Source of the DNA: Tachypleus tridentatus
Lineage: Eukaryota > Arthropoda > Merostomata > Xiphosura > Limulidae
Reading direction: 5' to 3'
Length of the DNA: 64,000 nt
Assembly (NCBI RefSeq): GCF_004210375.1
Contig: NC_134834.1
Coordinates: forward strand, 94,120,170-94,184,169
The notes under the pieces are model-generated. The model searched no databases and was not told the origin of the DNA. It saw only the letters and a program-made list of their open reading frames with translations. A program made the translations under genes and the position numbers. The first letter of the stretch is position 1; the number at the start of each line of letters is the position of its first letter. This document shows positions 1 through 64,000 of this stretch, one piece after another.

Positions 1-1239
1 TTGCAATTTCGTTTAAAACAATGCATACTATATACCTAGGTATTACATGAAATAAAGTATCATAATAAATGTTTTGGGTGTAATGTGTTCATGCATTGAA
101 GTATTGTATAGTCTTGCATGTAATGCTTGAATGAATTTATTTAAAAACGCTCACGAATTATTCCTCAACCTAATAGCTCTCTACAATTGTAGATTGTGTT
201 AGAGTTCATCTCTCTCATTTTTGGAAACACTTTTCAAAGTTTATGTGTAAGTGGTGGACATTTAGAACAGTTTGTAAAGAAGTGTTGTCCAGTAACTAAA
301 ACAGTGCCAAAGTATGCTACTTTGCAAGAGAAATACTTGCTTGAAGTCTTCAGAAACTTCAAACAGAAATAAAAAAACAAGCGCAAGGTTGAAGGTATGT
401 CTGATTGTTCTTGAGTTTTTAGATGTACTTGGAGAACCCACGGTGAATAGTCCGATATCATATTACAACACTGTAAAAGTGAATCATGAAATCGCGTTAA
501 TACACGTTTTGATTTTTCTATCTCAAATAGTGCCAGTATATATTTGTACTTGAAAATTCTTTACGGCAATATGATAAGTGGTCTGATGTTATTTGACAAT
601 GTTTCTATTATGCAGAGTACGTGCAAAACATGATGAATATAATACATGTTGATGAGGGCATCAGTAAATCAATGTGCATCAAAGATACTACATTTAATAT
701 GTGTTTCTGTTGGACCTGCCCTTAGCTGTTGTAGAATGTCAGATACCAGAAAAATGGTTATCACGTACGATGCATTGTTTAGATATCCATGAAAGTTAAA
801 CAGTTGCGCAATGAACAGCGTAGAATTGAAGATGTAATGAATTCTGCAGCTGTTGTATAGTTGCTTTAAGAGCCTGCGTGTTTTTATTTATGTGTGTTGG
901 CCTAATGACTTTCTTTATAAAGGAGCAGGTCCTGAAAAAAAAATGATACATGACGTTAATAAATCATTCCCACCCACCAATACAAACGAAAAATCAACAT
1001 CAAGCTTGTGTTTCTGGGAAAGAAGATTAAACTGTGAAGGAAAGAATGGACAAGGGTGATTTGCGGCTATAAAAATATGTACCAGTTTTGTTAGGTTGGA
1101 TGCTTTTATTGATCGTATTCATTACAGTAGGTGTGTGTGATCTTATGACGATAAATTTATACAGTAAACAAAGAGAACAAGGCTCACTTGTTTTAAAGTG
1201 TTATATTAAAACCAAGTCATACATGTATACAAATCTTTG
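1..1239. other. No gene seen
   Basis: AT-rich sequence. Open frames up to about 80 codons lack splice context, signal peptide or family resemblance. Confidence 0.6.
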
Positions 1240-1640
1240 TTACACTGTGGATTATTATAGTTGTATCCACACTTTTAAACAATTGTTTTTCTTTCGTAAA
1301 AGTCCATACAGACTGGTTCAATTACTTTAGAACATAACTGACAAGACGAATTATTCTTTTTATACTCTGTTACTACAATACAATCTGCGATAATATCACT
1401 TTAAAAACCGTCAGTATAAATTCTTAATGGCTCACAGTCACCCAGTCGTGATTTATCTTTCAAATTAAATGTTTTGACACGTATTTATACCCCAACATAG
1501 TTCTAGAACGTCCTTCACATTAATAGATGACAATAATATTCAGTTAAAACAACGAAAAAAAAACTCAGCGCATTCTAGTAACATGACGGAAAAATATAAA
1601 AATCGTTATTTCATAACTATTAAAGTACAAAACGTATTAT
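1240..1640. repeat. Unclassified dispersed repeat, copy 1
   Basis: Long patchy similarity to 17270-17790: shared words include AACATAACTGACAAGACGAA-like, ACTCTGTTAYTACAATAYA and TCACTTTAAAAA, in the same order and spacing. No coding or terminal repeats were seen. Confidence 0.6.
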
Positions 1641-1799
1641 TCGTTGTTGTTTGGCGTTTTAAGGTGCAAAGCAATTACACTATTTGTGCTAAACAACTGG
1701 CAAAAGAAATAAAATAACAGCAAAATTATTACAACTATAAAAATGAGTTAAGTTAAAGTAAAAACAGTGGCCCAATGTCGTACTAAAAATGTCAATTGC

Positions 1800-2490
1800 T
1801 CTTAAAAATTAAGAAAAAAAACATTTAAAAGGTGGACAGTGTCCCTATCGTCAATGACACTGTCAACATCAGGGTTAAACCTATTGTAAAAACATATCTA
1901 AAACAGTGCCATCATTCACGGTCGTAAGGACAGCAAGACAGTAGCATGTAAGCTATTGTGACTAGAGTGTCACACATATCATCAGTCTGGGTGCATCAAT
2001 CCTAGAAAACGATGAGTTAAAAACTGTGACAAATCCATAGCCGAGTTAGGACAACTTCCTCCTTCCCATCTTCACAAAAACAAGATAGACAAAGTCCAAC
2101 AGAGGGTTTTATTTGGAAGAGCTTGTTATCACGTTGCTCACTTCAAGTCAACTGTCAACTGGCGCGGAGCCGAACCTTGAATACAGGACCACAGTTGATG
2201 GCTGCAAGCTCGTTCTCGCAAATACCAATGAGAACAGGATGAGAACTAGCATGAAGCGATTACAAGGCCAGTAGAGAGCTAGGTGAGATAGTATAAATAG
2301 TAGAGTTCGTGTACCGCATAGTTTCTATGTGATCCGGGACAAGAGAGATAGCATATAATTTGGCAGTGAACACAGAAACTGTAGAGGGGATTCTGTGTGC
2401 AACCACTAAACTACAACAAACATTGAAAGAGCCCAAAGAGTCATCTGATTTCGAACCATCCATATGAATGGAAATGAAAGAATGGTTCAA
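1800..2490 (-). pseudogene. LINE RNase H and C-terminal region remnant
   Basis: MDGSKSDDS (family TDGSKS), ELYAI-like KLYAISLVPDHIE and YTNSTIYTISPSSLLAL identify RNase H at 2260-2490. Further down, NKLFQIKPSVG and REEVVLTRLWICH-like text, then a Cys-poor tail, match the region after RNase H in I-type elements. Confidence 0.62.
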
Positions 2491-2961
2491 AAATGTTTGG
2501 CAAATGGAAGATGTTACTTTTAATCGGGAGTATCCGCTTCTTCATATGACTCAAAGAAAGATCACATTTAGGGATGGTAATAAGCTACAGTGGAAGGGAT
2601 CGACCAGTGGAAACAGCAACGTCATTCAATGACAGACCCAATTCATCCAGCTATGTCTGGATACAAAAGCCAAAAGGAACAATGGCAGACCATCTATTCT
2701 GAGAAAAGTATGGCCCACTGAGGAAGGAAAACACAACCTCAGATGGGATGCTGTGGTAAGAATTGATGTTTTGAAGTATATAATAAACACAGTTGCAAAT
2801 GTTAGAAGTTTAGAGGAGGTTTATGAGACTCAGTGTACTTGATCCAGAGTGGAGAAGCGCAGAAATGCTCTGTGTAGAGTAGAGCGGAAGCCTAAGAAAG
2901 ATTGTGAACGGGGTCCAACAACTTCAAGACTGAGGTTCTGGCAGAGCCATAGACCAGAGAC

Positions 2962-4052
2962 TCATGGTCCAGTTTCATTCAAATGATGGGACAATAGATC
3001 ATTAGCAAGGAACATCGATTCACTCCCCAAGAGGTTGAAGAGAGGGCACGGAGGATATTTACATATCAGTGCCCTTGTACACCTGATGCGTAGCTGCTTG
3101 ATGAGTGGAATAAAAGTCAGCTTACAATAAAATATAAGCCCCAAGAACTTTGTCTCGGAGACCACAAGAAACACAATTTCACCAAAACAGAGCTCGAAAT
3201 AGGAGTGAATACCCTGTTGATGACAGACGTGCATGCAAACGGTTTTACCTTTTCTCACTTAAAAGCTGCAGACTGCCCTCAGTAAACCTAATGCTGATCA
3301 TTGACACAAGATGTGGAACTCGTCGAAATAGGGACTGCTTGCAACTGTAGGGAGTTGCCAATGATGGCATTAACTTTTATAATGAAAAGCTCGACACTCA
3401 AGACAGCCCTGAGGGACTCCGTATTCCTGTGAGAAAGAACAAGAAAGTGTCAAACCCACACAAGCATGGAATTGCTGGTCCGTTAAAATTTTGTTGATAA
3501 AAATTGGCAAATAGCCATGCATTCCATATGAGTGGAGTTCTCGCAAAACGCTATACCTCCACGTAGTATTATAAGCCTTCTCAAAGTAAAAAGAAATAAG
3601 ATGTTGCTTCAGAAAGGGTTTCCTGGTTGGCGTTTCAAGTCGTTATCAAGTGGTCCATGGTGGAGAGCTGTCATCGAAACCCACATGGATGGGTGAGAAG
3701 AAGGTGTTTGATTTGAGGAACCAAACAAGATGAACTTTAACCATCCTCTCTACTATCTTACAAAGACAGTTCTAAAAAGCACTGGATGATAGGTTAAAGG
3801 CATTATGGAATCCTTCTCAGGCTTAGAAAAAGGGAGGATAATTGCCTGGTGCCGAGCATCAAGAAAAGCATTCTCCTGCCAGATCAGGTTAAAACTAACC
3901 AGAAAAATAGCAAGAGATGTAGGAGAGAGATGGCACCACATTTCATACTGAATATCATGATGTCTGACTGATGTACTGCCAGACCAGTGAAGAGGAAGTT
4001 CGAGTTCTACCAGTGTAAATGGGTGATTGTAATCATAGAGATGATCAGCCAA
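2962..4052 (-). pseudogene. LINE reverse transcriptase remnant
   Basis: Reads RHQAIILPFSKPEKD (RT block 0-1), GVPQGC in the palm, and KFLGLIFYCKLTFIPLIKQL in the thumb. The Y/FVDD catalytic box reads YFDEF near 3310-3330, losing one aspartate. Several frameshifts separate these pieces. Confidence 0.68.
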
Positions 4053-4635
4053 AAGGGAAGAGCTAATTGTACTTTCTGAGTCTTGATGGCTAAAAAGGCG
4101 GGGAATGAAACAGAAGTGCTAGATGCACGAGAAAAGCCTTCGCCGATAATATGATGATGCTCTCGGCATTAGCAACTTCCTGGCCATTGGAGAGCAAACA
4201 AGGGGTAGGAGTATACTGCCAATTGACCTTCTCAATCTTGTCCATATGACTTTGGAAGTGGTGGAAGAAGAGATGGTAGTTGTGTACTTGATCCAAGATT
4301 CCTTCTAGCTTTTATATCTTACTTGCCGAGAATTTGCACGGGCCTACTGAAAGACGATGTGGTTTAAAAGTGTGGAATACCTAAAAAGGTAATCCAGGTC
4401 CATTTTTTCGCCTTTCATGCCATATAGCAGGTAGGATTCTACAACGAACAAGGATACCGAGGAAAAGGTGTCGCAGTTTTAGGAATACACTGAGCAGCTG
4501 TCTGGATAATACAGTCAGTCACTGCTGCTATGCAGTCGTCTATTGATGGATTACAGACGGCAGCATGATCAAGTTACGAGATAGCAGTGAAAGAGGGCCA
4601 ATTGGTCTTGTCCACCTTCCACCAAAGCATGCGAG

Positions 4636-5240
4636 TCAGTTGGTATCGACCACAGTCAGTATTTCTCTAAATGACTGGAAAATGATCACTGCTTCATGGG
4701 TCACTGTCAACCCTCCAAAAAAGTAAGAGGAAAGTGAAGGGGAGCAGATAGAGAGTTCAGTAGCAGTAAAAGATTGACTAGTTGAATGAAAATAAGTATA
4801 AGAACCAGTATTGAAGAGAGAAAGGTTATAATCTGAGAGCATACACTCGACAGAACGGCCCCTTCCATCAATATCAGCACCACCCCAAAGTAGATTATTT
4901 CCAATAAAATCACTTAGGATCAAAATGAGACGCAGTAAATGTTCAATAAGAGCACCAAGGTTTGATTGATCCTACGTATCTCCAAGAGAAAGGTAGAGAG
5001 AACAAATAGTGATGGTACAACCTAAGAAAACACAGATGGCTGTGGCCTCCTGGTTGTATAAAGTGGCAAAGAAAACTGCCGAAAGTTGACTGCATCAGCA
5101 GGTTTCAGAAATATTTCCTGTAAGTAGAAATAGACAAAATGATAAGAATCAACCAAGTTCTTAATGTCATCTGTATTCAAACAAAAACCTCGAAGGTCCA
5201 CCGTATCAAAATGGCCATTTTTGTTCAGGTGGAGGAGCAT
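4636..5240 (-). pseudogene. LINE endonuclease domain remnant
   Basis: Pieces reading DIKNLVDSYHFVYFYLQEIF (the QE catalytic strand), then SDFIGNNLLWGG (family GDFNxHHxxWG), then YTYFHSTSQSFTATELSICS (family AIDLSI). These are APE-type endonuclease motifs. The catalytic GDFN reads SDFI, so the copy is inactive. Confidence 0.7.
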
Positions 5241-5323
5241 TGAGCAGAGAACCCTTCTGTTCTCAACTAAGTTTTTTCTTTAGTAGAAGGAAGTCTATCA
5301 AATTCCATGGATCCTACCCTGGG

Positions 5324-5922
5324 TCAAGTCGGTAGGTCTTTACCTTTGGACGAAGAGTTCAGCGACTGAAGGCGTGAATGAATAAATGTTTTGTATCTCG
5401 GGATTGAAGAAGAAGATGGACCCGAGGAAACGCCCGAACCCAAAGTCAAATAAAGTGGTCCCAGGCAGCCATCATGAGTGGCAGGAACAGAGATGGTAGT
5501 AGACGTAGACTCGTCAATTATTTTAGCCATGGAGAAGAAAGGATTCTTCAGATGCTTTGTAAATGACTTTGTAGGAGGCACGGAGATATCTGTTTGCACT
5601 CTCACTGTAGAAGTGGATTGGAGTGAGCAGCATACGTCTGAAATGGAGTAAGGGACTATAACTTCCAAGACTCTAGGTAGAAGATATTGTTTATAGTCTT
5701 CAAACATGTTACCTTTTTCTCCTCATCCCTCTTAGAGCAAGAATGAGAGTAAAAGGATAATGAACCACCACAGTTAACACAGAGTGGTTCCAGTTTGCAT
5801 TCATAACCGTCATGGTCTTTGCCATCACAATGAGCACATGTTAAAGAACCACGACATAATGTCTTTGAGCGACCAAACTGTTGAAAGCATCTGAGAAGTT
5901 TGGGAATGTATGGCCGTACCAT
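5324..5922 (-). pseudogene. LINE ORF1 (Gag-like, zinc-knuckle) remnant
   Basis: Residues CAHCDGKDHDGYEC and CVNCGGSLSFYSHSC are CCHC-type knuckles followed by the EKKVT...FYLE segment typical of arthropod LINE ORF1. An upstream third knuckle is degenerate (CFQQFGRSKTLC). The downstream part (SISVPPTKSFTKHLK-like, 5324-5707) is in another frame, overlapping by about 50 nt, so there is a frameshift near 5680. ORF1 is an RNA-binding nucleocapsid-like protein. Confidence 0.7.
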
Positions 5923-5960
5923 ACGATTCAGATAATTTGTCTCGATTGTGGCGTGTTTTT

Positions 5961-6235
5961 GTGTTGTTTTTTTTAATTTCGCGCAAAGCTACTCGATGGC
6001 TATCTGCGCTAGCCGTCCCTAATTTAGCAGCGTAAGACTAGAGGGAAGGCAGCTAGTCATCACCACCCACCGCCAACTCTTGTGCTACTCTTTTACCAAC
6101 AAATAGTGGAATTGATCGTCACATTATAACTCCTCCACGGCTGGGAGGGCGAGCATGTTTGGTGCTACTGGGATTCGAACCCGCAACCCTCGGATTACGA
6201 GTCGAACGCCTTAACACGCTTGGCCACGCCGGGCC
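5961..6235 (-). mobile_element. SINE-A copy, full length
   Basis: This is the reference copy for family SINE-A here. Read on the minus strand it has a tRNA-like head (A box TGGCCAAG..., anticodon-loop region CTCGTAATC, B box GGTTCGAATCC), a conserved core (AATCCCACTATTxGTTGGTAAA; GATGACTAGCTGCCTTCCCT), a conserved CGCAGATAGCC and GCTTTGCGCGAAATT end, and an AAAC-rich tail. The head resembles tRNA-Thr(CGT). Pol III transcription and LINE-driven mobility are inferred. Confidence 0.85.
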
Positions 6236-6855
6236 CTTGGATGTGACAGCCATGGTGATTTAAAGGTAAAAAATCAGAACATTAGTAGTCAGTATAATTC
6301 CATCTTTGTGAGTGGAAATTCAGCGCGTTGCAGAAATGCCTTGGCTGGAAAAACCAGCGAGGTTTCTGAATCGGAAGTGTTCTTCAAGTCCCTCTCAATA
6401 ATGACTCCTCTTGAGAAATTCAGGGTATTCTTCATGAATGGGGTATCCATAATAAAGTTAGAACACTTCAGCGCCCACTGTCCCCACCCACCATGGAGTC
6501 CTAAGAGGGGCGCACTGCAATGTCAAACAAAGACATTGTAGCAACGCCAGGGTTTTGTGATAACTATACCCAAACGCCAGCATCAGACACGATATTCACA
6601 AAATATGCTATAAACGTCCAACACTGGTACTTGTTTAACCCTACTCCAAGAGGACCAGCCGATTGACCATGGAGGGCCACACCAAGTCCATCCGTCTACA
6701 GGAATTCAAGGTCAGAGTGGTTTGTTAGGGTTAAATCCTTCAACCGCCAAGGTCCTCTCCTCTCCTTCACGGGTCGCCACGCACGGGAAACATGTTGGTA
6801 GACGTTCAGATCCCAGAAGAGGTAAATTGAATGTACAGAACCTTCCCTGGGAAAT

Positions 6856-6943
6856 CCACTCACCACGTACATGAATCTACATCAGATGGGTGTGTGATCC
6901 GTAAACGTGTTTTTTTTTTGTTCCACTCACCACGTACATGAAT
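6856..6943. repeat. 66-bp direct repeat pair
   Basis: CCACTCACCACGTACATGAATC occurs near 6856 and again near 6922. It may be a duplicated LINE 5' edge or an old target duplication beside SINE-B at 6950. Confidence 0.5.
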
Positions 6944-6949
6944 CGTGTT

Positions 6950-7078
6950 TTTTTTGTGTGTGTGTTTTCTTTTTAGCAAAGCAACATTGGGCTATCTGCA
7001 GAGCCCACCAGGGGAATCGAACCCCTGATTTTAGCGTTGTAAATCTGGAGACTTACCGCTGTGCTAGCGAGGGGCGAT
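6950..7078 (-). mobile_element. SINE-B copy
   Basis: The second tRNA-derived family: head ending in the B-box arm (AGGGGTTCGATTCCCCTGG on the minus strand), then GGGCT..GCAGATAGCCCAATGTTGC and a CA/A-rich tail. At about 125 bp it is less than half the length of SINE-A and shares only the GATAGCCC-like segment with it. Confidence 0.75.
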
Positions 7079-7084
7079 CCGTAA

Positions 7085-7230
7085 ACAGTTAAGTAAATAA
7101 ACACGTGATTAAATATTACTTCAATAAATAAATCTAACACTTGCGCTATATAAATTATCTAAATCATATCATTCGCATTAACTTAAACTGAAACAGTCAT
7201 ATCTATCTAACAAAATGTAATTCAAGCTTT
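7085..7230. repeat. Unclassified dispersed repeat, distal fragment
   Basis: Matches the distal end of the copy at 17270 (ATCTAAATCATATCATTCGC against AACTAAATCATAACCCTTGC). Confidence 0.5.
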
Positions 7231-8144
7231 TCGGTTGCTTGGAACAAAGTACAGTGGTTGTAACAATAGAAAAGTGCAGAGTAATTTCTAAATGCTGTTA
7301 CCTAATGATGCTTATGTGAGATAATCTATGAAATAATTATTTGTGGCTCTAAGTGAAAAATAAAAAAGAGACAACTGAAAGGATTTGTCTTCTATTGTAA
7401 AGAAACTGTGAATGGTTCCTGTCGTGTGGTCAGCTCAAAGTCGTTAGTTTCACAACTACAGCGAAATGTTTTCCCTTATGTAAACTTAACACTCTGAATT
7501 CAGTAAGTACATAGCACAACCCTCTTCAGACAATCCAGAACACGGCACGTGCCAAGGCAATTGGAAAAAAAAAGAAACGAAAAAAAAACACTTTTGTTTG
7601 AAAGCTTGGCCAACAGATTGTGGATCCAGTCATATCTTCCGTTCGAACGTCACATACATAAAGTAACCGAGAAAAGAAATTGATATTTATATTACTTCCA
7701 TATGAAGACATACTGGTCAAATTGCCAAACACAATATTTAATGGCTTGCTGTGTGATATTTGGTAAACCTATATTCATCAAATATTTACAGAAAGCACGG
7801 GGAAGAGAGGTGTGCTTTAAATATGGCTCAACGATAGGACCTATTGTGATGAAAACTATGCTACAAAGCTGTTGTCCAGCTGCACGTTCTTGTAGTATGG
7901 TGTAACTTGATATGGTGAAGCACCAAAATTAATTTAATGTAATGTAATTAACTTCTGTATAACATTTAACCTATCGTGGCGCTGTTTGACGAAACATTAC
8001 ACAACTATCGCAACAACAACAAATCAGATACTAGAATTAACTGATTATCTTGGATAGTCTTTTTATAAGTTAGTGAAATAGTTTTATAAGTTAGTTATCA
8101 AATAGTGAAACTTAATCGTCATTCTTACGACGTATCGACGGTTT
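7231..8144. other. No gene seen
   Basis: AT-rich, with poly-A runs near 7565. Nothing recognised. Confidence 0.6.
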
Positions 8145-8371
8145 AAATTTCGTGTAAGGCTGTACGAGGGCTATATGCACTAGCAGTCCCTAATTTCGCA
8201 GTGAAAAACTAGAGAAAAGACAGCTAGTCATCACCACTCATCACCAACTCTTAGACTATTTTTTTAACAATGAATAGTGGGATTAGCCGTTACATTATAA
8301 AGACCCCACGGCTGGAAGGGAGGGTATGTATGGTGGGACGGAGATTCGAACCCACAACCGCCCTAATCATG
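8145..8371 (-). mobile_element. SINE-A copy, diverged, head truncated
   Basis: Core and tail are recognisable; the tRNA-like head breaks off after the B box. It is older than the copy at 9016. Confidence 0.75.
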
Positions 8372-9015
8372 TTGGGCTCGCACCTATGGTCCCCAAGTCA
8401 CAGCACGATATATAAATGTATATGTATTTGTGGTGACCATGGACCCTTGGATTCACAAACTAACCTCGGAAAATATGAAAATTCAGCACGTTATTATTAT
8501 TATTGGTATATTGTATAAATACTTTCATAAAATCAGGGATCTTTGGTAGAACAATAGAACTAGAAGCAGAGACCATAAAATAATACTCGCATTTTAAACA
8601 ATTTTCATAATTTTTTCTTTAGTTTTTATTAAATTCTATTACTATATATTTCTTAGGAAGATAGTTCGTAAAATACATTTACTTGTCTTTAAAAAATAAC
8701 AATGTACACAGAATATTCAGTGTTACGTTTCTACAAGCACATAAGTCACGTTCAATATTTTATTTTTAAACTAAAAAAAAAACTACATTATTGTTCAGGT
8801 TCATTTTTAGAATGTATGACAGTTTTTGATATGAATTTCACATAAAACATCTTTCATCAATGTATATATATATAGTCTATAAGCTTGTGCCCACCTGTGA
8901 ATGTCCGATTGTAGAATGTATGTATTTTTAGCTCGCAAATATTACTGTTATTATTCCACAGCCAAGTTTGGTATAATTTATAACAACGTTTTCTAGATTT
9001 GTTTTGGAGTGGAGG

Positions 9016-9286
9016 TTTTTTGTTTTTAATTTCGCGCAAAGCTACACGAGGGCTACCTGCGCTAGCCATCCTTAATTCAGCAGTATAAGACAAGAGGGAA
9101 GGCAGCTAGTCGTCACCACCTACTGTCAACTCTTGGGCTACTCTTTTACCAACGAATAGTGGGATTGACTATCACATTAAAACGCCTCCACAGCTGAAAG
9201 GGCGAGCATGTTTGGTGTGCCGGGGATTCGAACTCGCGACCCTCGGATTACGAGTCGAGTGCCTTAACCACCTGGCCATGCTGGGA
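9016..9286 (-). mobile_element. SINE-A copy, full length
   Basis: Complete head, core and tail. TTGGAGTG-like sequence on both sides is a probable target-site duplication. Confidence 0.83.
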
Positions 9287-9325
9287 TTGGAGTGATGGAT
9301 AAAATACGTGACTTGTTGAAAATAA

Positions 9326-9420
9326 TCAGTGATGTCGAGAAAACCCACTTGTAGAGAAAAATATATATATAAAAACGGCTCGTTTGGGATGAGAAAATAT
9401 CTTTTTTAAGTAAAAACGCA
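9326..9420 (+). mobile_element. Penelope-like element end fragment
   Basis: CAGTGATGTCGAGAAAACCC then AAAAACGGCTCGTTTGGG matches the element at 37389-37530. The family label (Penelope-like) is inference. Confidence 0.45.
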
Positions 9421-12144
9421 TGGTCAGAAGATATATAAAAAATTATAACTCAAAAAGTAGGTTGAACACCTTGATTTTTTTTGTAGATCATATTCAGAGA
9501 TGTAATAATATATGGTAAAAATCTGAAAAGGCTGAATAACTAGTGACATGGTCAAACTGTGGCCTGAAGTAGGGCTATTTTTAGCTAAATCATAAAAAGT
9601 TGCATGCAACTAAATTTTTTTTACAGGAGATCTAACAGACTTTTAATTACAACAATTGCTGATTTATCAACTGATATGTTATAGGAAATTTGAAAACAAA
9701 ATTCAGCTTTGTATCTTATTACGTCTTAGAGCTATGGCTTATTAAATAAACCAATGTTTTGTACGATTTTGGGTTTTCAGGTGATTTTACAGCTTCACTA
9801 TGCAAATCCTAAGAGAAATAAACTTGATTTGAAACCATTTTTGAAGTCTGTGGGATTCATTTGGTCAGTGTACCCCCACAGAATGCCTTGAAAAAATTCA
9901 CATGTGCTCATCTACCCATATAATGAAAAACTGTCAAAGATTAGATCAATATCTCTAATAGTTTATTCTAGTTTAAATAAAAAATTAGCCCTATGAGTGA
10001 GCTTTATTATGTATTAAGCTTGTAATATTTTTGTTATTGTTGAATGCAATGGGCTTTCCATTATTCCTTTTATCACATAATGAAAAATAACCCACCATCA
10101 AAAGGTTCTATGAATTTTTATATAATAAGAATAAAACAAAATATCAAGTATTATAATTAGAATGACTGTGTTTAAGAAATAATTTTAATTTATTATAAAA
10201 GTTTAAAAATACACGGAGTATTTTATACCATTAGAACTACAAACAGTTAAAGCAGCTCAGTGTTAAAGTGTACAAATCAGTTATACTCTAAGCCTATCCA
10301 TTTTCAAAAACAAGAATTTTCTTGTTCAAATAACAAATGAATATTTAGAGCTGAATTAGTAACTTATTTGACATCAAAGACTCTACACAGAATCCAAACG
10401 GAATTTCAGAGAAAAATTCAAAACATTTGATGTCCAATAACTTTAAAAAAAATGATGTTTACACAAATTGCTCATGTTCTATCAAATACCTCTTTGTTAA
10501 GATTTACATTTAAGTTCCAACATGTATCCTTGACATTACATGCTTGAATTGCAAGACTATAATAAGTAATATCATGAAACAGAGTCATGCTACTCTTTTG
10601 GCCCCCAAAAGTTAATCCATGAGTTATAAATAAACTGATGCATTTTTGAAAACATTTTAAGATCATTAAAAAAAATCAATAATTCTACTATGAATATCTT
10701 AGGAACAACTCGGATTCACTTTTCTGTTCATAAATGTTCCATGTAATAAATAATCCTTATGCAAGCAAAAGTAAGGCTTTACCTAATATAAGGCAACACA
10801 ACAGTAAATAATAATTATTATTTATTAATTTGGTCTTTCTAAACAGTAGTATTATCAATTCAATGTATATAAAAATAAACACCTTGAAAAAAATGGTCAT
10901 AATTTAATTATACTTCAGTGTTGTAAAGTTCACAGTGAAATGGCTGTGTGTCGATAAGAACAATATGAAGGTCTGTATTTGTTACATATTCTTTTATCTC
11001 CAGGAAGAGAGAGTGGAGCCACTATATCAATGATGAAAATTTCATATTTCTCAGAATCATTAAATAGCACTTCTTTTATTGTCACAGCCTTGAAGTTACT
11101 CAAAACTTGTTTGTCAAGTAACTGGATGATATATCATTTGCAGAGTTTGCAATGGTGTTAAATGACGAAAATCTGAGATTTGGGAGAAAACCAATTACCC
11201 CTTGTTTCACACCAAAAATCCTCTTATGCATGCACATTCATGACAAATATTGTTAGTACCATAAGTTCACAGAAGTATATTTTTAATGTTATTTGGAATT
11301 TGTTTTCAGACTTATGGTGCATTTGTAGAAAATAACAATGGTAGTTAATACATTTTTATCAGGTTTATAATAACAGGCTTGAAAACAAATGTCAGTTCTC
11401 AAGTAAAAAAACAGTCAAAAATAAAATTTATAGCAATAAAAATTGCATCTTGGCAACTTCTAAAAATTACAATATTACTATATAAAAAGAGTATTTAAAG
11501 TTCTTACTTGTTCCACACATGTACTTATCAGGTTCATTTATTTAACACATGAAATGAAAGAAAGTAAAATTACAGTTATAACAAGATAAATTAGATATAA
11601 ACTTATACTTTCCATGCGACAGCCATGTAACTTGCAGTTTAACTGTTAGAGTATGCAAACATACTTCACCCAGCTGAAACTCACTGATTCAAAACTATAA
11701 TATTTGTGCAAGATTAATTAATAATTTCCTAAAAATGAAATTAAGACAGTAGTTACAGTATATTACCTCCTCATTATATCATGTGTGCAGCAAACTCTTT
11801 TATTGAACAGTTCATTGCTTCCAGGTAACCAACAGTAAAATACAAAATAAATATGGAAAACATGCAGAGGTTAGAAATAACTGTGACTGGAAAAACAACA
11901 ACAACAACAAAAAACATATAATTTACTGTTACTGATACAGTTATTCTGTTTTAGAATTTTGAAATGAAGTACACTTGGTAAAATCAGAGACTAATAACAT
12001 AACATAAATTCCATCACAGTTTTACAGGTTTTAATAAGTTTCACTTCTATGTTGAATTTAAATGTAAGATTCTATTTCACAGGTTATGCTATCTAAAGAA
12101 GAAAGTTTTTTGAGGGAGGTTTAAAAGAAAAAAGCAGGAATAAG
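9421..12144 (-). other. Probable 3' UTR and downstream flank of lectin gene
   Basis: About 2.7 kb of AT-rich DNA with no recognised repeat insertion, unusual for this window, directly after the stop codon. A long 3' UTR would explain it. No coding exon is recognised. Confidence 0.35.
11799..11804 (-). terminator. Candidate poly(A) signal of lectin gene
   Basis: AATAAA on the minus strand about 340 nt past the stop codon. The downstream AT-rich DNA holds other AATAAA-like words, so the true cleavage site could be further on. Confidence 0.3.
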
Positions 12145-12241
12145 TTACTGATAATAACTTAGAAAATCAACATTCTGTGAAGGATGCGAAGAGGCTGAAC
12201 TCCAAAACTGTTGTTTTCGAATTTTCTCCATGGAGGAAGAG
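12145..12241 (-). CDS. Lectin gene last coding exon: cytoplasmic tail
   Basis: Acceptor ATTTCCCAAAG; phase 2 entry matches the transmembrane exon. It encodes about 32 residues, basic near the membrane (MEKIRKQQ), Ser-rich in the middle, ending VDFLSYYQ and TAA. The two adjacent tyrosines and the DFL motif could be sorting or phosphorylation sites; that is inference. Confidence 0.75.
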
Positions 12242-15200
12242 CTTTGGGAAATAAAAATATTATTTTATATGATGTTAAGCATAACAGTTACATTTACACA
12301 TTAACAACACTATTTCACATGTTTATAGCTTTAAAAAAAAACAGTCTTCACATTATTATTATTATTTGAACCTCTAACTTGATTGAATGAGGATTTCTTC
12401 ATATTTAATAAATTATTCAGCTTGAAATGACTTTTTATAAGTCTTCCACAATAAATATACTACCGTACTGTGGAGAGAAAACTTCAGTTACTAAGTAACG
12501 TGAAAAACAAAGGACAGTTACCTGAATAATAAGATAATAAAACAGAAATATTAAAAGCTCACCCTCGAACAACTATGACAATAATTGTGATGACAGCTGC
12601 AAGGAAAACAAAGCCACCAAACACCCCAAGTGCAATGATACCCCTTAAAAAAAATTATAATATCTGTATAAAAAAACAACTCATAAACGTATATATAACA
12701 CAACAGAATTATTATGCTTTAAAAGTAGCGAATTCTATTCTTATTGTGTTACAGTTTTGTTTACTATTCCTTTATTATTACTTCTATCATTTAGTTTAGT
12801 TATGAATTTTGAGTTATGTTATAGTGCTGTCCCGACTTCTAGCTGACCACACTCAATTTCAGTATGTATGTATATATTATAAGGCTGACACCAGTTTTCC
12901 CTAGTGGTAACTTATAGATATATATATAACTTATAGATGTCACAGTATAATCTTCCCAGCATTAAGTCAAGTCAAAGTGAAACATTACAGAACCTTGTGT
13001 ACATCTTCTTACTCAATGTTGTTGACATTTTGTCTCGATAAATAAACTGTTTGATTCTGTGCAAACTTTTGTTGTCCAGTTTTTTTTCCTTTATTCTGCC
13101 AAGTAAAATATAGATACAATTTGCAAACATTATTTTTTTATAAACTTGATGTTAATATGGCTTATGTAACTTTCCAGTCAATTGTTACAACATGTTGACT
13201 AGAAGCCAGGAGTAAAATAAAATTTTGTTTCACAAAATTTAGCTTTATAACTTATGTCAGTTACTTTTTTATTATTATTATTTCAATAGACAGAGCACCC
13301 TAAGCAATAAACAATTCCACCCTAAAACAAAGTTAATCAGTACCGCTTAAGGGCCTTTTGTCCTGAAAATTCTGAAATCTTGAGTAGTGAGTTCACAGAC
13401 ATTTTTAACAAATTAAAATTTCTATTATTTACAAACTATTATTACTAATATTACTTTAAGTAAAACAAATTATCGTAACTCTTGGAATAGTAAAAAGTTA
13501 GGCAGTAGAGATATAACTGTCTGATACATATTTTAAATTAAAATATTTGGTACTGAATACCTTATAGCAGCAAGTGATAGGTGCAGAACACAAATATATG
13601 CTCTAAAGGATATCAAAAAATACTTTGAGGTTTATAATTCATAAAATAACCTTTTAACATCATGAATCAACTTTGGTTTTGTTATTTAAGAACATTAAAA
13701 GTAGTGATGCTTTTGCAATAATATATTGTAAAGGTATAAGTTTGATCTTTCTTATACAAGAACTTTAACGCATACTTTTATCATCGCAGCTCCCAGTATT
13801 ACAAACTAACATCTGATAATGATTGGTTTGCCTACACATTTAACAAACATTCAATAAACATACCCATATTAAGTCTTGCAGACATGGCAAGAGATTCTTT
13901 CTGTTTCTTCCCTAGGTGATTTTCATCACTGTTGGCAGTATGAACTGGTGATACCGTTCGAACATTTGACATAACCTGCATTGTACTATTATGTGAGCTA
14001 ACGTTCACATCAGGAAGACTTGAACTGGATGGTTCACTTGTTGTGTATGTTATATGTTTGTCTGGGTGTTGTGAGTATAGGTTGTGTTGAAGTGATATCA
14101 TTGGATTTATGAAGGAAGAAGAAGGTGTGGTTATGGGGTGTCGATTAGAGCCCTTCCATCTAATATATACCGAGTCAGATTTAAACCTATTTGTAAGAGA
14201 AGATCTTGGTAGAAGATGAGATTGTTTAATATGTGGAATAGCAGGATTTTCTGGATCCACTGGCCTTATTTTCCTTAATGTAGTTGGATGTGCTATGCTT
14301 GCTTTTGATGATGATAGTAAGAAGACTTGTGGTTCTTTTGGAAAAAAGCAGAATTTCATATTAAAACACATTAATTTTGATCAATAACATTTAGAATTAT
14401 TAATAACTGATTTAGATTATCAAAACAAACTACAAAGTTAATAAACTATTTTTGGTAGTTTACAAAATACAAGTATCATAAAATTATCAACAAGGAACAT
14501 TCAAAGAGTCTATTCTATAAACACCTTTTATAGTTCAAGACTATGATGCATTTATCATCTATGCATGCACAAAACTAAAACTTGTACATAATTATGTACA
14601 CATGCACACGTACGTCCAAATGTGTTTTTTTATAGTTTTTTTTTATGCATCAAAAGACTAATATTTGAAATCTATCTGATATAAGATATCTAGAGCAAAC
14701 TGAAATTAGCAAACATTCTATAAGAAATATCATACAGCAATATAGTAATATGTAATTTGAGCATTTGTAACATAAAAATTAAGTATGCATCTTACACACT
14801 AATTTTAGAGAAAAACATTTATCATAAAACTAATACTGTTTCATGTAATGAAACAAATGTGTACTATGTTTTATCCCTGTTATGGAACAACATTTAGGAC
14901 AATGTTTATATTAGATCTTGCAAAATATTTCAGTAAAACAAAATCCAATTTTAAATTCATAATGCATACTGCAAGTTAGGTTCTGTGATTTTAAGTGTTC
15001 AGGATGAAGTTTTGATCAAAAGTCTTACTAATTTTCACGTAGTGTCTGTAATAAAGATTCTAATATATAATTTACATGTTTTTGCAACAGTGTTTACAAT
15101 GAACCTCTTGCTATTTCTTACACGACTTGGGATAACGTCAAGAGCAAAATTTATATTATATACTGTATGTGAATATTAAAAAGTGTTTTGGATAAAACTA

Positions 15201-18200
15201 AGGGAATATGTTTAGTAAACTGTACTTGAACAAATTCTTCAATTTTTTTTTTAAAAACTACACGTATACAACTTGTCATGTTACTTGTCGAAAGTTCTTT
15301 TTGTAAATTTTATAATGAAAGATAATCAAATAAAAATTAAATATTACAGATAATAACAAAGCCCTTTAGAAAGCAAAATTAAACTTATTTTGAAGTTGAT
15401 TTCTTTTATTCATGACATATGAATTTATTTAGGTTTAGTGAATATTTTTACAAAAGAGAAAGGTTTTTTCATATTTTAAGAGCTTTCTGTATTAAATATT
15501 AAAATTTACTAAATCCTTTATTTTGTTTTGAATCAACATTGGTTTATAATTTATAAAATTGCTTCAGTGACTGTACGAAATATTGTCAGTGCTTTGTTTC
15601 TTTATTTTGCACAAAGCTACAGCAGGGCTATCTGTGTTAGCTGTCCCTAATTTAGTAGTATAAGACTAGAGGGAAAACAGCTAGTTGTCACCACCTATCG
15701 TCATCTCTTGGGCTGCTCTTTTACCAACAAATAGTGGGATTGACTGTAACATATAATGCCCCCATGGCTGAAAGGGTGAGCATGTTTGGTGAGAGGAATC
15801 CGAACCCACGACCACTGGATTACAAATCGAGCTCCCTAACCACCTGGCCATGCCAGGCAAGTGTTTTGCTAACATATTTATGTTTAATTACTTACTTCTA
15901 CAGACAGGAACTTCTCCATCCCAGTGACCACTTGAATCGCATTTCAGCTGAGGTTGACCAATGAGACTGTAACCAGGATTACAAATGTACTCCACAATGG
16001 TGCCAAATGTTGTTGTTCTGGTTGTCATTCTATAGATTCCATGATCAATATTTGCAGGTCTGCTACATGTAACGGCTAGGACGGAAATCACATTTTTATA
16101 CGTAAGTTTCACTGAAAATGTGGCATTAATGTTTAATAACTTTAGACTTTTGGCAACCAATAATCTAATTTAAAATTCATGTGAAATTTATAACACAGTT
16201 ACATTTTCTACAAAGCATGATAATAATATGCAAGTTTAAAATTAAAAGTACACACTAGAGGGACACTCAGTAGAAAGCAAACCTCTGTCAAGCAGTGTAG
16301 ATCATATTTGGCCCTTAAAAAAAACATGAAAATGTATCCATACATCCACTGTTGTCAGTGGTCACAATTTACAGCAGAACAATATGAAATAATGTTCCAC
16401 ATATATCCACCGAATGTTATCAAAATCCGAACATTTTTGACTGAATTACAGGGCAAAAATAGTGTGAAAAATCAATCTCCTTGCTAATAGATCAAGTGTT
16501 GTTTTTTTTTAATTTTCTTTTCCTTGACCTTCTAACCAGGGTCGTAGTTTAAACCCATTCAACCATTTCAGAAATTTTGCTTACAAGCATACACATAAAC
16601 ACACACACACACAAGTGAAAATATAACCTCTACTACCTTTGATGGTTGAGGTAATAAATGTATGATGATTAAACCTAATTTTTCTTTACGTATCTAATAA
16701 AAAAGCCAATTTTTATTTTCTTTGAATTATATACTTGTTAAGTAATTTTAATTAATTTTACTTTTATTATTCTTTATCATTTATTGACAAGTAGCTGTTA
16801 TTGTTACAAAGAAAAGTTTTTCAGTGTTTCTATTCTAATCTTATGGTATTTGTTTAAAAGCAACTGTCCTGCCATCTAGTGTTGTAAATGGACCTAAGGG
16901 AATAGTCTGAAATATTGTAGAAACAAGTGATAAAGTTTGAGTAGAAATGGGAAAATCAGAGCCTAAATGTATACAAATCAATGTTTATACAGTGTACTTA
17001 ACATACAAAGCATGTTAACAAAGCAAAAAATGAATGAGAGAAAAGAACCCATAAGAAGGAAAAAGCACTACAACATCATATAAATAATAATATAACAGTC
17101 ACTGTCAGGTTTCATAAGGCCAGATTCTTTACATTAGTTACCTGTGACTTCTTAGCAATATATTTCAACTATAACGAACAGAAACACAGTCTGTTTATTT
17201 TAAAATAACATATTAAAAATAAATCAAACTTATCTACAATTGTTTATTACACTATTGGTTATCAGAGTTGAACCCAAAGCTTTAAGTAGTTGTTTCTTTT
17301 TCATCAAAGTTCATACAAGCGGTTCAGCTACATTAGAACAAAATTGACAAGACAAATTTTCTTCTCTACTCTGTTATTACAATATAGTCTGTAATAATTT
17401 CACTTTAAAAATTGTCGCTGTACATTTTCATCACAAAACTCGTGATCACACAGTCTAGAACTAGAACTAAATAATGATATTTGATGCATATTTATATTCC
17501 AACAAAAGTCTAGAGAACATTCCACACAGTCCTAGATATTCTGATGCAGTGAAACTCAGTTAAACCAATGACAAACTCAGGAATTTTTAGCAACATGATG
17601 CAATAATCTTATTATTGTAAACAACTGCTAATTCACAACACTTGAACTACACAGTGTGTGATTCACAAATAGTTAAATAAACAACTTAACATTAAATATC
17701 GCTTCTAAAAATAACTAAATCATAACCCTTGCATTGAAGTTAAACAGTCTTATATATCTAAAAATAATATTGTGCATCATAAGGCTAGAACTGCCATTTT
17801 CTTAAGCTCTGAAATATCTACAAGAGAATACATTTTGTAACCTGCATCATCATTTTATAAAGGTATAGGAAACTATATTTAAGTTGATAAGAAGTGAGGT
17901 GTACCATTATTTATTTTAAGATGTAAAAAAGGTATTATGGTAAAAACCAGTATCAGTCTGTACTACTGTGTTGCTTGGGTAATTAAAATACTGAATATTG
18001 CCATACTTTACAGTATTTTAACATGTATATATTTAGTGTTACTACGATACAATGAGAAAAATTTTACTATAGTGTTATTTATCAGTGAGCTACATCACTG
18101 AAACAAAGTGTAATGTTATTTAGCAACAAACTGTGTTGTATGTAACTACAGGGTGGCCCGTAAATCCCTACCCATCTATATGTTATATTCAATAATAATA

Positions 18201-21200
18201 ATAATAATGAGTTGAAGGCAGCTGTTACCGTGGCATTTGGAACAATAACCCCTGCTATGTTGAGGAAAATGTCTCGCAGAACATGGCGTCGCATAATATT
18301 ATGCAGTGAGAATGAGGGACAGCACACAGATACACTGGATACGTAAAATATATGGATGGGTAGGAACTTACGGGCCACCCTGTATATCAAATATTAGCTA
18401 TAGTTTTATGTAATAAATAGGTAAATAAGTGTAGAAATGCTGTTTAGATGTGATGGTATATACAATTCTATAAGTGAGATAAATAATGTGTGATAAATAA
18501 ACTTATGATTTTGATTAATTTTTTGATGAAATTATATCTCAGTAACAGATTTTAATGAAAACTCACGTTCACAGCGAGGAGGGGGGCCATTCCAACGTTC
18601 ATCTACATCACAAACCAAGAATGCAGGTCCCACAAGGACATAACCTTTATTACAGAAGTACTGAACCCCACTGAGATAATTACGAGTTCCATTGACCAAT
18701 TCATAGCCTCCATTGGAAATAGTAGCAGGGGGTCCACATTGTAAGTCTGTAAAACATTCAAAACAGCTTGTGTTTATCTTAGCTTTGAAATTTGATACCT
18801 TAATAGAAAATTCATAAAGTGTTACATTACAAGTACATTAAAAATATTATGCTGACCTGTTCTAAAATTATTGTGATGTTTTGTACTATGGTGCTTTTGT
18901 GATTTATAGTACTAATAACTGCAATAATAGTAAATATTTGTAGTCTAGAAACATGCTTTAAAACTCTATTATTTGTAGCTAGGACTAACAAGAAATTTTA
19001 AAAACAACTTTGATTTCCTTTGATGAACATTTTAGGCAGAGTATTTGTGATGAGTGTATTGGAATGGATGGCAAATGTCTGTTGTAAAAATACAAGTGTA
19101 CAAGATGACACTTTGAAAGTCTTCCATCTTTTGTCTTTAGGTCAGTGTATGTGGGAAAAAAACAACAAATAAATGTTCTCTTTAACCCTGTACATAAAAT
19201 TGTTTCACTTTGAGGGCTTGTTAAATATTGACTGCAAGGATTATGTTTAACATAGTTGTTTTGTTGGAAAGACATGAATGAGGTCAGACAAACCACAAGG
19301 ATCTTGGCATTGAAAGTTTTCTTCTTCTTCATGTTGATGTCAGTTGATGTTGTGAAGCTTGTAACCAAAAGCATCCAGCTCGAACGTAGTCAACTTAGTA
19401 TTTTAATTTGTGTTGAGTGCATTTCATAGTTAGGTGCTAATTGGTATTATAATTACTGATAGTGTTATGCACTAAGCAAAAGTGCTGTGTAGACAGACTT
19501 CATATATGTATACACACAAACATACACTGTATATCCAACTTCATATATGTATACACATATGTACAATAATCCATGTACTAGAATACACTTTAGTGAAAAA
19601 CTATCTTCAATATCCACTAGGAATTTTAAGGTTTCACAGAAATTAAACAAGAATTCATTTCATTTTCTCTTGAACCTTACAAAGTATATTTCAAACATCT
19701 TCTTATATGTAAAACAAACTTAGGCTCAAAAGTTTGTATGATTTTTATGGAAATCTGCTTAGGGTTTTACTGAAGCTAGTTCAATTGGTAAAGTGTTGAC
19801 CCCAGAGAAGCTATGTGAGATGAGATTCTTTTGTTCAAACCCTTGATTAAGGCAAATATAAAATATCCTGAAATCTTACGTCACCTTAAGCAGATGGATA
19901 ATTTGGTTTTCCACACTTATGGGGAACATGAGCAAATGGATGGTAAATCTATCCATTGGTGTTCCATATTTGGTCATTAGATTGTCTGGTGTTTTACAAT
20001 TCCACTGATATTTTCAAAATACAAATGAACTATGTTGTAGGCCTCATGTTGCTGAATGATGTTTTTGTCGTACTGAATTTAGGATTTAGCGTCTTAAATG
20101 AAGATTGAAAATTAGTCTTGTAGTGAGTGAACAAATACCGTATTATTCATGATTTAAAATTGTCTGCTTGGAAACCTAAGTACTGTTATTATGATTTATA
20201 AAGTACTGACATCAGATCCATTTAATGAGCAAGTGTATATATATTCAAGCCCTTATTAAGGCACCTTACTTGACAGAATGATCCTTTATAATAAGTTCTA
20301 TAACTTGTGTGGAGGTTTGACATAAAATAAACAAGCATTTTCATAAATGCTAATTCATGAATTTGTACTCAATACTCAAGTTACCAAACTGTTTTATACC
20401 ATTCACCATCATCAGAATCCAGGTAACAAGTAATGAGTAATTTTTTTTTCTCCCTATATTATTAAGTGCACAGAAATGGCCCTAATGAAATCAGTGGTGT
20501 ATTTAATGTCACTGCAGTCAGGGTACTGCACCAACAGGCCTTCACAGTAATGCATGAAAAACTTACAAGTTTCTATAGTTTATCAGAACAGGTGAGTCCC
20601 CTACAAAAATTATACCAAAAAGTTTGAGGTATTAAAAATGCCTCTTAATAAAACTGGATGAGATCATTCATTTACTGCATTAGGTACTTATAAAACTACA
20701 GTAATCACTAATGGGATTAATAAAACAAAACTTATGGCATTTTGTTTAATGCTTTTGGTATACTTATACATTATTATGAAAGCTATGTGAACCTTGATAA
20801 GAACACAAGCAATTTTGGACACAAAGATTTAGAAAAATATGGTTAAACAGTGTATGGGGTCCATATTGATTACAATGATAATTTTATGGTTGAAACAAGA
20901 GTATTTTATAATCAATGCCATAAAAACTAAATGCACCAGAAGATATACCATTTCTGATTAATTACTTCATTGGAAATACTGTATGTTACTGTTTTAAACA
21001 CCAAGTGATTGATAACCCAGTACTATATATTCTAAGTTAATACTTTAAACACCACACACTGGTAATACTGTATATTTAAAGTTAAGCTTTCACAGAAATT
21101 ATGAAATTTACATAATATTATGAACTGATGATCAAATCATATTAAAAACTGATAAGGACATTAAATTAATAATTGATATTTACAAAACACTACAAACTGA

Positions 21201-24200
21201 TCAGTTTTGTCTAACTAAATATTCTTTACTTATTCTGTTTCCAGTTACAATAATTGGTAAATTGCTCCTTGGAGAAACATTGCACCTATTAAAAATTCAA
21301 CCTACAGGTACATTTTGGTGGATATTCACTGAAGACACCATTTGGAAGACAGGTCCTGACTTTAGGTCCTACAAGAATATGACCAGTTAAACATGTGTAT
21401 TCTATAACTGATCCTATTTCAAAATCTCTTGCTAATATTGTTGAGTTGGTAGGTCTTGCAGGTTTTGCACAGGTAGTTGGTCCTATAGAGAATACAAGGA
21501 CCTTAAATATAAAATATTCATATAATAAATACTTAATTTATAATAACATCTTCCAATCTAGAGTAAGCTCTACTCAGAGTAAAACTGAAAATCAACTTCA
21601 CCAATAGTATAGCTAGTTAAATATACTTTTGTTCTGTTTCTACCTATAAAGATTAGAATGCATTATTTTATAAACTAACTAACCATGCTGTTAATAATAT
21701 TGTTAGTTGTAATTATTAGTAGTGTCCCTTGAGCTTCTGTCAGCTTAGAATATTTTGGACAATTATTCTTCCATTTGGTAGATGGTTACATGAACAGGTA
21801 GATGGTTACAAGAATAGGTAGATGGTCACATGAATAGATAGATGGTTACATGAAATCGAATATTAAACTGTTGTAACCTTTTATACTACTTTCTGAGATA
21901 ATATAAATTTACTATAATTAAACATTAATATTTAATAATTAAAAATTTCTTTTGTGCATTTTAAGTCTTCCTCTTTCCTGTTAATTTTGAAACTTATAAA
22001 ACACACGATTTAAGAAACATGATTTATAAATGGATTTCTTATTACTATAGATTATTACATATCTAGTAAATTAGAAAAATTGAATAACATTACACCAATA
22101 TTTTGTTTTCATACTCTCCTTTTTTTAAACCAACAGGCTAACTTCACAATATTATTAAAAGTGCCTTAAAGAATTTAAATCTGTGAAAATCTGAGGTTGT
22201 AGTTAAGCAACAGCTGATAACCTAAACACAAATAATAATTTGTGAAATGCACTTCAAATTAAACCAATTTGTAGTTCATGAAAATTTAGATAGTAATTAT
22301 AGAATTGTATATGTAAACACTGTTGTTACTAGATTTGGAAAATAAGTAACGGGTAGACAAAACAAAAAGACTCACTATACTGGCAAATCACATTCAAATT
22401 ATGATTACAATTTGTGTTGGACCACAGCCAACCCTTTGTACCATCAAACAGAGAACAGTTTTCATTTGTTTCTTGTGAATTCCAGAAGGAGATGGTTACA
22501 TCTTTCCCTGATGGAAAGATTAAAATGTAAGTAACAAAACAATTTTTTTTTACAATGAAATAAATCTATCTTTAAAAATTACTCACAATTCCAACTTATA
22601 TGCAGAACACAATCTTTCAACTTTTATTTGCTACTGCAAATAGTTAGGTTTAAAAATTAAAAAGGTTTACTGAAAGAAAATGAATTATAATACAAAGCAA
22701 AGAGATAAAATTATTTATTACACTCCATATGTGTGTAAGTTCTGTCTTTTTATTCCTCAAAATGTTTAATTTGAATTATACGGGTTACATGATAATCTTT
22801 GATAATTAACTAAGACGTATTAGAGTTAAGTGCAATGTATGCGATGATCTTTAAATTTTATATTATTTCACAAAAATGCTTTGCTGTAAAGTGATCATTA
22901 ATTTACAAACTTAAATATAAATCTTCATACGAATGCAAGTAAATATTAAAACTTAACAAAATATTTCTGAATACAAACCACTGATCCACTTCCAGTTATT
23001 ATGATCTGTGGGATCGCGAACTGCTCCAAGCCAATAGTGATTGTTTGGGTCATTTTTATGTTGTTTGTATAGTTCCCAGCTAAGAAAGCCCTGAAGGGAT
23101 GGGCTGGTTTCATCTATAAGAGACCCTTTACGTATAGAACAGAATTGTTTAGCTTCTTGAAAAGTCATTCGATAGTTACTGTAGAAAATGTAACACTTTC
23201 CATTGTAGGTAGCAATGTTTCCATGTGGCTCATTTCTGAAGTAAGGACATCTCTCAATAGATAAGGCTAAAGAGTCAAAACAGAAACATCTTTTTATTAA
23301 AAAAATTTTTCACTGAAGGTAAAAATATTTTATATACATTTTTTCTTATGTGCCTAAGATTATTAGTTATTATATAACAATGTGATCATAATGGCTGAAC
23401 ACAACTTTAATACTGTTTTTTCATTATACACTTCGAATCCTGGTCGCACCAGACATGGAGGTGTTATAATGTTGGGGTCAATCCCACTATTTGTTGGTAA
23501 AAGAGTAGCCCAAGAGTTGGCGGTGGGTGGTGATGACTAGCTGCCTTCCCTCTAGTCTTACACTGCTAAATTAGGGACAGCTAGCACAGATATCCCTGGT
23601 GTAGCTTTGCTCAGAATTCAAAAAGAAAATCATTATTCACTTAATATTAAAATATTAAATTTTAAATTAAACATTTCTCCTCTGCATATTTGGTGAAAAT
23701 GTATAACAAAGTACTTTCATCATATTTCATGTACAAAACAAAAAATACTGTAAGTTTGAATTAAAAAACAAAGCATGCGCTACGTAGAAAAAGCAACTCC
23801 ACAAAAATTATTTTACAAAAATTTATTTTCACACTATTCTCTGAACAGAACATTTTTTAACTGTTTATGAGAAATGATTAACTCATCTACCAGCAGTTTT
23901 TAACATCTTATATATCTTGGTAAGACATTAGATAAATATATTTTATGAGAAAATTATGAACATAAATTTATTGTAATAATAAAATAATTTAATTAAATAT
24001 ATAAAAAAAGTTTAAACAGATCACAATGAAAAAAATTGTAAGTGCAATATAGGTACCCCTACCTGTAGGTAAGACAAAAGTAAATTCTTACAGCATATCG
24101 AGTTACTGTGTATACATGCCTGCCCATAGAAACTTCACGTTAATCATTTCCAACTGCTGTCAATTATCTTTAAGTTTTAGATAAATAGCTTTTCTACATT

Positions 24201-27200
24201 AAATATTTAAAATATAGTTTTCATTAACGTTTTGGTGTTTTTTATGTTTTAAAAACTAAAAAAAATGACTGACTCTCTCTCTCAAGAAAATGAAAAAAGA
24301 GTTGATTATCCCATGTTTGGAAATCAATGTATTAGAAACTAAAGTGCATCTCAAATAGAGTATTAAGGATTTGATTTGTGAAACATTATTTAAATAAATA
24401 TCGTTATAAAAGTACATTTTTATATTTTCTTGACCAGACAACTAATTTAACTGGTGGCGAGACAAGTCCAGGCAACCTTTTCACTGTTAATAAATTATTT
24501 CCTTGAACTAATAAGTTTAGGTGATGGCATTAATCTTGTAGAATCATGTTTTTATCAACCTTGGAGGTGAAACACATTCAAAAAAAGGTTGCTGTCCTCT
24601 TCTCAAAAAGGTTTAAATTATTATCATTTATGTACTACCATTGAACAAATATCAGTAGTTTGCTTGAGGCCCTCACTATAATAACCTCAAGAAATCATTT
24701 CTGATCACCCAAGAATATCTTCACTTCTATCTGTTATATCAATACTTAAAGATAGCAGCCTGAGCTATGACTTATGAAAATATTTCAAACCATGAAGATT
24801 TTGGATAAGAGAATAATTGCTTTTAAGACCTAGTTTTTACTTTTATTCATCTGAGAATTGTTATCTTTGCTAGAGGAGCCTTTCTCTTTGGAATTATTAT
24901 TACTTATCCTCTTTAAATGAAACAAATTATTTGCAACTGTTTTCACTAAATGAATCAACCTCAATATTTTTTTCATTATTTTATTCTGAATGCCATAACA
25001 TATAAATATTTCTTTCTCATCTTCTATCCCAAGTCACTGTTTCATTGTTTTTATTGTCCAACTTCTAATAATGTTAGTACCTCATGAGTTACCTAGGGTT
25101 TGAGTCTGATAAGCATTGTTGATATAACAGGATATAATTCATTAGGTAACATTAATACATTAACACATGAACTCATGATGACTGTGAAGAAACTCAAAAG
25201 TAAAATAAAATGCTTGTCCATCAGTTACTAGCTTAAATAACATCATTTGGGATGTTTGTGAGCCATAGTTATTCATCAATTAAAATCACTTGTATGTGCT
25301 CAAACATAAGATGGAAATGCATATCTTTCTTGTCAGATGTTAAGGTTGTGTTCACTGATTCTCAATTAAAAGTGTTTTTTATACATCAAATTATCATCCT
25401 ATAAAACATCATTGGCAAAATCCAAGAGAAGGCTTAGTTAGAAGGCTTGCTTATCAGGTGGAACCACAACTACCATTATCATTCGGTGGTTATCACAGTG
25501 AAAAAGAAACTTTGATCAACTTAATGAATTTTCAGCTGAGATATGGTAAGGTTTTGGAGCTGTTCAGAACACCATGACAATAGTTTTAGGTTTAAATGAT
25601 GCCTACAGGTCCACTTTCCCATTTTTGTAAACCAAATGATCATAATAGGCATCAGTATAACATATGTAACTGTATTAATTACCAGAAAATGAATCATTAG
25701 GTAAGAATTCTGCCAATCATACTGGTTTATCATCATCACTAATCTGCTTTAAGAATTAAAGATCACCACTTACTTTCACTAGTTCTCTTCAACATCTACA
25801 TCAGTTCATCTTCATGGTCCAACAAGATGTTGTGTGCTAACCTTTGCTGAAACAATTTTGGTGCATGTCAGAGACTCCAACAAAGGTGAAATTGAATGTA
25901 AGATACAGCTATTCATCAGCAGAAGAGGGGTGGGGCAAATGGTGCAATGACAAAGGATAAGTCCTTCCAAAGCCATGGATCCACTGATAAGGACAACTGT
26001 CACCATCCTGTGTGGTCACCATCATCCCTCTGAAATACTGGAAGAAAAACTGAAGTACCTGGGGAGTAAGGTGACAACAGTCTCTCTCGATTTATTTGTC
26101 TAGCTTAATTGAATTCCTTAATGTAAATTATTGTTTACATTGAATGCAGAGTTACTGAGAAGGCTAACGCACATTTTGTGGTAGTGTTAGCCCCAGCAAG
26201 CTCTCTGTTTGAGAAACACCTTTAATACACAACTGAATTTCATCGTCCATATCAACACTACGATAATTAGAAGCATCAACTTCCTGAAAGCTTCTGCAGG
26301 AAATAGATCTGAAGAACATCACCTCCTTAAGGTCTACACATCTTATCTCCTTGATATTACATTACCATTAAGAGTATTGATGCTACACAGCTAGATAAAA
26401 TACAAAATAATTGTTTAACAACGGTCTTCTTCAACTACCCACATTAAGGCTTGATTTCACACAGAGCACTAACAGCACGTACAAGCAAACGTGTTCATTA
26501 GTTTTCAGCATAAAAACTATCCATTTCATCACCCATTGATCCACTGTCCTTTTCAATGGGGGCAAATACTTCCACAATGAACCTCTAGACACCCATCTAA
26601 CATGGTCCTGCTTAAAATATTCTTCGAGAGACAGCCATGAATGGGCAGGTGATACACATTCACTGATGGGATAATTGGTAAAAATCAGATCTCAGATACT
26701 CCGTACAACATAACGTTTGGTGCAGTTAGAATCTGTGGGAATTAGCATAGACATATAATATAGAGATTACATATTAAAAAAAGCATGGTAAACACGCATG
26801 TGTCAAAGATAACTTCTACCAATCATAGCCCGTTACCCCTTCTTCATATCACGAACGAACAACCTTTCCCAACAATCCGGGATGTATATACAATTCTTAT
26901 ACAAAAAATATGGGTGTGTATAACGTGCTTCGTATATCACGATTTTTCGTTTTTTAATATTGTTTAAAATAAGTAATAAATTCAGATAATGAAAGGGTGG
27001 GCAAAAATATTATAGAACAGCCTTGAAATAAATGGATGGTCTTGGGAGACTAGACTTTTAACTGGTCGATAATAAGGATGAGAAATTTAAAATATTTTTG
27101 ATCTACACAATTCCTTATGTTTACACTGCTGGAAGAAGAAAGAACCAGTAACGAAAACAAATGAAAGATAGTAAAAGTCCTTTTCACAACATAAGAATAT

Positions 27201-30200
27201 CCTCATTGAAATTCAAGACAGGAAATAACTTCACGAGTAACTTTAATAACCTTCTGCCGTGCCAGGGCGTTTTTCGAAGTTAAGAAATGTCACTCAGACT
27301 GGAAGAGGATAACAAAGAAAAGGGGGTATGTTAAGAATCGCTAGTTCAGGTTTTGACTCTTGGAAAACGTGATTTATCGTGTTATGTATGCTACGACATA
27401 TCATATTTCGTCTTTAATGAGATATCATTTCATTTTCTTCTCTTCCTGAATAAAGAAATCGTCATCATTCTTCCTACGAAGTAATACAGTGAACGTTTAA
27501 ATAGGAATTTACTTTTCTCCGAACTGGTCTACTACGCAGGATTTATGAAGTATCAAGCTTTCTGTCTTGATACATAGTTCAGGTTGTGCTGCTAACAATA
27601 CAAAAATAATGGAAAGTAATACTAACTTCAAGAAATTCGTAATACTCCACTTGGAAACCCAAAAAGAATCGGTACTTAACAAACCCAGACAAGGGGAGTA
27701 GCAAATGGGTCCAACTGACCACCTACTCAACTAAGAGAAAAATAATAATCAGAAACTTGGTATCTCATAGAGAAACGTCACTATGACAACAGCGATTTCA
27801 ATTGTTTTATGTATCATCCTGTTATTTGTATTTTTCCTTAAAATTTTCTTACATCATATTTCTGGTCCATTTAACAAATAAAATCGTTGTCAATACCCTA
27901 CATCCTCCCTCCTTTCTGTATGTCTGAGAACTTACAATGCTAGAAACAGGGTTACGGTATCCATAGTAAGCAGAGCACAGATCGCCCATTGTGTAGCTTT
28001 GTACTCTGTACAACAAAATTTAAATTTACTATATATACTAGATATCATATTTTTCATATTATCTATTTAACGCTTATTCTGTGTATTGCTCAAACTTAAA
28101 TTAATAAATAATACTGATTTGATTTTACGAAAATTGTCCTGAACTTTCTATGTCTTTAATATGGGCTTTGTACTTAGTTTTACAGCTGGTTACATACAAA
28201 AATCACAATACCTAACACAAATTTTGTTCTTGAATAGTATGTGTTATTTCTTAATTGCTTATATTGTAAAAGTACAGAAAATAGCCATTATTTCCTTCAA
28301 ACTTTGCTTTTGTGACCTGGATAATGAAATTTAGAAATTAACATATTTTCTATGCAAAAACGGGAAAATTTGCACATTTTCATTTACATAAGGTCTGAAT
28401 AAAACAACATATGAATCAAGATTTACATGTATTTATACTAAAGCTACACATAAAATGAAAAAAAATGTTTAGAAGTGAGTAGTTTTTCAAGATTTGCGAC
28501 TATAATGTAAATCACTTTCATGTATCAGTCCCCAAATACAATCTCCAATTATGCTTTTGTTACACACTCCTTGGTAACGGCGTTCAAAGTCCAGTATATC
28601 TTTGTGGAAGCGCTCGTCTAGGTCCTCTGAGTGTTCTCCCATGTTTTCCTCGAATTTATCAAGATGGGCGTTAAGGATATGGACTTTCGGGGCCATCCTG
28701 CAGCCCATTTTGCCGTAGTTTTTCACCAGAGCCTCAACCAGTCCCAAATAATGTTTGGTCTTGTGATTGCCCAAGAAGCTCCAAACCACTGCGACAAAGC
28801 TGTCCTAAGCTTTTTTCTCCTTCCTACTGAGCTTCTTGGGGAATTCTGTGCACTCCAGGATCTTCTTTATTTATGGTCCAACGATGACACCAGCTTTGAC
28901 CTTTGCCTCAGACAGCTTATGGAAGAAGTCTCGAAGGTACTTGAAGGCTGCAGACTCCTTATCAAGAGCTGTGACGAATTGTTTCATAAGACCCAATTTT
29001 ATGTGCAATGGTCGGAACAACACCTTCTGAAGGTCTATTAGTTGCTCACACTTAAATTGTGCCTCCCCACAGAGAACTCGGTCCGTTGTGGCCAGTTCTT
29101 CCTATTGTAGTGCGCTGCAGTGTCCCTGCTGTCCTAAAGGCAAAGATAACAGGTAAACCTGGTAAAGCCTTCTTGGAGACCCATCAGGAATGCCACCATT
29201 TTGAAGTCTCTGATAACCTTCCAGCCATACTTATCATACTTCAAGACTTCTAGCAAGGTCTTGACACTGTTGTATTCCTCTTTGAGGTGCACCGAATGAG
29301 CCAGAGGAAGAGACGGATACTTATTTCTGTTATGGAGCAGCACAGCTTGAGGCTTCTGGATAAGCTCAATGAAGAGGCGCCACTCATTCAGGTTACAGGA
29401 AATTCCAATTGTCTCGCACAGGCCGGATACTTTTGACGAGTGAAGTTCTACAACGTTCCAGAAAATTCTTGTAAGTTATTCAACATTCTAGAAAGTTATT
29501 TTCAGCTACTTATCACTAATCTACCTGAAATGTTCTGGAAAATGGGTAAGTTTGAAAATTTCATTACCCTGGTCACAAAAGCAAAGTTTGAAGAGAAAAA
29601 TGGGTCTTTCCCATTTACTTTAAACATAAGCAATTGGGAAATAACACTTTCTGCCAGGAACAAGAAAAAGTAAAACTTTTGTTGCATAGTGTTGTAAAAT
29701 TAAACACACACACACACATATATATATGTTTATACCATTAATTATATAAATGTAGTTTACCTTGATCAGTGTACACAAACACTTCACAAACTGAAAGAGG
29801 ATAACCAAAAGGGATCTCTAAGTGAATGCTTACAAAAGTCCCAGTCATTGCAGTCGAACAGGGGAGATATAGGTGGTGTCCTTCTTCTAAAAATTAAAAA
29901 TATACGTTTTGTTATTAGTATCTAAATTGCTACACTTGGTCAAACCTTGAAAACAAATTAAAAACATAATCGAAGTCATTACACCTTCATTATCTATATT
30001 AGAGATAAAAAATTAGTAAAAGCTTTTCTTTTTTCTTAGAAAATGGGTACAAGATTAAAAAAAAACATTATTATTTTGGAGTATTGTGAGAAATGTTTTG
30101 AGGTAATCCCTTTTTACTTTAAATGTTCTGTTACTTTGTTACCCTCGGTGGACTCAGCAGATAGCTCGATGTGGTTTTGCTATAAGAAAACACACACACT

Positions 30201-33200
30201 GTTACTTTAGGGTCATTGACCATTACACAAATTAAATATCCTATAGTGTTGAATGAGAAGGCGTTGAAAAAGGATAGGCTTATGTTTTCTGATGTTATTA
30301 TTTTTGCTGTGAGAGAACTTTATAATTAAGCTTATGGCATGTGTACTCCATAATTTTCAAACTTGTTATTTCACAATATTTTTTTCATAGAGTAAGAAAC
30401 GACTTTCAGCGTATCGCTTGGGCCTATTATTATTGTTTATTTTTCTGTTTTTTGGAGCAAAGCCACGTTGTATTATTTGTTGTGTCCACCGCTGAAAATC
30501 AAATCTCGGATTTTGGCGTTGTAGATCTGCAAACTGCTACTCCACCGGCGGAAGCCTATTACATACCTAGAAACTGTAACAAAGTAACCTTTTACTGCAG
30601 ACGAGTTTTAGCATAATTCTCTTACTAAGTTAGAATTATTATCCTCGCTATTCGAGGGTACTGCAGTCGAGTCTGTGTTTCCTTGCGCATTACTCGAAAA
30701 ATAATAGACAAATGTACACGAAACTTTCACATAAGATGAAAAGTCAGTATGGAACATCCATCCCTAAGTTTGATCCCGATCCAACTTCTGGATCACTTCA
30801 AAGGTTTCCTTTTTATAGTTATTTTGTTTTTTTCTATAATGGAAACATAAGGATTTTCTGTAAGGTGTGACCGGATTTGTACTAGTTTTCATGGGCGTAT
30901 CACACTGCGAAAGATTATTCGAATAACTGATCATTCTGGATATGACAAGTATTTTCTGCGTCTTCGAAGGTGAAAATTAACATTATTCAATATAAACGTA
31001 TGCAATTTCGAAAAATGAGACTGGAAAAGGATTGCTCTTGTGACATATGTTAACCATAGATGTGCATTGAAAATAGGGTGCTTCGAATAAGTATATTCAC
31101 TACAACAATTCACGAACCAGATGATGTTTCATTTTTATTGCCAGAATTTAACGGCAAGAATAGACGTGTGACGAGACTGAAATTTTTAAACCCTGCCCGG
31201 CACGGCCAAGTGTGTTAAGGCGTTAGACTCGTAATCCGAGGGTCGCGAGTGCGAATCCCGGTCGCATCAAACATGATCGTCCTTTCAGCCGTAGGGGCGT
31301 TATAATTCTACGGTCAATCCCACTATTCGTTGGTAAAAGAGTAGCCCAAGAGCTGGCGGCGAGTGGTGATGACTAGCTGCCTTCCCTCTAGTCTTACACT
31401 GCTAAATTAGGGACGGCTAGCACAGATAGCCCTCGAGTAGCTTTGTGCGAAATTCCAAAAAAAAAAACAAACAAATCCTTTATAAAAATTGCATGGTATG
31501 TGTATACAGTGGGATCATATTTGTAGAAGTTCCTTCGTCCCCCGGTGGGATAGCAGTAAGTCTTCGGATTTACGACACTAAAACTAGAGGTTCGATTCCC
31601 CTCGGTGAACACAGCAGATAGCCCGATGTGACTTTGCTATAATAAAAACACAAACGAAGGTGTCTTCGTAAAAATTACATAGTATGTCTCTTTGAGCGGA
31701 GTCTCTCCCTGGGACAGTGGTAATTCTATGGATTTACAATGCTGCAATCAGGAGTTCGATTCTCCTCGATGCCCACATCAGATAGCCCGATGTGACTTTC
31801 CTTTAATAAAAATACACATTAATTGAGATGGAGTAGAAACTTTCATAAATGTTCTCCAGTTCTAGAGACAACCATAAGTGACACGTGCATCATACACGTG
31901 TAGTGAAATGTCAGTTTAACTGAATGTAATTTAAGTCACTAAATTAAATATCTGGTGATACTTTGTAATATATTTCTCTCTTGTGATACCCAACTGTTCC
32001 CTTTAATCAAATTCGTATAAACGTAGAAATGCACATACTTAAAGTGCCAGTAAACTTGTTACAAATCGGGTTGAGACTGAAATCAGGACGATTGTTTCCA
32101 ACACGAACCACTACAGTCGCTTGTCTGTTGTTTGCTAAAAATAAATATAAATAAATAAATAAAGTTATATAACAGGCTAAAAAATGTTTAAGCATGTTTT
32201 ATACCTCATTAAAGTAGTTTCTGATAGTATTTTTAGATGGTTGAAAATATTTTTAATGAAACAGATGACGTTCACAATTATTTGACAGCTCATACAAAAT
32301 TATAATTACCAACAGAATATCTTAAAACCTTTGCGACAAGATATATATTAATATGCACAGTTTTTGATTTGCGACATTGTGACCAAAAACAGTCAAACGT
32401 TGATCTAAACGTTTTGCAGTTACAACAGTTTGTTTGTTTGTTTGAATTTCGCGCAAAGCCACTCGAGGGCTATCTGTGCTAGCCGTCACTAATTTAATAG
32501 TGTAAGACTAGAGGGAAGGCAGCTAGTCATCACCACCCACCGCCAACTCTTGGGCTACTCTTTTACCAACGAATCGTGGGATTGACCGTCACATTATAAC
32601 GCTCCTACAGCTGAAAGGGCGAGCATGTTTAGTGCGACCGAGATTTGAACCCGCGATCCTCAGATTACGAGTCGCACGTCTGAACATGCCGGGCGGACTG
32701 ACAACAGATTCTGCGCCACTTTCAGATTATTCAGTGATTTAACGTTCAATGTTTCAGTTAAACTGAACAACAAAATTGTGACTATTGGAGGAAATTCATA
32801 TGATTCGGGATAATTTGATGATGCTGGTTTGAAACACATTGTAAAAATTTTCCATCGGTTCTATATTTTGAGTTATTGTCATTTCTCAATATTTTGTCAA
32901 CACTGTGTGAAATATCATGCAATCAACTCAGTACAATAGATTTATACAATGAAGATAAACATACTTGGATATTTTAATGAATAAAAGGCATAAATTTTTG
33001 ATGACTTCAAACACTGACTTATGGTTAAGTGTGAAATTCCAAATATATTGACTATATATGTTATTTGTTTTCAGCGTAAGTCTAGCGAATTGTACCACTT
33101 TTCTTCACTCCCACGCTCATTTTTTCCACCCAGAAATCACGAAATCGTCACGTGCTCAGTTTCTTAGAAAATTAAAGAATTTCCTTGACCGAGCTTAAAA

Positions 33201-36200
33201 AAAAAAAAAAGAGCGTTCCCCAGTGGCTCAGCGATATGTCTACCGGGTTTCGATACCCGTAGTGGTCAGAGTACAGATAGCCTATTGCGCAGCTTTGTGC
33301 TTAATTCAAAACAACAGCAACTTAAAAAGGAGCAGAGTCAATCTCCTCTTTCTAAATTGCCTCTTCCTCACTCTGTTGGTCACTTCGCCTCGCACCCTGC
33401 ACAACCAAAACGTAATCTGATATTCTTCTTTGCGGTGTACCAGTAATTAGAACAAATTCTCCAACACTTTGTTGTTGTTGTTTTTTATCTTTTAATGATT
33501 TTGTAGAAAAACGTTTGCCTCCAGATCAAGTAAAGCTAGAAGGTTCAAAAATCATTGAAACAGTTTCTACTAAGTTTGTGGAAAATATATTACGATGAAA
33601 AAATATCACGCACACAAGGTAAAGGTATATCACTGTCATTACTTTGGGTGTAAAATTGATGAGCAAGATAAACACTGGGCTTCACATGTGTAATACATTT
33701 GGCTTGATACAGTGGTTGAATAAGACGAAAGTAGGTGTGTCACTTGCAGTTCCTATAACAATCTAAATGACTGTTATTTTTGCGAGACTAATATTTCTGA
33801 ATGTTCAGACGAAACTGAACAACACATCAGATATCCAGATATCGCATCTGTAATAAAACCCTCATGCAGACAGTATTCCAGTGTCACATCCACCAGCAAA
33901 TTAGAAAACAGAAGAGTTATCCTGTGAAGAGACAATGAATTATCTTCATCCTCTTCATCTAAAAATTCTATTCCTGTGGCTCCTGAATATAAACTACCTC
34001 ATCTGATCACACAAGAAGGACTAAATAATCTGATTTGTGACTTATCTCTACCAAAGCAGCATGTCGAACTTCATGGTTTTCGTTTACAGCAATGGATTTT
34101 ATTAGCTCTAGGGACAAGAGTTTCAGTTTACCAAAGTTGCCATTAGAGTCTTGTCTCTTACTGCAACATACAAGATACTTTGTGTTCCTGTACAATTGTT
34201 GATACATTAAAGAAAGAATGTAAACCTTTTATGATTTGTCTAAAGTTATTCTAAAAGTTGTGCATTTACACAATGTGAACAGTAATATGTGAGAACAAAA
34301 GAAACTTATCAAAGCATGCAGATTATACTGGAGGCCACCAAGAATGATCAACATAGTTATTGCATTCCTGATATGCCTGCATAATAGGTGCATCAAATGT
34401 TGTTGATTTTTGTGTCTCTGGGATAGCCGAAGTGATAACAATCATTTGAAAAAGAAAGGATGACCATTGAAAAATAATGAGAGAGAATTACATACCAGTA
34501 AAAAAGAATATTGAGTATCAACCTCTTCTGAATCTTTAAAATATCCTTCTGATCCTATTTTATATTAAACTGGGATTCAGGAAACATTCTGTAAAATAAA
34601 TGAACAAAGACAGTAATTGTTTCTGTTTGACAAGCTTCCAACAATCAGTGAAGCAAACATGAAAGGAGGTATCTTTGTTGGATCACAGATTCAGGAAGTG
34701 CTGATTGGTGTTGAATTTTGAAACAGTATTCAATGAGAAATAATTTGCTGCCTGGAAATCAATCAAACTTGTTGCCAAACTTTTCTGTTGTGATGACTGA
34801 ACAAGTGCTTGACAACTACAGAAAATGGGATGTCTAGGATGTCACTGAAGATTCACTTCTTACACTCCCATTTAGAATTCTTTCCAAATGATCTAGGTGC
34901 AATGAGCTATAAGCATAATTAGCGTTTCCAGTAAGATAGTTCTGCAATGGAACGGCGATACGAAGGATGATGGAATCATGCGGTGATGGGAGATTATTGT
35001 TGATTCCTTCAGCGTGAAACTGAGAACATACATAAAACGTGTAACAAGTCAATTCGATATTTTGTAATAAAAGTAATATCATTTTAAAAGCTATTTTTAA
35101 TGTATAACCTAAACCTAGAGGTGATAGACAATTTTCAATGTGACTTTTAGAATTAACATAATCAATTTATAGAGAAATAACTACATTTTTTTTCTGGTAG
35201 TGAAATCTGGTTTTGTTGCCAGATGTTATCAGCTGTTGTTTTGTATTATTGCTTCAATAAATTTGATATAGATGTATCTTCATTGTACACGCCTTAGACA
35301 TTCAAATGGCCACGTGATTAGGGTGTTCGACTCGTAATCTGAGAGTCACGGGTTCAAATCCCCGACATAACAGACATGCTTACCCTTTCAGACATAGGGG
35401 CGTTAAAATATGACGGTCAATCTCATTATTCGTTGGTAAAATAGCAGACCAAGAGTTAGCGGTGAGTGATGTTGACCAGTTGCCTTCCCTCTAGTCTCAC
35501 ACTACTAAATTAGGAACGACTAGCGCAGATAGCCCTCGTGCAACTTTGAGCAAAATTAAACAAACCAACAAACTTTCAAAGCCGCTTAAAATTTCTGTTT
35601 ATGGTTAAGTTCTTATATTTCTGTGTTAAGTTCTTATATTTTTAAAGTCAGGCTATAAACCAGTAACCTCTAACTATGTTTCCGTAATTTACCAATGCTT
35701 CCCTTTTCTGTTCTCCGTCTTTCTTCACAATGTTTTGTCAGTTATAATATTATTAATAGAATTTAACTTTTCCTTAATTTAATGAGCCTGATACAATTTT
35801 TCTATTTTTATATCTAAAAAGAGTTCTTACCGGCCCAGCATGACCAAGTGGTTAAGGCACTCGACTCGTAATCTGAGGGTCGCGGGTTTGAATCCCCATC
35901 ACATAAAACATGCTCGCCCTTTCAATCGTGAGACGTTATAATGTTACGGTTAATCCCACTCTTCGTTTGTAAAAGATGTGGTGGCTGGTGGCAATGACTA
36001 GCTGCTTTCTCTCTAGCCGTAGGCTACTATTTCACCAACGAATAATGGGATTGACCGTCACGTTATAACGCCCCAATGGCTGAAAGTTAATCCCACTCTT
36101 CGTTTGTAAAAGATGTGGTGGCTGGTGGCAATGACTAGCTGCTTTCTCTCTAGCCGTAGGCTACTATTTCACCAACGAATAATGGGATTGACCGTCACGT

Positions 36201-39200
36201 TATAACGCCCCAATGGCTGAAAGGGCGAGCATGTTTTATGTGATGGGGATTCAAACCCGCGACCCTCAGATTACGAGTCGAGTGCCTTAACCACCTCGCC
36301 ATGCCGAGCCAGGTGAAATTCTACAAGTAAGTTGATTTTTACTTTAGATGTATTATCGTTAACAAATTGTTTTTGCCTATCGTAACCAGAACTAGACTTT
36401 GGAACACTGTCACTAGATAATTTGGAACAACTTGCGCAACAAATGAACAGCGTTACAACAATATTTTTGACGCATAATTTTAAAACTAAAATAATAATAA
36501 TTTTTTACTAAGCTTATATATCCTTTTCTCTTCTTTTTTGTTCACTAAATAGAATCAAACATCTGTTGCTGTAACACATGTGCAAAGGATTGTTTGGAAT
36601 TTCGTACAAAGCTACACGAGGGCTATCTGCGCTGGCGTCTAAATTTTGATTTTTTTTAAATTTCGCGCAAAGTTACTCAATAGCTATCTGCGCTAGCCGT
36701 AAGGCTAGAGGAAAGGCAACTAATCATCACCACCCACCGCCAACTCTTGGGCTACTCTTTTACCAATGTATAGTGTGATTAACCGTAACGTTATAATGCC
36801 ATGACGGCTAAAATTGTGAGTACAATTGACGTGGCTGGGAGTCAAACATACAATCCTCAAATCGCGATTGGAGTACCTTAACCATCTGGCCATACCGGGC
36901 CTATGTGCATGAAGAAACAGTGACTGTTTTATTACACTTTGATTAGTGTGATCTTGAATGTATTTCTGCTGTTGTTGTCTTCTAATCTTCTCAATTATTA
37001 TTAATATATTTAGAGCAAGTTACCAAAGAGTGTTTTCAATTTTATCGTTAAAACAGTAAATACAACAATCATGTAATTTTGCTCCCGCAGACAGGCTCGG
37101 CTCATGCTCCTCTCCCTTGTGGGTGGAGTGGGGGGACAGTGGAGCTTTTGTTGCCTTTTTTAGCGATTTAACAAAAACCTATGACTTGTAAAAGTGTATG
37201 ATGTAAATTTTAAAATTGCTTGAGAGTGAGTGGATCAGAGTTAAATAAGGGGGTGCACGTGCCAGTTTAATATCCTCCGAGCGTCGGCTTTTCACGGTGA
37301 TTTGTATTTATTTAGTAACACTAACGTATACATATATTATTCAAAAACAATGATATGAAATAACATTAGCACAACCATAGTACTTTTTCAGTGATGACGA
37401 GAAACCCACTTGTTGAGAAAATTTATATGCAAAAACGGCTCGTTTGCGAAGAAGGTCGAAACGTTGTTCGCTTTTCTATGTAAAAGTGTTTTCTCAGCCC
37501 AAACGAGCCGTTTTTGCATATAAATTTTCTCATAGTACTTTTTGCTATTGTTGTTAATAGAATCTACTTACAACAACACGATGTCCCAAAATCCACTCGT
37601 ACCAGTTGAACTACATAAGGCTCTAAAAGATTGACATACCACCAGGCGGCCTCACCAGTTCCCGCTCTCGTCATTGTACACGTGTCAGCATTAAATAATG
37701 CACTGGTTCTGCCATCTACAGCTTTTTGTGGATTTCCTTTACCTGCTACAGACGATTGCATGGGAGCTTTCCCTGCTGCAATGTTCAATACTGAAGAGCA
37801 TAAAAAAATGAAATCAAATTATTGGCATTTTTAGTATATATATATTCAGTGATAAATAAGAAAAGTAGTTAATAAAAAACTATGTTAGTGAATCTGGGAA
37901 AAAAAAACCACTTTCTATCAAATTAACACTTACGTTTGTTTCTGTAAATATTTGGTTTGTCTGTTTGTTTGTTTTTGAATTTCGCGTGAAGCTACACAAG
38001 GGCTATCAGCGCTAGCTATCCTTAATTTAGCAGTGTAAGGATAGAGGAAGGCAGCTAGTCATCACCACCCACCGCCAACTCTTGGGCTACTCTTTCATCA
38101 ACGAACAGTGGGACTGACCGTCACATTATAACGCCCACACGGCTAAAAGAGTGAGCATGTTTGGCGCGACTAGGATTTGAACACGCGACTCTAAAATTAC
38201 GAGTCGAACGCCCTAACCCACCTGGCCATGCCGGGCCTTTGGTTTGTCTAAAACTTCTATTCTCGGTTCTTAACATTGTGCAATCTAGAATTATAGCTAT
38301 CAGTTATAATATTTAGTCAGTGTATTCACTAATTATTGTAATTACTAATTATGGTAGACAAGTAGAGGTACGCTGGTTTTGACACATAAGTCACAAACGT
38401 AAGAGGTAGGTTCGTTTGTTTATTGTTGTTGTTTGTTATTAATCACAAAACTACACAAAGGGCTATCTGTGCTCTGCTCACCACGGGTATCGAAACCCGG
38501 TTTCTAGAGCTGTGCCACAGGGATGGTCAGTTTTGTTGTGTGTGTTTTTCGTATAGCAGAGCCACATCGAACTATCTGCTGTGTCCAATGAAGGGGATCG
38601 AACCCCTTATTTTAGCGTTGCAAATCCGAAGATTTACCGCTGTCCCAATGAGGGACATCAATTTTGGTATCAAGTTATTATGCAACAGAAAACCTGTGTA
38701 TATGATAATCTTTTAATGTGTTTTGTCACATTCTAGTCAAATGTTTCCTTAAAGAATGACGTTAATATTTATGATACGAATGTTTATCATTTAGATTTAA
38801 AGTTCTTAAATTGAGATATGTTACAATGTAGCTGCCCTAATTACTTTATAAGTTATAGCTTTCAAGCTGAAATATTAAAGTTCAATTTTATATTTATTGG
38901 CTTTTATTCATGATGTTAGAATAACACGTAGGTTCAAGAAGTCAATTCAACACAAAAATAAAGTACTCTATAACCAGAGTGTTTTCAAAAGATCGAACTT
39001 CTTTCCTCAGGGATTCAACACAAAGATACAATACTCTATAACCAGAGTGTTTTCAAAAAATCGAACTTTCTTCCTCAGGGACAAATTTAGCCTCCTCTTA
39101 TTTATACTTTTCTCAATATTTTGTAATTAAAGGATTAAGTAATTCGTTTGTTTATTTCAAAAAGCTCGCGTCCATAATTTTGAACTGATAGGTAATAGTG

Positions 39201-42200
39201 AAGACAGCTAGTCAGTAAAATCTACTTTCAAGCCGATTTTGTCTGGCCATATTTTGGGATTTGATTGTGCTCCTACAGCATCAAAGTGCGGAGAGCGTTT
39301 TTACAGCAACTCCCTGCATATCATGCATGAATCTTAAAACATTCACAACCCGAACCAACTAACAACTAGTTCTTACCAAGCCCATACTAAATAGAAATTT
39401 TAATCTGAAACATATTTAAAATTTAGTTAAAAGTTTTTCATTAAACTTTATATTTTCCAAAGTAATAGCCCCTCCCCCTTTTAATACGTCAGCAGTATGT
39501 TCTAACCTGAGGATCGCGGTTTCAAATCCTCGTCACCATAAACATGCTTGCTCTCTTAGCTGTGGGGGCGTTATAATGTTCGGTCAATCCCACTATTCGT
39601 TTCTGTGTCATCCGTTATGATGGGCTGAAAAAACTCAGGACTAAAGAGTAGTAGTGAGTGGTGATGACTAGCTGCCTTCTCTCCAGTATTTTACTGCTAA
39701 ATTAGGGACGGCAAGCGCAAATAGCCATTGTGTAGCTTTGTGCGAAATTCCAAAACAAACAAACAAGAGGCTATTAGACGGGAAAATGGGTTGGATTTGT
39801 TTGTTATTTCCAAATATGGTATTACATTTCCCTTTTATTTCGTGTACTGACATAGTATCGGTCGTGAATAACACGGTTATATTTTGTACAAGAATACTAA
39901 TATAAGTCACTTCAACTACCGTGTAAATGACAAGCATTTCGAGTTTGTACATTTTTAACAATTATGTATATGCATGTGAGGCGACATCTATAGATCATTG
40001 ATACAACTAAATATCAATAAATATCACACACGATGGATAAAATATAATAAGAAGGACGTCTCGCTTTTAAATATATAAGTAATATTACTAAAACGGCCAG
40101 TTAGCACTAGGTATTACAGAATTCTTCAGTATATTTATAATTTTGTTTTAAAACGGGTTTATTTTATGTGTACTAAAATAAATGTATTTATGCATATTAC
40201 AACGATTTGCATAATGATCGCAGGATTTTGTGTATATCTGCATGAACTGTGTGTACGTATTTATCTAATATTGATGACATCAGTCCATAATATGGACCAG
40301 TTCCTGTAAGGGCAAAGCGAAAGTTTATTTTACAGACACTAAATAAATAGATCCAGCATTGTGTAAGTTTGGAACGAACCACTGAAAAACTTCTATTTGA
40401 ATTAACTAATAAACTAAACCCTCATAATGAACTAAACCCTCAGCAACGTGAACAGAACATCATTAGGGCAGAGCCTTTGGAGACATCTTGCAGTGACCAA
40501 ACTACAATATCAAGAATAGAAGTTTTAAACAAAAATCTTCTAAGAAGGAAACAAAACTAAACATGAAATTTAAAAATATCTCATACATCGAGTTAAAAAA
40601 TGTAAACGAACGAAAATCTGATAGGAGGAAGAAGAGGTCAAGGGTGTAACTAACCGTCCCAAATTTAACAAAAACGGACGTGAAAAATCCTACACAGTGG
40701 ATAAGTTTCCAGTTAGAGAAACATCAGATGATGAGTGGAGCAGTGAAAGGGTTAAGGGAAGTAGATGAGATGAAAACTGTTCAACAAATGTAATTGGATA
40801 CAATGTAACGATTATTGTGTTTTCTTTCTGTTTTAAGTATAGAACAGCGAAGTAATTTACAATTAGTTTAAACAAAAATTGTTTATGATAAAAGTTTCTT
40901 TAAGCGACAAAATATTAAGCAGTTCTTCACTTAATCAAGGCACGTTAAGCTATTTTTGTTTCCCGTTTCTACAAATGCCTTTAACTGCAGTGATAGTCAA
41001 ATAATTGACAATTCCTTAAATTGATCATTCTTCAGTGATAAATAAAGGATGAATGATTGAACTCGAGCTGAATTATTTCATGACCTGCCGGATAATTAAT
41101 GTTTTAGGAAAGGTTTGTTTGTTTTTGAATTTCGCACAAAGCTACTCGAGAGCTATCTGTGCTAGCCGTCCCTAATTTAGCAGTGTAAGACTAGAGAGAA
41201 GGCAGCTAGTCATCACCATCCACCGCCAACTCTTGGGCTACTCTTTTACCAACGAATAGTGGGATTGACCGTCACATTATAACGCACCCACGGCTGAAAG
41301 GGCGAGCATGTTTGGCGCGACATGGATGCGAACCCGCGACCCTCAGATGACGAGTCGCACGCCTTAACACGCTTGACCATGCCGGGCTTTTATTTATTTA
41401 TTTATTTAAGAAACAAACGCAGCATAGCCAATCGGTTAGGCGCTTAACTCGCAATTTCAAGGGGGCTAGTTTGAATCTCCGTCGCACTAAATATACCAAT
41501 CCTTTCAACCTTGGAGACGTTATGATGTTACAATCAATCCGCTATTCGTTGGTAAATGAGTAGCTCAAGAGTTGGCGATGGGTGGTGATGACTAGCTGTC
41601 TTCCCTCTAATCTTTCACTGCTAAACTAGGGAGAAAATGGGCTGGGCCTTTCAAAAGATCTAACTAACTGCTAATTATCTTGTTTGCTTCTTAATTTATT
41701 GTTACAAGGAAACTCCTTCTTAAGGTGACATAATATTGTTCAAAACCTAAAATGTAAAACAGGGCTAACCGAACTTCACGGTTATGAAGCACAATACTAA
41801 AAGTGCACGTGCCCTACTTTTCACTGTTGAAAGCGTCAGGATTTTTAGTTCCATCATGGGCACTAGTCCACAAAGCAGAAAAAAAACACAAACTATGTAC
41901 GATTATCTAGTATGAACTACGTATCGCTTACTTAAAGCAACTGAAAAAACAAAATATTATTAACTGTTCTCGTATGGACCACTAATAATTCTTGTAATGT
42001 AGTAGAACACAATAGTTTTGATAAATATGCATACAAATTATATATGAAGGATATGAGCATCCAGAAAATGATTTTACGTTCAAAAGTAATTTATATAATA
42101 AATTATACAATAAATGAATAAATAATGCGATAATCGTTATAAAAAATACTCTGCGATTTAGCGTATAGGCGACTAAACTTGTTTTGTTGTATTTAATAAC

Positions 42201-45200
42201 GTTTGCATTCAGTAACAGTACTATATCTTGTTGTTACTTGTATTCTCGTAGGTATTATGATGCCCCCTAAAATAAAATAACTTTTTGGGAAGTGTATTTA
42301 AATACCTTTCCAGTAGAATGTATTCGTATCACAAAGATATATTCAAATCAGCGATAAAAAAATTCCGAATGTTTCTAAATTAATATTACTACCAAACGTG
42401 TTTTTATTCTCAAACACAAAGGTTACCGATGTTGTGTCAATCTCAGGGATCGAACCCATAATTATGGTGTTATTAGTCCTCAGGCTTACCATTGAGCCGC
42501 CAGTGATGGGGATGAGGTGGACCTTAGTAACGGTTTGTTTTGTTTGTTTTTTTTATTTCGCACAAAGCTACTCGAGGGCTATCTGTGCTAGCCGTCCCTA
42601 ATTTAGCAGTGTAAGACTAGAGGGAAGGCAGCTAGTCATCACCACCCACCGCCAACTCTTGGGCTACTCTTTTACCAACGAATAGTGGGATTGACCGTAC
42701 CATTATAACGCCCCCACGGCTGGGAGGGCGAACATGTTTAGCGCGACGCGGGCGCGAACCCGCGACCCTCGGATTACGAGTCGCACGCCTTACGCGCTTG
42801 GCCATGCCAGGCCTACCTTAGTAACGGAGCTAGATATTACGCATTACCAAGAAAGGCTGTAGGACACATGTTAAACGAAAAGAGCATACCACATCCATAG
42901 CTATATAACACGGACCATGTCTTAGCTTTCCAGACTGTCAATATGAGATGTTTGTGTTCCACGTCTTGTCACCGCCAAAAACTTCGTTTCTTTGTTTTGA
43001 GTTCAGCACAGAGCTACACAAGGGTCAATGGGTTATTTATGCTGTACCCACCACAGGTTTTGAAACCCGGTTTCTAGAGGTATAAGTCCGCAGACACCAC
43101 TGTGCCACTGAAGAGGAACTGCTAAAACAAATAAACTCCACACTATGGGGCCATGAGTGCGTTATAAGAGTTACACTCAAATCCAACTAGTTGGCAGCAA
43201 ATGGTATTGAATAGATCAATCGCTTTGAATTTAGGAACGACTAACGCAGATAGCCCTTAACTTTGGGCAATTAAATCTATACGCTTTGGCTAAATACAAG
43301 TACATGAACTATATGTATCAAACGAAGAATCGAGACAGGAAAGAAAATCTACCTGTGTTATTACTCTCGAATGACTACTACTTAACTTTGAATTTGTTTA
43401 TATTGTGAATTTGATTTAAATACTGTTTTGGATGTGAACACCATTAATTTCTAGCTTCTCCAAGGAATATGGTGGAACGTGATTCGGTCCAATTAATTTA
43501 GACGTTTGCTTAATTACAGCGACTGAGAAGTTACTTTCAACATAACTACCTCGTACAAGTTCTGACCTAAGAGGATATGTACAATCAGATGTGAGTTGTT
43601 GTATTTCTATCTTCCTTAAGCTTCTAAGGAACGTGGTGTGTACACAAGTGGAACGCCACGATCATTCTTTCAAGGTGAATAACTTCTGAGCGAGATGGTT
43701 GGTGCACTCAAGAGTGTAAAGCACCTGCATTTTAGGCACGTGGCACGTGACTTGTAAACATCCAATAAAAATTCAGCAGGGTCTTTACAGATGCTTTCAG
43801 ATTAGCGAGTTGTGTAAACAGAAACGTACGAAATGAATTCACTAAGAGAATCTCGTAAGAATCACGGTATTATAATACTAGTAATAGCTAAGACTTTTAC
43901 AAAATCTCAAACATAGAAAACTGATTATCAGTAATCAAACTAGATGGATTATTAAGAAGCAGCTTCAATAGTAATCCTGCGGTTATGTAAGTTTTGGTAT
44001 GGCTTTAAATTATTTAATCTACCATTAAAATCATAATAAAAATATTTAAAATTTAGATGCTAATTGTTAGATGGCGCAGCAATAAAAATTATAGTGGTAA
44101 ATTTAATTCCAAATCAATATTTTATTATTTGTGTTCCTGGACCGAATGCAAGTTCATGATGAAACCAAACTGGAATCACGCATTTAGTTCTATATCTTCT
44201 GGAGCTCTAAGTAAGTCTATTATCAAAGAACTTGCAATGCATGAGGCCATATTGGTACTTACAAGTTATTTTTACATGGAAGTTATCGTTGCACTCATAG
44301 GATGTTCTTTAAACTTACCGCAGAAAGGGATGCCTAAGGGTGTCCAACTCCCGTTCTCTTTACAAACCCTTCGTGTAGGCCCTATAAGCTCGAACCCTTG
44401 GTCACAATTGTATATAGCCTCTGTTCCAGGGACAACAACCTCTTTAGTGAACTTGACACTAGCATGGGCAGGTGAACCAGGGAACCCGCAGCTATGAACT
44501 GTGGAAATAAAAACAGCACAAACTTAATCTCCTGGAAGATTACAGAAAACATGTATTGGTATTGTAAATAATTATTGGTAAAGAAAATTAAAGATAAATC
44601 TAAAACATATCTTCATCAATTAAAGATTAGATAGATAGATATACATTAGTAATCACAATATATATATTCCTCCGAAATGTAAGTATCAGTCACACGTGCA
44701 TTTACAGATCGCTCAACTACATTTTCCACGAAATGAAAATGTTTATAGAAATGAAATGAATAAAAAGTCAAAAGTATTTACCTTATAAGATGTCAAAATT
44801 ATTAGAACATTTTCATAACCACGTGGAAAACTGAGAATAACATAAAAGCGGAAGAACAATATAATTCATCTTTCATTACGATAACTGAATAAAAACCAAG
44901 AGTTAAAGCCCACCAGAAGCAACTGGATAATTTGAGTTTAATTTTGTGAAGCAAATATCTTTGGATTACAGATTTGAATAGAGTATTTGACTTTCAAAGC
45001 TTTTTGTAATCACATTCTTAAGAGAATCTCAGGAATAAACTTTTGTCTAAATAATTAACTTTTATCCTGAATAAATATTCTTAATTTTACATTTTTCATT
45101 TAATAGTCACTGTAGTTTCCAAAGTAATGTATGCTGAATGACAACTATTCATTCTTTGTATCAGATTTAAGTAGAAGTCAACAGGAAATATACTGCAAAA

Positions 45201-47232
45201 CCTCTGTTGCAGTTAAACCTAAAACTTTTGTTTATACCCATTCTTTCATATTTAAAAAACAAACATAATTTCAATTTTTGACTAAAACCGAAGTACGTTA
45301 TTGTTATGACTAGAAATTATTAAAATGTCTAACTATAATTTTAATGATTTTTAAAACATTCTAAACAACCCTTATTACTCTGTTAACATTCTAAACAACT
45401 CTTATTACTCTGTTAACATTCTAAACAACTCTTATTGCTCTGTTAACATTCTAAACAACTCTTATTACTCTGTTGTTGTTTTTTCCCCAGTTTTTCTATG
45501 TTTTAGCGTTAACGTCCTTCATATCATCTTGGTACGTGCACGGCTATTTTGTTCGTTTTTTACCATTGAGCACGTGTCTTTACTTTAACTCTGAACTTCT
45601 TATAACAATATGCACAATAAGTTACCTACAACCGTTCATAAGCTTAAAATAATAAATGAACAGTTGTATCAGTATAACAATATACACAATGAGTTACCTA
45701 CAACCGTTCATAAGCTTAAAATAATAAATGAACAGTTGTATCGATATGACAATATACACAATAAGTTACCTACAACCGTTCATAAGCTTAAAATAATAAA
45801 TGAACAGTTGTATCAATATAACAATATACACAATAAGTTACCTACAACCGTTCATAAACTTAAAATAATAAATGAACAGTTGTATCAATATCACAATATA
45901 TGTGTTTGTGTGTTTTTTCTTATAAAAAAGCCACATCGGGCTATCTACTTAGCCCACCGAGGGGAATCGAATCCCTGAATTTATCATTATAAATCCGGAG
46001 GCAAACCGCTGTACTAGCGGGGAGCGTCACAAGGTATACAAAAAGTTATTTAAAACCGTTTATGAACTTAAAACAGTAAATGAACAGCGGTATTTGAAGT
46101 TCTTATAACAATATACACAAAATGTTATTTAAAACCTTTCATGAGTTTAGAATAATAAAGAAATAATAGAAATAACTTGAAGGGATTCATTTTAACAGAC
46201 GTTTAATGTAAGATCATGATCGGAAACTGTCAAATGTTGTTATGTGAGATCATGATCGGAAACTGTCAAATGTTGTTATGTAAGATCATGATCGGAAACT
46301 GTCAAATGTTGTTATGTAAGATCATGATTGGAAGCTGTCAAATGTTGTTATGTAAGGTTATGATCGGAAACTGTCAAATGTTGTTATGTGAGATCATGAT
46401 CGGAAACTGTCAAATGTTGTTATGTAAGATCATGATCGGAAACTATCAAATGTTGTTTTGATGTAAATGAAATTAAACTATTTTAGTGCATTTAAACTCT
46501 TAGCGGCAATATTTTACAGTTTATCTCAGAAACATGGTTTTAACATGGTTAAAAACAATTTTACGTAACTTCTAGCTTCAACTTTATATTACCGTTATGT
46601 TTTGCGCATGACGGTATAATAGGACGACTTTTCAACGACGCTTTTTTTATCATCAACTATCAACCGGTAAATAATTCGAAAAAATAATTTACTTTTGATG
46701 GTTTATCTTCAAAATTTTTATGGTCTGGCTACCTATTCAATATTCAAAGATGTTTAGGCCATGAAGTTTTATTATATGAAATATGTTCAAAAACGGTTGT
46801 TCTTGAAATTATGTAGATAAATTATTGTTTGTTTTGAATTTCGAGCAAAGCTGTCTGCGCTAGCCGTCCCTAATTTAGCGGTGTAAGACAAGATGGAAGG
46901 CAACTAGTCATCACCACCCACCAGTAGCTCTTGAGCTACTCTTTTACCAACGAATAATGGGATTGACCGTAACATAATAACGCATCCTTGGCTAAAAGGG
47001 CGAGCATGTTCGGTGTGAGGGGGATTCGAACATGAGACCCTTAAATTGCGAACTGAATGCCTAAATAAACATTTTATTTTGTTAATACAACATGACGTCT
47101 CACAAAATAAATTACATATACCAAATAAAAATATATAATAGACGTACCTAGTATAATAGTATTATAAACCATGAAAACTCCCATGAGCCACAGTACAGAC
47201 ACAAATTTCTTCTTTAACATATGTGCCATCAT
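12145..47232 (-). CDS. Furrowed-like selectin-type receptor, 14 coding exons
   Basis: The spliced reading frame totals 2331 nt (776 residues plus stop). Domains by residue: signal peptide about 1-28; CCP 1 about 29-88; F5/8C-fucolectin domain about 89-235; C-type-lectin-like domain about 236-375; CCP 2-4 about 376-554; Ser/Thr-rich stalk about 555-711; transmembrane helix about 718-743; tail to 776. The order CCP, FTP, CTLD, CCPs, TM is that of Drosophila Furrowed, which as I recall stabilises Frizzled in planar cell polarity. Furrowed has about ten CCPs and this model has four, so exons may be missed in the large introns or lost. Seen: exon frames, splice sites and cysteine patterns. Known: the family layout. 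Inferred: cell-surface adhesion or recognition. It is not clotting factor C, because LCCL and trypsin domains are absent. The start is the first of two tandem ATGs at 47232. Confidence 0.82.
12563..12643 (-). CDS. Lectin gene exon 13: transmembrane helix
   Basis: An 81-nt exon, phase 2 to 2, with acceptor TTTTTTTTAAG and donor GG|GTGAGC. It encodes 26 residues that are almost wholly hydrophobic (GIIALGVFGGFVFLAAVITI, then IVIVVR), a clear single-pass membrane helix ending in a basic stop-transfer residue. Confidence 0.8.
13344..13362 (-). CDS. Lectin gene candidate 19-nt microexon
   Basis: The stalk exon ends in phase 1 but the transmembrane exon is open only in phase 2, so an exon of length 3n+1 is required between them. 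A 19-nt segment here has a strong acceptor (GAATTTTCAG) and a weak donor (CG|GTACTG), and joins both neighbours in frame with about six residues (QKALKR). The evidence is phase arithmetic plus splice-site shape only; the donor is poor. Confidence 0.45.
13864..14334 (-). CDS. Lectin gene exon 11: Ser/Thr-rich stalk
   Basis: A 471-nt exon, phase 1 to 1, with acceptor TTTTTTCCAAAAG and donor G|GTATGT. It encodes 157 residues without cysteines, rich in Ser, Thr, Pro and His (TTPSSSF, SEPSSSSLPD, SSHNSTM), so probably an extended and perhaps O-glycosylated juxtamembrane stalk. If the following intron were retained the frame would stop after about ten more codons, giving a soluble form. Confidence 0.72.
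15594..15858 (-). mobile_element. SINE-A copy in lectin intron 10
   Basis: Full-length, diverged. It ends about 38 bp before the CCP-4 donor; AGTGYTTTG on both sides looks like the target duplication. Confidence 0.82.
15896..16075 (-). CDS. Lectin gene exon 10: CCP/sushi domain 4
   Basis: A 180-nt exon, phase 1 to 1, with acceptor CCGTCCTAG and donor A|GTAAGT. It encodes a complete CCP: VTCSRPANIDHGIY, EYICNPGYSLIG, LKCDSSGHWDGEVPVC. A SINE sits only about 38 bp past its donor, in the next intron (15594-15858). Confidence 0.9.
17270..17790. repeat. Unclassified dispersed repeat, copy 2
   Basis: The longest copy. Its last 120 bp (AAATAAACAACTTAACATTA onward) also match 7085-7230. Confidence 0.6.
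18149..18382 (+). mobile_element. Mariner/Tc1 deletion derivative, copy 1
   Basis: A 234-bp element between TA dinucleotides, with terminal inverted repeats beginning CAGGGTGGCCCGTAA. The internal plus-strand frame 18218-18346 (43 codons with TAA) ends in MLRKMSRRTWRRIILC, which reads like the last part of a transposase. It kept the 3' end of the gene and lost the rest, so it depends on a full element elsewhere. Confidence 0.75.
18567..18746 (-). CDS. Lectin gene exon 9: CCP/sushi domain 3
   Basis: A 180-nt exon, phase 1 to 1, with acceptor TGTTTTACAG and donor C|GTGAGT. It encodes a complete CCP: LQCGPPATISNGGYEL, QYFCNKGYVLVG, LVCDVDERWNGPPPRC. Four cysteines, the Gly-Tyr turn and the core Trp are present. 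Confidence 0.88.
21306..21482 (-). CDS. Lectin gene exon 8: CCP/sushi domain 2
   Basis: A 177-nt exon, phase 1 to 1, with acceptor TTCTCTATAG and donor T|GTAGGT. It encodes a CCP module with cysteines at TTCAKP, EYTCLTGHI, VRTCLPNGVF and PPKCT. The Trp usually found before the last cysteine is replaced (GVFSEYPPKC), so this is the most diverged of the four CCPs. Confidence 0.83.
21776..21852. repeat. 20-bp tandem repeat, about four copies
   Basis: Unit GTAGATGGTTACATGAATAG with small changes, in the lectin intron between the CTLD and CCP 2. Confidence 0.75.
22376..22507 (-). CDS. Lectin gene exon 7: C-type-lectin-like domain, end
   Basis: A 132-nt exon, phase 1 to 1, with acceptor TTTCCATCAG and donor A|GTGAGT. 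It encodes FWNSQETNENC, GWLWSNTNC and NVICQY. The three terminal cysteines of a CTLD are present. The EPN or QPD sugar-specificity motif is not seen, and the WND calcium motif reads WSN, so calcium-dependent sugar binding is probably lost while the fold is kept. Confidence 0.85.
22979..23266 (-). CDS. Lectin gene exon 6: C-type-lectin-like domain, first part
   Basis: A 288-nt exon, phase 1 to 1. The acceptor CTCTTTAG is clean; the donor G|GTTTGT is weak. It encodes the first two thirds of a long-form CTLD: an N-terminal cysteine pair (RCPYF, GKCYIFY), the FQEAKQFC helix and the WLGA core motif (family WIGL), followed by NNWKWISG. The downstream exon 22376-22507 is only 471 nt away and completes the fold. 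Confidence 0.87.
23430..23627 (+). mobile_element. SINE-A copy, head truncated, in lectin intron 5
   Basis: It begins inside the B box (TTCGAATCCTGG) and runs through the core to CAGAATTCAAAAAG. It lies 160 bp upstream of the CTLD exon. Confidence 0.8.
23628..27936. other. Intron 5, mostly unassigned; possible mobile-element relic
   Basis: At 25440-26040 the minus strand reads fragments such as DSCPYQWIHGFGRTYPLSLH and GKVDLQASFKPKTIVMVF with stops between, suggesting a decayed retroelement that I cannot name. At 27509-27730 the minus strand has an acceptor (TTTTTCTCTTAG), a signal-peptide-like stretch (FLKLVLLSIIFVLLAAQPEL) and a donor-like GAAAA|GTAAAT, but no ATG. Confidence 0.3.
27937..28018 (+). 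mobile_element. SINE-C fragment
   Basis: The third tRNA-like family (TAGAAACxGGGTTxCGRTAYCC then GCCCATTGTGTAGCTTTG). The 5' end is missing. Confidence 0.55.
28487..29405 (-). pseudogene. Multicopy orphan protein family, C-terminal copy
   Basis: The minus strand from 29405 reads nearly continuously for about 300 codons: EWRLFIELIQKP, LLHNRNKYPSLPLAHSVHLK, FKMVAFLMGLQEGFTRFTCY, DTAAHYNRKNWPQRTEF, LHIKLGLMKQFVTALDKE, then KVHILNAHLDKFEENMGE, ERFHKDILDFERRYQG and SDLHYSRKS. At least four in-frame stops and a frame break make it dead. I recognise this as a family present in many copies in arthropod and cnidarian genomes, probably of transposon origin, but I know no assigned function. It lies in lectin intron 5. 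Confidence 0.65.
29761..29886 (-). CDS. Lectin gene exon 5: fucolectin domain, end
   Basis: A 126-nt exon, phase 1 to 1, with acceptor AATTTTTAG and donor G|GTAAAC. It encodes 42 residues: EGHHLYLPC, then GTFVSIHLEIPFGYPLSVCEVFVYTD. The LSVCEVFVY strand is the usual C-terminal hallmark of the FTP/F5/8C fold (LxLCEVxVY), so the domain is complete across exons 3-5. Confidence 0.82.
30141..30199 (+). mobile_element. SINE-B 3' fragment
   Basis: CTCGGTGGACTCAGCAGATAGC through the CACACACAC tail; the head is missing. Confidence 0.6.
30436..30553 (-). mobile_element. SINE-B copy, degenerate
   Basis: GGAGCAAAGCCACGTTG at the tail side and GATTTTGGCGTTGTAGATCT in the head are recognisable; the B box is eroded. 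Confidence 0.55.
31194..31476 (+). mobile_element. SINE-A copy, full length
   Basis: Intact head GCCCGGCACGGCCAAGTG, core and AAACAAACAAA tail. Confidence 0.85.
31538..31657 (+). mobile_element. SINE-B copy
   Basis: Head with GGTTCGATTCCCCTCGG B box and CAGATAGCCCGATGTGAC. It starts about 60 bp after a SINE-A copy. Confidence 0.72.
31704..31819 (+). mobile_element. SINE-B copy
   Basis: A second SINE-B in the same orientation (GAGTTCGATTCTCCTCGATG, CAGATAGCCCGATGTGAC). It makes a run of three SINEs within 630 bp. Confidence 0.7.
32039..32134 (-). CDS. Lectin gene exon 4: fucolectin domain, middle
   Basis: A 96-nt exon, phase 1 to 1, with acceptor TTATTTTTAG and donor A|GTATGT. It encodes 32 residues including VVVRVGNNRPDFSLNPIC, which matches the 'xVRVGNxxxxxxNPxC' strand of F-type lectin and pentraxin-fusion domains and follows directly on the CC pair of exon 3. 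Confidence 0.8.
32428..32694 (-). mobile_element. SINE-A copy
   Basis: GTTTGTTTGTTTG tail at the low end, complete core, head slightly shortened (ACGTCTGAACATGCCGGGC). Confidence 0.82.
33211..33312 (+). mobile_element. SINE-C copy
   Basis: CGTTCCCCAGTGGCTCAGCG head, GGGTTTCGATACCCGTAG B box, GCGCAGCTTTGTGCTTAATT end, short AAC tail. Part of the anticodon arm is deleted. Confidence 0.68.
33500..34925 (+). pseudogene. Multicopy orphan protein family, second copy
   Basis: The plus strand reads LPHLITQEGLNNLICDLSLP then VELHGFRLQQWILLALGTRV near 33985-34140 (the N-terminal part of the family) and, after a disrupted stretch, FDKLPTISEANMKGGIFVGS near 34625 and IHFLHSHLEFFPNDLGAMS near 34850. The last two correspond to LSEAKVKAGVIVGP and VHILNAHLDKFEENMG of the copy at 28487. 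It has many stops and is oppositely oriented within the same gene. Confidence 0.55.
35308..35572 (+). mobile_element. SINE-A copy
   Basis: The head is slightly truncated; core complete; tail AAACAAACCAACAAAC-like. Confidence 0.8.
35831..36312. repeat. SINE-A palindrome with internal 137-bp duplication
   Basis: A plus-strand SINE-A head (35831-35930) faces a minus-strand head (36222-36312) of almost identical sequence. Between them a 137-bp segment is repeated in tandem (35949-36085, 36086-36222). Both 3' tails are missing. The arms agree far better than other SINE-A copies do with each other. Confidence 0.8.
36593..36641 (-). mobile_element. SINE-A tail fragment
   Basis: GAATTTCGTACAAAGCTACA through CTGCGCTGGCGTC only, followed at once by another SINE-A copy. 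Confidence 0.65.
36646..36901 (-). mobile_element. SINE-A copy
   Basis: Complete but diverged, with a short deletion after GCGCTAGCCGT; the head ends CATACCGGGCC. Confidence 0.78.
37389..37530. mobile_element. 142-bp Penelope-like foldback with 13-bp target duplication
   Basis: Perfect 33-bp inverted arms (37414-37446, 37500-37532) enclose a 53-bp loop containing GAAGAAGGTCGAAACGTTG. The element is flanked by a 13-bp direct repeat (CATAGTACTTTTT at 37376 and 37531). The loop resembles the ribozyme-bearing terminal region of Penelope-like elements; that label is from memory. It lies about 30 bp from the exon 3 donor at 37572. Confidence 0.65.
37572..37790 (-). CDS. Lectin gene exon 3: fucolectin (FTP) domain, first part
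   Basis: A 219-nt exon, phase 1 to 1, with acceptor GCTCTTCAG and donor T|GTAAGTAG. It encodes the start of an F5/8C/F-type-lectin domain: NIAAGKAPMQSS, then KAVDGRTSALFNADTCT, then EAAWWYVNLLEPYVVQLVRV, ending at the adjacent cysteine pair (TSCC) typical of the F-type-lectin fold. The position where fucose-binding members carry Arg-x-Asp just before the CC pair reads Gly-Thr-Ser here, so fucose binding by the canonical site is doubtful. Confidence 0.85.
37956..38237 (-). mobile_element. SINE-A copy, full length
   Basis: Flanked by the target duplication TTTGGTTTGTCT on both sides. Intact head ending GGCCATGCCGGGCC. Confidence 0.86.
38421..38524 (-). mobile_element. SINE-C copy
   Basis: TTGTTATTAATCACAAAACT at the tail, CACGGGTATCGAAACCCGG B box (reverse), truncated head. 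Confidence 0.66.
38534..38655 (-). mobile_element. SINE-B copy
   Basis: Complete: GTGTGTGTTTTTCGTATAGC tail, GGGGATCGAACCCCTTATTT, head ending CTGTCCCAATGAGGGA. It is joined tightly to the SINE-C copy at 38421. Confidence 0.73.
38945..39080. repeat. 68-bp tandem repeat, two copies
   Basis: Unit ATTCAACACAAA to CTTCCTCAGGG, copies at 38945 and 39013, about 90% alike by eye. It looks like the end of an unidentified mobile element. Confidence 0.7.
39501..39768 (+). mobile_element. SINE-A copy with internal insertion
   Basis: The head is truncated to the B-box side. About 40 bp of foreign sequence (GTCATCCGTTATGATGGGCT region) replaces part of the core; the tail is AAACAAACAAAC. Confidence 0.75.
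39769..41111. other. Unassigned intron sequence
   Basis: A 63-codon plus frame at 40369-40560 (LNPHNELNPQQREQNI) is not recognised and lacks start or splice context. Nothing else is seen. Confidence 0.4.
41112..41387 (-). mobile_element. SINE-A copy, full length
   Basis: Clean copy close to the consensus. It is followed by a short TTTA microsatellite (41388-41408). Confidence 0.85.
41416..41633 (+). mobile_element. SINE-A copy, diverged, tail truncated
   Basis: AGCCAATCGGTTAGGCGCTT head; the copy stops at CTGCTAAACTAGGGA. It faces away from the copy at 41112. Confidence 0.75.
42400..42515 (-). mobile_element. SINE-B-like copy, degenerate
   Basis: AGGGATCGAACCC and TATGGTGTTATTAGTCCTCA resemble the SINE-B head; the tail side is poorly conserved. 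Confidence 0.4.
42533..42813 (-). mobile_element. SINE-A copy, full length, with target duplication
   Basis: ACCTTAGTAACGG flanks both sides. The head is complete, ending CATGCCAGGCC. Confidence 0.87.
42984..43118 (-). mobile_element. SINE-C copy, full length
   Basis: TTTGTTTTGAGTTCAGCACA tail, GGTTTTGAAACCCGGTTTCT arm, head reaching CACTGTGCCACTGAAGAGG. It is the most complete SINE-C in the window. Confidence 0.7.
43225..43275 (+). mobile_element. SINE-A 3' fragment
   Basis: TTTAGGAACGACTAACGCAG through ACTTTGGGCAATT only. Confidence 0.5.
43276..44318. other. No feature seen between SINE fragment and CCP 1
   Basis: AT-rich intron sequence in lectin intron 2. Confidence 0.5.
44319..44498 (-). 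CDS. Lectin gene exon 2: CCP/sushi domain 1
   Basis: A 180-nt exon, phase 1 in and out, with acceptor TTTCCACAG and donor G|GTAAGT. It encodes one complete CCP module with four cysteines (HSCGFP, YNCDQGFEL, RRVCKENGSW, PFCG) and the conserved Trp before the last cysteine. CCP modules are about 60-residue adhesion or complement-control folds with C1-C3 and C2-C4 disulfides. A 146-residue open frame on the opposite strand (44057-44497) is only its shadow. Confidence 0.88.
45355..45474. repeat. 30-bp tandem repeat, four copies
   Basis: Unit AACATTCTAAAC plus AACTCTTATTACTCTGTT, nearly identical copies. Confidence 0.85.
45613..45900. repeat. 72-bp minisatellite, four copies
   Basis: Unit CACAATAAGTTACCTACAAC onward, ending CAATATA. 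The period is a multiple of three, so one plus-strand frame stays open through all copies as a 24-residue repeat; no start context or partner exon suggests real coding. Two decayed units continue at 46035-46170, beyond an inserted SINE-B. Confidence 0.85.
45901..46024 (-). mobile_element. SINE-B copy inside the 72-bp minisatellite
   Basis: Complete copy (GGGCTATCTACTTAGCCCAC, GGGGAATCGAATCCC, GCTGTACTAGCGGGGA). It splits the good units from decayed ones. Confidence 0.75.
46207..46458. repeat. 36-bp minisatellite, seven copies
   Basis: Unit TGTAAGATCATGATCGGAAA then CTGTCAAATGTTGTTA. The period is a multiple of three, giving a spurious open frame with repeated MIGNCQMLLC. There are no spacers between units, so it is not a CRISPR-like array. 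Confidence 0.88.
46828..47063 (-). mobile_element. SINE-A copy, head truncated
   Basis: It lies about 85 bp from the donor of the signal-peptide exon; the last recognisable head bases are GAACTGAATGCCT. Confidence 0.78.
47148..47232 (-). CDS. Lectin gene exon 1: signal peptide
   Basis: The first coding exon starts with two consecutive ATG codons (47232-47227). It encodes 28 residues: a short N-region with three lysines, then a hydrophobic core (VSVLWLMGVFMVY), which is a typical secretion signal. It ends CTA G|GTACGT, a phase 1 donor that fits the phase 1 acceptor of the CCP exon at 44498. A possible acceptor (CTTCAG) just upstream at about 47243 suggests the 5' UTR may be split further; no TATA-like element is obvious nearby, so the promoter is not placed. 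Confidence 0.75.
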
Positions 47233-47243
47233 ATTGATATTAA

Positions 47244-48098
47244 CTGAAGATCACAGCCTCAAGATGGATTTCCAAAAGTGCTGTTCCTTCTTAACTGACG
47301 AGTTTCCCATCCGCACTTCCGCTTTGAAAAGAATCGTAACCTAACGTTCGATACAACCTTTTAAAACTGGTATACGATGAAGGTAGGTAAACAATCATAT
47401 TCGGCGTCAATTCTGACGTCACAGTTAAAAAACAACAACAACCAATTACAAGCTTCAGCGGTTTTAAAGAAATAATCGAGCCTGTTAATCTAACGTGTGT
47501 CGACTGTAATAATCTGTGTTTGTTTCCATGACAACGTACCTTCATCACTGTGTACAAATGTGCTAGTTAATTTAGCTAAACGTTTCCGAAATAGTCCTGA
47601 CTAGATTTACGAGTTTAGTGAGTGAAAAGCTCATACACAAACTTGAACAGTGGAAAATTCATTTACACCTACAAACCTATTCTATTAGTGCTAAATAACA
47701 CGTTGGGTGAAAATATATGGAAGCGATTAATTTTAGTATTTTTTTGTCAAAATGCATGTTCGATTCTCTTCAGTGCAAACTATCTAATCACACTTTATAT
47801 ACTGTAAATTGAGATTAGAAATAAAATATAAAAAGTATAACAACAAATACTACGAAGAGTTAGCTAGAATACTGTATATATATATTTTTGTTTACGTGTC
47901 TTAAGTTTATTTTGCACAGTTTTTAACAATCGTTTACTGTGGTCGCTGGTTTAGTTTTTTCTTTAACATGAAAGTTATTCAAATGATCAAAATAGATAAT
48001 AACTTTTAAACAACGGTTTGTTAGAATTATTTCAAAACTTTGTCAAACCAATATATTTATAGTTGTAAAGGGGTGCATCTGTAAGGGGGATTCTTGTC
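47244..48098. other. Upstream flank of lectin gene
   Basis: GC content is higher at 47280-47560 than in the neighbouring introns, as for a 5' UTR or promoter. An 88-codon minus frame here has no coding signature. No TATA box is evident. Confidence 0.35.
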
Positions 48099-48215
48099 GC
48101 TCTCCAGTGGCACAACGGTATGTCTACGAACTTACAACATTAGAAACCGGCTTTCGATACCCGTGCTTGGCGGAGAACAGATGGTCCGTTGTAGAGCTTT
48201 GTCTGCAACTACAAA
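48099..48215 (+). mobile_element. SINE-C copy
   Basis: CTCTCCAGTGGCACAACGGT head, GGCTTTCGATACCCGTGC B box, TGTAGAGCTTTGTC end. Confidence 0.7.
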
Positions 48216-48714
48216 AAAAAAGAGGAAGAATTATTGTTATTTTGTGTGTGTGTGTGTGTCTGGAACAAGAGGTGATGTCGACGAACCGAATAGCGTTTCG
48301 TCATGCTCCGTTTCGTTGTAACACTAATGATTCGCCAGTTTATTTGCCCTCGGATCCTCTAACTGGGATTTTTTTTTCCCCTATAAGCAAGCGTATTTGA
48401 CATTATGTGTTTTATTTCATATATAATATTATTTGGAAAGATGGACCAAAACAAATTATTCGTTCAAAAAAAAAAAAGGAAGGTTCGTGACTATATTAGT
48501 CATACTTGTATTTCAGAATAGATACATTTGATTGCTATGGCTTTCTATTTAACTCTAAATGAAAGTAACATCCGAAAGGTTATAATAAACATTCTAATAT
48601 TTTTCTGACATAAATATTTCAGCCTGTCCGAATTTTTCTATCGCCTTATTTGTTTATTTAAAAAAATAGAAGAAAGACAAATTTTGTCTTTGTTTTCTTA
48701 TATTAAACGTATGA

Positions 48715-49075
48715 GCGGAACATTTAAAGAGCTTTGACACTGAACTGGCGGAACATTTAAACAGCTTTGACACTGAACTGGCGGGCCTGGCATGGCCAAG
48801 CGCGTAAGGCGTGCGACTCCTAATCCGAGGGTTGCGGGTTCGCGCCCTCTCAGCCGTGGGGGCGTTATAATGTGACGGTCAATCCCACTATTCGTTGGTA
48901 AAAGAGTAGCCCAAGAGTTGGCGGTGGGTGGTGATGACTAGCTGCTTTCCCTCTAGTCTTACACTGCTAAATTAGGGACGGCTAGCACAGATAGCCCTTG
49001 AGTAGCTTTGTGCGAAATTCAAAAGCAAATATTTCTGAACTGGCGGAACGTTTAAATAGCTTTGACACTGAACTG
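48715..49075. repeat. 33-bp tandem repeat split by a SINE-A
   Basis: Units at 48715 and 48748 (GCGGAACATTTAAAxAGCTTTGACACTGAACTG) and a third at about 49041, after the SINE. The target duplication CTGAACTGGCGG shows the SINE landed inside a pre-existing array. Confidence 0.78.
48783..49029 (+). mobile_element. SINE-A copy in 33-bp repeat
   Basis: Head GGCCTGGCATGGCCAAGCGC. About 28 bp after the B box are deleted (GTTCGCGCCCTCTCAGCC), the rest is intact. Confidence 0.85.
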
Positions 49076-49859
49076 TTATTCATGGCTGTATTAAAAAAAA
49101 CACGACAGTAATTTTATCATAATAATCAAGATTATATTTTGCTTTCATCATTCAGTTTATCTCCTTAAACAAAAATACTCCTAAATTATTCTATCAAAGA
49201 GTAGTTTTGTGCGTAATAACAATACACAAACAAATGTATTATATAAATAACCTGAGTTGTTTTTAAATATTAAAATACAGAAATGGTAACAAACAACATG
49301 TTCCAGTGTACAGTATTTCCAGTGAAGGTGTTTCAAATTTTAAAGAAATGTTGTGAACTTTAAGATGTAATTTTGTAGCAGAGCATTTAAATTATTTATT
49401 ATGTGTATAATAGGCTAAAATTATTTTATTTGTATTAATAAACTGTTTAGCTAATTAACATATATGATGAATTCGTCATTTATGCAATCAGTGCATCTAG
49501 CGTTGAGCAATTGGGATTCACTTAACATGTTAGTGTATTCAATGTGTTGGCGTATAACGGATGAATTTTCATGAGCAATATTTCAAAAGCTGGCTGATTC
49601 ACCAAACTGTTACTGTTAGCGCTCTCTGGTAAATAAATGTTTAAGTTGGATAATTTAATTAGCTTGCACTGTTTCCTTCCGGGTATCTCTTCTTTGGAGG
49701 AAAATTAATAACACGTACAAGTATACATGTTGGGTTTTTTGTTTGCTTTTCTGGAAGTACACCAATATGTGAGACTTTCTTGTAAACTGGTCATAAGATG
49801 ATAAGTAAGGATCATCTAATTCTCGAACTTACCGTGCGAGTTCGTGACAATTGACGAAT

Positions 49860-50402
49860 ACAAAGGCCAACAGTGAAACGTGTCCCAGGCACCATAATCA
49901 AAAAGAATCTTAATCCGGATCGACTGGTAATCTGAGGGTCTTAGATTTGGATCCCTGTCACACCAAACATGTTCGCCCTCTCAGCCGTGAGCGTGTTATA
50001 ATGTGACAGTTAATCCCACTATTCGCTGGTAAGAGCGTAGCCTAAGAGTTGGCGGTGAGTGGTGATGACTAACTGCCTTCCCTCTAGTCTTACACTGTTA
50101 AATTAGGGACGGCTAGCGCAGATAGCTCTCGTGTAACTTTGCACAAAATTCAAACCAAACCAAATCTTCATCCGGAAATATCACAGGAGTCACGTGCACA
50201 TGGAACGTCTCCACACCACATCCTGTCCTCACACCTCAAGCAACTTGAGAATGAAACAAATATTTATGCTATTTTACATAAAGACACACAATTCGATTGC
50301 TGGACAGTGCTAATGGGTTTTAATGACGTCGTATTGTTAAAGAAAGAGCTGAGAAACTATCGTTTTCGTACATTAGATATGATTATAGAACACGTAGAGG
50401 TA
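49860..50402 (+). other. Exon-like open frame interrupted by a SINE
   Basis: A plus-strand frame from about 50160 to 50402 (IYAILHKDTQFDCWTVLMGF, then ELRNYRFRTLDMIIEHVE) ends at a consensus donor GAG|GTAAGT. The SINE-A copy at 49921-50160 is bracketed by the duplication AATCTTxATCCGG; with the SINE and one repeat removed, the same frame continues upstream about 20 more codons (PTVKRVPGTIIKKN). No family is recognised. It may be an exon of an unknown gene, a relic, or chance. Confidence 0.3.
49921..50160 (+). mobile_element. SINE-A copy with target duplication
   Basis: The head starts at the anticodon arm (CGACTGGTAATCTGAGGG), so it is 5'-truncated; tail AAACCAAACC; AATCTTxATCCGG on both sides. 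Confidence 0.83.
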
Positions 50403-51253
50403 AGTTGGGTGTGCTTTGAAGATGACAGAGCTTTACGCAATAGAAACTGTACTGCAGTACTATTGTCAAGAATCACAGCCATAAAACAAAATTGTGACAA
50501 ACTCACTGTAGCGAAGTTCTAAAATAGTTTAAATATTATATTTTAAACCACATATATATACGAATTCGTGATAGTTATTTAAAACTCGACGCTAATCGTA
50601 TAGTTGCCAGTAATAGATCTGTTCCATGTTTAAGGTTTAGGTTGTGGGTAACCTTTGAGGGTTAGGTGTAAGTTTGATATCTTTCTTCTTAATGATTTAG
50701 GCCTTAACCTCGATATTATATTAATTTACAGACGTGAAACCGATAAAAATAACTAATAAAAACTATGAGTCTGTAGAAATATTTTATTGTCACATGTCCA
50801 TTTTCAAGCACACTCTTTGACCTGCACTACAAAAAACACATTTGATTAACAAACTTTGCTTGCACTTTTCCTCGTAGAAATCTCCAGAATCTAAATTTCG
50901 AATACAGATAATGTTTGAAACACAGTGCCACCTAGTATTAGATAATCTTAAGTAGGAGTCTAGAGTAAATATTAATAAACACTTAACCCTAATATTATCA
51001 TATATAACTAATGTATCCAAATCACTTAATGGATCAATTTCATTGTGTTTTTATGGAAATTGTTTTAGCAAATATTGATAAGTATGTTCGTCAGAAAAAC
51101 AAAAAGTATAAGCGTTGTGAATGTGCCTCTAGGTTCTCTGAAAGCTTTATATAATACTGACCTTTGAATATTTTATTAAGCAACGTTTATAGCCAGGCTG
51201 GACAAACACGCTAAAATGGTGGTCTTACGTAGATTTTATTCATTTTAAAAGTA

Positions 51254-52699
51254 AACTGCTCAAAGAAATTAAAGGAACAAGTACGTTTCCTTATATAATT
51301 TATCTCAGTGTTTCAAGTGTGATAATATTTTTATTTTTTTTAGGTAATTTGCCTCATTTCAGTTCCATCTGTATCCATTTTTAATGTGTGATGAGCGGTA
51401 AAATATGGAGAAATAAAATTTTTAAAAATGGCCAATATCACCAAAACTGATATCCCATATGAAACAGCACTTTAAACAGTTTACATGCGCTTATTCAAGA
51501 AATGTTTGAAACATTCAATATGCAGTGTGATCTCCACAGGAAGTGACACACTCCTGACACCGATCTGAGGAGGGTGCTAGCGTTCACACGCCTCGACAAT
51601 ATATTACAACAATGTTCAATCTGATTTAAATCTGAAGATCTGGCGGACCACTCAAAGGTCCCTGTTCCTTCTTCGTCAAGGAAGTCCATGCACAGTCTGG
51701 AGACGTGTGCACGCGCGTTAACCTGCATGAGAATGAGCCCATCGCCGACAGCACTGGCAAAAGGCCTCACAATGGGTTCCAGAATTTCGTCTCTATATCG
51801 TCTTGCGTTCAGAGCACACAAGCATATGCCTGCCTAGACCATTACAGAACCTCCTCAATAAGCGTCGACTTGCAGAATGTTACAGGTGGAAAATCGCTCT
51901 ACTTGGCGTCTCCACACTCTCACACGTCCATCATCACGAGACACAATAAATCTGATCTCCTCTGTCCACAGCACGGTGGCCCATTGACGAAGTTCCCAGT
52001 CTAGGTGCTGATGAGCAAACTCCAACTTGGCTGCACGGTATCGCGCTATCAGAATAACGTCTCTTGCAGGCCGTCTGGCCCTAAGACGTCCTTCGTGCAG
52101 ACGATTGCGAACTGTTTGGGTCGACACACGGGTTCCAGTGGAATGCTGAATGTCAGTTCGCAGTGACCAAGCCGTAGCTAGCCCGTCCCGCAGAGCGGTA
52201 GTCATGATGTAGTGGTTCTGTCTGGCTGTTATGCAGCGATGACGGCCTTGACCTGGTCTCCTCCTATAAGAGTTCGTCTCCTGGTAGCGTTACCACAGTC
52301 GATTGATGACGCTTGGTGACACACCGACGCGCTGTGCCACCCTCCTTTGGTCTGGCCATCTGGACCGCTCTAGCCACCTTGTTTTCTGTCAGATGGCGCC
52401 TTACTGCTTGGGTACACAAGATGAAGGTACACACTGACAAAACGAGCCGCAAAAGATCCATGTTGGTGTTTGTTTCGAGAATTAATGAGGAATACATAGT
52501 TTCACATAACAGCGTTATATAGGATACCTTGAGTTGTATTATCCTTGAGTGAGGCGAGTTTGGTTTGAGTTGCTTCAAACTTCACTCGCAAGCTTAAAAA
52601 TACACTTGTAGACGAACGGATATGTTTTTCATACATAAATTTAGTTATGACAAAAATATACTGAAATATGTACTTGTTCCTTTAATTTTTTGAGCAGTA
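51254..52699 (-). mobile_element. Dead Tc1-like transposon, about 1.45 kb
   Basis: Terminal inverted repeats of about 30 bp (ACTGCTCAAAxAAATTAAAG) lie beside TA. The transposase reads on the minus strand: KVARAVQMARPKEGGTARR (HTH, about 52264-52420), SLRTDIQHSTGTRVSTQTVR and WATVLWTEEIRFIVSRDDGR (51855-52205), then LILMQVNARAH and SARSSDLNQIEH (51495-51821). In Tc1 proteins the catalytic residues sit in WTDE, QDNARAH and SPDLNPIE; here the first Asp is Glu and the second is Val, and the gene is split by frame breaks, so it is inactive. Confidence 0.85.
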
Positions 52700-53693
52700 T
52701 ATTCATGTATACCTATTGTTCACAGACGAACTTCATGTGTAATTTTGAATATTTTACAAATTTAATATTTGATATCGCTGATGCGTTTAATACATGTTAA
52801 TCTCATGTCAATTGAATTGGGGGCCTGGCATGGTTAAGGTACCAGGTTCGTAATCCGAAGATCAGAGGTTCGAATTCCCGTCACACCAAACATGCTGGCC
52901 CTTTCAGCTGTGGGGGCGTTATAACGTGACGGTCAATCCCACTATTCATTGGTAAAAGAATAGCCCAAGAATTGGCGTTGGGTGGTGATGACTAGCTGCC
53001 TTCCCTCTAGTCTTACGAAATGTAAGAGCAGTATATTCATGTATACCTATTGTTCACAGATGAACTTCATGTGTAATTTTGAATATTTTACAAATTTAAT
53101 ATTTGATATCGCTGATGCGTTTAATACATGTTAATCTCATGTCAATTGAATTGGGGGCCTGGCATGGTTAAGGTACCAGGTTTGTAATCCGAAGATCAGA
53201 GGTTCGAATTCCCGTCACACCAAACATGCTGGCCCTTTCAGCTGTGGGGGCGTTATAATGTGACGGTCAATCCCATTATTCATTGGTAAAAGAATAGCCC
53301 AAGAATTGGCGTTGGGTGGTGATGACTAGCTGCCTTCCCTCTAGTCTTACGAAATGTAAGAGCAGTATATTCATGTATACCTATTGTTCACAGATGAACT
53401 TCATGTGTAATTTTGAATATTTTACAAATTTAATATTTGATATCGCTGATGCGTTTAATACATGTTAATCTTATGTCAATTGAATTGGGGGCCTGGCATG
53501 GTTAAGGTACCAGGTTCGTAATCCGAAGATCAGAGGTTCGAATTCCCGTCACACCAAATATGCTGGCCCTTTCAGCTGTGGGGGCGTTATAATGTGACGA
53601 TCAATCCCACCATTCTTTGGTAAAAGAATAGCCCAAGAGTTGGCGTTGGGTGGTGATGACTAGCTGCCTTCCCTCTAGTCTTACGAAATTTAA
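52692..53693. repeat. 334-bp tandem array, three units, containing a truncated SINE-A
   Basis: Units start at 52692, 53026 and 53360 and are very similar. Each holds about 130 bp of unique sequence (GAGCAGTATATTCATG onward) followed by a SINE-A from GGGGCCTGGCATGG to CCTCTAGTCTTAC, where the SINE is cut. The first base of the unit falls in the tip of the Tc1 right terminal repeat. Confidence 0.85.
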
Positions 53694-53937
53694 GAATATC
53701 AACTTAAAATTAATTCACTCTTTGTAGACCTGGACCAGAAATAAAATACTCAGTACTAGACCGGATAGAAGACTTATCATAGCTTGTAAGTTTGTACAAC
53801 TTCTGCATATAAATCCTCATTTATAATAGCCATTTTCATAAAATGTATTGTTTGTATATTAAAAATATATTTGTGTTAAGAAAGAAAATTGTGTGTATCA
53901 ATCTTGTTGGAAAGTATAATAAATGTGATACATATGG

Positions 53938-54131
53938 ACATGCCCTTTCAGCCGTGGAGGCATTTTAATGTGACGATCAATCCTACTATTTGTTAGTAAA
54001 ACAGTAGCCCAAGAATTGGCGGTGGGGGGTGATGACTAGCTCTTTTACCTCTAGTCTTACACTGTTAAATTAGGGACGGCTAGCGCAAATAGCCCTCGTG
54101 TAGCTTTGCGCGAAATTCAAAACAAACAAAA
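53938..54131 (+). mobile_element. SINE-A copy, head missing
   Basis: Starts at GACATGCCCTTTCAGCCG; complete 3' part with AAACAAACAAAACC tail. Confidence 0.8.
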
Positions 54132-54483
54132 CCAATTACTTTTGGGAAAGTTCCCATAATTAAAGAAATTTACTCATTAATAGAAATGTAAAGAAAATTG
54201 AAATTTTTTGTTCAGTTTTTAAACATCCATGAAATGGATACAACATGTACAAACTTTAAGTATAGCAAAATCCCTGTATAAAATCACAATCACAAATATA
54301 TAACATTTAATCCTTACTTTGATCTTCAGATGAGTGTATAAAACCACCAAAGTTAGGGTTAAGTTTCATACATTGTGGTTTTACTTCTTGTTTTGTTACT
54401 TTTTTTAGCAGGATCCCTACTTCATTTTAAATTTCATAATTGTTTAACACTCTGGTTTGTCCGCCTGTTACGTCATATCTGAG

Positions 54484-54758
54484 TGGCCTTGCATGGCCAA
54501 GTGTGTTAAGGCATTCGACTCGTAATCCGAGGGTCGCGAGCTCGAATCCCGGTCGCACCAAACATGCTCGCCCTTTCAGCCGTGGGGACGTTATAATGTG
54601 ACGGTCAATCCCACTATGCGTTGGTAAAAGAGTAGCCCAAGAGTTGGCGGTGGGCGGTGATGACTACCTGCCTCCCTCTAGTCTTACACTGCTAAATTAC
54701 GGACGGCTAGCACAGATAGCCCTCGAGTAGCTTTTAGCGAAATTCATAAAACAAACTA
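54484..54758 (+). mobile_element. SINE-A copy, full length
   Basis: GGCCTTGCATGGCCAAGTGT head; close to the consensus. Confidence 0.86.
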
Positions 54759-55381
54759 AAACGATATACTATATTTATATAAAGTATATACTTTACCTTT
54801 AGAAACTGTGGCATGTCAATCTATTGATATGTAGCAGCATCCGTTGAGTTGAAAAGATATTTATCTGCTTATTGATATTCCGATAAAAATGCTTTTATAT
54901 ATATACATACATACACAAGTAATCATGCAAGTAAGTTGGAGAAATCTTTAAGCAATGTTTCGATCCATCTAGGCGCTAGCCTCGCTAACGTGATCAGGTA
55001 GGTAGTAGACAAAAGAGTTGCTGTTTTATAAATTTTTGGATTGTTGTTCCGGAAATGTTAGAAATCTATTTAACGTATTAGTAGTAAATATGCGTGTAAT
55101 ATATCGTAACCAACATTTTCAATGGTCGGTGTTTTGCTTGGGAATTCGACAAGTTCTTCGGCCTCGTGAATTCTTTGGAATCCACATCGATCTCTAATGT
55201 TAACTACTACCGCACATAAAATAGTCGCAAATCTACATTAGTTACGACGTAAATGTGAACATTTGATAAATGGAAAAATATATGTAAATAAACAAACTAT
55301 GTTAACTAAGAGTGTTTAACATTTTCTATAATTTCTTAATGGCTGTGTTGAGTTCCATTTTATTATAATTAAGGGTTTTAC

Positions 55382-55520
55382 CTGTCAATAAACCTTTTCA
55401 AAGAATAGCTAACAATTGTGCATTTACTTTTGTAAATCTCATGTAATAACTGTAGTATAGCGGTGCATCTGGTAACAAATTCTAATTTAATTAGATCTAT
55501 ACTTCTGTCAGCAAATGTAT
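55382..55520 (-). other. Unassigned candidate exon
   Basis: A 139-nt minus-strand segment between a good acceptor (TTTACCTTACAG) and a donor (ACAG|GTAAAA), open throughout (TFADRSIDLIKLEFVTRCTA, then HEIYKSKCTIVSYSLKRFID). It could belong to an unseen gene upstream of the lectin gene. No family is recognised and no partner exon was found. Confidence 0.28.
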
Positions 55521-55623
55521 CTGTAAGGTAAATATTATTTTTAACTTCATTATCCGTATTGTTTTCAGTGACAAACTGCAAATAATGTCTAGCCTACAAT
55601 GATCCGCAAACTCAACAACATCC

Positions 55624-55867
55624 GGGCCCGGCATGGCCAAGCGTGTTAAGGCGTGCGAGTCGTAATCTGAGGGTCGCGGGTTCGAATCCCCGTCGCGCCA
55701 AACGACGTTATAATGTCACAGTCAATCCAACTATTCGTTGGTAAAAGAGTAGCCCAAGAGTTGGCGGTGGGTGGTGATGACTAGCTGCCTTCCCTCTAGT
55801 CTTACACTGCTTAATTAGAAAGGACTGGCACAGATAGCTCTCTGCGAAATTCAAAAACAAACAAACA
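55624..55867 (+). mobile_element. SINE-A copy
   Basis: Perfect-looking head (CCCGGCATGGCCAAGCGTGT) with a 30-bp deletion after the B box (GCGCCAAACGACGTTATAAT). Confidence 0.85.
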
Positions 55868-56038
55868 TACATCGGTATTCGAGTAAATAAAGGTAGGCTT
55901 ATTAACTAATAGTACTCGTGAAGTAACGTATGAACCTATGAGACCTTTAGTTTCACAAACTTCTACCAGTTTTATGGTAAACTTTCCTCCACGTTAACCC
56001 TAATTATTCTTTGTTTCCTTTGGAAGAATTAAAAAATA

Positions 56039-56259
56039 TTTATTTGTTTCTTTGAATTTTGAGCAAAGTTACATGAGGGGTATGTACGCCAGCAATTCCT
56101 ACTTTAGCAGTGTAAGACGAGAGGGAAGGTAACTAGTCATTACCACCGTCACATTATAACGCTCCCACAGCTGAAAGGGCGAATATGTTTGGTGTGACGA
56201 GGATTCGAACTTTCAGATTACGAGTCGAACGCCTTAACCACCTGGCCATGTCGGGCCTA
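56039..56259 (-). mobile_element. SINE-A copy with core deletion
   Basis: CATTACCACCGTCACATTAT shows about 60 bp of the core missing. Head ends CATGTCGGGCC. Confidence 0.8.
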
Positions 56260-56390
56260 GCATTTAAGGAAAGAAATCGTTTCTAAGGCATAATCAAGGA
56301 TATATCTTTCTCCTGAGAGTGTTTCACAAAAGATTTCATCTCTGAAGAACCTTCTAAAGCTGTTAACAAAGTTTTCATTACATAAATAGG

Positions 56391-56670
56391 GTTTTGTTTG
56401 TTTGTTTGTTTGTTTTGAATTTCGCGCAAAGCTACTCGAGGGCTATTTGTGCTAGCCGTCCCTAATTTAGCAGTGTAAATCTAGAGGGAAGGCAGCTAGT
56501 CATCACCACCCACCGCCAACTCTTGGGTTACTCTTTTACCAACGAATAGTGGGATTGACCGTCACATTATAACGCCCCCACAGCTAAAAGGGCAAGCATG
56601 TTTGGCACGATGGAGATGCGAACCCGCGACCCTCGGATTACGAGTCGCACGCCTTAACTCACCTGGCCAA
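56391..56670 (-). mobile_element. SINE-A copy, full length, with target duplication
   Basis: AAATAGGGTTTT on both sides; five GTTT units in the tail. One of the youngest-looking copies. Confidence 0.87.
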
Positions 56671-57016
56671 ATAGGGTTTTTAGTACAGAAATAAACGCAG
56701 TCCATGTAAAACTAAACATAATAGTTATTTTAAGGCACACGTATATTACAACTGTTTTAAAGTATTTTCATAACTCGAATGAAAACGAGGGAGGAAATGT
56801 TCATTGTTAGACAAGACTAAACAATTTTTTAGCAATTCGATAATATACAATACGAGTAATATGTTAAGTTGTTGCATTTTTCGCATTTAACTCGAAGAAA
56901 AATATTGTTTTAAAATAAACAAATATAAATACGTTACATTTTTGAAAATTAAATGTGTGATTAATGACACATTACGACACCTTTTACAAACTCTGTTTAA
57001 CATAGTTAACCATCTG

Positions 57017-57138
57017 ATTTGTGTTCTTCTTAGAGAGAAACCACGTCGGACTGTCTGGTGTGTCCAGCGAGCGGAATCGAACCGCTGATTTTATAGTTGT
57101 AACTCCATGGACTTGCAGCTGTACCATCGCGGCACCCG
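57017..57138 (-). mobile_element. SINE-B copy
   Basis: GAGCGGAATCGAACCGCTGA is a compensated B-box stem; head ends CCATCGCGGCACCCG. Confidence 0.7.
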
Positions 57139-57412
57139 TTTTATTAATTTAAAAGATCCACATATGTCCGATAGACTGTGTTCTTAAGTTACTTTTCTAA
57201 ATCATTTTAAGACAATAAATTTTAAAATAGCTTTGTGAAATAAACTAGGAAATGTCTTATGGAGTTCTTAAGTTTCCATTTTAAGTATTGACTTGGGAAA
57301 AGAACTCGGGATTTTTGTTGTTAAGGGGTTTTCACGAAACTAGACTTCTGTACTGGTTTGTACAAAAAGTAGTATTGGCTCCAAAAACAACGTGGTGGAA
57401 CCTGAATAAATA

Positions 57413-57652
57413 CAGGGTGGCAAGTAAGTCCCTACCCATCCGTTTGTTGTGTCTAAACAACGTTATAATACTAATGATGACTTGAAGGCAGCTGTTACCG
57501 CGGTATTTGGAACAATAACCCCTGCTATGTTGAGGAAAATGTCTCACAGAACATGGCATCGCATAATATTATGCAGCGAGAATGAGAGACAGCACACAGA
57601 TACACTGGATACATAAGATATATGGATGGGTAGGGAATTACGGGCCACCCTG
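57413..57652 (+). mobile_element. Mariner/Tc1 deletion derivative, copy 2
   Basis: A 240-bp sister of the element at 18149, with the same TA flanks and the same internal transposase-end text (GTATTTGGAACAATAACCCC onward). Its left terminal repeat has diverged (GGCAAGTAAGTCCC). It lies downstream of the knottin gene. Confidence 0.75.
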
Positions 57653-57950
57653 TAGAATGACAATTTAAATATTTTAAAGGCAAAAGTAAGAAATCAATTA
57701 TCAGAAGATCCGAATCTAGTTATGTCATACAAATGGAAAACAAACTAACTCCACCATTTAGACTGTACAATATTTCACTTCGCCAGTTCAGACCGAAAGA
57801 GGATTCTTTATTTTTCATACAGGATAAAACAGATAATATACGATTCTGTTCAAATGTTTCTGGCAAATATTCTGAGAAAAGGATCTTTTAATCTTTGTTA
57901 TTAAACACAACAGAATAAAAACACTCAAGTTTGCTTGTATTCATCCAGAA

Positions 57951-57956
57951 TTTATT
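57951..57956 (-). terminator. Knottin gene poly(A) signal
   Basis: AATAAA on the minus strand, about 165 nt past the TAG stop, the first such signal after the coding end. It implies a 3' UTR of about 190 nt. Confidence 0.5.
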
Positions 57957-58118
57957 CAGATACAAGTGCGAATGTATAGCATAGACTTTAATGTAAATAT
58001 ATTGTTAGGTTAAAACATTTTCGTCATACTTAAGTCCTTGAAGCAACCGTAAATATATCTGGCTTATAATTATTTTTTTTTTATCTGCTTTGAACGACAG
58101 GATGACCACCAGGATTGG

Positions 58119-58187
58119 CTATTTAATATCAGGCGTACATGTTCCTGACAAGCAGGTGTAACCTTCACAACACTGGCCATCTTCACA
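58119..58187 (-). CDS. Knottin gene exon 3: cysteine-knot core
   Basis: Acceptor TCTTTTTCCCAG|TGT enters in phase 0. The exon has 22 codons with five cysteines including the adjacent pair, then TAG. It is too short to be picked up by an ORF-length filter. Confidence 0.8.
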   Translation of the reverse strand, partial: CEDGQCCEGYTCLSGTCTPDIK

Positions 58188-61083
58188 CTGGGAAAAAGAT
58201 TAAAGCACGTGTATGGAAATCTGTCTTTCACTTTTTCTGCTGTCATTTCAACTAACTCTTATCCTAGCAAAACGTTTCAAAATTTATTGATGCTTCAAAT
58301 AATTTATTATTTGAAACCTAAGAGATTCAGTAGTATTGTTATTATTAATTTCATTTTGGAGAAGCATTTTAAAGACGTTATGAAAATGCAGTAAGATAAA
58401 CAAGCTGTTCGTATCTATATATCTTAACTATTAAACCTACGTTTTTGCCTTCCATTTTTAGATAAACTCTAAGTAGATGATTACTTTGCAATGTAATACA
58501 GTTTGAACGAAAAATTCGAATTGCTACGTTATATTTCTCAGAAAACATTATTATTTGTTAGCTCATACAAATTTTTTTTTTTTGTTTTTGCACGAGAAAT
58601 TATTCTACGTATTCGTTCATAAATATTGTTTAAACAGATATAGAAACTTATTCAAACATTTACGGGTTTTTAAGTCATTTTTATCACCAGAAAATAACCT
58701 CAGATAATTTCAGCACGTAAATATTTCAATCGTCAATAAATCAACTTAAATTAACCTCAAAATACCCATAAGATTTATGCACAAATTACCATTATAAGAA
58801 GCCTAATTGTATACTGTTGGTCAAAATGTTTATATATTTTGTAACAAGTAAGATCATTATAATTAAAATGAAATACAAATACACCTAGTGCTGTCAAACT
58901 GAAAAATACATGTTATATTAATCATAATGAGACAGGTTCTATGGACATCGTCAACGATTTACGTATTATCACAGAAAACAATTTTATCAGGTATCTGTAG
59001 AAAGATTTGTGATTCAGTGTTTCCCCTACCACAACAAAAAACCTTATCGAAACATATATAATGACAAACGATAATGTCAAATTATGAGATGTAGCGTCTG
59101 CAACCTCATATCAATTCAAACTAAACCTTTAGTATTTGGTTGTACCTCCTCGTAATTTAATATCCTCCGTAAGGCAACGTGGCATGCTGTCAATGAGGTT
59201 TTGATGTAATCCACCGTAATTTCATCTCAATTTGTCACTAGAAAGCGCTGTAACTCAGTTACAATAGTTGTTGTAATGATGTGATTAGTAACTTTTCGAT
59301 TCAAGTGGATTACAATTTGAATACTTGTCATTCTTGTAACGTCCTCCTGGTCGACATAACCCTGTACAACATGCGAACTGTGAGCAGTGACACTGTCATC
59401 GTGGAACAAAACTATTGTCAACCTTACTCTGGTATATGCAAAAATATCATCTCTATATGATGCATGTGAGAGATGATATTGACGTTTTCCTTGAAGATAC
59501 GGAGCCGCCCAACTATGAACTGCACCACCTACTATGTGTTTTCCTTTAGAAAAATGGTCTTCCCGCAACTGTTCTGTCGACAAACGACGAACACGAATCT
59601 CACCATAAAACAGCCGGAAACGGAACTCACCTTAAAATATGACATGTTGTCAAGTTTCTGAACTGTAAGTTGACAAGCTGTCTTACCCAAGTAACATGGT
59701 GACGGTGGTGACTTTTGGTTCATATCGGTTTGCAGATAACCTTTTCTGCAAAATGACATTCTCTGGTTAGTCTCCTACTCACTTTTTTTTGGGAGGATAC
59801 CCTGAAATGAATGTGTTTATGCTATTCTTATTGTAAGAAGTTACAAGACTTCTTTCGATCTTAACCTAATCAAAACCCAGTCATCTTTGGCACCAGTGTT
59901 TCGGTGTCTACCAGAAAACTTTCCTGTAATCCAATGACGTTTCAGGATTCTGGATACAGTATATAACACTGAGAGTACTCTACTACTCTGGTGATGTCCG
60001 TTTGTTCCATACCTTTTCTGGACAGTCGAACAATTTGACGCCCTGTAACTTCTGGCACGTGACGAGGCATAACTCTACACCAATTACAGAGAAACTGTCT
60101 GAACAAAGCGTTGATCTGTTTCGAAAAAGATTATATCAAAACCACACCCTTCTACACATAACAGGCATGTTTGTTCGTTTTAACAAACAAATGCTCAAAA
60201 CAAACCAGAATAATAACTCTTACATGTTTGCCTGATCTAACACTAACTCTCTGTTATTAGTCGGGTATTCAATCAGTAACTACTTCATGCATGTAAACAA
60301 TAACGTCAATATAGAACATTATGCAAACATTTTTGCCATCGATATATTTCTTTGGTTTGTTAGCCTCAGCTCAAGGTGTTCTGATGAGCCTTGATAAGGC
60401 ATTCTTCGGTTTGTTAGCCTTAGCCCAATGTGTTCTGATGAGCCTTGATAAGACGTTCTTCGGTTTGTTAGCCTTAGTTCTATGTGTTCTGATGAGCCTT
60501 GATAAGGCGTTCTTCGGTTTGTCAGCTTTAGCCTAAGGCGTTCTGATGAACCTTGATAAGGCGGAGCTGCAGTTCACAACATGAGTACAGCCAATCAAAA
60601 CAAACAAACGAACCAAAAAAAAAAAGGCATTAGACCTCTACGTCACAGATTCTCCTTTCGGTTTTACTTTTGATAAGGAAATAAAAAGAAAAATTAACGT
60701 ATATTTATTACCTTATCATGGTACCTCAAACAGGATCGATGTGCCTTTACTATCGGAATGGCATCCACAGCAGTTACTATGTCAACCAGACCAAGTGTGA
60801 GCAGCAATACTGATGCCAAAATGAACCACTTACTCATTTCGAATACAGAATACAACCGTAACTGTAGGCAGTGAAGATGTTTTCTAGTGAAATAATTTTG
60901 TTGTTAATATTAAAGAATATGGTTTATAACACACAACGATTAAGATGATCGTAAAACGCTAATTACAAAACGTTTTCAGTAATGTATTCTTTTCAAAGAA
61001 ATTCTTGAAATCCATACTAATATAAGTATTCAAATACTTCTCAATATCTCTACTTACCAAGATTTCCTTTGTTCGAAGAGAGT
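58119..61083 (-). CDS. Secreted six-cysteine knottin peptide gene
   Basis: Three exons: non-coding 61083-61058, signal-peptide exon 60861-60712 (CDS from 60837) and cysteine-knot exon 58187-58119. The product is 64 residues: a signal peptide of about 23, a short linker containing IPIVKAHR, and a C-terminal domain of about 30 residues with spacing C-x6-C-x4-CC-x4-C-x4-C, the inhibitor cystine knot pattern. The family includes horseshoe crab hemocyte tachystatins (chitin-binding antimicrobials), spider ion-channel peptides and arthropod defence peptides. Unlike tachystatins the cysteine domain is slightly acidic (three Arg/Lys against five Asp/Glu), so a defence role is not assured. Both coding exons agree in phase (0). 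The 2.5-kb intron carries a dead Tc1 element. The function is unknown; the fold is inferred from cysteine spacing only. Confidence 0.78.
59216..60070 (-). pseudogene. Second Tc1-like transposase relic, in knottin intron
   Basis: From ATG at 60070 the minus strand reads a Tc1-type HTH (QIVRLSRKGMEQTDITRVVE), then MSFCRKGYLQTDM, RRLSTEQLREDHF (59583) and GGAVHSW, then IVLFHDDSVTAHSSHVVQGY (the second catalytic region; family DDNAPAHR) and DVTRMTSIQIVIHLNRKVTN. It is frameshifted and its catalytic blocks are eroded. It differs from the element at 51254. The terminal repeats are not clear; TACTGTTGGTCAAAATGTTT near 58813 may be one. Confidence 0.72.
60348..60563. repeat. 54-bp minisatellite, four copies
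   Basis: Unit TTCGGTTTGTTAGCCTTAGC onward, ending CTTGATAAGGCG. The period is again a multiple of three and keeps a spurious 18-residue frame open. It lies in the knottin intron, about 150 bp from the signal-peptide exon. Confidence 0.85.
60712..60861 (-). CDS. Knottin gene exon 2: start codon and signal peptide
   Basis: The exon begins after acceptor CACTGCCTACAG; 24 nt of 5' UTR precede the ATG at 60837. The 42 codons include MSKWFILASVLLLTLGLV, a textbook signal peptide with likely cleavage after VTA, then the first cysteine of the knot (HRSCLR). It ends AAG|GTAATA, phase 0. Confidence 0.8.
61058..61083 (-). other. Knottin gene non-coding exon 1
   Basis: The short leader between the predicted start site and a consensus donor (CTTG|GTAAGTAG, donor GT at 61057-61056). 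The intron to exon 2 is about 200 nt. Confidence 0.55.
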
Positions 61084-61117
61084 GATACTAAACAACAAGA
61101 AGGGTAAATATATATAT
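61080..61117 (-). promoter_or_regulatory. Knottin gene core promoter (TATA plus initiator)
   Basis: On the minus strand a TATATATATTTA run (61117-61105) lies about 30 nt upstream of TATCACTC, whose A at 61083 fits an arthropod initiator (TCA-like). TATA-to-start spacing is canonical, and a consensus donor follows about 25 nt downstream. Confidence 0.55.
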
Positions 61118-61774
61118 GTGAGTGACAGGACTTTCCTGATTGTGAAACTTGCATTTTACGGAAAAATAAGTATGATTTTGAAACCAAGTTGTTAGATGGA
61201 CCAGATATTATTTATGAGAAAATACCAATTTTATCCTAAATATCTACTCGCCTATAAACTTCCAAAATTGTACATAATTATTGTCATTTATTCTAATTAC
61301 CATCTTGTCATTTAACTGGATGGTAAGATAAAATTTTGCAACTATGTTCAACTATTTACTCTAACTTAACTTTGTTTACCACCCCTGATATTACATGCGT
61401 ACTTAACATTGTTTTTTTATGTTGTCGAAATACACCAATTAATGTGCAAGGTAAAACACAGAAAGTTATGTGTTTCTGTCTGAACAAGGTTATATGATAC
61501 AAGAACCTGTTTCGTTTCATATTTACTTAACTAGCCAGTTTAAGCGTAAAGTTTTATGGTAATTTCGTCACGTTCTACCTTTTAATTACCGTTTACTGTA
61601 GACAAATATGTTTATTATTATTTTAAGAGTTTTTTTTAGAATTTACTACTTCCTTACAGCTTGCAATTATAAGAGAGCACAAATAATATTACAGGAATTA
61701 GATGAATCTCTTGTGGTTTTTTTTTTAATATCTTACGGCATAACTTTTGATTGAATAGTGAGCATTGAACTTTG
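61118..61774. other. Upstream flank of knottin gene
   Basis: AT-rich, free of SINEs; regulatory sequence would be expected here but no motif is recognised. Confidence 0.4.
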
Positions 61775-61885
61775 AAGTGGCACAGACATGTGTCTACGAA
61801 CTTTCAACTCTGCAAACAGATCTAGAAATCAATGGCGGATGCAATACAAATAGTTTATTGCATATCTTTGTGTTCAAACTACGAA
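61775..61885 (+). mobile_element. SINE-C copy, degenerate
   Basis: AGTGGCACAGACATGTGTCT and TATTGCATATCTTTGTGTTC are recognisable; the B box is lost. Confidence 0.5.
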
Positions 61886-62073
61886 CACGTATTAAAATAT
61901 TCCCCAGAAGAATTATTCAACTTTAATAGTTATAATTGACTGAAATTGTTAAGTCCCTCATCAAATATAATTATTGGATAAAATATAAAGTTATCTCGCG
62001 TCTTGCGGGCCAACACTCGCACAAGACAACTCGTTTGTTGTAAGTTTTGAAGCTTGTTCTATTCCTAGTAAAA

Positions 62074-62347
62074 TGGCCCGGCATGGTCAAGTGTGTTAAG
62101 GCGTTCGACTCGTAATCCGAGGGTCGCGGGGTCGAATTCCGGTCGCACCAAACATGCTCGCCCTTTCAGCCGTGCGGACGTTATAATGTGACGGTCAATC
62201 CCACTATTCGTTGGTAAAAGAGTAGCCCAAGAGTTGGCGGCGGGTGGTGATGACTAGCTGCCTTCCCTCTAGTCTTACACTGCTAAATTAGAGACGGCTA
62301 GCGCAGATAGCCTTCGAGTAGCTTTGCGCGAAATTCAAAACAAACAA
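62074..62347 (+). mobile_element. SINE-A copy, full length, with target duplication
   Basis: CCTAGTRAA-type repeat on both sides; intact head and AAACAAAC tail. Confidence 0.87.
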
Positions 62348-62717
62348 AGCCTAGTGAATTAGGAGAACATTACATTCGTAAGAATGCAATCTGACCTTAT
62401 CATTAATCAAAACAAAAGGACAGAGTCTTATTATATCTACGAAAAAAAACTTAGGCCCTAAAATATTGATTTTAATGGACAATAGAAAATGCACGTAAAA
62501 TTTTGGTACGTTCAAAAAAGGCTGTAATGGTATAACTAGAATTAAAATAAAATTTAAAAAATATATCATGAGACTTTTGAAAAACTGCTCTTTGCCTGGC
62601 TGAACAGGTTCAACTAACGTCGAAATTATTTTCTTTTAATATGGCGTTGTGCCATTAAAACTCCTATTGCGAATGTCCTTAAAATATTCCCTTGTGTACG
62701 ATATCCGGTTTTTCTTT

Positions 62718-62992
62718 TGGCTTGGTTCGTTTTGAATTTCGCAAAACTACACGAGGGCTATCTGCGCTAGTCGTCCCTAATTTAGCAGTGTAAGACTAGA
62801 ATGAAGGCAGCTAGTCATCACCACCCACCGCCAACTCTTGGGCCACTCTTTTACCAACGAATAGTGGGATTGGCCGTAAATTATAACGCCCCCACGGCTG
62901 AAATGGCGAGCATGTTTGGTGCGACCGGGATGCGAACCCGCGACCCTCAGATTACGAGTCGCACGCCTTAACACGCTTGGCCATGCCGGGCC
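62718..62992 (-). mobile_element. SINE-A copy, full length
   Basis: Close to the consensus, with a small deletion in TTCGCAAAACTAC. Confidence 0.86.
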
Positions 62993-63077
62993 TCGGCAGT
63001 TGAAGTCTGGGTTCCAGTTGATAACAAAACGCAGCTCTAAAAATCAGACTTTACCATCCACTGGAAATTCACTTTCA

Positions 63078-63209
63078 CGAGTATGTGTGTGTGTGTGTTT
63101 TACTTTTAGCAAAGCCACATTGGGCTATCTGCTGAGCCCACCGAGGGGAATCAAACCCCTGATTGTAGCGTTGTAAATCCGGAGACATACCGCTGTACTA
63201 GCGGGAGGC
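63078..63209 (-). mobile_element. SINE-B copy, full length
   Basis: The best SINE-B copy here: TG-repeat tail, AGCAAAGCCACATTGGGCTA, GGGGAATCAAACCCC, GCTGTACTAGCGGGAGGCC. Confidence 0.78.
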
Positions 63210-63499
63210 CATTTTCACGAACCCTAAGATGTATATATATTTAATTTCGCGTAACAAAAGTGTAAAACCGTATAATGTTAACAGTAGAACTTTATATTTA
63301 ATGTCTGCATTCGCAATCAGATGCACGAGTTGATACGATTAGAATATGTTTAGTCAGGTAAATTATTACTTTGACATCAAAAGTTTGCGCACGTAATGAT
63401 TTAAAGAATACGCGCTTATATACTTCTTACCGTCTGAAGCATAACTTTGGAAATTTCAAACAGAAATCTTTCTTGGATAAGCATAAGGATTTAGATGGT

Positions 63500-63748
63500 C
63501 TGTTTTGAATTTCGCACAAAGCTACACGAGGGCTATCTGCGCTAGCCATACCATATTTAGTAGTGTAAGACTAGAGGGAAGACAGCTAGTCATCACCCCA
63601 TCACCAACGCTTGGGCTACTCTTTTATCAACGAATAGTGGGATTGACCGTCGCATATAACGTCCCCATGTTTGGTGTGATGGGGATTCGAAACCGCGACC
63701 CTCGGATTACGAGTCTAGTGCTTTAATTACCTGGCCATGCCGAGCCTA
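63500..63748 (-). mobile_element. SINE-A copy
   Basis: Complete apart from a short deletion around the CCCCATGTTTGG junction; head ends CATGCCGAGCC. Confidence 0.83.
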
Positions 63749-64000
63749 GCATAAGGAACAGATTAGTTTTGTTTGATATAAAAACCATTGTTCACTGAAT
63801 TATCTTTCTATTATAAGAAATGTAAAGGACCCAGCTTTAAAAGTTGTGCTGCACTAAACTAAAACAGAGCTGTAAGTAAGAGATAGATTAAAAATAAATG
63901 GGTGAAAGTGTGTCACAGACGAACCCATTACAGCCGGGGTCTAGAGTTTGCCTTAAGACTCTGGACTCTCTGGGACTATGGATCAAGTGTTATGCTTTAC

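Follow-up and report, generated by a model that had tools for sequence, protein, structure and literature searches.

In a 64,000-nucleotide stretch of the Tachypleus tridentatus genome (the window, in whose coordinates positions are given), we recognized what is probably a real, once-found gene for a secreted ICK mini-protein that is built on the tachystatin/tatritin plan and would most likely act by specific binding rather than by lysis. The gene is probably real because its predicted layout matches those of five sister loci in the same genome and of the published three-exon tatritin gene, and its product probably represents a new relative of an already known kind. The gene model comprises the following elements.

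61105..61116, minus strand: TATA-like box TATATATATTTA (motif match only)
61058..61089, minus strand: putative leader (5' UTR) exon 1 of about 32 nt, with a start site predicted from sequence signals
60862..61057, minus strand: intron 1 (GTAAGT...CCTACAG), inside the leader, as read in the sequence
60712..60861, minus strand: exon 2, 24 nt of leader and 126 nt of coding sequence (60837-60712; 42 aa), as read in the sequence
58188..60711, minus strand: intron 2 of 2524 nt, phase 0, immediately 5' of Cys2, as read in the sequence
58119..58187, minus strand: coding part of exon 3, with Cys2 to Cys6, the tail, and the TAG stop (22 aa), as read in the sequence
57951..57956, minus strand: poly(A) signal AATAAA, 163 nt past the stop (motif)

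The initial annotation had proposed a compact three-exon gene here, and the TATA-like box, leader exon, exon 2, exon 3, and stop are indeed ordered on the minus strand. An initiator-like TTTAGT opens exon 1 (A at 61089) and follows the TATA-like box at a distance of 27 nt, and the exon 1 donor reads CTTG/GTAAGT; the leader exon as a whole is a prediction from such signals. The exon 2 donor (AAG/GTAATA) lacks the usual G at +5 and is weaker than the GTAAGT donor of tachystatin A, tachystatin B1, the acidic tachystatin-like peptide (L042), and tatritin. Intron 2 ends with the acceptor TTTTTCCCAG. A 54-bp tandem repeat in four copies (60348-60563) lies within this intron. Two introns with matching phases had been described; phase 0 holds for intron 2, but the coding sequence is interrupted by this intron only, so that there is a single phase. 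Likewise, the poly(A) signal described as lying in line with the gene is on the same strand, but the nearest AATAAA (57956-57951) falls just beyond the interval annotated at first (58119..61117). A further AATAAA is found at 57812, and AATAAT (58074) and ATTAAA (57992) are closer to the stop but weaker.

The coding exons join into a 64-aa precursor, with MSKWFILASVLLLTLGLVDIVTAVDAIPIVKAHRSCLRYHDK encoded by exon 2 and CEDGQCCEGYTCLSGTCTPDIK by exon 3. At the predicted cleavage sites, exon 2 would supply a signal peptide, a putative propeptide that ends in a basic residue (IPIVKAHR), and Cys1-X6, and exon 3 would supply Cys2 to Cys6; the precursor would thus be cut to a peptide of about 30 residues and about 3.3 kDa. 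The cysteine pattern is C-X6-C-X4-CC-X4-C-X4-C, with loops of 6, 4, 0, 4, and 4 residues, a spacing compatible with a knot. By analogy, disulfides C1-C4, C2-C5, and C3-C6 would close a very compact knot. For the likely mature 30-mer, as delimited by the predicted cleavage sites, we computed a pI of 4.83 and a net charge of -2. A secreted, acidic peptide with six cysteines in knot spacing, as previously proposed, is borne out by the signal peptide, the spacing, and the charge.

The sister knottin loci of the same genome carry the argument for the gene. Matches to the Tachystatin_A profile (18 places, one of them over the cut-off) led to tachystatin A at L043 on contig C4 and to the acidic copy at L045 described below. 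The tachystatin B1 gene was found at L042 on contig C3, upstream of L015, together with the remainder of the acidic gene whose terminal exon is L015, and the spliced B1 product was identical at 42 of 42 residues to the solved PDB chain of tachystatin B1; an acceptor-like CCTCAG stands 5' of its ATG exon, which is consistent with a leader exon there. An acidic tachystatin-like peptide (computed pI, 4.65) is present on C3 in three copies (L042/L015, L014, and L045, the last at C3:40.3 Mb). The terminal exons of this peptide at L014 and L015 were reached via matches to the Toxin_12 profile, which hit three places in the genome, all below the cut-off. Tatritin was located on C8 (L046/L047) with a 25-base primer from a T. 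tridentatus paper that matches the genome exactly and once, and its exons splice into 68 aa (41 + 27), the length published. The B1 identity and the tatritin length support those two splice joints.

Both coding exons were read in five sister loci (tachystatin A, tachystatin B1, the acidic copies at L042/L015 and L045, and tatritin), and in all five C1-X6 is followed by a phase-0 intron and then by C2, exactly as in the window gene, and a sixth locus (L014), read at its terminal exon only, agrees. These loci were picked by sequence family or published primer and not by layout, with the exception of tatritin exon 3 in L047, which was picked by its Cys-led pattern. In the accessible text of PMC8984021, tatritin is described as having three exons, of which only the second and third are coding, and as a gene without annotation in the genome. 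In the accessible text of PMC2853521, a phase 0 intron before the second cysteine is described as conserved in tachystatin-type ICK peptides of Hymenoptera (bees and wasps). Within the open literature searched, as far as its text was accessible, the latter was the only paper with this intron statement, and no statement of a shared intron before C2 in horseshoe-crab genes was found. A text search of the literature with peptide strings returned no paper.

Alternatively, an ORF resembling a signal peptide and an unrelated ORF rich in Cys might lie 2.5 kb apart by coincidence and not be transcribed together. We estimated the frequency of such pairs with rules for a terminal exon (AG/TGY, four more cysteines in knot order, and a stop within 12 codons) and for a pair (a signal-peptide exon ending in Cys-X4-8 before a donor, at most 8 kb upstream of the terminal exon). 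A stricter first scan, which gave one terminal match and no pairs in 150 simulated windows, missed the window's own signal exon, and the signal hydrophobicity threshold was then lowered from 10 to 9 of 11. Under the relaxed rules, the real window contained exactly one pair of terminal and signal exons. One other signal-type exon of the window lies on the plus strand at 39786. Among 2000 windows simulated with a first-order Markov model of the same composition, 24 terminal-exon-like matches were obtained (0.012 per window), and a signal-peptide exon with its Cys was found within 8 kb upstream of none of these 24. In 200 kb of real DNA from the genome (L022-L041), there were no terminal-exon-like matches and six signal-type exons.

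Combining this rate of 0.012 terminal-like matches per window with 0.66 signal-type exons on each strand of a window, we estimate about one chance pair per 1000 windows, that is, some tens (about 34) in the 2.17-Gb genome. This number speaks for a chance alignment, as do the weak exon 2 donor and a similar match elsewhere (L004) that looked like chance; the Cys-led terminal exon is, moreover, partly built into how such a gene gets noticed, which counts against the gene reading. Because tens of chance pairs could occur genome-wide, the gene call leans on the sister genes and not on this count alone. The exact order of C1-X6, phase-0 intron, and C2 exceeds what the scan required, as do the leader exon with its TATA/initiator spacing, the strong acceptors, and the poly(A) signal. 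With a signal exon beside 0 of 24 simulated terminal exons as well, we consider a chance alignment unlikely.

The real gene that we prefer appears to occur once. Searches covered the 2.17-Gb, 205-contig assembly and scored the best candidates only, so that weaker relatives may be missed. Among those candidates, the full precursor (E value cut-off, 0.001) matched only the two window exons, and the mature peptide and exon 2 (E values up to 10) matched the window exons and one junk sequence each. At this sensitivity, the window gene is not a repeat family. The lectin exon of the neighboring gene has five close paralogs; in the 100 kb upstream of two of these, exons of the neighbor were present but no second knottin copy was. 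The two junk matches were set aside as relatives: the one at L004 (E value, 1.47) sits, by eye, in an intron of a TIL-type inhibitor-like gene, and at L017 (E value, 6.99) the matching frame is without a cysteine and without a start codon at the right place.

Kinship at the residue level was evaluated by shuffling, with the cysteines fixed and the loop residues of the window peptide scored against those of its sisters. Shuffled sequences scored as well as the real one in 2367 of 5000 cases against the acidic peptide, 1721 of 5000 against tachystatin A, and 145 of 5000 against tachystatin B (192 of 1500 by identities alone), and they were as good in 2508 of 3000 cases against tatritin. Beyond the cysteines, loop similarity thus stays at the level of shuffled sequences for the acidic peptide, tachystatin A, and tatritin and is weak for tachystatin B. 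The tachystatins A and B and the acidic peptide align mutually, with 0 (acidic peptide and tachystatin A), 17 (acidic peptide and tachystatin B), and 63 (tachystatins B and A) of 3000 shuffles as good. Tatritin shows no such alignment with any of these three (1505, 2513, and 1740 of 3000 shuffles). Judged from these comparisons, the window gene is placed like tatritin, with the common gene plan and a sequence of its own. Neither the mature peptide nor the precursor matched the Tachystatin A and B profiles (PF11406 and PF11478) at E values up to 10; by sequence, the window peptide is not a tachystatin. A PDB search yielded no match below an E value of 0.25, and a SafA profile match (E values, 0.0069-0.02) was attributed to the hydrophobic signal peptide.

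Individual likenesses to the sisters can nevertheless be named. Tatritin has three exons (the first of them predicted in the window gene), the CC-X4-C-X4-C pattern, and the small size of an unannotated gene in common with the window gene and differs in its pI (10.13 for the compared stretch) and in its second loop (X7 versus X4). Tachystatins B1 and B2 (PDB 2DCV and 2DCW; PF11478) resemble the window peptide in the six-Cys knot pattern, the S-C-L at Cys1, and the CC-x-G-x-x-C motif, but they are basic (pI, 9.69) and have loops of X7 and X11; their solved chain begins right after the predicted signal peptide, whereas the window precursor has a putative propeptide. The acidic tachystatin-like peptide has the S-C-L at Cys1, the same intron, QCC-[DE]-G-x-x-C, and the acidity, and differs in its X7 and X11 loops and in that its residues outside the cysteines align with those of tachystatins A and B. 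The suggestion of a distinct peptide family, made on the grounds of acidity and compactness, is not supported in that form by these comparisons: the same genome already has an acidic tachystatin-like peptide, tatritin too has the short C5-X4-C6 loop, and the layout around C2 is that of tachystatin A, tachystatin B1, and tatritin.

A degenerate tachystatin/tatritin copy, or one silenced only recently, would be a pseudogene with decayed loops; short loops, a weaker donor, acidic charge, and the lack of a paralog in the searches made might also be expected of such a copy. Since the frame, the six cysteines, the splice sites, and the stop are all intact and the C5-X4-C6 loop is the same as that of tatritin, we regard this as very improbable.

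A functional gene of this plan could encode a classical antimicrobial peptide like tachystatins A to C, a reading favored by the gene plan that it has in common with the known antimicrobial knottins of horseshoe crabs. According to the accessible text of PMC8984021, tachystatins are antimicrobial and chitin binding, and tachystatin C is the only hemolytic one. However, tachystatin A, tachystatin B1, and tatritin are basic (computed pI, 9.43-10.13), and the window peptide, with its pI of 4.83 and net charge of -2, lacks the cationic character of these antimicrobials; the remark that it is unlike the cationic tachystatins stands (pI of 4.83 versus 9.43 for tachystatin A and 9.69 for tachystatin B). 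Together with the lack of a Pfam tachystatin match, this makes an antimicrobial role rather doubtful. The acidic charge argues against membrane lysis for the window peptide and for the acidic peptide on C3 alike. Being acidic and short looped and having no cationic face, the window peptide would be unlikely to attack membranes in the way that the hemolytic tachystatin C and the slightly hemolytic tatritin do.

Instead, its most likely mode of action would be the binding of a specific partner after release from hemocytes, epithelium, or neurosecretory cells; an ion channel, a receptor, chitin, or a protein would fit the sequence equally. An endogenous, neuropeptide-like modulator of ion channels or receptors, with a role like that of the agatoxin-like peptides of arthropods, is a tentative possibility. 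With the mature peptide as query, the sole Pfam model listed was Toxin_12 (PF07740; knottin toxins that inhibit ion channels), whose cysteine spacing is close to that of the window peptide, and agatoxin-like knottins are reported from honeybee neuroendocrine tissue and a spider hemocyte transcriptome in the accessible text of PMC6468893. However, against Toxin_12 the mature peptide scored 14.6 bits (E value, 0.052) and the precursor 12.1 bits, both below the cut-off of 21, and a sub-cut-off match to this model was also obtained in 1 of 14 bacterial-type control genomes searched at E values up to 10.

More broadly, the phase-0 intron before Cys2 might mark one arthropod knottin lineage that predates the chelicerate/insect split, with the window gene as a nondefensive branch, a proposal that we consider improbable at present. 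The hymenopteran naickins and amickin-1 have the phase 0 intron before the second cysteine, as the window gene does, but they are insect peptides with an extended C terminus rich in proline and positive charges, according to the accessible text of PMC2853521. If the proposal held, tachystatins, tatritin, hymenopteran ICK peptides, and the window gene would share descent, and the window gene would encode an acidic, compact, endogenous ligand of channels or receptors, a type of ligand that could have been recruited as the source of chelicerate venom knottins. Genes with coding pieces of only 126 and 69 nt are easily missed by annotation, as the likewise unannotated tatritin gene illustrates. The intron before Cys2 could serve as a sequence-independent marker for finding the full knottin gene set in chelicerate genomes and thereby for testing a common origin of defense peptides, neuropeptides, and venom knottins. 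Additionally, a natural acidic knottin of 30 residues would serve as a compact scaffold.

The remaining profile matches concern other places in the genome. Two sub-cut-off matches were rejected, one to Toxin_12 (L013; a C-X5-CC piece running into a stop) and one to Tachystatin_A (L044; no knot-like frame among frames that had a signal-like start or at least three Cys). Tachystatin_A also gave sub-cut-off matches in 2 of 14 control genomes, and its further places below the cut-off, on C1, C7, C8, C12 (one of a pair), and C13 and three more on C3, were left out of the analysis. Coagulin (PF02035), a horseshoe-crab clotting protein, matched 19 places in the genome and 0 of the 14 control genomes.

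Pfam domain matches in the window outlined a set of Sushi, F5/8C-like and lectin exons beside the knottin gene.

15891-44523, minus strand: exons carrying Sushi (four), F5/8C-like and C-type lectin domains

These exons probably form a single gene similar to furrowed of Drosophila. A genome search with its lectin exon revealed five close paralogs with 61 to 73% identity (one on contig C6, three on C10, and one on C13) and three further, weaker paralogs with 29 to 34% identity.

The window also carries repeats and transposon-like pieces.

35949-36223: perfect 137-bp tandem pair
51858-52289, minus strand: Tc1/Tc3-type transposase piece (Pfam HTH_Tnp_Tc3_2)
52692-53695: 334-bp unit in three copies (98%)
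59230-60130, minus strand: frames of Tc1-like appearance, judged by eye, in intron 2 of the knottin gene
60348-60563: 54-bp unit in four copies, within the same intron

The 137-bp pair and the 334-bp triplicate are probably recent duplications. Two of the Tc1-like frames in intron 2 were compared with Pfam, and neither matched a family.

Genes for tachystatin B1 and an acidic tachystatin-like peptide (pI 4.65) were located on contig C3, about 3 kb apart.

C3:39.62-39.66 and 40.31 Mb: tachystatin B1 and acidic tachystatin-like peptide genes (loci L042, L014, L015, and L045)

Three copies of the acidic peptide gene were encountered on C3. Between L014 and L015, the terminal exon shows four differences, all of them synonymous, so that the encoded residues are identical. 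The L045 copy has one amino acid change.

A chance knottin match inside its intron brought to light another candidate gene, at locus L004.

L004:1404-2734: putative TIL-type inhibitor gene

Read by eye, it comprises a signal exon, a phase-1 donor, and a terminal exon with ten cysteines.
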